Positions 1 to 36,363 of a DNA stretch of 36,363 bases are shown in pieces (the first letter of the stretch is position 1; each line of letters starts with the position of its first letter). Origin of the DNA: Desulfobacteraceae bacterium (GTDB taxonomy: Bacteria > Desulfobacterota > Desulfobacteria > Desulfobacterales > JAABTS01). Both the position numbers and the translations under genes were made by a program. The notes under the pieces were generated by a model that had not been told where the DNA came from, did no database searches, and saw nothing but the letters and a program-made list of their open reading frames with translations. Location: the NCBI GenBank assembly GCA_011389735.1, contig JAABTS010000045.1, forward strand, positions 1 to 36,363, read 5' to 3'.

Positions 1-147
1 AAGGTAATGATGAATCTTGCCGATATTATTTACGTTATGGATCATGGCGAAATGATCGCCCGAGGCGTTCCCGATGAAATAAAAAACAACCCGAAAGTTA
101 TCGAAGCATATCTCGGAGGGAGCATGGCTCATGCTAAAACTGGTTGA
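1..147 (+). CDS. livG: Branched-chain amino acid ABC transporter, ATP-binding protein LivG (C-terminal fragment)
   Basis: The window opens inside this reading frame, which runs in frame 1 to a TGA at 145-147; only the last 48 codons are present. The visible residues (NLADIIYVMDHGEMIARGVP, then EIKNNPKVIEAYLGG) match the C-terminal part of LivG-type ATPases, which ends in a conserved IxxAYLG block. LivG is one of two cytoplasmic ATPases that energise import of leucine, isoleucine, valine or related substrates, or in anaerobes of aromatic or other carboxylates, through LivHM. The stop lies 17 bases inside the next gene, so the two are translationally coupled. Walker motifs lie outside the window, so the assignment rests on the tail and on the LivF neighbour. 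Confidence 0.85.
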   Translation, partial: KVMMNLADIIYVMDHGEMIARGVPDEIKNNPKVIEAYLGGSMAHAKTG

Positions 148-835
148 TATTCACAGCTATTACGGACAGATCCATGCAATCAAAGGAATTTCGTTCGAAG
201 TCAAGGAGGGGACCGTCTGTTCGTTGATCGGCGCCAATGGCGCAGGTAAATCAACCACCTTGATGAGCATCAGCCGGATTCAAAATATATCTTCCGGTGA
301 AATTTTTTTCCAGGGGAAGCCTATCCATAAATTGCCTCCCGACCAGGTTGTCAACCATGGGATTATCCAGGCGCCGGAAGGAAGGCGGATTTTCCCGTAT
401 CTTACCGTTCAGGAAAACCTGATGCTCGGAGCGTATCGGGAAAAAAACAAAAAACGAATCGCTGAAAACATGGAAAAAGGCTTTGCTTTTTTCCCTCGAT
501 TGAAAGAGCGGAAAAAACAGATGGGGGGAACCCTGTCCGGAGGCGAACAGCAGATGCTCGCCATCGCCAGGGCGCTCATGGGAAGCCCTAAACTTCTGCT
601 TCTGGACGAACCCTCCCTGGGACTCGCGCCGATCATTGTCGAAAAAATAATGGAGATCATTCACAAGATCAACAAGGACGAAGGCATCACGATACTTCTG
701 GTCGAACAGAACGCCCAGGCCGCTCTGGAACTTGCGGATTACGGTTATGTGCTGGAAACAGGACGGATCGTCCTGGAAGACGAGGCGAAAAAGCTCCTGG
801 AAAATGAGAAAGTCAAGGAAGCTTATCTCGGGTAG
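131..835 (+). CDS. livF: Branched-chain amino acid ABC transporter, ATP-binding protein LivF
   Basis: A 234-residue ATPase, the normal length for LivF. Walker A is GANGAGKST near residues 34-42, the ABC signature is LSGGEQQ near 136-142, Walker B with catalytic Glu is LLLLDEPS near 155-162, and the H-loop region (here LLVEQNAQ) follows. The EGRRIFPYLTVQENL segment is typical of LivF rather than general ABC ATPases. It pairs with LivG on the cytoplasmic face of the LivHM permease. The start is the ATG at 131, about 10 bases after a GGAGGG Shine-Dalgarno located inside the end of livG, and the genes overlap by 17 bases. The substrate cannot be read from the ATPase; the binding protein is not in the window. 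Family assignment is firm. Confidence 0.95.
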   Translation: MLKLVDIHSYYGQIHAIKGISFEVKEGTVCSLIGANGAGKSTTLMSISRIQNISSGEIFFQGKPIHKLPPDQVVNHGIIQAPEGRRIFPYLTVQENLMLGAYREKNKKRIAENMEKGFAFFPRLKERKKQMGGTLSGGEQQMLAIARALMGSPKLLLLDEPSLGLAPIIVEKIMEIIHKINKDEGITILLVEQNAQAALELADYGYVLETGRIVLEDEAKKLLENEKVKEAYLG

Positions 836-843
836 GGGTTAAA

Positions 844-920
844 TTCAATACTCGTGAATGAATGACATTCAGAGGGATTTATTGCCCGTTTTAAACAGCC
901 TGGAAGCCTGTTCTACGGGG
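844..920. repeat. Intergenic repeats after livF: one family-2 copy and one AACAGGCA-type hairpin
   Basis: Positions 844-871 carry a family-2 repeat (TTCAATACTCGTG followed by an ATGAAT..ATTCA block), related to copies at 3088, 3236, 19753, 20579, 28158 and 28504. Positions 894-920 carry a degenerate hairpin (AACAGCC..GCCTGTT then CTACGGGG) related to copies at 19652, 20650 and 28224. No coding function is apparent. Confidence 0.6.
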
Positions 921-966
921 AGATACAAAATACACGACCATTTTTTAATCGCCCTCAAAATTGGGG

Positions 967-2799
967 CTAAAATTCTTCCATATCGTCGTCATCGAAGGAA
1001 AAATCCCGTGATGTTCTCTGAGCCGGAGGCGGAGTCAATTGCCGCCGTTCCGATTCTTTATCCCGGTACTGATGAACCGTCGCCGTTTCGGATTCGGACT
1101 CGGATTTCCGTTCAGCTTTTAGTGTCTTGTTGGAATTGGCTCCGGAACCCACCAGGGAAATCAATTCTTCCACAATGCCCTGCATTTCCCTGGCCCTTGT
1201 TTTCATCTCCGCCGACGCCGACGCCGATTGCTCTGAAAACGCGGCGTTTTGCTGAATCACCTTATCCAGCTCTATTACCGCCGTGCTGATTTCATTGATT
1301 CCGATCGCCTGTTCATTTGACGCCACCGAAATTTCATCGATCAGCTCTCCGACTTTCCGGCTGTGCTGTTTTGTAGTGTCAAAAGCCTCGGACGTTTTTT
1401 CGAGAAGCATCGATCCGGTGTCGATTTCCGACACCGTATTTTCAATCAAATCTTGAGTGTTTTTAGCCGCATCGGTGGTTCGGAGCGCCAGATTGCGAAC
1501 TTCATTGGCCACGACCGCGAATCCGGCCCCGGCCTCTCCCACTCTAGCCGCCTCCACCGCGGCGTTCAACGCCAGAAGGTTTGTTTGGAAAGCGATTTCA
1601 TCGATCGTTTTGATAATGACCACGATTTCCTCGCCCCGGGATTTAATCCGGCTCATGGCGTCAATCGTTTCCTGCATGGCTTTGGTGGACGCTTGAAGCG
1701 AACTGTAAACGCCGTTTCTGTAGTCTTTGGCCTGATTTGAATTTTCTGCGTTTTTCTTGGTCATCGAAGACATTTGTTCCAGGGACGACGACGTCTCCTG
1801 TACGGTTGACGCCTGCTCCGACGCGCCTTCCGCCAATGAATGGCTCGCCGACAAGACCTTGGTGGATGCGTCGAGTACTTTTTCCGAAGCCCCGGTCAAG
1901 ATATCGATGATCCGGATCAATGGCGACGTGATCATATGAGTGATGCTCAACGCAAGGATAACGGCGATAAGGAGACAGGCGGCGGTGATCGCCAATATGA
2001 TGTTCTTACCGGTGGTTTGAGCCGCCGCCATATTTTGAGTGCATTCACGAACAATCCGTTGCGTGTTTTTCATCAAAATCGTTTCCTGGCGGTTTACGTC
2101 TTCGAGCATGGAATTGATGGCGCTTATATTCTCAATCCGTTGAAGAACAAGAGATTTATAAGATTCGACCAGCCCGGAGAAGTCAGTATCGGCCTGAGGC
2201 CATTCGGATAGCGAGGCTATCGCATTCTTCCATTTTTCAAGATAAATCCCGCTTTTTCGATGATCGGTCTGTTCGGATTCGTTATCACTATAGAATATGA
2301 GGTTTTTTTCCTGGCGCCTTGCATTCATCATATCCCTGACCGCTTCGACAGCGCCTTCTTTTTGACCCAGCCGATTTTCGACCTCGAGTCCGGCTTTATA
2401 AATCTGATCGTCCAGGTTTCGACGGGTTTCAACCAGACGGTTATAGGATTCTCCCAAATCCTCGTACGTCTGAAGCGATTCCAGAACCTGTTGAATCCAT
2501 CCTTCGAATTCGGACGAAAGCCCGATGTTTCTAGCGGATATAACTGCGGATTTCAATTTTAAAATGCATTCTTTCCACTCCCGGTAATTCGTCTTGTTGT
2601 TCGTGAGTGTGTAATTCTTTTCTTTTATTCGTGTTTCAAGGTAGTTCTGTTTGATGGCGTGCGCCGTTTCAGAAATTTCAACCTGTTTATCAATGTATCG
2701 TATGATAAAATACCCGGTGACGCCCATGCTTATGCCGAGCATTGTAATAATGGCGAATCCGATTGCAATCTTTATCCCGGCTTTCATCCTCCTGAACAT
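967..2799 (-). CDS. Methyl-accepting chemotaxis protein
   Basis: A 610-residue transmembrane chemoreceptor. TM1 is near residues 11-34 and TM2 near 266-288. They enclose a roughly 230-residue helical periplasmic sensor; its R..EKN-type motifs (RIKEKNYTL and RRQEKNLIF) suggest a helical bimodular (HBM) ligand domain. The cytoplasmic part is a long coiled coil whose signalling tip is near 393-433 ([20 protein letters not shown], then [13 protein letters not shown]), the site that contacts CheA and CheW. A Ser/Glu-rich linker leads to an acidic tail ending DMEEF, which only loosely resembles a CheR/CheB docking pentapeptide. The start ATG is preceded by AAGGAGC. No che genes are adjacent, so it is an orphan receptor. 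The ligand is unknown. Confidence 0.95.
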
Positions 2800-3030
2800 T
2801 TGTGCTCCTTATCTCGTTCTGAACGTCTTCCTTCTTGATTTCTGAACGGTTCCGGCTTCATTCATGTCAAAAATCCTTGAAGCATTGATAATATACCCAT
2901 TCCAAGAAGTGGGACAAGCATTATAAGGTTCTTTTTTTAATTCCTCAATGGAAAAATAATTTTTTTTATGAATCCGTATCATATATTGCCGAACTTTCAA
3001 ATTTAATTTCGAGCCTCAATTATTCCATGA

Positions 3031-3066
3031 TTTTCAAAAATTTAATTACACAAAGCGGCGGGCCGG
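3031..3066 (+). repeat. Dispersed repeat family 1, copy
   Basis: Copy of an approximately 40-bp repeat whose consensus runs CTATAGTTTTC, a GGAAATTnAATTTCAC block, then AAGGCGGCGGGCCCGG. Other copies start near 8430, 9805, 10077 (-), 13243, 15201, 15311 (-), 17862, 19931, 20834 and 28081 (-). All are intergenic. Confidence 0.6.
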
Positions 3067-3136
3067 CAAATACGGCTTCAATTAAAACCAATACCCGTGA
3101 ACGAATACCATTCAGCCGGTTTTTTTTCGTAGAACA

Positions 3137-3230
3137 GGCGTCCTTCATAAACCCAGGAAAGTGGTTGACACTTTCCAAATCGGGATCGGGATCCCGATTT
3201 CAAAGTGTAAACTGACAGATGAAGGATGCC
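3137..3230 (+). mobile_element. Short copy of a non-autonomous mobile element (MITE-like) with GGCATCCTTCAT ends
   Basis: The 94-bp unit starts GGCGTCCTTCAT and ends ATGAAGGATGCC, so it has near-perfect 12-bp terminal inverted repeats. Inside are a hairpin GGAAAGTG-GTTGA-CACTTTCC and a minimal GATCGG core. It is the same element as 5428-5583 in the opposite orientation but lacks the expanded hexamer core. Its left end also fuses to a CGTAGAACAGGC motif shared with the hairpin family, suggesting insertion into such a hairpin. I see no target duplication at this copy. It encodes no protein. Confidence 0.7.
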
Positions 3231-3265
3231 AAAATATGAATTGTATTCATGCACGGATATTGCAA

Positions 3266-5422
3266 TTAAAACAAAATTCCAAAAAGGAAAGCCGTTCCGG
3301 ACAGCAGGACGACGGTGTCCGCAGCGCCCACAAACGGGATCAGGATAAGAGCGCCGGCAACCGATCCGATGCCGCCTCCTAGAGCATCCGCCGCATATAT
3401 CGACGACACTGATAAAGCCGGTTCTTTTTTGAAAATGAAGGTAACGTATGCGAAAACGCCGGCTACAAGAAATCCGTTTATGAACAGGAATCCGGAGACG
3501 AGGGCCAGCGATCCGGACAAATCCATCGCCATGAACATGAAAAACAAAGCGTTGAGAAAACCGAAAGCGAAAAACAGCAGCCGGCTGACGTGCTTGACGC
3601 CGGTTTTCCCCATTTTTAGGCGGAATTCCATATATTCGAAAACCGATATCGATCCTGCTGCGAGCCCCGCCATGAACATCATGAGCAAGACGCCGATATT
3701 TTGGAACAAGACGCCGCAATTGATTTCGTAGTCGAGGATCAGCACCGATTCCATGATCATCCCGGTGCAGGCGGCGGCCAATATTTGAAGCAGTCCCGGG
3801 ATTTCAGGGTTTCGCCGCCCAATGAATCGGCCTGCAATTCCTATCGCCAGGCAAACAATAACGGCGGCGGCTCCGGTCAAGAAAGCGGAAGGCGCCTTGA
3901 TCCGATCGTCGAATCCAATGAATTTAGATACAAAATGCATCATGGCGTATCGATAGGCGGCCGGAGACGTGTCTGAATTGGGATCTACGCCGGCGGATTG
4001 CAGATTGTCCTGAACTGCGGCGAACCGGTCGTTTGTGTAAGCATAGCGGATATAGGCGGGCGGAATGGATCCGGCGGCTATTCCCCGGCTTATAAATCGT
4101 GAAATCAACCGTTTCGGTTCTCGAATCAGAGCGCTTTCGGACGCCATAAAAATATCGGTTTCGCCCGGAATCACGATGACATCGGAAAAAATGGAATTTA
4201 CGGCGCTGTAAACTGCGGCGTTTCGTTTGAGCAATGCAGGCGTCCATAGATTTTCGGACGACGGCAATTGAAAAACGAGGATGCCGTTAGAAGCCAGACG
4301 GGAGCGGCAAAGATCGAAAAACTCAATCGTGTAAAACCGGTTCGAACGTCCGGAATTCGGAGGAGGAGCGGCCAGAAAGATGATATCGTACTCGTCCGCG
4401 CTTTCAAGAAAAGTCCTCGGATCGGCGCATTCGATATTCACCTGCGGCGAATAGGGCTCCGGTCCGAAATGAGACGGAGCAACACTTCTAATCGTATCGA
4501 TCAGCATCCGGTTGACTTCGACATAATCGACAATAAGCGGATCATGTTTTCGGACTTCCCTGACAACGCCCGATTCGCCGGCGCCGCATATGAGAATGGA
4601 TTCAGGACGTTCATGCTGTACGGCGGTCATGTGAACGAATTTTTCGGACGCCGCGCTTTGTGAATCTAACCGTAAAGCTCCGTTATCAAATATTATCACC
4701 TGATTTTCCCGTTTGACCACGGTAAGCCGGCCGTAAGGCGAATCTTTAGATAGTATCAGATCGGGATGGTTCCATGCCGTCATCCAGTGATCGATTCGGG
4801 ATGAAAAAACCAGGACGATCATTATCAAGAACAGCGGGATTAAAGCCGGATACCTGATTCGGGATTCGGCGCCGGAATGGAGCGCCCCAAAGCTCATTCC
4901 GGCGGCTACGGCCGAACAGACCACGGCAATTGAAAAATTGCCGATTTGAAGTCCAAGCAGTATGGTGGACAGCAATCCGCCCGCGATTCCGCCGGTGCTT
5001 TCGATCGTATACGCCCATGCAAGAGAACCGCCCCGCCCGCAATACTGTTTCGCGGTCCACTGAAACAGGAGACCGTAGGAAAAACCGGTGGGAAAAAGGA
5101 TGATCAAAAGAGCGAAGATTTGTTTCAGGATCGGAAGATACGTCCCCGTGACGCCTCCCAATGTGAAATGTATCGACCGTGCGGCGGCGATCTCGAGCGG
5201 AATGATCAGCCCTGCGATTAAAAACAACAGAGCGATCGAGGTTCGGGACGGCGTGAAACTACGCCGTCCCCAATATGCGCCGGCGGCGGTGCAGGCCATC
5301 CATCCGCCAATGGAAAGAATATATGTCAGTTCCTCGCCGTAAAAGGCGACATTCAATTCTCTGAGCACCGCCACCTGGCCAAGAATGGAGGTCAGGCCGA
5401 CAATAAAAAGTTGGAAAGGCAT
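3266..5422 (-). CDS. Membrane-embedded spermidine/spermine synthase-like protein
   Basis: A 718-residue protein with three parts: an N-terminal block of hydrophobic helices (about residues 1-190), a central soluble domain of the spermidine-synthase/methyltransferase fold (about 220-480), and a C-terminal block of further membrane helices (about 500-718). The SAM-type nucleotide motif is ILICGAGESG near residue 274, followed by VDYVEVNRMLID. The usual GGGDGG aspartate position holds Glu, and the gate-keeping loop is poorly conserved, so aminopropyl transfer is not assured. It is the third gene of an operon after the radical SAM and Memo-AMMECR1 genes, and this company suggests a shared envelope-associated function of unknown substrate. 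Its start codon sits directly beside an inserted mobile element, whose terminal AAGGA now lies about nine bases upstream of the ATG. Confidence 0.85.
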   Translation of the reverse strand: MPFQLFIVGLTSILGQVAVLRELNVAFYGEELTYILSIGGWMACTAAGAYWGRRSFTPSRTSIALLFLIAGLIIPLEIAAARSIHFTLGGVTGTYLPILKQIFALLIILFPTGFSYGLLFQWTAKQYCGRGGSLAWAYTIESTGGIAGGLLSTILLGLQIGNFSIAVVCSAVAAGMSFGALHSGAESRIRYPALIPLFLIMIVLVFSSRIDHWMTAWNHPDLILSKDSPYGRLTVVKRENQVIIFDNGALRLDSQSAASEKFVHMTAVQHERPESILICGAGESGVVREVRKHDPLIVDYVEVNRMLIDTIRSVAPSHFGPEPYSPQVNIECADPRTFLESADEYDIIFLAAPPPNSGRSNRFYTIEFFDLCRSRLASNGILVFQLPSSENLWTPALLKRNAAVYSAVNSIFSDVIVIPGETDIFMASESALIREPKRLISRFISRGIAAGSIPPAYIRYAYTNDRFAAVQDNLQSAGVDPNSDTSPAAYRYAMMHFVSKFIGFDDRIKAPSAFLTGAAAVIVCLAIGIAGRFIGRRNPEIPGLLQILAAACTGMIMESVLILDYEINCGVLFQNIGVLLMMFMAGLAAGSISVFEYMEFRLKMGKTGVKHVSRLLFFAFGFLNALFFMFMAMDLSGSLALVSGFLFINGFLVAGVFAYVTFIFKKEPALSVSSIYAADALGGGIGSVAGALILIPFVGAADTVVLLSGTAFLFGILF

Positions 5423-5427
5423 TGATC

Positions 5428-5583
5428 GGCATCCTTCATCTGTCAGTTTTCACTTTGAAATCGGGATCGCTATCGGGATCGGGATCGCTATCGCTATCGA
5501 GAGCGAATTGTTTCGATCCCGATAGCGATCCCGATCCCGACTTGGAAAGTGTCAACCACTTTCCTGGGTTTATGAAGGATGCC
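5428..5583 (-). mobile_element. 156-bp MITE-like element with 9-bp target duplication and expanded hexamer core
   Basis: The unit is bounded by perfect 12-bp inverted repeats GGCATCCTTCAT (5428-5439) and ATGAAGGATGCC (5572-5583), and flanked by identical GCATTGATC at 5419-5427 and 5584-5592. This is a clear target-site duplication, with the match extending three more bases by chance. Relative to the copy at 3137-3230 it carries a longer core of GATCGG, GCTATC and related hexamers around an AACAATTCGCTCTCG centre shared with the copy near 29860. It has no coding capacity. The duplicated target contains the ATG of the downstream minus-strand gene, and the element's TTGACA-containing hairpin points toward that gene. 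Confidence 0.85.
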
Positions 5584-5604
5584 GCATTGATCGGCGGATA
5601 GGTC

Positions 5605-7131
5605 TTATTGAAAATCGGATTCACTGAACACGATGGCCTGAAAAATGTAAAATCGCATGCCATTTTTCCAGCTATCGGAACTTAACCCCGCTTTTCGGCT
5701 CAGACGAGACAGCATTTCGGACCGGTTCCAGCCCTGCTCCACCGCCACCTGCGGCAGAAAAACGGCGGACCGGCCGTTTTTTTTGATGACCGTCCCGTCA
5801 ATCCCGATTCTGATTTCCTCATATCCATCGACTTCGCATATAGGCGTCAGCACCGATATTTCAATTTCGATTTCGTCCAGTTCTTCCGGAGCCAGGGGAC
5901 TGAAACGGCGGTCGTTAAACGCCGCCTGAACCGCCATTTTTCCCACTACCAGACATAGAGGCGTATCTTCCGCCATATGGCCGATACAACCTCTTAATTC
6001 ATGACCTTGTTTGAGCGTCACAAACGCGCCCTGACGATTATACAGCTTCGGAGCGAACCCTCTGGCCAGAGGGGCGGTTTGAGTGGTCGCCATTTGTTCG
6101 ATCGTTTTTCGCGCAAACGCCAGCAGAGCCTTTTTATCATTATCGGTCAATTCAGTTTTTCCTTTTGCATCAGCCACTTCATAGGGATTGAATTGGAAAC
6201 CGGGACACTGCGATAATTTGAAGAAGGCCGCGGCGCCGTACCCGACAACCCGGGATGAATCGCCGATTACCGTGTCTCCGGAATTGGCGTAGCTGACAAT
6301 CTTTGCGCAATTCGCGCCGAGCGCTTTGGCGGCGGTTACGGCCGTCATGATCGGTCCCGCTCCGCAGGCCGCTGTGGAAAGCCCGTGTACGCCGCCGACC
6401 GGCTTTTTGAGCGCTCCGGATATGGCTTCGATATCCATTTCGCTGACAGCGGCAAGAGTGGCGCGATCAACCTTGTATGCGTCCTTTGTATCCGGATAAT
6501 GAGACAGATCGGAACTGGCGACGATCAAAACGTTCCGTGATTTCACGACATCGGCAAGAATCGAACCGAATCTGGAGCATCGGTCACGATCAGCGTTTCC
6601 GATCACAACCGGGAGAATTTTTGTATTCGGGAAAAGGGTCTGGATAAAGGGGATCTGCACTTCAATGGAGTGTTCCCGTTGGTGAAGGCTGTTTTCAAAT
6701 TCAATGAAATCCGCGGATTTTACCAGGATTTCCGCCAGATCAGTATCGATGTCCGCGATTCCCAGAGGCGTTTTAAAACCTGCGCCGTCGTAAACCGCTA
6801 TCTTGTCATATCCGCCGGTGGTGTGGTTTGCGCCCAGAATCACCGCCTGATCATATTTGTGGCCCGCCGCCTGATTGAATGCGTCCGCCGCGATCTGTCC
6901 CGAATAAACATATCCGGCGTGGGGAGCGATGAGCGCAACCGGACGCTCTCCGCCGCCCGTCTTTGCGTTTTCCAGCATGGCGGTGATTCCCTCTTTCAGA
7001 ACATGGGGATTTTTGGCGTAAAACCGGCCCGCAACCGCAGGTTGCCGTATTGTATTCGCGCAGGAGATCGATAAAAACGCGGAAACGCCGATCACCGCCA
7101 GAACTATGGTTATTATGCCCTTATTTTTCAT
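5605..7131 (-). CDS. Exported AmmeMemoRadiSam system protein B-A fusion (Memo domain + AMMECR1 domain)
   Basis: A 508-residue protein from the ATG at 7131, chosen because GAGGAG lies just upstream; an earlier in-frame ATG at 7143 overlaps that site. Residues about 3-22 form a hydrophobic signal segment followed by Cys24, so it is secreted or possibly a lipoprotein (the lipobox is poor). The Memo-like domain (about 29-300) shows QPAVAGRFY, the APHAGYVYSG histidine, HSIEVQIPF and SSDLSHY, residues that line the metal or active site in the family. The AMMECR1 domain (about 315-505) shows the invariant LRGCIGHM near residue 378. Memo and AMMECR1 proteins are usually separate and accompanied by a radical SAM enzyme; here they are fused and follow it by 15 bases. 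The biochemical reaction is unknown. Confidence 0.9.
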   Translation of the reverse strand: MKNKGIITIVLAVIGVSAFLSISCANTIRQPAVAGRFYAKNPHVLKEGITAMLENAKTGGGERPVALIAPHAGYVYSGQIAADAFNQAAGHKYDQAVILGANHTTGGYDKIAVYDGAGFKTPLGIADIDTDLAEILVKSADFIEFENSLHQREHSIEVQIPFIQTLFPNTKILPVVIGNADRDRCSRFGSILADVVKSRNVLIVASSDLSHYPDTKDAYKVDRATLAAVSEMDIEAISGALKKPVGGVHGLSTAACGAGPIMTAVTAAKALGANCAKIVSYANSGDTVIGDSSRVVGYGAAAFFKLSQCPGFQFNPYEVADAKGKTELTDNDKKALLAFARKTIEQMATTQTAPLARGFAPKLYNRQGAFVTLKQGHELRGCIGHMAEDTPLCLVVGKMAVQAAFNDRRFSPLAPEELDEIEIEISVLTPICEVDGYEEIRIGIDGTVIKKNGRSAVFLPQVAVEQGWNRSEMLSRLSRKAGLSSDSWKNGMRFYIFQAIVFSESDFQ

Positions 7132-7146
7132 GTCGCTCCTCATCTT

Positions 7147-8406
7147 CTATTTGAATACGCCGGCGATTTCAGTATCACAATACTTGCACCGCTCCTTGGT
7201 CAGATTGTTCCCGGTTATGAAAAATCCAACCCGCTCGATCACGATTTTACCGCAATTGTAACAATAGGTGTGATTGCCGGGATGTCCGGGAATATTGCCG
7301 ACATAAGGATACCGGATTCCCTCTGATTTGGCCGTTTCATAAGCGGCTTCCAGGGTGGACCGGGGGGTTGGAGGCAGGTTTTTCATCAGATATGCCGGAT
7401 GAAATCGTGTAAAATGGATTGGAACGTCGGGACCCAGCTCGCCGGAAATCCATTTGGCGAGTTCCGTCATCATTTTTTTAGAATCGTTCAGTGTGGGAAC
7501 CACCAGGTTTACGAGTTCAAGGTGGACTCCACGCCCGGCTATCTGACGAATGCTGCGCAAAACCGGATCCAGTTTCGCCTTGCAGACCCTGGAATAAAAT
7601 TCCGGGCTGTATCCTTTGAGATCGATTTTGATAGCGTCGAGTACGTCGCACATATCCGACAAGGGCGCCTCATTCATATATCCGCAACTGATCAGGACGC
7701 TGCGAATATTCTGTTTGCGGGCTTGTTCGGCGATATCCAGCAAATATTCCGTGAATACGGCCGGTTCGTTATAGGTAAAGGCGATCACCGGGGCTTTCTT
7801 GTGAGCCGCAGCTTTGACGACGGCGTGAGGCGGAATGATTTTGCCGTTATAGTCTTCCGGTTTGGCCTGGGATATTTCCCAGTTCTGGCAGAATGCACAT
7901 TCTAGCGGGCAACCGGAAGTGGCCAGTGAATAAGCCGATGAACCGGGAAGAAAATGGTATAAAGGTTTTTTTTCGATGGGATCTACATGAACCGTGATCG
8001 GCCTGCCGTATACGAGGCTTTTCAATTTTCCGCCGTCGTTGAATCGAGCTTTGCAGGCGCCGCGCTCGCCGGCTGGGATCAAACATTCGCGGGCGCACAG
8101 CAAGCATTTGACCACACCCTTGTGATCAAAAGATTTTCCTTTTATAGCCTCGTCCGGTAAATGGCAGGCCGTGCATCCGGCGGCGCCGGATTCTGCTGAC
8201 GCCCAGTAACCGGCGACCGGAGCCGTTTTGAGAATCGCTTTGAAACCGCCGGACAATACGCCGGCCTGTACTACCGTATTGGAAATAAAATTATCGGCGA
8301 TCATGCAAACAGCGCCGGTTCCACTCAAAAAGACGCCGGAACGAATCGCCGCATCAGGAATTTTTGCAAGAAACTCTCGCCGGGTCAATCGGTCTGGATC
8401 TTTCAT
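7147..8406 (-). CDS. AmmeMemoRadiSam system radical SAM enzyme with Tat-type leader
   Basis: A 419-residue radical SAM protein. The [4Fe-4S]-SAM motif is CPLECAFC (Cys166, Cys170, Cys173), in the CxxxCxxC spacing of the PflA-like group. Around it are the TSGC start and the AFTYNEPAVF strand typical of the AmmeMemoRadiSam enzyme. Extra cysteine motifs occur: CTACH at 78-82, which has the form of a haem c site, a CLLC..C..C cluster near 100-117, and a C-terminal CYNC...CKYC pair that may bind zinc or iron-sulfur. The N-terminus TRREFLAK followed by a hydrophobic stretch looks like a twin-arginine signal, which would export a folded cluster-bearing enzyme. It is the first gene of the three-gene operon. 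The family's substrate is not established. Confidence 0.9.
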   Translation of the reverse strand: MKDPDRLTRREFLAKIPDAAIRSGVFLSGTGAVCMIADNFISNTVVQAGVLSGGFKAILKTAPVAGYWASAESGAAGCTACHLPDEAIKGKSFDHKGVVKCLLCARECLIPAGERGACKARFNDGGKLKSLVYGRPITVHVDPIEKKPLYHFLPGSSAYSLATSGCPLECAFCQNWEISQAKPEDYNGKIIPPHAVVKAAAHKKAPVIAFTYNEPAVFTEYLLDIAEQARKQNIRSVLISCGYMNEAPLSDMCDVLDAIKIDLKGYSPEFYSRVCKAKLDPVLRSIRQIAGRGVHLELVNLVVPTLNDSKKMMTELAKWISGELGPDVPIHFTRFHPAYLMKNLPPTPRSTLEAAYETAKSEGIRYPYVGNIPGHPGNHTYCYNCGKIVIERVGFFITGNNLTKERCKYCDTEIAGVFK

Positions 8407-8840
8407 GAATAACTCTCACGGAATGGTTTGATAGTTTTCCGGAAATCAAATTTCACTGCGTTGTCGGCCTGTAATATCCGAATAACATTATTCCAGGCCC
8501 GCCTTATCGCGAATTTTGATTTTTAAAAATCATAATATACGATCTTCCCGAGATTTTTCAAGGATGAAACAATCAATCTGAGCGGGTTTGTAACCCGCGT
8601 TGGGATTGGTTCTAACTTCGGCCATTTTCATTTATCGGTATCAGTATCGCTATCGCTATCGCTATCGGGATCGGGATCGGGATCGGGATCGAAATCGGAA
8701 TCGAAATTGAATCCTTCGATCCCGATTTGGATGCTTCGATTGGCCGAAGATAGAACCAGGCCCACCCGCGTTTCCTACTCGTTGTCAACGGGGATTGCAA
8801 ATCCCCTGGGAGCGTCAGGAGGTTTTCGCTCCGCCGCTAA
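8407..8840. other. Intergenic region made of nested repeats
   Basis: No gene is apparent. It contains a family-1 repeat (8430-8470), a small hairpin GCGGGTTTGTAACCCGC (8582-8598), a hexamer-core element (8608-8757) and a second hairpin GGGGATTGCAAATCCCC (8790-8806). The two hairpins occur side by side, without the element between them, at 18911-18971. Confidence 0.6.
8608..8757. mobile_element. Hexamer-core element with GGTTCTAACTTCGGCCA ends
   Basis: A 150-bp unit bounded by GGTTCTAACTTCGGCCA (8608-8624) and the near-inverse TGGCCGAAGATAGAACC (8741-8757). The interior is an array of GCTATC, GATCGG and GAATCG-type hexamers. It resembles the core of the 5428 element but has different ends. 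It separates two hairpins that are neighbours elsewhere, which suggests insertion. Isolated copies of the end sequence occur near 16867 and 19779. No target duplication was seen. Confidence 0.55.
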
Positions 8841-9719
8841 TTAAGCCGCATCGCCGTATTTATAAAAACCTTCGCCGGATTTGACGCCGATTTTACCGGC
8901 CTGAACATATTCCTTGATAAATTCGGCGTTGGCGTTGGCTTGACGATCATTGGTTTTTTGAGCCCAATATTCGATCACCATGGCCACCGTTCCAAGGCCG
9001 ATGGTGTCCATGATCGCAAAAGGGCCCGCCGGCGTATGCATCACGCCGGTCCATGCTTTGTCGATTTCCGGAATCGGAGCAACGCCTTTTTGAGCGAGCG
9101 TCAGCGCGGAAGCCAGGAATCCCATCAGCATGTTATTGAATACATAGCCGCTGTGCTCCTTGTTTAGCACAATCGGAATCTGGCCGTTTCTTTCCGCGAA
9201 TTCTTTCACAAGATCGACAACTCCAGAGTCGGTTCCCGGATGCGGCATGACATCCACGATATCCGTTATCATGATGTCGTGAAAATGAAGGGCGCACAAT
9301 CGTTCGGGCCTTCCCGACGCCCCGGCGAACATGGACGGCAAAAGCGACGAGGTGTTGGTAGTGAATATGGTCTCGGGTTTGCAGAGTTTATGAAACATTC
9401 CAAAAACGTTTCCTTTTAATTCGGGGTTTTCCGGCACGGATTCGTTAATCAAATCCGTATCCCTGGCGGCATTTTCAGGATCCGTAGTGGTTTGAATCCT
9501 TTCCAGGGCCTTTTGCGTTTGATCTTTGGAAAATTTTCCGATTTGCACCAGCCTGTCCGCCAATCGAGCGATTCTGTCGCTTGCCTTTTTCAAGACATCC
9601 TCCGAAACGTCATAAATCATCACCTCATATCCATTGACCGCGAACAACATACCGATCTGTTGTCCCATGGTTCCAGCTCCAACGATTAAAATTTTTCGAA
9701 TATCTTCAACGTTCATCAT
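8841..9719 (-). CDS. 3-hydroxyacyl-CoA dehydrogenase (3-hydroxybutyryl-CoA dehydrogenase type)
   Basis: About 292 residues, the size of the short single-function enzyme. The N-terminal Rossmann fold starts with ILIVGAGTMGQQIG, the NAD-binding GxGxMG motif, followed by YDVSEDVL. The catalytic region shows NESVPENPELK and the NTSS motif; the active-site His is in ALHFHDIM, where many family members have HFFNP. The C-terminal helical domain contains HSGYVFNNMLMGFLASAL. It would oxidise 3-hydroxyacyl-CoA to 3-oxoacyl-CoA with NAD in beta-oxidation or a related pathway. The start at 9719 is preferred over 9731 because an AAAGGA precedes it; 9716 is also possible. It lies downstream of the kinase/TetR/dehydrogenase genes on the same strand but 411 repeat-filled bases away, so it may be transcribed separately. 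Confidence 0.9.
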   Translation of the reverse strand: MMNVEDIRKILIVGAGTMGQQIGMLFAVNGYEVMIYDVSEDVLKKASDRIARLADRLVQIGKFSKDQTQKALERIQTTTDPENAARDTDLINESVPENPELKGNVFGMFHKLCKPETIFTTNTSSLLPSMFAGASGRPERLCALHFHDIMITDIVDVMPHPGTDSGVVDLVKEFAERNGQIPIVLNKEHSGYVFNNMLMGFLASALTLAQKGVAPIPEIDKAWTGVMHTPAGPFAIMDTIGLGTVAMVIEYWAQKTNDRQANANAEFIKEYVQAGKIGVKSGEGFYKYGDAA

Positions 9720-10130
9720 TTTTCCTTTCATGGTTCATGGTTATACGGATTTCCAGCCAAGTTTAACGCGCCGGATTTTGTCCGGCTTTTCAAATCGCTT
9801 TCAAACTATAGCTTTTCAGATAATTGACTTCACCGGGTTGTCGGCTCGGGGATATACGGATTTTATTATGCTGAATGTTGAATGTTGAATGTTGAATGTT
9901 GAATGCTGAATGTTGAATGTTGAATGCTGAATGTTGAATGTTGAATGCTGAATGCTGAATGTGAGTCCCCATTTAGCATTTAACATTCAGCATTCAACAT
10001 AAATAATTCAGCATTCAACATAAATAATGCATCATTCAACATAAATAATTTTGCATTCAACACAAAATGCAACAAACCCGGGCCCGCCGCCTTGTGAAAC
10101 TTTTTTCCGAAAGCTTGCAGGCGGCCCGTA
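9720..10130. other. Repeat-filled intergenic region upstream of the 3-hydroxyacyl-CoA dehydrogenase
   Basis: Contains a family-1 copy (9805-9850), a 7-bp tandem array (9871-9961), several AACATAAATAAT-spaced CATTCAAC units (9975-10070) and an inverted family-1 copy (10077-10114). Short open frames across it encode only low-complexity repeat peptides and are not credible genes. Confidence 0.65.
9871..9961. repeat. Perfect 7-bp tandem array, 13 units of (T/C)TGAATG
   Basis: Thirteen consecutive heptamers, each TTGAATG or CTGAATG, exactly 91 bp with no other variation. They are followed by GTCCCCATTTAGCATTT and inverse units (CATTCAGCATTCAAC), so the whole can fold back on itself. The same composite arrangement, inverted, is at 17862-18006. 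Uninterrupted units without spacers exclude a CRISPR array. Confidence 0.9.
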
Positions 10131-11192
10131 TCAGATCTTCGCGTTTTCAATAACCTGGATCGACGCCTGTTCAAGAACACGGACGCCGTGTATCAACATG
10201 GCGAACCGTTTATCTTTGGTGAGTCCTCGATAGTAACGGCCGTAAATTTGCTGGGCGATCACAGCCAAACGGAACAGACCGAAACAATAATAAAAATCGA
10301 AATTCGACATGTTTCGGCCGCTTTTTTCTCCGTATCGCCGGATAAGATCTTCACGAGTCAAAGCTCCGTCCATATCCGTGGGCATGAGCTTGATCAACTG
10401 CATTTCCTGAGGATCGTCCTTTTGAACCCAGTAGGCCAGAGAATTTCCCAGGTCCATCAGGGGGTCGCCGTAGGTCGCCATTTCCCAGTCCAGCACGCCG
10501 ATAATCGACATGGGATCATCTATGTCCAGGACCACGTTGTCGAATTTGAAGTCATTGTGAACAATAGCCGGCGCATCCGTATCAGGCGGCTGTTTTTCGT
10601 TCAGCCATTGCATGACGGACTCGAAATCCGGAGCGTCGGGAGTCCCTGCGTTTCGATATCGTTTGCTCCAGCCTTCGACCTGCCGTTTGACATAACCTTC
10701 CGGTTTTCCGAGAAAATCCAGCCCGGCAGCTTTGACATCTATGGCATGGAGCCGCATATGAAGGTCAAGCAGTCTCTCGCACAGCACTTGAGCCTCCTCG
10801 GGCGTGAACGACAACCCTTCCGGCAAATCCTTGCGAAGAATGATCCCCGGTATGCGTCTCATGATATAAAACGGGGCCCCAAGCACGGAATCATCCCGGC
10901 AATAGACCAGCGGTTCCGGGCAATATGGAAAAACCGGTCTCAAACAGGATAAAATCCGGTATTCCCGGCCCATGTCATGAGCGGTTTTAATATTCGCCCC
11001 CTTGGGAGGCCGCCTCAGCACCATTTCTACATCCCCGGATTTCAGCAAATAGGTCAGATTCGAAAAACCTCCGGGAAATTGCCTGACAATGATGTCGTCT
11101 CCCACTCCAGGTATCTTGTCTTTAAGGTATTCGGCCAGAACCTCCGTATCCAGCTCCTCGCCGTTCCTGACATCTATTGCGTGATCTTCCAT
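10131..11192 (-). CDS. APH-family phosphotransferase, probable hydroxyacyl-CoA kinase (LvaA/ACAD10-11 kinase type)
   Basis: A 353-residue aminoglycoside-phosphotransferase-fold kinase. The N-lobe has the GGFSNLTYLL glycine-rich loop and the MVLRRPP lysine/arginine strand. The catalytic loop is HNDFKFDN (His212, Asp214, Asn219) and the metal-binding motif is LDWEMATYGDP. This form, with GFSNLTYLL and RRPP, is typical of kinases that partner acyl-CoA dehydrogenases, such as bacterial LvaA and the kinase domain of mammalian ACAD10/11, not of antibiotic-resistance enzymes. LvaA phosphorylates the 4-hydroxyl of hydroxyacyl-CoAs. Its TAATG junction with the TetR gene and nearness to the acyl-CoA dehydrogenase support the same role. 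The chain length of the substrate is unknown. Confidence 0.88.
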   Translation of the reverse strand: MEDHAIDVRNGEELDTEVLAEYLKDKIPGVGDDIIVRQFPGGFSNLTYLLKSGDVEMVLRRPPKGANIKTAHDMGREYRILSCLRPVFPYCPEPLVYCRDDSVLGAPFYIMRRIPGIILRKDLPEGLSFTPEEAQVLCERLLDLHMRLHAIDVKAAGLDFLGKPEGYVKRQVEGWSKRYRNAGTPDAPDFESVMQWLNEKQPPDTDAPAIVHNDFKFDNVVLDIDDPMSIIGVLDWEMATYGDPLMDLGNSLAYWVQKDDPQEMQLIKLMPTDMDGALTREDLIRRYGEKSGRNMSNFDFYYCFGLFRLAVIAQQIYGRYYRGLTKDKRFAMLIHGVRVLEQASIQVIENAKI

Positions 11193-11896
11193 TAATTCGC
11201 CTCCATATCAGAGTTTTGCACAAGACAAAACGAGTTTACGAAATTGATTACATAATCGGCGTATTCATCCACTGTGACCTTCCGCCTGGCGTATTTCCAC
11301 CGTTTTAAGTACCATTCCTGCTGCATGGCTTTGATGATGCTGGCGGTCAGCACATGACGCCGTTTTCGAAACACGCCGGCCCTTTCCCCCGCTTCAAGGA
11401 TTTCCACAATAACCGCTTCCGTGTAGGCTTCGGATTCAAGGATTGCTTTCCGTTCGCCGGCGCTGAGGTTTTTGGCTTCCATGAACATGAAATAAAACCA
11501 CGGCTTCGCTCTTTCACTCAAGAAAATATGAGCTTTGATCACTTTTTCCAGCCTGTCTTCGGGCCGCTCGGAGCCGGTTTTAAATTTTTCAAACACGTTT
11601 TTGAGCATGGCCCGCCCCTGCCGCAAAATTATGCCCAGCAATTCCTCCTTGCTTCGGAAATAGGGGTACATCGCCCCCATGCTCAATCCGGACCGGCGGC
11701 TCAAATCCCTCATGCTCATGGCTTGAAACCCTTTCTCATAGGTGATGTCGAAAACAGCTCCCAAAATTTTTTCCAGATTTTTAATCGCGGTTTCTTCCTT
11801 TTTAATCTTGATCGTATCTTTATTTTCGGCATAAACCCGGCGGCAAACCGCCCTGGTGGAATCATCCACCATATTCAAGAAATCAGCGTATTTCAT
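11192..11896 (-). CDS. TetR/AcrR-family transcriptional regulator
   Basis: A 234-residue regulator. The N-terminal helix-turn-helix is near residues 55-92, with MSMRDLSRRSGLSMGAMYPY followed by FRSKEELL, the classical TetR signature. The C-terminal ligand domain is helical and its sequence gives no ligand. An unusual N-terminal extension of about 35 residues precedes the DNA-binding domain. The gene overlaps the acyl-CoA dehydrogenase stop by 4 bases (ATGA) and the kinase start by 1 base (TAATG), so it belongs to the operon it probably controls. A perfect 10-bp palindrome in the divergent promoter region at 13206-13215 is a candidate operator, and an acyl-CoA is a plausible but unproven effector. 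Confidence 0.92.
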   Translation of the reverse strand: MKYADFLNMVDDSTRAVCRRVYAENKDTIKIKKEETAIKNLEKILGAVFDITYEKGFQAMSMRDLSRRSGLSMGAMYPYFRSKEELLGIILRQGRAMLKNVFEKFKTGSERPEDRLEKVIKAHIFLSERAKPWFYFMFMEAKNLSAGERKAILESEAYTEAVIVEILEAGERAGVFRKRRHVLTASIIKAMQQEWYLKRWKYARRKVTVDEYADYVINFVNSFCLVQNSDMEAN

Positions 11897-13101
11897 CTGA
11901 CTGTTTTTCCTTCATAACTTCTCAGAATTCGTTTTGCGACCGACATTTTATGCACTTCATCGGCGCCGTCGTAAATGCGGGCGGCGCGTTCATGACGATA
12001 GAAATATGCCAGAATCGTGTCGTCGGTCATGCCCAGTCCGCCATAAACCTGAATCGCCCGGTCGACAACTCGCTGCATGGTGTTGGCGACCATGTATTTG
12101 ATCATGGAGATGTCGTCCCGAGCCGTTTTGGCCCCTTCATTATCGATCCGCCAGGCCGCGTGGAGGGTCATCAGCCGGGCGGCCTGAATTTCCGCGGCGG
12201 AATCGGCGATCCACTGGCGCACCATCTGCCGGGTTCCGAGCCGCTTGCCGTCCGGCGAAATCACCCGCTCGTTGGCGCGGGCGCACATCAAATCAAACGC
12301 TCGCCTGCAAACGCCAAGCCATCTCATGCAATGATGAATTCTGCCGGGTCCCAGACGTTCCTGAGCAATGGCGAAACCCTGTCCCTCCGGCCCCAGCAAA
12401 TTTTTTTGCGGAACGCGGCACGATTGATACAAAATTTCGGCGTGGCTGGCGTAATCGTCCCCCTCATGACCCATGATCGGAATATTCCTGACCAGATTGA
12501 ATCCCGGCGTATCCGTCGGCACGATAATCATGCTGGCCTGAAGGTAAACCGGAGCAGCCGGATCGGTCACCGCCATGACGATAGCGAATTCCGATCCGTC
12601 GGCCGCCGTAGTATACCACTTATGGCCGTTGATTACATAATCGCCGCCCTCTTTCACCGCCGTGGTTTCGAGCATCACCGGGTTCGATCCCGGCATGTCC
12701 ACTTCGGTCATGGAAAAACAACTGCGTATGTCGCCCCTGACCAGCGGTTTCAAATATTGTTCCTTTTGTTCGCCGGAACCGTACATATGCAGAATCTCCA
12801 CATTACCGGCGTCCGGAGCCTGGCACCAGAATACGAAATGACCCAGAGGGGTTCTGCCGAGCGCCTCCGAAACAAGCCCAAGCTCGACCAGGTTCAGCCC
12901 CATGCCGCCGCAATCCGCCGGAAATCCGGGCGCCCATAACTCCATCTGCTTGACCATCGCCTGCTTTTCCCGGAGCGCCGGAAGCATTTCGCTGAAATCA
13001 GAGTTGATAAACTCAGGCTCCAGCGGTATCAATTCATTTTCCACGAATTCATCGATCATCTGAACGATCACTTTCATTTTTTCCGATATGGCGAAATCCA
13101 T
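11893..13101 (-). CDS. Acyl-CoA dehydrogenase family protein (LvaC/ACAD11-like)
   Basis: A 402-residue FAD-dependent enzyme of normal ACAD length. The helical N-domain carries PADCGGMGLNLVELGLVSEA; the middle domain has CFSMTEVDMPGSNP and NGHKWYTTAA, the FAD-contact strands; the C-domain has QVYGGLGMTDDTILAYFYR. The site that carries the catalytic Glu in MCAD-type enzymes (YEGT) reads YDGADEVH, with Asp378 in its place. To my knowledge this is the usual form in the ACAD10/11 and LvaC subgroup, which eliminates phosphate from 4-phosphoacyl-CoA instead of doing plain dehydrogenation. It is first in an operon with TetR and APH kinase genes and divergent from etfBA, which would supply electron transfer if the enzyme does oxidise. 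Subfamily function is inferred. Confidence 0.92.
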   Translation of the reverse strand: MDFAISEKMKVIVQMIDEFVENELIPLEPEFINSDFSEMLPALREKQAMVKQMELWAPGFPADCGGMGLNLVELGLVSEALGRTPLGHFVFWCQAPDAGNVEILHMYGSGEQKEQYLKPLVRGDIRSCFSMTEVDMPGSNPVMLETTAVKEGGDYVINGHKWYTTAADGSEFAIVMAVTDPAAPVYLQASMIIVPTDTPGFNLVRNIPIMGHEGDDYASHAEILYQSCRVPQKNLLGPEGQGFAIAQERLGPGRIHHCMRWLGVCRRAFDLMCARANERVISPDGKRLGTRQMVRQWIADSAAEIQAARLMTLHAAWRIDNEGAKTARDDISMIKYMVANTMQRVVDRAIQVYGGLGMTDDTILAYFYRHERAARIYDGADEVHKMSVAKRILRSYEGKTVR

Positions 13102-13205
13102 TTTGTCCTCCCTTGTATCCTTATGAAATTCATTTTCTGAAAACCTGTATCTGAAAAACTATAGCCGGTTTTACACGTTGATGAACCCCCTGTCAAGAAA
13201 AAAAG

Positions 13206-13215
13206 CGAACGTTCG
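13206..13215. promoter_or_regulatory. Candidate TetR operator between the acyl-CoA dehydrogenase operon and etfBA
   Basis: CGAACGTTCG is a perfect 10-bp palindrome set in A/T-rich sequence in the 230-base divergent intergenic region. Palindromes containing GAACGTTC are common TetR-family operators. A possible -10 (TATAGT) for the etfBA direction lies at 13244-13249, so binding here could affect both directions. The assignment comes from position and symmetry only. Confidence 0.45.
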
Positions 13216-13242
13216 TTATTTTTTATTGATTTTTCGATCCGG

Positions 13243-13280
13243 CTATAGTATGGTTTTTCGGAAATTGCATTTCACGAGGC
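13243..13280 (+). repeat. Dispersed repeat family 1, copy upstream of etfB
   Basis: CTATAGTATGGTTTTTCGGAA followed by a TTGCATTTCAC block and GAGGCC. It retains the 5' two thirds of the family-1 consensus but not the GGGCCCGG end. Its CTATAG overlaps the candidate -10 of etfBA, so the repeat may form part of the promoter. Confidence 0.5.
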
Positions 13281-13331
13281 CATATCAAGCAAGATCAAGC
13301 GACCAAAAACAGACCGGAAAAAGGATAAGCC

Positions 13332-14117
13332 ATGAAAATATTAGTTTGTATCAAACAGGTTCCCGAACACACGTCAGCGGTTGCTGTTCACGCCTCCGGA
13401 GATCGCGTAGAAATTCCGGAATCCACCAAATACCGGATCAATCGTTTTGACGAATTCGCCGTGGAGGCTGCGGCGCAAATCAAGGAAAGCGTTTCGGGAA
13501 CCATTGTGGACGTGGTCACGGTGGGCCCGAAAAGCGCGGAAACCGTAATTCGCCGGGCAATGGGCATGGGTGCGGATCACGGGATGATTGTTGACGATGG
13601 TTTTACTGACAATTTAACGCCTGATGTAATTTCGGAGATTTTGGCGAGGGTCGCCCGGCGGTCGGACTATGATCTTGTTTTCACCGGGATCATGTCCGAA
13701 GACGAGATGAACGCGCAAACCGGGCAGATGCTTGCGGCCGGATTGGATATTCCGTCGGCCGTCGGGGTAGTCGAAATATCCCGTATAGGGTCCGACGGGG
13801 ATATTCAGGTTATACGGGAAAGGGAAAACGGAGTTCGCGAACGGTTGTCGATTTCGACGCCCGCGGTGTTGACCATTCAGGGGGGAATCAATCGGCCGCG
13901 CTACCCGGCGTTGTCCGCCATACTCAGGGCCAACGCCAAAAATATCGATATTATTTCCGATATAACGCCGGCGATGACCGATAAGGGCAATGACCGTTCG
14001 GTTCTGCGGATAGCTCCGTCGGCAAAAATTCGCCGGGGAAAGATACTCGAGGGTTCGGTTCTTCAAAAAGCGGAGAAACTGATTACAATATTGAAAGAAA
14101 GAAATGTGTTGATATGA
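13332..14117 (+). CDS. etfB: Electron transfer flavoprotein beta subunit
   Basis: A 261-residue EtfB of usual length. It begins MKILVCIKQVPEH, the typical EtfB start, and carries the nucleotide-binding DLVFTGIMSEDEMNAQTGQM region. The conserved INRPRYPAL segment near residue 200 corresponds to the family signature, including the loop that recognises acyl-CoA dehydrogenases. With EtfA it forms a heterodimer that accepts electrons from acyl-CoA dehydrogenases and passes them to ETF:quinone oxidoreductase or another acceptor. It overlaps etfA by 4 bases (ATGA). Divergent from an acyl-CoA dehydrogenase operon, it is probably the partner for that or another CoA enzyme. No ferredoxin or bifurcation genes are adjacent. 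Confidence 0.95.
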   Translation: MKILVCIKQVPEHTSAVAVHASGDRVEIPESTKYRINRFDEFAVEAAAQIKESVSGTIVDVVTVGPKSAETVIRRAMGMGADHGMIVDDGFTDNLTPDVISEILARVARRSDYDLVFTGIMSEDEMNAQTGQMLAAGLDIPSAVGVVEISRIGSDGDIQVIRERENGVRERLSISTPAVLTIQGGINRPRYPALSAILRANAKNIDIISDITPAMTDKGNDRSVLRIAPSAKIRRGKILEGSVLQKAEKLITILKERNVLI

Positions 14118-15118
14118 ATTCAAGGTTGAAAAAAATTATAGTGATCGCTGAATATTCGGACGACCGGCCGGCGCAGGTGACGTTGGAATTGATAACCTGC
14201 GCCCGGGAGATCCGGAAGATAGCGAATGCGGACATCCAGGCGGTGGTGATGGGAGTCCGTCCGGAAAGCGCAGCTCAAATTCTATCTTTGACCGGGACGG
14301 ACGTGGTTTCAATCGAAATTGACGTGGAAAAAGAACAATATCCGCTGTTTCAACGGCGGATCCTTGAGTCGGCCATGGAGGAATTGAAACCGGATATCAT
14401 TATCGCAGCTCATACATCGATGGGCATGGACTTTCTTCCTGGCCTGGCCGTCTCGATGGGAGCCTCCTGCATTACGGGAGTCAAAAAGATTACCGTGGAG
14501 TCGGGACAATTCGTATTTGTGCGATCCGTTTGGAACGGCAAATTCGACGCCATGATCCGTTCGGAAAAAGCCGTCACGGCGGTTTCGGTTCCGCCCGGTT
14601 CGTTTAAGCCCGCGGATGGACGTGCGGCGAAAAAAGGAACGGTTTCCCTATGGAAGAATTCGGATATCGCCGAAGATCGTCGAATCCGAATTGAAAGCGT
14701 TGAAAAAAAGGGGGCGTCGTCTGATTCTTCGTTGGACGACGCCGATGTGATCGTATCGGCCGGAAGAGGAATCGGGAAGGAGGAGAATCTTGAAGTTCTC
14801 CGGGAATTTGCAGGGTTGTTGCGAAAATCGGCCGTTGCGGGATCGAGACCCTTGATCGATTGCGGATGGCTTCCTTATCGACGGCAGGTCGGCGTTACCG
14901 GTAAAACGGTGTCGCCCAAAATTTATATCGCCTGCGGAGTTTCCGGTTCGTCTCAGCATATCGCCGGCATGGCCGGTTCCGAAACTATTATCGCCGTCAA
15001 CACTGATCCGGGCGCGGCGATATTCAATATTTCGGATTTTTGCGTGATCGAGGATGTTGTTCCGTTTATGGAAGCGCTGGTGAAACTGATATCGACTTCC
15101 GAATCTCAGGGATGTTAA
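14114..15118 (+). CDS. etfA: Electron transfer flavoprotein alpha subunit
   Basis: A 334-residue EtfA. The N-terminal nucleotide-binding fold (about 1-190) is followed by the FAD-binding domain. That domain has VSAGRGIGKEENLEVL near 213-228, the GWLPYRRQVGVTGKTVSPK loop near 255-273, and IACGVSGSSQHIAGM and AVNTDPGAAIF strands that bind the FAD. There is no N-terminal ferredoxin extension, unlike some anaerobic EtfA proteins. The start overlaps the etfB stop as ATGA, so the subunits are translationally coupled. It works as the larger ETF subunit in the cytoplasm. Confidence 0.95.
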   Translation: MNSRLKKIIVIAEYSDDRPAQVTLELITCAREIRKIANADIQAVVMGVRPESAAQILSLTGTDVVSIEIDVEKEQYPLFQRRILESAMEELKPDIIIAAHTSMGMDFLPGLAVSMGASCITGVKKITVESGQFVFVRSVWNGKFDAMIRSEKAVTAVSVPPGSFKPADGRAAKKGTVSLWKNSDIAEDRRIRIESVEKKGASSDSSLDDADVIVSAGRGIGKEENLEVLREFAGLLRKSAVAGSRPLIDCGWLPYRRQVGVTGKTVSPKIYIACGVSGSSQHIAGMAGSETIIAVNTDPGAAIFNISDFCVIEDVVPFMEALVKLISTSESQGC

Positions 15119-15463
15119 AAAAACGGCCGCTGTCGCACTGATTTTTTGTTTATGTTCAAGGCGCCGGCGGATGCAATTTGACCGACTCCGGTCATTGTGA
15201 TATATAGCTTTCCAGAAATCAATTTTCACCGTGCGGCCGGTCCGGGCTATGATGTGGAACGATTTTATAAATCGTTGCTTTTCTCCCCGAATTAAAAAAT
15301 TCAGGGTACATTCCGGGCCCGCCGCCTTGCGCAATCAAATTTTTGAAAGACTATGGCATGGGCGAAATTTTTGCTAGTAAAAGCCCGATTTTCATGACCC
15401 CGGGTGATCCGGCCGGTCATGAGCGTTATTTTTTATCATGCATAAGCGCCGGTATTTGAAACC
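15119..15463. other. Intergenic region with two opposed family-1 repeats
   Basis: There is no gene. A plus-oriented family-1 copy lies at 15201-15246 and a minus-oriented copy at 15311-15356. Together they form an imperfect inverted pair enclosing about 65 bases. No clear terminator follows etfA. Confidence 0.55.
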
Positions 15464-16837
15464 ATGACCAGTATGTCCGGAAAAAAAAATCAATCTTTCG
15501 ATTCAACCGCCACTATCCTGGAAAGTATATCCGACGGCGTGTTCACGGTGGACAAGGAATGGCGGATTACATCTTTCAATCGCGCCGCTGAGGAAATCAC
15601 GGGCATTGCCAGGGAGGAAGCCATTGGCGTGCAGTGCTGGGAGGTGTTCCGGGCCGGCATGTGTGAAACGGATTGCGCGCTTCGACGAACAATGGAAACA
15701 GGCGCGCCGATAGTCAATCGGTCCGCGTTTATCATTACGGCCGACGGAGACCGGATTCCAATCAGCGTTTCCACCGCGCTTCTGAAGAACAACGACGGGG
15801 AGATTATCGGAGGCGCTGAAACATTCCGGGATTTGACGCTGGTCGATGAGCTTCGGAAGGAACTCGAAGGCCGTTTTCAAATCGGGGACATGGTGAGCCG
15901 CAGCCCGTCGATGCGCCGGATTTTCGATGTCATGCCGCAGGTCGCCGTGAGCGACAGTTCTGTGCTCATTCAGGGGGAAACCGGGACAGGCAAGGAACTT
16001 CTGGCGCGAGCCGTCCACAATTTGAGTTATCGCAAGAAAAAGCCTTTTGTGGCCGTCAATTGCGGGGCGCTTCCCGATACTCTTCTAGAATCCGAACTAT
16101 TCGGCTACGAACCCGGCGCATTTACAGGAGCCAACCGGAAAAAACCCGGACGGTTCGCACTTGCTCAAGGCGGAACCCTGTTTCTGGATGAAATAGGCGA
16201 AGTCAGCCAGGCCCTTCAACTGCGTCTCTTGCGCGTACTTCAGGAAAAAGTTTACGAACCGCTAGGCGGAACAAAGTCGGTCCAATCCGATGTTCGTATC
16301 ATTTCCGCCACGAACAAGGATCTGTCGCAGGAAATCAAAACCGGCGATTTCAGACAGGATTTGTTCTACCGGATCAACGTGGTCCGGCTAGATTTACCCC
16401 CCTTGAGAAAACGCAAGGAAGATATTCCGCTTCTGCTCGATCATTTTATCCACCGTTTCAACAGGCTTCAGCAAAAATCCGTCGCAGGGCTGGATTCCGA
16501 CGTACTCGCCTTCCTCATGGCCCATGATTTCCCAGGGAATATCCGGGAGCTGGAAAATCTGATCGAACACGCATTTGTTCTTTGCGACACAGGAAATATC
16601 GCTATTCATCACCTTCCGGACGATTTCGTCAAATCCATCCATCGCCCCGAAGCAGCCGGCCGAATTCGGTCCGCGGTGCAATCCGTGGAGGCCCAAAGCA
16701 TTATCGAGGCTCTGAAACGAAACAACAACAACCGCCTCGCCGCCGCCGGAGAACTCGGTATCCATAAAAGCACTCTTTTTCGTAAAATAAAGGCCCTTGG
16801 AATTCCATTGCCTGAAACCGACGGACGTTCCCGATAG
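15464..16837 (+). CDS. PAS-domain sigma-54-dependent transcriptional activator
   Basis: A 457-residue enhancer-binding protein. A PAS domain (about 12-125) includes Cys58, Cys67 and Cys71 (CWEVFRAGMCETDC), a possible redox or metal-sensing cluster. The sigma-54 AAA+ domain (about 145-375) has Walker A GETGTGKE at 171-178, the sigma-54 contact loop GAFTGA at 218-223, and Walker B in GGTLFLDEIGE. A Fis-type helix-turn-helix closes the protein (LAAAGELGIHKSTLFRKIKA). There is no receiver domain, so activity is controlled through PAS rather than by phosphorylation. A -24/-12 promoter lies before the next gene (17155), its likely target. The Shine-Dalgarno before the ATG at 15464 is weak; Met4 at 15473 is an alternative start. 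Confidence 0.93.
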   Translation: MTSMSGKKNQSFDSTATILESISDGVFTVDKEWRITSFNRAAEEITGIAREEAIGVQCWEVFRAGMCETDCALRRTMETGAPIVNRSAFIITADGDRIPISVSTALLKNNDGEIIGGAETFRDLTLVDELRKELEGRFQIGDMVSRSPSMRRIFDVMPQVAVSDSSVLIQGETGTGKELLARAVHNLSYRKKKPFVAVNCGALPDTLLESELFGYEPGAFTGANRKKPGRFALAQGGTLFLDEIGEVSQALQLRLLRVLQEKVYEPLGGTKSVQSDVRIISATNKDLSQEIKTGDFRQDLFYRINVVRLDLPPLRKRKEDIPLLLDHFIHRFNRLQQKSVAGLDSDVLAFLMAHDFPGNIRELENLIEHAFVLCDTGNIAIHHLPDDFVKSIHRPEAAGRIRSAVQSVEAQSIIEALKRNNNNRLAAAGELGIHKSTLFRKIKALGIPLPETDGRSR

Positions 16838-17102
16838 CGCCGGTCTTCAATCGAATTGATGGACCTGGTTCTAACTTCGGCCACGACCGCCGCTTGAATA
16901 AGCTCACCGCAGAGACGCAGAGTTCGCAAAGGTTAAACAAATTAAATGCTTTACGTTCTTTGCGCCTTTGCGGTGAAAAAATATTGGCCGGAAATGGAAT
17001 CAAGCCCAAATTGATCCGCGTTGAATCGGTTTTGGCTTTTTTAATCGATTTTGCCCTTTAAATTCGGGATGGTTCAAAAAAAATGCACCCGGCGGAAACT
17101 TT
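16838..17102. other. Intergenic region with a large inverted repeat
   Basis: Mostly non-coding. A GGTTCTAACTTCGGCCA-type end motif is near 16867. The inverted repeat at 16905-16975 follows. The remaining sequence to 17100 is A/T-rich and shows nothing I recognise. Confidence 0.5.
16905..16975. repeat. CACCGCAGAG-type inverted repeat
   Basis: CACCGCAGAGACGCAGAG (16905 onward) is answered by CTTTGCGCCTTTGCGGTG (16958-16975), giving an imperfect hairpin with about 25 unpaired bases in the middle. The CACCGCAGAG-GCAGAG form is a widespread dispersed repeat in bacterial intergenic regions. Confidence 0.65.
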
Positions 17103-17118
17103 CGGCATGAAAGATGCT
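17103..17118 (+). promoter_or_regulatory. Sigma-54 (-24/-12) promoter upstream of the NifX-like gene
   Basis: CGGCATGAAAGATGCT matches the sigma-54 form with GG at 17104-17105 and GC at 17116-17117, exactly 10 bases between them. The flanking CA, G and T positions also agree with the TGGCACG-N4-TTGC consensus; the mismatches are the base before GG, one C-to-T and one T-to-A. Predicted transcription starts near 17129, 26 bases before the ATG at 17155. A sigma-54 activator gene lies immediately upstream. Confidence 0.65.
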
Positions 17119-17154
17119 TAGGTATAAGGAGGAAAGAAAGGGAGTGACAAATCA

Positions 17155-17763
17155 ATGCAGACGAAAATAGCGGTGGCGATCTGGAATGGATTGGTTTCGC
17201 CTGTTTTTGACGTATCCCGGATGCTTTTGGTGTTCACCGTCGAAAACGGGCGCATATCCGATAAAAAGCAAATATTGCTGAAAAGCGATGATGATGAATA
17301 TAAAATTTCTTTGCTCCGCCGTCATCAAATCAAAAGTTTAATTTGCGGCGCTGTTTCCAGGACTCTGGCCGACAGATTGGAAAGTTCCGGAATTCAAACG
17401 GTTTCATTCGTAGCCGGGAATGCGGACAGCGTTATCAATGCTTATCTGGCGGGCGGATTGCCGTGTGAAGAGATGTCCATGCCGGGATGCAGGCGGCGCG
17501 GGAAAATGAACAAAGGAAAACATCCGTCTCATAATTGTTTTAATGGAAAGGAGATTGTTATGCCGAAAGGAAGAGGAACAGGCCGCGGCGGCGGCGCAGG
17601 CGGCGGTAAAGCCGTAGGCGGCAAGGGCGGCGGTAAAGGAGGCGGCAAAGGCGCCGGTAGAGGCTCCGGGAATCAAGGAGGCCGGGGGGCGGGCCGAAAC
17701 ATCCAACGCCGGGACAAACGGCGGGACCAGGACCAAAACAAAGAACAGGAACAACCCGAATAG
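17155..17763 (+). CDS. NifX/NifB-C-like (dinitrogenase iron-molybdenum cofactor family) protein with glycine-rich tail
   Basis: A 202-residue protein. Residues 1-115 form the NifX-type alpha/beta domain: KIAVAIWNGLVSPVFDVSR opens it, where the VSPVFD motif is diagnostic, and LICGAVSRTLADRLESSGI follows. Family members bind iron-sulfur or iron-molybdenum cluster precursors or act in unknown redox regulation; no nif genes are here, so nitrogen fixation is not implied. Residues 136-202 are a low-complexity Gly/Arg/Lys tail (runs of GKGGGKGGGK) ending in a charged segment. The ATG at codon 136 has its own strong ribosome binding site, so the tail may also be made as a separate 67-residue protein. 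A sigma-54 promoter and activator precede the gene and a terminator follows. Confidence 0.85.
   Translation: MQTKIAVAIWNGLVSPVFDVSRMLLVFTVENGRISDKKQILLKSDDDEYKISLLRRHQIKSLICGAVSRTLADRLESSGIQTVSFVAGNADSVINAYLAGGLPCEEMSMPGCRRRGKMNKGKHPSHNCFNGKEIVMPKGRGTGRGGGAGGGKAVGGKGGGKGGGKGAGRGSGNQGGRGAGRNIQRRDKRRDQDQNKEQEQPE
17547..17562 (+). promoter_or_regulatory. Internal ribosome binding site and in-frame ATG inside the NifX-like gene
   Basis: AAAGGAG at 17547-17553 is followed after six bases by an ATG at 17560, in frame with the long reading frame. The spacing is ideal, and the sequence change from NifX-like to glycine-rich happens at this point. This suggests either internal initiation or a former separate small gene joined by loss of a stop codon. 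Confidence 0.6.
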
Positions 17764-17807
17764 GCGTTTTTAAAATATCGATCCGAAAAACGATACTATT
17801 CTTTGTC

Positions 17808-17852
17808 GCCGGGAACGATCTTTGAAACAATCGTTCCCGGCTCGCCTTTTAT
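17808..17852 (+). terminator. Intrinsic terminator after the NifX-like gene
   Basis: GCCGGGAACGAT (17808-17819) pairs perfectly with ATCGTTCCCGGC (17830-17841) around a 10-base loop, followed by CGCCTTTTAT. The T tract is short but the 12-bp stem is strong, and it stands 45 bases after the stop codon. Confidence 0.7.
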
Positions 17853-17861
17853 ACAAGGCCC

Positions 17862-18006
17862 CTATAGTTTTCAGGAATTTAATCTCACAAGGCGGTAGGC
17901 CCGGGATTGTTTTATTTTGTGTTGAATGCTGAATGCTAAATGGGGGACTTACATCCAACATTTAAAATTCAACATTCAACATTCAACATTCAACATTCAA
18001 CATCCA
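17862..18006 (-). repeat. Composite repeat: family-1 unit joined to a TTGAATG heptamer array
   Basis: A family-1 copy (17862-17904) runs into GTGTTGAATGCTGAATGC, a GGGGGACTTAC spacer and then about six CATTCAA units up to 18006. Read on the minus strand it has the same order as 9871-10114: heptamers, CCCCATTTAGCATT, more units, ACAAAAT, then family 1. Two copies in the same order argue for a mobile or duplicated composite. Confidence 0.75.
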
Positions 18007-18049
18007 AATCGGGTGTGCAGGGGCGAAAAAAATTTCGCCCCTGATAATT

Positions 18050-18307
18050 TTAGCCGCAAAGACGCAATTCCCGTCCGGTAAACCGGACATCTCCCATACG
18101 AGTCATGTCGGCGGCCATACAGATGATCCTCTGCATCCCTTTCGCCGTTAACGCCCACCAGGCGTCTGAAATATCAAAATGCCCGGTGTTTTGAGCGATC
18201 ACTTCAATCCGGTCCGCCGATACGCCGTCGAGTTTCAAACGGTCTTGCAAATCCGCGACGGAACCTTCGAGGACGCCGGTAAAGTACACAATAATTCCTG
18301 TTTTCAT
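18050..18307 (-). CDS. Uncharacterised 85-residue protein under cobalamin riboswitch control
   Basis: I do not recognise a family. The start is the ATG at 18307, six bases after a strong GGAGGTGA; a GTG within that site at 18316 is not used. The protein begins with a hydrophobic strand (KTGIIVYFTGVLEGSVADL), has a charged helix-like middle, and ends with TRMGDVRFTGRELRLCG. It looks like a small cytosolic alpha/beta protein; Cys66 and a near-terminal Cys84 are the only cysteines. It is the only gene downstream of a promoter, cobalamin riboswitch and terminator on the same strand, so it should be expressed when B12 is scarce. A role in B12 salvage, cobalt handling or a B12-sparing function is inferred from regulation alone. 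Confidence 0.8.
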   Translation of the reverse strand: MKTGIIVYFTGVLEGSVADLQDRLKLDGVSADRIEVIAQNTGHFDISDAWWALTAKGMQRIICMAADMTRMGDVRFTGRELRLCG

Positions 18308-18356
18308 TGATTTCACCTCCTTTCTTGCTGTTTAAAAACCGGCCCCGCCGCATATC

Positions 18357-18396
18357 CAAAAAAAAAGCCCTCCAAGCCTGTCCGGCTTGAAGGGCT
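18357..18396 (-). terminator. Intrinsic terminator of the riboswitch expression platform
   Basis: On the minus strand, AGCCCTTCAAGCC pairs with GGCTTGGAGGGCT across a five-base loop (one G-T wobble), followed by a run of nine T. It sits between the riboswitch aptamer and the 85-residue gene, so it is probably the B12-induced attenuator. Confidence 0.85.
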
Positions 18397-18469
18397 GCAC
18401 CCGTATTTCTTGACCCTGTATGTGGATCGCATTTTCCGAACCTCCGCGGAAAAATAAAATGCGACATTC

Positions 18470-18625
18470 ATCAGGCAGGTCTTCTGACTCCCGGATCATC
18501 CGTCTGACCGCGCCTTCCCGTGGGTGTTGAACCACAGTGGCGTTTTGCGGACAGCCTCACCGGTTACAGCGGGCGGGACCGTTCCCGATTTGCACGGGAT
18601 TCCCTATTAAGCGTCGTGCGCCTGA
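18470..18625 (-). promoter_or_regulatory. Cobalamin (B12) riboswitch
   Basis: Read on the minus strand, the segment has the cobalamin aptamer elements in order: AATAGGGAA; GTGCAAATCGGGAACGGTCC; CCGCTGTAACCGGTGAGG; the GCCACTG core around 18532-18538; and the B12 box AGTCAGAAGACCTGCCT around 18474-18490. A promoter lies just upstream and an intrinsic terminator downstream, so control is most likely by transcription attenuation. A further hairpin at about 18427-18464 (CGCATTTT with AAAATGCG) may take part in switching. Confidence 0.93.
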
Positions 18626-18632
18626 TAAATTC

Positions 18633-18661
18633 TTTTTACGCCCGGGGAGCGATGCTGTCAA
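18633..18661 (-). promoter_or_regulatory. Sigma-70 type promoter for the B12 riboswitch transcript
   Basis: On the minus strand a perfect -35 TTGACA (18656-18661) is followed after 17 bases by TAAAAA (18633-18638) as -10. The predicted start is near 18625, at the 5' edge of the aptamer. Confidence 0.65.
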
Positions 18662-19191
18662 GGGAAAAATATAGTCGCATTGTTTCTACTGTGTTGCGAT
18701 ACACCGGTCGTAATAATGAAACGACGTATTTCAGGACTTTCCGACGGCGTTTCAGGGGGATACAGGTTTTCAGACGTTCGATTTCGTATAGCGCCGCGCA
18801 TGTGGCGACTTATTGTTTAGCGCTTGAACGAAAAGACTAAAAATAAGGCTCTGAGCGGGTTTGTGTGACCCGCGTACTGCTCTGAACGGATTTGCTTAAC
18901 CCGCATACTGCTCTGAGCGGGTTTGTAACCCGCGTGTCTCTTCTCGCGTCCAACGGGGATTGCAAATCCCGTGGGAGCGCGGGGAGGTTTTCGTTCAGCC
19001 GCTATTTTACGGGCCGGGGCCACGGAAAAAATAATTGTCAGAACAAGGATTTCATAAAATTTTTCGGGTTTCGGCACGTTAAATGCAAATTAAAATTTTC
19101 ATTCATTTTGCTGAAAATAAATTCGGTAATAAAACGGTAAAAAAATGCGAAATACGATAAAACGTCACATGCTCGATTCAAGTTGGGTTTT
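18662..19191. other. Gene-free region with short hairpin repeats
   Basis: No supported gene. 18816-18853 repeats a segment (TTTAG-GCTT-AACGAAAAG, then TAAAAATA-GGCTCTG) also found at 32029-32067. Three copies of a GCGGGTTTGT-type hairpin lie at 18849-18934, and a GGGGATTGCAAATCCC hairpin at 18955-18970. The rest is A/T-rich. Confidence 0.55.
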
Positions 19192-19298
19192 CCATTTCAC
19201 CACCTCCATTATACCTCCTCGCCATGATGGAGAGCCGGAAGACCGATGGAAAGACCGCTATCGGTCTTTCCGGCCCGATCATGGCGGACGGGAAATGG
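19192..19298. repeat. Large nested hairpin of unknown function
   Basis: Three collinear stems share one axis: CCATTTC (19192-19198) with GAAATGG (19292-19298); CGCCATGAT (19220-19228) with ATCATGGCG (19278-19286); and CCGGAAGACCGAT (19235-19247) with ATCGGTCTTTCCGG (19260-19273, one bulge). It could be a structured RNA, a foldback element or the leader of the doubtful reading frame that starts at 19315. Confidence 0.6.
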
Positions 19299-19314
19299 AA
19301 ACAAGGATTGTGTT

Positions 19315-19659
19315 ATGACGGGTTACAAGTATTTCAAACAGGGGAATTCCCCTGTTGAACGAATTGTCATCTTGCGGGCCGGAGCCGAAGGCGGCTTCAA
19401 TTTTAAAGGTGTGATCAGCAAGTCCGGCGTTAGTGTTTCCTCAATCCGATATGTTTTCAATACATATCAATTCCTGCCTCTTGATCAATTCATCGAATAT
19501 CCCCTCATCTCGATGAATCAAAAAACGCCATGTGTCATCGATGCGCCGGAATTGCATCATTCCGTTACCGGATCGCCCCTATTGCCGGGGTGTCCGGTAA
19601 CGCAGCCCTTGAAATCTATAAGATCCTCTTTCGGCTCCGGCCCCGCTTCACCCCCGTAG
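19315..19659 (+). CDS. Doubtful hypothetical reading frame downstream of the large hairpin
   Basis: An open frame of 114 codons from an ATG at 19315, preceded by AAGGAT about eight bases upstream. Residues 1-80 have a mixed, non-repetitive composition (for example GYKYFKQGNSPVERIVILRA), while the last 35 read through a palindromic repeat and the hairpin family and are probably not protein-derived. I recognise no domain. It could be a small real gene, the 5' remnant of a degraded gene, or chance. A remnant interrupted by repeats is my preferred reading. Confidence 0.25.
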   Translation: MTGYKYFKQGNSPVERIVILRAGAEGGFNFKGVISKSGVSVSSIRYVFNTYQFLPLDQFIEYPLISMNQKTPCVIDAPELHHSVTGSPLLPGCPVTQPLKSIRSSFGSGPASPP

Positions 19660-19715
19660 AACAGGCATCCTTACCTGTTCAAACCCCGTAGAACAGGCAT
19701 CCCTGCCTGTTCAAA
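19652..19715 (+). repeat. Tandem pair of AACAGGCA hairpin-family repeats
   Basis: Two consecutive units of about 32 bases, each CCCCGTAGAACAGGCATCC followed by a CCTGTTCAAA half. Each can form the AACAGGCA-N4-TGCCTGTT hairpin. Single copies of the same family are at 20650-20677 and 28224-28252 in the opposite orientation. Confidence 0.75.
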
Positions 19716-19752
19716 CCGCCTGCCGGCGCCCTTTTTAATTTCGTTCAAAAAA

Positions 19753-19970
19753 ATGAATTGTATTCATTAACGGGTATTGGTTCTAATTCCGGCCATTTTA
19801 ATAAAACCACGAAATACACGAAATACACGAAAAAAATTCATCGGCATTTTCCTATATTTCGTGGTAGTATCCAAAATATAATCAGCCGGTTTTGGAACCA
19901 AACCCAAACAAATCCCCCATTCACGAACAGGTTTTCAGGAATTGAAATTCACAAGACGGCAGGCCCGCCT
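19753..19970. repeat. Cluster of family-2, ACGAAATAC and family-1 repeats
   Basis: 19753-19779 is an inverted family-2 copy, directly fused to GGTTCTAATTCCGGCCA (19779-19795), an end motif of the 8608 element. 19804-19865 is an inverted repeat (AACCACGAAATACACGAAAT against ATTTCGTGGT). 19931-19970 is a family-1 copy. No gene is seen here. Confidence 0.6.
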
Positions 19971-20015
19971 GTAATTTTCATGATCCGGAAGGATCAGGGC
20001 GTTGGCGCCCCTTTG

Positions 20016-20462
20016 TCAATCATAAGCTGATCCAGTCGCCTCGTCGGCCATCGTCGGTTCAATGATTTGCGACCATTCGGGTGTATCCCAGGTTCCCATC
20101 TTTTTATGCATATCAAGGTATTTTTTGGGTATCGGATGAGTGCCGTAGACGACTTCGAGTCCGTATCGCTTTTCGATAAAGTCATGAAAATAAACGATAT
20201 GGGGGCATGGAGGGTATCCTACGACCAAACCGGTTGCGAGATGAACCACTTCCGCTCCGTTTCCCTTCATTTCATCCACGGCGTATTCAATGTTTCCGCC
20301 GGGACATCCGTCGCAACTGGTGTATCCGACCGTTTCAACTTCCATATTTTTGTACCGTTTGAATGCGCCTTCCCTGTTTCGTAGTGACCGGAAACATTTT
20401 CCGCCGGCGCATCGGCGGTAACGATCGCAGATAATGATTCCGATTTTTGTGGTTTCTTTCAT
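20016..20462 (-). CDS. CGGC domain-containing protein
   Basis: A 148-residue protein, the full length of the family. Conserved cysteine motifs are IIICDRYRRCAGGKCFRSL (Cys12, Cys18, Cys23) and GYTSCDGCPGG around residues 47-57, which corresponds to the family name motif, though here the order is CDGC. A further PPCPH follows near residue 84. The spacing suggests metal or iron-sulfur binding, but no reaction is established for this family, which occurs widely in anaerobes. The start has GGAGG seven bases upstream. The gene is alone between repeat regions and does not share an obvious operon with neighbours. Confidence is in the family, not in a function. Confidence 0.85.
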   Translation of the reverse strand: MKETTKIGIIICDRYRRCAGGKCFRSLRNREGAFKRYKNMEVETVGYTSCDGCPGGNIEYAVDEMKGNGAEVVHLATGLVVGYPPCPHIVYFHDFIEKRYGLEVVYGTHPIPKKYLDMHKKMGTWDTPEWSQIIEPTMADEATGSAYD

Positions 20463-20712
20463 GGTTCAGCCTCCTTTTTTTCATTCAAGATTTATAGTGT
20501 TTTCTCCAGACGACAATATTTGAATCCGGCGGTTTATCTTTTCAGGATCTCTTTATGCAATATTTGGGCTTGGTTATAATTTCAATACCCGTGCATGAAT
20601 AAAATTCATATTTTTTAACAAAATTAAAATGGCGATGACGGGCGGTATAAACAGGCAAGGATGCCTGTTTTACGGGGATAAGTCATGGGAAAAATCAAGT
20701 CTGATTGCGCCT

Positions 20713-20774
20713 TTATACCTCTTTGTACCTCTGTACCTCTGTACCTCTGTACCTCTGTGCCTCTGTGCCTCTGT
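20713..20774. repeat. 8-bp tandem array, GTACCTCT / GTGCCTCT
   Basis: About seven to eight consecutive octamers, drifting from ATACCTCTTT through GTACCTCT to GTGCCTCT. There are no spacers, so it is a simple tandem repeat. Confidence 0.85.
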
Positions 20775-20983
20775 GAGAGAGAAATATTTGTAAGGCCGGA
20801 GTTAAAACGAAGCCCCAATATTTTTCTGATTAGTATAGGGTTCCGGAAATTTAATTTCCGGAAGACAATATTTTACCGATTGACTTTTAATCTCAATTTT
20901 TAATACTTATACAGGGTTTTATCGGATTTTCGGAATTAATTGTCTGAAAAGGTATACAAGCCCTCATGTTTGAAATTCAGGGC

Positions 20984-21001
20984 GGTTTCAACATTGAAAC
21001 C
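20984..21001. promoter_or_regulatory. 18-bp palindrome upstream of the giant kinase
   Basis: GGTTTCAA-CA-TTGAAACC is a perfect inverted repeat with a 2-base centre, 125 bases before the kinase start. It has the size and symmetry of an operator for a dimeric regulator. No regulator is identified. Confidence 0.4.
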
Positions 21002-21125
21002 CGATTCCGGAAAAAGGGCCGATGTTGGAACCGGCGCCCTGTTGAATATCGTCAAGCGCCTGTTCCGTCAGGTGTGAATTGGATAATTTACAAGTAAACA
21101 CGGTATATTATACACAGGTGAGCGT

Positions 21126-24100
21126 ATGCTTCAGATTCCAGGTTATCTGATCCGGAAATGTATCTATGTCGGAGCCCATTCCGCGGTTTATCGGGCTTTG
21201 GAGGAGCCGGGTCGGCTTCCCGTAATTTTAAAAGTCTTGAAAGACAATTATCCTTCGCTTCACGAGATGGATCGATATCGGAACGAATATCGCGTTCTGG
21301 GGTTATTGAAAGAACGGCCGGGCGTTATCCGCGCCCGGCGGCTGCTCAGTCATTTGCAGACCCCGTGTCTTGTGCTGGAGGATTTTGGAGGGGTGTCGAT
21401 CAAAGATCTTATCCGGGAAGGGCGGTTTTTCGACGGCCGGGACCGGATCGAACGAATTCTGGATATCATGGCGAAAATTTCTGAGATCGTTTGCGGCGTT
21501 CACGACGCCGGGGTCATTCATTTGGACATCAACCCTTCCAACATGATTATGAACACGGAAACCGGGGAAATCAGGCTGATTGATTTTTGTATTTCGCGCG
21601 TGGCGGAGGGGTCGTCAATCGGTTCCGCCGCGGGGCGCGCCAATAAAGATCCGGAAGGAACGCCGGCGTATATGTCTCCTGAGCAGAGCGGCAGGATGGA
21701 GCGTTGTCCGGACCACCGTTCGGACATTTATTCTCTGGGAGCGGCGTTTTATGAATTCTGGGCGGGGCGGCCGCCGTTTCACGGAAGCAATATGATGGAG
21801 ATCATTCACGACCATCTGGCCGCCCGGCCGGTTCCTTTGACTGAAATTGATCCTCGGATTCCCGGCCCTGTTTCGCGGATTGTCATGCGGATGCTTGAAA
21901 AAGCCCCTCGGGAGCGTTATCAAAGCGCATGGGGCGTCAGAACCGACGTTTTGCGATGTCTGAAAGAATTGAAACCGGACGGAACCATACCGGATATCCC
22001 GCTCGGATTGTCCGACGCGCCTTCGAAATTGCGAATTCCGGAAAAACTTTACGGCCGCAAACAGGAGCTGGAAGTTTTGCTCCGATTTTTTGACAGCCTC
22101 CTTGAACACGACAACGGCCCTGACTCACGACTCCTGCTTCTCACCGGCTATTCCGGAACCGGCAAGACGGAATTGTTCCGTGAGGCCGTGAGGTTGCGGG
22201 AGAAAGCAGATATCCGGATCATCTCCGGCGGGTTCGAACCCGTCCACAAGCGTCCTTACAGCGCATTGAATCTGGCGTTTTCAGAATTCGTCCGCCAGAT
22301 TCTGGGCGCCGGCGAAGACATTCTGCTTTACTGGAGGGACGCCTTGAAACAGGCGATCGGTCCCAATCTCCGAGTGCTTCTGGATGTGATTCCCGAATTT
22401 GAATCGCTGATCGGAGACGCCCCCAAAACCGGAGATCTGCCGCTTCAGGAAACCCGGAACAGGTTCCATGTCGTATTTCAAAGTTTTATTCGAGCCGTAT
22501 CGAACCGGCGATGCCCGCTTGTAATTTTTTTAGACGACATGCAATGGGCTGATCCCGATTCATTGAAGCTGATCCGGATCTTGTTGACGACATCCGGCGT
22601 TCGGCTTCTGGCGGTGGGAGCTTTTCGCGACAATGAGGTCAACGAGGATCATCCCTTGATGGCCGCCGTTGCAAAAATCGAGAATTCAGGCGTTCCGGTG
22701 GAAAAAATAACCTTATCTCCGCTGGGGTTGTATCATATTGACCGGATGATTTCGGAATCGCTGGGAGCGCCTCATGAACGGACGGCTCGTTTGAGCGACC
22801 TGGTGCTGTCGAAAACGTCCGGAAATCCCGTTTCCGTGAAAGAATTTTTAACGACTCTCTATGAACGCCGGTTGCTCCTGTTTGATTACAAAACCGGAAA
22901 TTGGATTTGGGACGAAGACGCGATCCGGGAAATGGACATTGCGGAAAACACCGCCGCCGTCACCATTCAAAAACTGAAGCAATTGCCGGAATCCACCGGA
23001 AATATTCTGAAAATCGCATCGTGTATCGGAGACCGCTTTGAAATAAAAGCTCTTGCGGATATCTCCGGCCTCGATAAATCGTCCATTACAAAAGAACTGG
23101 GGCGAGCGGTCGCCGCCGGAGCCGTCATCCTTCTGTCGGAAAACGCAAAGACCGGTGAAGCCCAATATCGTTTTTCTCATAAACGCATTCAGGAGGCGGC
23201 CCTGTCCCTGATCGAACCGGACGAAAAGCGGTCCCTGTACTGGAAAACAGGCAAGTTTTTCTTGAAATCCCTGACCGTGGCACAACAAAAAGAACATATT
23301 CTCGATATCGTGAATCGATTGAACAACGGAGCGCCGCTTAAGGCGGGTTCCGCCGAGCTGACAGCGCTGGCGCGGCTGAACCTCCTGGCCGGAAAACGCG
23401 CAAAAGCGGCTCTGGCCTATGAACCGGCCTATCAATATTTCATGTCCGGAATAGACCGGCTCAAACCGGAAGACTGGGAAAAAAATTACGATCTTGCGCT
23501 GGCGCTGTATTTGCAAGCCGTGGAAACCGCTTATATGAACGGCCGGTTCGATAAAATGGACCAGTTATCGGCCGTTATCGAAGATCACGCCAAAAATATC
23601 ATCGATATCGTCAAGCTGTATGAAATCAAGCTTCAATCGTTTTCCGTCAGGAACCGTTTTTCGGACGCCGTCGACACGGGGCTGAGAGTACTCGATTTAT
23701 TGGGGGTAACGTTTCCCCAATCGCCGACTGAAGACCATTTTGCCGGGGCGTTCGAACGTATCCGCAAGGTCCTGGCCGAAAAACCGATCGCCGGCTTTGT
23801 CAATCAACCCCCCATGACCGATCCCATGAAGATAGCCGCCATGAGAATTCTTTCCGCCACCGGATCTTCGGCTTATATCAGTTCGCCTGCCCTATATCCG
23901 CTCACGGTGTTAAAGCGGGTCGAAATATCCGTAAAATACGGCAATTGCCCGTACACGGCTTATACATTCGCGTCGTTCGGGCTCCTTTTGTGCGGTGTTA
24001 TTGGGGATATCGACACCGGATACAAATTCGGAAACCTGGCCATAAAGCTGCTCAACACCCGGCAGGCGGAATCCCTCCGTTCCAAAACGCTCATGGTGGT

Positions 24101-27100
24101 CGCCTGTTTTGTCAGGCACTGGAAAGAATACGTCGGGAACAGCGTGAACATGCTGCTGGCGGCTTATAAAACGGGTTTGGAAACCGGGGATTTCGAATTC
24201 GCGTCTTTTTCCGCGATCTTGAGCGCCATGCACGCCTATTTTACCGGAAACGAAATCTTGCCGGTGGAAAAACAGCTTTCCGAACATCTGATCGCTCTGG
24301 AACGGCTTGGACAGGTTACGCCGATCCATCTGGGAAACATGAACCGCCAGGCCATGGCCAATCTTACGGGGAGCGGTATTTCCGGAGGCCCTCCCTGGGA
24401 AATTTGCGGAGAATATTACAATGAAACGTCGATGATCCGGATTCATCGTAAGGCCAACGACAGAACGGCGCTATGCAGTTTATACATCCACAAGATCACT
24501 CTGGCGTTCATGTTCAACGAATACGAAAAAGTCATGGAATACGCCGATATCATGGAACAGTATATCGACGGAATACGATCCACCATGTTCGTTCCTGTTT
24601 TTTACTTTTACGATACGCTGGCCCGCTTGCTGGTGTTCAAAAAATCGCCGGCGCAGGTAAGAAAAAGAACCCTGGAACGGCTTGAATCCGCCATGCTTAA
24701 ATTCGAGGAATGGGTGCGCCATTCTCCGGAAAACCATCTTCACAAGTATTATTTGATCAAAGCCGGTAAAATGCGTATTGAAGGCCGGTTCCAGGAAGCT
24801 GTCCGGCTTTATGACCTGTCAATTTCATCGGCCCGGGAACACGGTTATCTCAATCATGAGGCCATGGCCTGTGAAATCGCCGCCGGATTTTATTCGGAGA
24901 TTATGGAGGAGCGGATCAAGGATTTTCATCCGCCGGAAATCATCCGATTGCATTTGATCAATGCAAAAAACGCATTTATGAAATGGGGGGCTTACGAAAA
25001 AGTCAAGCATATGGCGGTCAATTTCGGCCGGGAGTTATTCAAGTCCCCGATTGCGTATGCAAAAGTATCGAAAGATCCGGAAACCACCTGGACCACCGGC
25101 GGCGGAACCTTGAGCGAAGAATTCGATTTGCTGTCCGTCATAAAAACGATCCAGGCGGTTTCAAGTGAAATTGTGCTTGAAAAATTGTTTGACCGCCTGG
25201 TTTTTATTGCAATGGAAAACGCCGGGGCTCAAAGAGGCTGCCTGATTCTCAAGCGGGACGGGGGGCTGTGGGTGGAGTCCGCCGCTTCCATGGATTCCGG
25301 AGAGACAGGCGTTTCGGAACCGGTTCGAATCGACGATTACAAAAATTTGGCGGCGTCCGTGGTTCGGTATGTGGCTCGCAAAGGGGAAGCAGTGGTGCTG
25401 GGGAATGCGTCCGAAGACGGAACGTTCGGCAACGATCCCCATATCCGCGCCCGCTCCGTCAAATCCATGATGTGTGTGCCGGTGAAACGCCATGGGGATT
25501 TGACCGGCGTACTCTACCTGGAAAACAATTATTCGCCCAACCTGTTCACTCCGGAACATTCCGGAGTTCTAAAACTTATCGGCCGGCAGGCCGGCGTATC
25601 CATTGAAAACGCCAGGCTTTACGCCGCCGTCGAAGAATCGGAAACCAAATACCGGAACATTTTCGAAAACGCTCTGGAAGGCATATTCCAGGTCACGCCC
25701 GACGGTCGATTCACGGGCTTGAATCCCGCCATGTACAATATCCTGGGATATGAACTCACTGACGAAGTGTTTCTGGCGGCGAACAATATCGAGCAAAATA
25801 TTTATGTCGATCCGGAGGACAGAAAACGAATCAGGCGCATCCTGCTGGATAAAGGAAAAGTTGTCGGATTCGAAACCAGGGTGATCCGCAAGGACGGAGA
25901 ACAAATCTGGGTGCTCGTGTCCATCCGGTCCGTGTATGACCGGTTTGGACGTGTAATCTACTTTGAAGGCGGCATGGTCGATATTACAGGATTGAAACGA
26001 GCTGAAAAGGCGGAAATCCAAAGAGAGACCGCCGAAGCCGCCAGCAGGGCCAAAAGCGATTTTCTGGCCGGCATGTCCCATGAAATAAGGACTCCCATGA
26101 ACGGCGTGATCGCCATGACTGAAATCCTCATGGAAACCGACCTGAGCGACGAACAGCTTGGCTATGCGGAAACCATCCATACCTCCGCAATGTCCCTGTT
26201 GGGTATTATCGGCGATATCCTGGATTTTTCGAAAATCGAAGCGGGGAAGGTCGATTTAAACCCCGAACCGTTTGACCTGGCGCGCCTGGTCGAGGACATC
26301 TGCCATCTGCTCGGCGCCCACGCAGGCGAAAAAGGCGTTGACCTGATTATCCGCTACGATCCGAAAGCCCCTGAAATCGTACTAGGCGATTCCCTCAGAA
26401 TCCGCCAGGTGCTGACCAACCTGGTCGGAAACGCCGTGAAATTCACTGAAAAAGGATATGTGTTCGTCGATGTCCGTTTGGAATCAAGAACAAAGCAGGA
26501 GGCCGCCTTTCGTTTCCGTGTGGAAGATACGGGGATCGGTATCTCCGAAGGGGCTCAAAGCCGAATATTCAAGAAATTCGCCCAGGCCGACGCGGATATT
26601 TCCTACCGGTTCGGAGGCACGGGCCTGGGGCTGGCCATCAGCAGCACTCTGGTTTCGATGATGGGCGGGTCGATCGAGCTGGAAAGCCGGGAGGGAAGCG
26701 GATCGATATTCCATTTTACGCTCGAACTCCCCCTGACCGAATTGTCCGGAGAATGTTTGCCCGATATAACGGGGCCGGAGGATCTAAGGCATCTTGTCGT
26801 TTGCGGCCGGCGAATTCAAAAAGAGACCCTGGTCGAAAAGCTTACCGCCAGGGGATGCCGGGCGGACGGCGCCGACAATGTGGAAACGGCCGCCGGTCTG
26901 TTGAAAACCGCGGCGTCTGAAAACGACCCCTATCATATTGTCGTTATGGACTGGGATTGGCCTGATGTTTCCGGAGCGGAGGCCGTTGAACGAATGAGGC
27001 GGGATGAAAGCGGTTCCGGCCCGGCGTTCGTGGTGTTCTCGAGATCCCCGAAACCGATCCGGGAAGAGGATAAACAGCGAATCGGCGACGTGCAGGTAAT

Positions 27101-28019
27101 TCCCAAACCCGTAACCAACTATAGGCTTTGGGACGCAATATCGCATGGATGGGAAAAATATCGCGACGGAGCGGCGGGCCCCCGGCCCAAAATCCCAACC
27201 GCCGACGCCCTTGAAAAATCGTTTTCGGCTCGTATTCTGGTCGCCGAAGACAATCCTACGAATCAGCGGGTTACGCGCTCAGTACTCGAAAAACTGGGAT
27301 GCTCAGTGGATATCGTCCAAAACGGCCGTCAGGCCGTGGATAAACTCAAAAGCGATTCCTACGATTTGATCTTCATGGATTGCCGCATGCCGGTCATGGA
27401 CGGTTTCGAAACCACCCAATGGATCAGAGAAAACGAGGCCCTCGAAGTGGAAGCGCCCCGTCGAATTCCGATCATCGCCATGACCGCGGACGTTATGGAA
27501 GGGGATCGTGAAAGATGTATCGCCGCCGGAATGGACGACTATATCCCCAAACCAATCAATAGGGACATCTTGCGCCGAATTCTGGAAACGTATACGGAAC
27601 CGGCGAAACCTTGCCCGGCCGATCTTCAACCACTCGCGAATCCACCGTCCGATCCCGCGGCCGATTCCATCCGGGACGGCGCCGTACTCGACCGGTCGGT
27701 CATCCATGACATGATCGGCGATGATCCCGATACCGTCAAGGAATTTCTGGATCTGTTCGTCGGCGACACCCTCGAAGAGATCGAATCCCTTGGCCCGCTT
27801 CTGAAAGAAAACCGGACCGCCGCTCTGATTGAAATCGTTCACGCCGTTAAAGGGTCGGCCGGAGATATCGGGGCCCGGCGGTTTTGGAAAGCCTTGCAGG
27901 AATTCGAAACCGCCGCGCGGATAGGCGAAATCGATTCACTGAACGAGAAACTGGAATCGGTTCGAAAAGAATTCGATATCCTGCTAAACGAATTGAACCA
28001 AACGGCGGTGGAACCCTGA
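21126..28019 (+). CDS. Giant hybrid signalling protein: Ser/Thr kinase, AAA ATPase, GAF, PAS, histidine kinase, two receivers, HPt
   Basis: One 2297-residue protein. Order: Ser/Thr kinase (about 8-280; Lys36, catalytic-loop HLDINPSN with Asp134, IDFC in place of DFG at 153-155, activation segment GTPAYMSPEQ); AAA/STAND-type ATPase (Walker A GYSGTGKT near 340, Walker B LVIFLDDMQWAD near 465); a long helical TPR-like region (about 700-1300); GAF (about 1345-1500); PAS (about 1504-1620); HisKA with His1652 in SHEIRTP; HATPase (NAVKF, DTGIGI, GGTGLGLAIS); a degenerate receiver; a full receiver with Asp2085 (FMDCRMPVMDG); HPt with His2239 (HAVKGSAG). There are no membrane helices, so it is a cytosolic phosphorelay hub. 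This trifunctional layout is known from cyanobacteria and Deltaproteobacteria. No output regulator is adjacent. Confidence 0.95.
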   Translation: MLQIPGYLIRKCIYVGAHSAVYRALEEPGRLPVILKVLKDNYPSLHEMDRYRNEYRVLGLLKERPGVIRARRLLSHLQTPCLVLEDFGGVSIKDLIREGRFFDGRDRIERILDIMAKISEIVCGVHDAGVIHLDINPSNMIMNTETGEIRLIDFCISRVAEGSSIGSAAGRANKDPEGTPAYMSPEQSGRMERCPDHRSDIYSLGAAFYEFWAGRPPFHGSNMMEIIHDHLAARPVPLTEIDPRIPGPVSRIVMRMLEKAPRERYQSAWGVRTDVLRCLKELKPDGTIPDIPLGLSDAPSKLRIPEKLYGRKQELEVLLRFFDSLLEHDNGPDSRLLLLTGYSGTGKTELFREAVRLREKADIRIISGGFEPVHKRPYSALNLAFSEFVRQILGAGEDILLYWRDALKQAIGPNLRVLLDVIPEFESLIGDAPKTGDLPLQETRNRFHVVFQSFIRAVSNRRCPLVIFLDDMQWADPDSLKLIRILLTTSGVRLLAVGAFRDNEVNEDHPLMAAVAKIENSGVPVEKITLSPLGLYHIDRMISESLGAPHERTARLSDLVLSKTSGNPVSVKEFLTTLYERRLLLFDYKTGNWIWDEDAIREMDIAENTAAVTIQKLKQLPESTGNILKIASCIGDRFEIKALADISGLDKSSITKELGRAVAAGAVILLSENAKTGEAQYRFSHKRIQEAALSLIEPDEKRSLYWKTGKFFLKSLTVAQQKEHILDIVNRLNNGAPLKAGSAELTALARLNLLAGKRAKAALAYEPAYQYFMSGIDRLKPEDWEKNYDLALALYLQAVETAYMNGRFDKMDQLSAVIEDHAKNIIDIVKLYEIKLQSFSVRNRFSDAVDTGLRVLDLLGVTFPQSPTEDHFAGAFERIRKVLAEKPIAGFVNQPPMTDPMKIAAMRILSATGSSAYISSPALYPLTVLKRVEISVKYGNCPYTAYTFASFGLLLCGVIGDIDTGYKFGNLAIKLLNTRQAESLRSKTLMVVACFVRHWKEYVGNSVNMLLAAYKTGLETGDFEFASFSAILSAMHAYFTGNEILPVEKQLSEHLIALERLGQVTPIHLGNMNRQAMANLTGSGISGGPPWEICGEYYNETSMIRIHRKANDRTALCSLYIHKITLAFMFNEYEKVMEYADIMEQYIDGIRSTMFVPVFYFYDTLARLLVFKKSPAQVRKRTLERLESAMLKFEEWVRHSPENHLHKYYLIKAGKMRIEGRFQEAVRLYDLSISSAREHGYLNHEAMACEIAAGFYSEIMEERIKDFHPPEIIRLHLINAKNAFMKWGAYEKVKHMAVNFGRELFKSPIAYAKVSKDPETTWTTGGGTLSEEFDLLSVIKTIQAVSSEIVLEKLFDRLVFIAMENAGAQRGCLILKRDGGLWVESAASMDSGETGVSEPVRIDDYKNLAASVVRYVARKGEAVVLGNASEDGTFGNDPHIRARSVKSMMCVPVKRHGDLTGVLYLENNYSPNLFTPEHSGVLKLIGRQAGVSIENARLYAAVEESETKYRNIFENALEGIFQVTPDGRFTGLNPAMYNILGYELTDEVFLAANNIEQNIYVDPEDRKRIRRILLDKGKVVGFETRVIRKDGEQIWVLVSIRSVYDRFGRVIYFEGGMVDITGLKRAEKAEIQRETAEAASRAKSDFLAGMSHEIRTPMNGVIAMTEILMETDLSDEQLGYAETIHTSAMSLLGIIGDILDFSKIEAGKVDLNPEPFDLARLVEDICHLLGAHAGEKGVDLIIRYDPKAPEIVLGDSLRIRQVLTNLVGNAVKFTEKGYVFVDVRLESRTKQEAAFRFRVEDTGIGISEGAQSRIFKKFAQADADISYRFGGTGLGLAISSTLVSMMGGSIELESREGSGSIFHFTLELPLTELSGECLPDITGPEDLRHLVVCGRRIQKETLVEKLTARGCRADGADNVETAAGLLKTAASENDPYHIVVMDWDWPDVSGAEAVERMRRDESGSGPAFVVFSRSPKPIREEDKQRIGDVQVIPKPVTNYRLWDAISHGWEKYRDGAAGPRPKIPTADALEKSFSARILVAEDNPTNQRVTRSVLEKLGCSVDIVQNGRQAVDKLKSDSYDLIFMDCRMPVMDGFETTQWIRENEALEVEAPRRIPIIAMTADVMEGDRERCIAAGMDDYIPKPINRDILRRILETYTEPAKPCPADLQPLANPPSDPAADSIRDGAVLDRSVIHDMIGDDPDTVKEFLDLFVGDTLEEIESLGPLLKENRTAALIEIVHAVKGSAGDIGARRFWKALQEFETAARIGEIDSLNEKLESVRKEFDILLNELNQTAVEP

Positions 28020-28554
28020 CATCCTTTCTTGACGCAACCTTTGCGATATAATATTGTTTTTGGCTGGCGCGAGGAAATCGAATTTTACAAGACAATCCCG
28101 GCCGACAACGCAGTGAAATTTGATTTCTGGAAATCTATAACGATGAAAAATTAAGAGCAATACCCTTGCATGAATACGATTCATTTTTTGAGCGAAATTG
28201 AGAATGGCGCCGGCAGGCGGTTTGAACAGGCAAGGATGCCTGTTCTACGGGGAACGCGGCAAACCAAAGGAAATATATTGTATAATGTCAATAACTACAG
28301 GAAATTACAAAAACAATAATTATACCCCCCTCGTTCCCACGCTCTGCGTGGGAATGCAGGCGGGACGCTCCGCGTCCTTATGTATTGCAAGAAACGACAG
28401 TCGGTTTTGTTATCCCGGCACAGGACGCAGAGCGTCCGGGATGGGTTCCCACGCGGAGCATGGGAACCAGATCTTAGCTTGATGCGTATGGGATAAAGCC
28501 GGCTGAATGGTATTTATTCACGGGTATTGAAATTAAGACAGGGGAGGAAAAAAT
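28020..28554. other. Repeat-dense intergenic region between the kinase and aminotransferase genes
   Basis: No gene. It carries an inverted family-1 copy (28081-28140), a family-2 copy (28158-28184), the AACAGGCA hairpin (28224-28252), a large palindromic element (28331-28469) and an inverted family-2 copy (28504-28531). Five different repeat units in about 450 bases make this a hot spot. Confidence 0.65.
28331..28469. mobile_element. TCGTTCCCACGC-type palindromic dispersed element
   Basis: The left arm has CGTTCCCACGCTCTGCGTGG and GGGACGCTCCGCGTCC; the right arm has GGACGCAGAGCGTCC and TTCCCACGCGGAGCATGGGA. Each arm is internally palindromic and the arms are roughly inverse to each other. 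Elements of this sequence type are widespread in bacterial intergenic DNA. There is no transposase inside. Confidence 0.75.
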
Positions 28555-29757
28555 ATGCTGCCGAAAGATTACATCGCCCTGGAAGACCAGTACGGGGCTC
28601 ACAATTACAAACCGCTCGACGTGGTGCTCGATCGCGGCAAAGGCGTTTGGGTATGGGATGTGGAAGGAAACCGTTACCTGGACTGTCTTTCATCTTATTC
28701 AGCGGTCAACCAGGGGCATTGCCATCCGAAAATCATTCAAACCATGATCGAACAATCCCGGAAATTGACATTGACCTCCCGGGCTTTTCGGAACAGCCGG
28801 CTGGGCCTGTTTTACAAAGATATCTGCGAGATGACCAGATCTCATAAGGTTCTGCCCATGAACAGCGGAGCCGAAGCCGTTGAAACCGCGATCAAAACCG
28901 TGCGAAAATGGGGATACCAGGTCAAGGGCGTCCCGGAAAACGAAGCGGAAATTATCGTCTGTGAAAACAATTTTCACGGCCGGACGATCACAATAGTCGG
29001 TTTCAGCACGGATTCGAACGCCAGATCCGGTTTCGGCCCCTTTACGCCCGGTTTCAAGATAATCCCCTTCGGCGACGCCGGCGCGCTGGAAGACGCAATT
29101 ACCCCCAACACCGTGGCCTTCCTCGTGGAACCGATCCAGGGCGAAGCCGGCGTCATCATCCCGCCGGACGGATACCTGAAACAGGTTCGGGATATTTGCA
29201 CGGATAAAGGAATCATGCTGGTTCTGGACGAAATCCAGACCGGGCTGGGGCGCACAGGTAAGCTTCTGGCCGAAGAACACGAAGGCATAGAGGCCGATTT
29301 GACTCTGGTGGGCAAAGCGCTTTCAGGCGGAGTCTATCCGGTTTCGGCCGTACTGTCCAACACCGAAGTACTCGGCGTACTCAAACCGGGAGAACACGGC
29401 AGCACCTTCGGAGGCAACCCGCTCGCCTGCGAAGTAGCCCGAACAGCCTTGAAAGTGTTGATCGAAGAAAACATGATCCAAAACGCCGTGGTTCAAGGAG
29501 AATACTTCATGAAATCGCTTCAGGCCATTGACAGCCCGCATATAAAAGAAGTCCGGGGCAAGGGCCTGATGATCGGCGTGGAGCTTCATCCCGAAGCCGG
29601 AGGCGCCCGGAGGTTCTGCCTTCAATTGAAAGACAGGGGCCTGCTGTGCAAGGAAACCCATGAAAATACGATCCGGTTCGCTCCGCCTCTCATTATCCAA
29701 GGAGAAGATATCGACTGGGCTTTGGAACGGATCAACGCCGTGTTTATGGAATCATAG
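28555..29757 (+). CDS. rocD: Ornithine--oxo-acid aminotransferase (ornithine aminotransferase family)
   Basis: A 400-residue class III PLP aminotransferase, the usual RocD length. The N-terminus ([20 protein letters not shown]) matches ornithine aminotransferases, where the HNYxPL segment is characteristic. The PLP-phosphate region is [13 protein letters not shown], the aspartate that contacts the PLP ring is in [15 protein letters not shown], and the Schiff-base lysine is Lys254 in [12 protein letters not shown]. The reaction would convert L-ornithine and a 2-oxo acid to glutamate 5-semialdehyde and an amino acid in the cytoplasm, linking arginine/ornithine and proline metabolism. A strong GGGGAGG precedes the ATG. 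No arg, rocF or proC gene is next to it. Related acetylornithine or GABA aminotransferases are less likely because of the N-terminal signature. Confidence 0.92.
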
Positions 29758-29782
29758 CGGATTTGGAATTATTCGATTTCCG

Positions 29783-29940
29783 GGCATCGCTCATAAACCC
29801 AGGAAAGTGATTGACACTTTCCAGGTCGGGATCGGGATCGGGATCGCTATCGGGATCGAAACAATTCGCTCTCGATAGCGATAGCGATAGCGATAGAGAT
29901 AGCGATCACGATAGCGATCAAGATTTCCGTAAGGATATGG
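29783..29940 (+). mobile_element. Third copy of the GGCATCC-type element, right end decayed, upstream of the protease gene
   Basis: It starts GGCATCGCTCAT and continues with the AAACCCAGGAAAGTG-N5-CACTTTCC hairpin, then an expanded array of GATCGG, GCTATC and GATAGC hexamers around the same AACAATTCGCTCTCG centre as the 5428 copy. The right terminal repeat is not recognisable, so the end coordinate is approximate. Its TTGACA hairpin reads toward the downstream operon, so it may contribute promoter sequence. Confidence 0.7.
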
Positions 29941-29987
29941 GGGGATGGATCGAACAAAATCGACTGGACTGTTAAACGAGGCGGATT

Positions 29988-30920
29988 ATGAATTTGGATG
30001 AATTGATCACTATCGAAGAGGGCCGCGAATTTCTCTCTGTTCTGGTTAAATTCGGGAGACGCTTTCCGGATGCCGGATCTAGATCGGAAGCGCTGGCCGC
30101 AATGGGCGTGGATGAAAAATTTCTAGACCGGCTGGACGCCAACGGCGATCCCGGCCGGTTCGCCAGAATTTTGCTCAGCAAGTTGAAGTTCGAGCCGTCC
30201 GATTCACAGCCGGGCTACCATCCTCTTGCGATGATTTTGTCCGATTTTGATTTTTCTCCGCAAGAATACGAATTAAACGACAAGGAAACCGGCGTTTGCC
30301 GGCATCTGCTCTCTAAAACCCGCGCAATACTGACTATCCGCACTGCCAGGGCCGCCGTATGCCGGATCGAAAAACCCGGCGGCGAACCAGTCGGAACCGG
30401 AGTTCACCTGGGGCGGGGGATCGTGCTGACCTGCGACCATGTGTTTATGGGCGCCGAACTGGAAGATATCCGGTTTCGATTCGGATATTACAATGAGCAG
30501 CGGTTTTTCAAAACATGGAATGTTTTTGAACCTGAACCGGGATTTTTAAGCCGGGGGGAATCTCCGGATTATGCATTGGTTCGCCTGAAGGAGCCGCCCT
30601 GGCCGCCGGGAGTCAAGCTTTTCAAAGGAGAATTGACCAGCACCGGCCCCGGTGCGGTGATACGGATGATGCATCATCCGGAGGGCCGCCCGCTGGAAAT
30701 TACCGAAGACGGTTCGATCAGGCTTGCGGCCGATGATTTTTTTTGCCATAATCTGCCCGGGAAAAAGCAATCTAGCGGATCGCCGGTTTTCAACACGGCG
30801 TGGGAGCTTGCCGGCGTCCATAGGGGCGAAGATTTCGGAAGGGATTGCGGCGACGGCCTTCTGGAGGCTGTTCCGGTTCCCGCGATCATCGATATCATCA
30901 AAGACCACTTACCGGTTTAA
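29988..30920 (+). CDS. EAD-like adaptor domain fused to a trypsin-like serine protease (conflict-system effector)
   Basis: A 310-residue protein without a signal peptide. Residues about 8-80 form a small helical domain (EFLSVLVKFGRRFPDAGSRS, then GVDEKFL and ARILLSKL) with the size and position of an effector-associated, death-like adaptor domain. The trypsin-like domain spans about 118-305 with a full triad: His151 in LTCDHVF, Asp194 in SPDYALVRL, and Ser263 in QSSGSPVFN. A cytosolic protease behind an adaptor domain is a known effector layout in NTP-dependent conflict systems, where it is unleashed by partner NTPases. The start has GAGGCGG upstream. It leads a six-gene strand with gaps of 11, 61 and 2 bases, a 4-base overlap and 0 bases. 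The specific adaptor subtype is not assigned. Confidence 0.85.
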   Translation: MNLDELITIEEGREFLSVLVKFGRRFPDAGSRSEALAAMGVDEKFLDRLDANGDPGRFARILLSKLKFEPSDSQPGYHPLAMILSDFDFSPQEYELNDKETGVCRHLLSKTRAILTIRTARAAVCRIEKPGGEPVGTGVHLGRGIVLTCDHVFMGAELEDIRFRFGYYNEQRFFKTWNVFEPEPGFLSRGESPDYALVRLKEPPWPPGVKLFKGELTSTGPGAVIRMMHHPEGRPLEITEDGSIRLAADDFFCHNLPGKKQSSGSPVFNTAWELAGVHRGEDFGRDCGDGLLEAVPVPAIIDIIKDHLPV

Positions 30921-30931
30921 AGGAAACTATT

Positions 30932-32017
30932 ATGGGCCTTGGAAATTTTTTCGCCGACTCATTCAGGCAAACATCCAAAAAGTTTGAAATTGTGCATTTT
31001 CCCATGGAAAAAGCCGGCAAAAAATATGATCCGGAACCTTTCCGGGAAGGTGAAAGCTATTGCAAAATATTACTGGCGGAAATGGCTCTGGAGCGAAGTG
31101 TCGACTGGTTCAAAAAGCGCTATCCGGTCGTTCATTCCGCGGTGGGCTTCAAGTATGGGAAAGATGACGTCGCCTTGCCCTTTATCGCCGAACCGGGATT
31201 TTTGAAAACCAGAGACCGGAACGCTTTGGGCCGCGTGGTTCAGCTAAATTACGCATTGACCCCCCTGTTTCCGTTCAATCACGGCGCCGTAGAACTCGAA
31301 GCCGGATTGTTCAGCATGGTCGCGGAGGATTGGGTGGATAAATTCGTCAAAACCCTCAGGCGGTTTTCAAAGCTGATCCCCAATCCGGAACTGTCGTCCG
31401 TGATGAAACTGACCGGGCCGGTTTATGACGGCGTTCAAGATCTGATAGGCGCCGGCGACGGAAAAATGGAAATCGGCTGCCGCCTGTCTTTCGCCGAGGG
31501 CCGTGGCGGAGGCAATACATTGACGCCCGGGTATTTCGCCGTATTTCATGCGGAACACGATCAACTTGCCGGGTTTGATTTCAAAATAATTCACAGCCGC
31601 CTTCACGCCGCGGAAAAAAACGCCGGCGAGGACGCAATTTACAAACCCTTCAAGGGATTCAGTTATATGTTGTTTGAAATCAAAAAACTGGATCATCAAG
31701 TCGTGGAAACACTCGAAGGAATCAACAAACTTTACCTTGAAACCGTCGAAGCCCTGGATCGAGGAAATAAAAAAGCGGCCCGCGAACTTGCAGTGGAACT
31801 GAAAATGGCGATCATGCGAAGCCCTGATCTTTCCAGAAAAGACCGGCGGGAGTTACGTTTGAAAATGGACGGCTATTTGAACAGCAGCCTGCTGCAGGGA
31901 ACTTCCAAAGGTGTTGGAGACCTTTCGCTCCACAGCATAATGAAATTGCCGCCGCCTCCGCCTGATCCGGAAGCCGAAGCCGAAATCAAGGAATTGGAAG
32001 ATTTTTTTGATCGGTAA
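30932..32017 (+). CDS. Uncharacterised 361-residue protein of the protease/MoxR/vWA locus
   Basis: I do not recognise a family. The ATG at 30932 is chosen because AAGGAAA precedes it and it follows the protease stop by 11 bases; an upstream in-frame ATG at 30845 would overlap the protease gene. The protein is soluble: no signal or membrane segment. Residues 1-200 appear mixed alpha/beta with conserved-looking blocks (KFEIVHFPMEKAGKKYDPEP, MALERSVDWFKKRYPVVHSA). Residues 200-260 are rich in Gly and His (a GRGGGNT stretch, FHAEHDQL, IIHSRLHA), and the end is a helical region (about 270-345) followed by a proline run and an acidic tail. Its placement between protease and adaptor/iSTAND genes suggests a substrate, regulator or second effector of the system. 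Confidence 0.8.
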   Translation: MGLGNFFADSFRQTSKKFEIVHFPMEKAGKKYDPEPFREGESYCKILLAEMALERSVDWFKKRYPVVHSAVGFKYGKDDVALPFIAEPGFLKTRDRNALGRVVQLNYALTPLFPFNHGAVELEAGLFSMVAEDWVDKFVKTLRRFSKLIPNPELSSVMKLTGPVYDGVQDLIGAGDGKMEIGCRLSFAEGRGGGNTLTPGYFAVFHAEHDQLAGFDFKIIHSRLHAAEKNAGEDAIYKPFKGFSYMLFEIKKLDHQVVETLEGINKLYLETVEALDRGNKKAARELAVELKMAIMRSPDLSRKDRRELRLKMDGYLNSSLLQGTSKGVGDLSLHSIMKLPPPPPDPEAEAEIKELEDFFDR

Positions 32018-32028
32018 AAGGGTTGGAC

Positions 32029-32067
32029 ATTTAGTGCTTTAACGAAAAGTTTAAAAATACGGCTCTG
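32029..32067 (+). repeat. Short dispersed repeat inside the conflict-system operon
   Basis: ATTTAGTGCTTTAACGAAAAG followed by TTTAAAAATACGGCTCTG closely matches 18816-18853. It occupies the only sizeable gap (61 bases) in the operon and overlaps the region where a ribosome binding site would be expected for the next gene. Confidence 0.6.
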
Positions 32068-32078
32068 GAAAAACCAAT

Positions 32079-33161
32079 ATGAAAATCCTGAAAGACGAAA
32101 TACGAAACCATTTATTGACGATCCTCAAAAAACATCCGTTGGTGCAATCCAACGACGCCATCAGCCGCAGAACTTTTCTGGATGATTGCGGCGTATCGGA
32201 TATCGCCGACGAATTTGTTATTACGGAACCGCCCAGAGTGTTTGTCCGGAACCTGATCCGAATACTCGAAGACAGAGAAAAACAGTGCATGGAAAGGTGT
32301 TTATCCTTTTTTCTGGAAAAGCTTAGAGGTGATTATGATATCGAGGACGCCGACCGGGAGCGCGTAAAAGAATGCATCCTGGAATGTAAAAATAATTCCA
32401 AACAAGACTCCGGCCGAAAACAAAAAATCCGGATCAATCCTTCAATGATATCAAAGTTCAATATTCTGGAGGAAATCGTGCATCCTTTTCAACGGGAAAT
32501 CGACAGTGAACGCCGGGTGCTGTCGTTTTCATTCGGCAAATACGACTATGATATGTGTTTATCATATATTTTGGACCGGCTTGTGAGAATACTGAGCGGT
32601 GAAGATTCTGAATCCGCCGGCGGGCTGGATGACTGGCCGCCGGAATTGAAGCATATCACGATCAATCGCGACCACATAAAAAACGGGTGGGAGTCGTTGT
32701 TGACAACCATCAATAAAGATGTGCTTGGCGTTGAAATCGATAAGTGGTTTGAAGTCAATCAGTGGCAGGATCTGCTCATCTGTGTTTGGAATTCGTCGAG
32801 TACTGAATTATGCGATAACCGGACCATGGCTGATATCGCTGAATCTCTATGGCGCCATATCCTGAACAGGCTTTCGTCCGAATTGAAAAACAGAGGCAGA
32901 TATCTGATCGTGTTCTGGATCAACCCCTTGGCCGATCCAATTGATATTCCCGGCCTGGAAAATTTTTTATGTCTGAATCCGCCGCCCAGGTTCGATGTCG
33001 GTCATCTGGAAAGTTATATCAGAAGAATGTTTTCGATCAACAAAATCTTCGATGAGAGGATCGATACGTTCATCGAAACCATTAAAAAACATGATGGCGA
33101 TCCTAGGAACACTTACATGGAATTCAAATTTTTTTTACGTGATCTTCAAGGAGGCATATAA
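32079..33161 (+). CDS. EAD-like adaptor domain plus probable inactive STAND (iSTAND) module
   Basis: A 360-residue soluble protein. Residues about 8-66 (LLTILKKHPLVQSNDAISRR, then CGVSDIADEF and FVRNLIRILED) share a pattern with the N-terminal domain of the protease two genes upstream, suggesting a common adaptor domain. Residues about 145-355 have the order of an inactive STAND NTPase: a VLSFSFGKYDYD strand without Walker A, the QDLLICVWNSSS strand and the RYLIVFWINPL strand near the end. The family assignment is from pattern memory and not proven. In the ternary systems such proteins bridge the vWA/MoxR module to effectors through like-with-like adaptor contacts. The gene ends 2 bases before the MoxR start. 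There is no strong Shine-Dalgarno. Confidence 0.75.
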   Translation: MKILKDEIRNHLLTILKKHPLVQSNDAISRRTFLDDCGVSDIADEFVITEPPRVFVRNLIRILEDREKQCMERCLSFFLEKLRGDYDIEDADRERVKECILECKNNSKQDSGRKQKIRINPSMISKFNILEEIVHPFQREIDSERRVLSFSFGKYDYDMCLSYILDRLVRILSGEDSESAGGLDDWPPELKHITINRDHIKNGWESLLTTINKDVLGVEIDKWFEVNQWQDLLICVWNSSSTELCDNRTMADIAESLWRHILNRLSSELKNRGRYLIVFWINPLADPIDIPGLENFLCLNPPPRFDVGHLESYIRRMFSINKIFDERIDTFIETIKKHDGDPRNTYMEFKFFLRDLQGGI

Positions 33162-33163
33162 AA

Positions 33164-34135
33164 ATGAACCAAACCGAAAGAAAATACCGGGGAGACGGCG
33201 AACCGCATTATAAATCGCTGGACAACCTGGAAGACGATATCAAACCTCGAAAAGAAAATTACAAAGCCTCCGGCCCATTGATAGAAGCCGTCAACCTGGC
33301 GCTTTACCTCAAGCGGCCGCTGCTGGTCGAAGGCGAACCCGGTTGCGGCAAGACCTGCCTGGCTTACGCCGTGGCCTGGGAATTGGGGCTGCCCCGATTG
33401 CCCTGCTACGTCCGGTCTACCAGCAGGGCGCAGGATATGCTCTACACCTACGATCATTTGATGCGGCTGTACGACATCCAGTCCGAAGCGGCCAAAGGCG
33501 AGCGCGCGGTCATGCCGGACAAACAAAAACATCTGACGCTTCAGGGGTTGGGACGCGCCATTGAAATGGCCGGGAAAGGTTTGCAGTCCGTGGTGCTGAT
33601 CGATGAAATAGACAAGGCGGATTTCGATTTTCCCAATGATTTGCTGGCCGTCCTCGAAGAATGGAAATTCACCATCAACGAAACCGGCGACGCATATAAC
33701 GCTTTAGATGCGGACGGCGAAGCTATCGATGAACGCCGCCGGAATTTGCCCCTGGTCATCATCACCAGCAATCGGGAAAAAGAACTCCCCGGCCCGTTTT
33801 TGCGCCGCTGCCTGTATTATTTCATCACCTTTCCGGATAAGGAAGCGCTGGATGAGATCGTGGACGCCCATTTCCCCAACGAACGGACAACCCTTTTCGA
33901 TATCGCGGTCCAAAAATTCATTCGATTGCGAGAACATCAGGACATTCAATGGCGAAAACCGCCGGGGACGAGCGAACTGCTGGATTGGATCAGGGCGCTC
34001 AAGCGCGATCCCAAAAACGGCGGCAAATCGGACGGCGAATTGAAATCCGCGCCCTTGAAACGGTTGCCGTACGTCGAGGCGCTGGTCAAAAACCGGGATG
34101 ACCGAAATGACGTGTTGAAATTGGAGGGTACGTGA
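33164..34135 (+). CDS. MoxR-type AAA+ ATPase
   Basis: A 323-residue AAA+ protein. Walker A is GEPGCGKT at 57-64, Walker B is LIDEIDKAD with Asp147 and Glu148, sensor 1 is IITSNREKELPGPF, and the arginine-finger region is FLRRCLYYF. The insertion STSRAQDMLYTYDHLMRLYD is characteristic of MoxR ATPases. MoxR proteins work with vWA partners as chaperone-like remodelling machines; in vWA-MoxR-VMAP systems the pair is thought to sense a threat and license effectors. The last codon overlaps the vWA start as GTGA (34132-34135), the classical coupling of MoxR and vWA genes. The start has AAGGAGG-like sequence upstream inside the previous gene's end. Confidence 0.95.
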   Translation: MNQTERKYRGDGEPHYKSLDNLEDDIKPRKENYKASGPLIEAVNLALYLKRPLLVEGEPGCGKTCLAYAVAWELGLPRLPCYVRSTSRAQDMLYTYDHLMRLYDIQSEAAKGERAVMPDKQKHLTLQGLGRAIEMAGKGLQSVVLIDEIDKADFDFPNDLLAVLEEWKFTINETGDAYNALDADGEAIDERRRNLPLVIITSNREKELPGPFLRRCLYYFITFPDKEALDEIVDAHFPNERTTLFDIAVQKFIRLREHQDIQWRKPPGTSELLDWIRALKRDPKNGGKSDGELKSAPLKRLPYVEALVKNRDDRNDVLKLEGT

Positions 34136-35190
34136 CTCGGACCTACATCGCGGAAGATACGCTATACGTCATTTTCGAAACTCTCCGCCGCGGGGATACG
34201 CCCCTGGGAGTGGCGGAATATAAGGACGCCCTGAAAATCCTCAAGGACGGCGTGTGGATAGGCGAGGATTCTCCAAAGGACGATATTTCCCGCCTGAAAC
34301 ATATGCTGACGCTGCTCTGGGCCAAATCAGAAGAAGACGCCCGGCGGCTGGATGAATTGTTCAGCCGTTTCGCGTTGTTATCGGAAACCGAAGGGCCGGA
34401 CCCGAAACCCGAAAATGGTCGGAAAGCCGGGGAACAGGAACAGCTATCGTCCGGAGAAATCGGGTTGACCCAGTTCGTATCCGGAAAAGAAGAACCGGGC
34501 GACTCGCCGGCGAACGCCGCACATGATATCCGTTACGATTTTTCGGACATCGGCAAACCCGCGTTTCATTTGACGCCCAGATATCCGGTCAGCCGCAGGC
34601 GCATGGCAGGCTCCTTCCGCCGGTTGAGACGGATGAAACGCGAAGGCGTGTCCAGGGAACCCGACATCCGGGAAACCATCGAACAAATTTGCCGGTACGG
34701 CCGATTCACAGGCCCCGTGTTCGCTCCCAAACGACGCAACCAGGCCGATTTGCTGCTGCTCGTTGACCGTCACGGCAGCATGGATCCGTTCGGCCCTCTG
34801 GTGAAATCGCTGATTGAAGGCGTTCAACACGGCGGCATGCTGCGGAACGTCCTGGTCTATTATTTCCAAAACTGCCCACAGGCCATGCTGTTCACGTCTC
34901 CGGATCTGACCTCGCCCGTTCCAGTGAATGAAGCCGTCACGGAAAAGCTGGAGAATTTTTACGCCCTGATTGTGAGCGACGCCGGAGCGGCCCGGGGATA
35001 TTACCAGGAAGAACGGATAATGTACACGAAACGGTTTCTGGAACGGCTGAAAATATGCAGAAGATGCGCCTGGCTGAATCCCGTCCCAAGAGAGCGGTGG
35101 GAGGCGGCCACAGCCGAAGCCGTAGCCGGCATGGTTCCCATGTTTCCGCTGGACCGTGACGGTCTGGAAGATATCGTGAAGGCTTTGTAG
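34132..35190 (+). CDS. vWA-domain protein with atypical MIDAS, partner of the MoxR ATPase
   Basis: A 352-residue protein starting at GTG 34132, overlapping the MoxR stop by 4 bases. Residues 1-90 are helical, about 90-165 form a low-complexity linker, and about 205-350 form the von Willebrand A fold. The metal site reads DRHGS (Asp212, His214, Ser216) where the usual MIDAS is DxSxS, so the first Ser is replaced by His; the later SDAGAARG segment takes the place of the third MIDAS motif. Family variants of this kind occur in conflict-system vWA proteins, though divalent-ion binding may be weakened. It is followed with no gap by the next gene. Function as a platform for the MoxR ATPase is inferred. 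Confidence 0.85.
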   Translation: MTRTYIAEDTLYVIFETLRRGDTPLGVAEYKDALKILKDGVWIGEDSPKDDISRLKHMLTLLWAKSEEDARRLDELFSRFALLSETEGPDPKPENGRKAGEQEQLSSGEIGLTQFVSGKEEPGDSPANAAHDIRYDFSDIGKPAFHLTPRYPVSRRRMAGSFRRLRRMKREGVSREPDIRETIEQICRYGRFTGPVFAPKRRNQADLLLLVDRHGSMDPFGPLVKSLIEGVQHGGMLRNVLVYYFQNCPQAMLFTSPDLTSPVPVNEAVTEKLENFYALIVSDAGAARGYYQEERIMYTKRFLERLKICRRCAWLNPVPRERWEAATAEAVAGMVPMFPLDRDGLEDIVKAL

Positions 35191-36363
35191 ATGATGAATA
35201 ATTCTCCGAGCGTCATTCAAAACCGGTGGTTGAGCGTCGAAAACGCCGAAAAAGAAATACGCGCCTTTGAACGGCGGTTTGGCCCGCACCACCTGAATCT
35301 CGCCCGGCACGCAGCCCTGCCCCTTATCCTGACCCCTGAACTGATGAATCTGATCCGCATCAACTTTGCTGAAACGGCTTACGCACCCTGGATAGCCGAA
35401 GCCGATGTGCTTCTGTCGTCTCTGTGCCGGTATATCGACGAGGAAATTTATGAATTCGAACCCCGGATCAGGGAATTGCTGCTGGCCGAACTGGAAGACC
35501 GTTTTCGCGATGGCCGAGCATTCCGGGTGGCCATGCTGCTTCAGGCATGGCGATTGAAACGCAGCGAAAGAAAACGGATGCGCGATATCAGCGCCTCCTA
35601 TCAATGGATCGTGTGGGCGTACACGGATCCCGAAAGGGTGTTCCGGGAAATCGAGGATTTTCTCGATTACCGTCGATCCGGTGAAGGCGATCCCATACGG
35701 CGGGCCGAGCAAATCCGTATTTTGAACATGGCGGAAATCATCGCCGATCGTATGGCATGGAGTTATGGAGAAGAATTCGACGATCTCCTGTCGAGAACCC
35801 GGGATCTAGCCCGGAATGTCTATGAACCGGTAACCGGAGAGGGCGAAAGCTCAAAAACCGGCGCCGTGGCCCCAGAACCGCAAGCCGGAACAATCAGGCC
35901 GGTGGAATCCGGCGTGCCGGGATTGAAGCTGGAATTCGCATACATCCCTCCCGGAGAATTCAAGATGGGCAGTCCGGACGACGAACCGGGAAGATATGAT
36001 GATGAAAAACTTCACAAAGTAAGAATTACCAAAGGTTTTTATATGCAGACCACGCCGGTGACCCAGGGGTTGTGGAAGGCGGTCATGGACGGCGGCAATC
36101 CTTCACGCTTCAAGGACGGCGGGGATGATTGCCCGGTGGAGAATGTATCCTGGAAAGATGCGCGGCAATTTATTGCAAAGCTGAATGAGATGGCGCCGGG
36201 CAACGATTTTCGCCTGCCCACGGAGGCGGAATGGGAATACGCCTGCCGGGCCGGAACCGAAACTCCTTTTTATACCGGCCCGTGTCTATCCACCGATCAA
36301 GCGAATTATGACGGGAATCGTCCGCTTGAAGGATGCCCGAAAGGGGAATACCGGAAACGGACG
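35191..36363 (+). CDS. VMAP-like protein with C-terminal formylglycine-generating-enzyme (FGE/SUMF1-type) domain, truncated by the window
   Basis: The frame starts ATGATG at 35191, directly after the vWA stop, and stays open to the right edge (391 codons seen). Residues 1-200 contain LARHAALPLILTPELMNLIR, then WIAEADVLLSSLCRYIDEEI and REIEDFLDY, a helical module I associate with proteins found beside MoxR and vWA genes in cyanobacteria and Deltaproteobacteria. A linker (about 205-245) leads to an FGE-sulfatase domain from about 248: FAYIPPGEFKMGSP, YMQTTPVTQGLWKAVM, CPVENVSWKDARQF and FRLPTEAEWEYACRAGT. The last is the family hallmark. The catalytic cysteines would lie past the edge. FGE-like domains are seen as sensors or effectors in these systems; the real stop is unknown. 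Confidence 0.88.
   Translation, partial: MMNNSPSVIQNRWLSVENAEKEIRAFERRFGPHHLNLARHAALPLILTPELMNLIRINFAETAYAPWIAEADVLLSSLCRYIDEEIYEFEPRIRELLLAELEDRFRDGRAFRVAMLLQAWRLKRSERKRMRDISASYQWIVWAYTDPERVFREIEDFLDYRRSGEGDPIRRAEQIRILNMAEIIADRMAWSYGEEFDDLLSRTRDLARNVYEPVTGEGESSKTGAVAPEPQAGTIRPVESGVPGLKLEFAYIPPGEFKMGSPDDEPGRYDDEKLHKVRITKGFYMQTTPVTQGLWKAVMDGGNPSRFKDGGDDCPVENVSWKDARQFIAKLNEMAPGNDFRLPTEAEWEYACRAGTETPFYTGPCLSTDQANYDGNRPLEGCPKGEYRKRT

Follow-up and report, generated by a model that had tools for sequence, protein, structure and literature searches.

The 156-bp element that separates a Memo/AMMECR1 gene from a spermidine-synthase-like gene in a Desulfobacteraceae bacterium is a MITE of which the genome has well over a hundred copies. 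Its insertion across the start codon of the downstream gene is real, recent and a chance event, which left the encoded protein unchanged and altered the signals for its translation start. A first-pass annotation of this DNA had the structure right and over-read the effect. The features are listed below by their positions in the window, by which we mean the whole stretch of 36,363 nucleotides that was analysed (contig JAABTS010000045.1).

3137–3230, no strand assigned: second MITE copy, 94 bp, 35 nt beyond the stop codon of gene 3266–5422
3266–5422, minus strand: downstream spermidine-synthase-like gene, 718 aa, intact, N-terminus matching relatives
5419–5427, no strand assigned: target duplication copy 1, GCATTGATC, containing the ATG in use (complement of 5420–5422)
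5428–5583, no strand assigned: MITE of subfamily A, 156 bp, with end 1 on the left and end 2 on the right
5428–5439, plus strand: left terminal inverted repeat (TIR) GGCATCCTTCAT, 12 bp, perfect
5432–5436, minus strand: SD-like AAGGA inside the TIR, preceding the ATG in use by 9 nt
5440–5456, plus strand: subterminal motif of end 1, CTGTCAGTTTTCACTTT (family consensus AGTTTACACTTT), common to the autonomous element
5458–5543, no strand assigned: core, an inverted array of ATCGNN hexamer units
5542–5563, minus strand: subterminal motif of end 2, GGAAAGTGGTTGACACTTTCC (counterpart in the autonomous element AAAAGTAGTTGACACTTTTT)
5570–5587, minus strand: decoy ORF of 5 codons, ATG CGG CAT CCT TCA TAA, which begins at the duplicated upstream ATG and extends into the element
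5572–5583, minus strand: right TIR ATGAAGGATGCC, reverse complement of GGCATCCTTCAT
5584–5592, no strand assigned: target duplication copy 2, GCATTGATC, containing the duplicated upstream ATG (complement of 5585–5587)
5605–7143, minus strand: upstream Memo + AMMECR1 fusion gene with its stop at 5605
29783–29912, no strand assigned: third MITE copy, decayed, with one recognisable end, 88% over 130 bp

The perfect 12-bp TIRs, as described in the first-pass annotation, become arms of 13 bp when the adjoining C/G is included, and the 9-bp duplication reported on both sides (minus-strand reading GATCAATGC) is likewise present. A GCATTGATCGGC match can be followed over 12 bases across the flanks, but the GGC of its left copy is part of the TIR. 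The element is non-coding and carries no transposase gene. Its hexamer pattern ATCGNN occurs 21 times in the window versus 0.03 times expected, and across the family the copy lengths change in 6-bp steps, as slippage within the arms of the hairpin would produce. RNA folding of the whole element gives a hairpin of -93 kcal/mol (z -9.7), and a search of Rfam gave no match at the 156-bp element.

In the host assembly, a draft of 6.5 Mb in 477 contigs, exact GGCATCCTTCAT is found 119 times in forward and 118 times in reverse orientation (237 in total) and the reversed control pattern not at all. BLAST with the element revealed 91 matching places, some of them being cross-matches between its two arms, and 74 copies with both ends present were extracted from the assembly as the scored set. 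Target duplications (TSDs) of 8 bp with at most one mismatch flank 60 of these 74 copies and TSDs of 9 bp another two, including the copy at 5428–5583, and the remaining 12 have none; shuffling the right flanks among the 74 copies yielded a mean of 1.4 and a maximum of 6 such 8-bp TSDs versus the 60 observed. Both the number of exact TIRs and the TSDs bear out the original description of the element as MITE-like. The family rule is 8 bp, and the 9-bp TSD at 5419–5427/5584–5592 represents either a minority form or 8 bp with one extra base. Copies of the family are 88–264 bp long and fall into three subfamilies with different interiors and common ends, and in intact copies each end has a ATGAAGGATGCC that faces outwards. 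The AT content is 75% in the TSDs versus 63% in the flanks. Nearly all copies are intergenic, with only one of the 74 interrupting an ORF with a length of 150 codons or more, which reflects target preference, selection, or both. As the closest copy (contig C114), which has its own target duplication, differs in one base of 156 (99.4% identity), the insertion at 5428–5583 is recent.

The second MITE copy of the window has no target duplication in its flanks, and together with the copy at 5428–5583 it brackets gene 3266–5422. A composite transposon formed by these two copies was considered and rejected, since the outer flanks mismatch and no duplication accompanies the 3' copy. A further repeat at 8570–8810 of the window combines ATCGNN units with GGGTTTGTAACCCG / GGGGATTGCAAATCCCC palindromes, and similar palindromes are also present within a 264-bp MITE copy (L004). 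A cobalamin riboswitch is located at 18457–18640 on the minus strand (Rfam RF00174, 117 bits).

The three genes encoding the rSAM, Memo/AMMECR1 and spermidine-synthase-like proteins occur in this order in MAGs from several phyla, and in relatives the junction of the second with the third gene varies from an overlap to a spacer of several hundred bases, most being below 110. The TIR is absent from this junction in all relatives examined, the nearest ones available for this comparison showing about 42–48% protein identity, so conservation of the element at this site in distant species, which would have spoken against an insertion, was not seen. As the spermidine-synthase-like protein aligns with its relatives from residue 1, the ATG inside the duplication is the native start, and the gene starts from the inner copy as previously proposed. 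Removal of the element and one duplication leaves the spacer GACCTATCCGCCGATCA of 17 nt as the inferred pre-insertion distance to the Memo-AMMECR1 stop, in agreement with the 17 bases estimated before. In other lineages (L091, L095, L097 and L106) this junction has a longer spacer or repeats of an unrelated kind, and L106 also has a repeat-rich insertion of about 217 bp inside the spermidine-synthase-like gene.

Targeting of start codons by the MITE family was analysed using those element ends, 63 in number, ahead of which a gene starts at a distance of up to 250 nt. The end-to-gene-start distances show a flat distribution, two of the 63 being within 10 nt versus 2.5 expected, and start-codon targeting was therefore rejected. 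Landing on the ATG is chance, the expected tail of many intergenic insertions.

Matching terminal repeats around a transposase gene, which the first-pass annotation had suggested looking for, were found in another genome of the same order but not in the host assembly. In this genome (G114, a single contig of 8,027,777 bp) exact TIR pairs lie 1923 bp apart four times, next to many 307-bp MITE-like copies. The ends of the 1923-bp elements are GGCATCCTTCATTTATCAGTTTACACTTT and GGCATCCTTCATATTAATATAAAAGTAGTTGACACTTT, the element of the window having a matching layout with the common subterminal motif GTT(T/G)ACACTT, and three of the four are surrounded by clear 8-bp repeats (CTCCGAGC, AATTTCTC, TCCGATTC). 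Their product is a 533-aa DDE-like protein and putative transposase. Homologs of it were identified in 11 of 389 sampled genomes of the order, most of them adjoining an exact GGCATCCTTCAT, and at one locus the element is complete, with 1951 bp and the duplication TGATTTTT, its transposase gene being split over two frames. The combined pattern of TIR and subterminal motif is present in 50 of the 389 genomes from many families, namely in 10 of the 11 genomes with a transposase homolog versus 40 of the 378 others (Fisher P 5e-9, uncorrected for shared ancestry). We therefore hold with high confidence that the element is a MITE and the 1923-bp element its parent.

A close homolog of the 533-aa transposase was not found in the host assembly, but as this is a draft of many contigs, several of which end inside a MITE copy, the parent may be missing from the assembly or extinct. 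Other partners in the host were rejected: IS1595 (PF12762), ISL3 and IS256 genes are absent from the assembly, the stretches fetched for two DDE_Tnp_1 genes lack these TIRs, and so does the 3-kb locus of a DUF6399 gene (L216, G000:C333). No relative of the transposase was found in viral contigs.

Conserved acidic positions in the motifs sDEIF, DEGrGL and vECiNS of the transposase alignment suggest that the 533-aa protein is a DDE enzyme. It stays below every Pfam and NCBIfam cut-off, with 12.3 bits against a cut-off of 21 for IS256 (Transposase_mut, PF00872) and 12.9 against 150 for NCBIfam. Weak sub-threshold profile hits concern the catalytic region of IS256 and, in the case of two aligned members, ISL3; the reference protein itself gave no hit to ISL3 (PF01610). 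IS256 and ISL3 families produce TSDs of about 8 bp, as observed here, but when the transposase was compared by hhalign with members of both families in related genomes, the probabilities were 0.6% (IS256) and 0.4% (ISL3). The host DUF6399 (PF19936) protein, in contrast, aligns with a profile of four transposases over most of its length with a probability of 96% (E 1.8e-9), though with about 24% identity, with no PF19936 hit for the transposase itself and with none of these TIRs at the host DUF6399 gene. From these profile comparisons we would call the transposase a member of an IS family unnamed in Pfam/NCBIfam models and distantly related to DUF6399. DUF6399 itself may be a transposase-like family. 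The transposon family of the MITE is apparently undescribed, and a literature search for the TIR sequence, for DUF6399 and for MITEs in Desulfobacterales/Desulfonema revealed nothing relevant.

Among known systems, MITEAba12/ISAba12 (PMC6382973), an example of the classical bacterial MITEs that derive from an identified IS, is similar in being a short non-coding element that shares its TIRs with a transposase-coding element, has a TSD of typical length (9 bp) and AT-rich targets, and effects on neighbouring genes have been proposed for it as well. It differs in its ends and transposase type and in its core, that of our element being an ATCGNN hexamer array of variable length, and its IS is resident in the same strain, whereas the 1923-bp parent was found only in other genomes. 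The Correia/NEMIS elements of Neisseria (PMC2229807) also have TIRs, are about 100–155 bp long and lie near genes, and they are transcribed as a long stem-loop, comparable to the hairpin predicted here. They have TA termini and a 24-bp TIR, however, in contrast to the 12-bp TIR of our element, and RNase III processing, which has been proposed for their transcripts, can be transferred to the MITE only by analogy.

The following model for the origin of the junction is proposed. The MITE is a non-autonomous derivative of an IS type with a 1923-bp parent and its 533-aa DDE-type transposase, which may act in trans, with the 12-bp TIR and subterminal AGTTTACACTT as its recognition sites, and insert copies into AT-rich intergenic targets via a staggered cut of 8 bp, or 9 bp in the present case. 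Here the cut fell on the ATG that begins the final gene in the conserved rSAM – Memo/AMMECR1 – spermidine-synthase-like operon, so that gap repair left an ATG to either side of the element, and gene 3266–5422 still uses its native start codon. Ribosomes leaving the Memo stop would then reach the old ATG copy, which opens the 5-codon dead-end ORF, and the SD of the true ATG would now be the outward TIR end.

The claims that the insertion had rewritten the operon junction and possibly added a ribosome site and promoter sequence hold for the structure and not as a demonstrated gain of signals. AAGGA is indeed present with exactly 9 nt between it and the ATG, close to the spacing given earlier, and its computed anti-SD pairing is -5.5 kcal/mol versus -1.2 for the inferred old leader. 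In the fold of the read-through RNA, calculated without ribosomes and kinetics, it is however paired with the opposite TIR at a probability of 1.0 and thereby predicted to be locked in the stem of the element; in the inferred empty site the start region is also largely paired. Neither a sigma-70-like promoter nor a terminator-like site was found within the element on the minus strand, the strand of the gene, and the added promoter is thus not supported. With the decoy ORF in place and the SD masked inside the hairpin, the spermidine-synthase-like gene appears to be uncoupled from the Memo gene, and its translation probably reduced or conditional. Lower expression would be expected as long as neither processing nor translating ribosomes open the hairpin, and RNase III processing might be one way to free the SD. 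We give about an even chance to the expression of the spermidine-synthase-like gene being lowered or conditional.

The main rival is a neutral outcome, in which the operon transcript continues to serve the gene and neither the hairpin nor the changed leader matters much. The intact coding sequence and the range of junctions tolerated by relatives are in its favour, but a predicted hairpin, a decoy ORF and a changed SD are large alterations for such a tight junction, and we consider it possible though less probable than a lowered or conditional expression. A gain of function, with the TIR as a working ribosome site and perhaps promoter from which the downstream gene is expressed independently and better, would fit the strength and spacing of AAGGA and the outward-facing ATGAAGGATGCC of intact copies. 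It seems unlikely in view of the fully paired SD in the predicted read-through RNA and the minus strand without a promoter-like site, and gene starts are also not enriched near element ends. Finally, the strong hairpin and the intergenic position of nearly all copies could be those of a domesticated intergenic RNA element, serving as processing or terminator hairpin and not being mobile. This reading is highly improbable and largely refuted by the TSDs on 62 of the 74 copies. Also against it are copies that are nearly the same in sequence although their sites are unrelated, the autonomous element that shares these ends, and the missing terminator-like site and Rfam match.

Returning to a lowered or conditional expression as the preferred outcome, it is conceivable, although we regard it as a long shot, that in an uncatalogued IS family, spread over many families of the order, the outward TIR ATGAAGGATGCC brings along an SD of its own, which the opposite TIR masks in read-through RNA. 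Any insertion immediately before a gene would then create a conditional switch of translation, to be opened by RNA processing. In summary, the junction is a clean example of a target duplication over an ATG that keeps the protein intact and replaces the whole leader, and the abundant small repeats of one bacterial order can be tied, very probably, to a transposase type that is unnamed by Pfam/NCBIfam.
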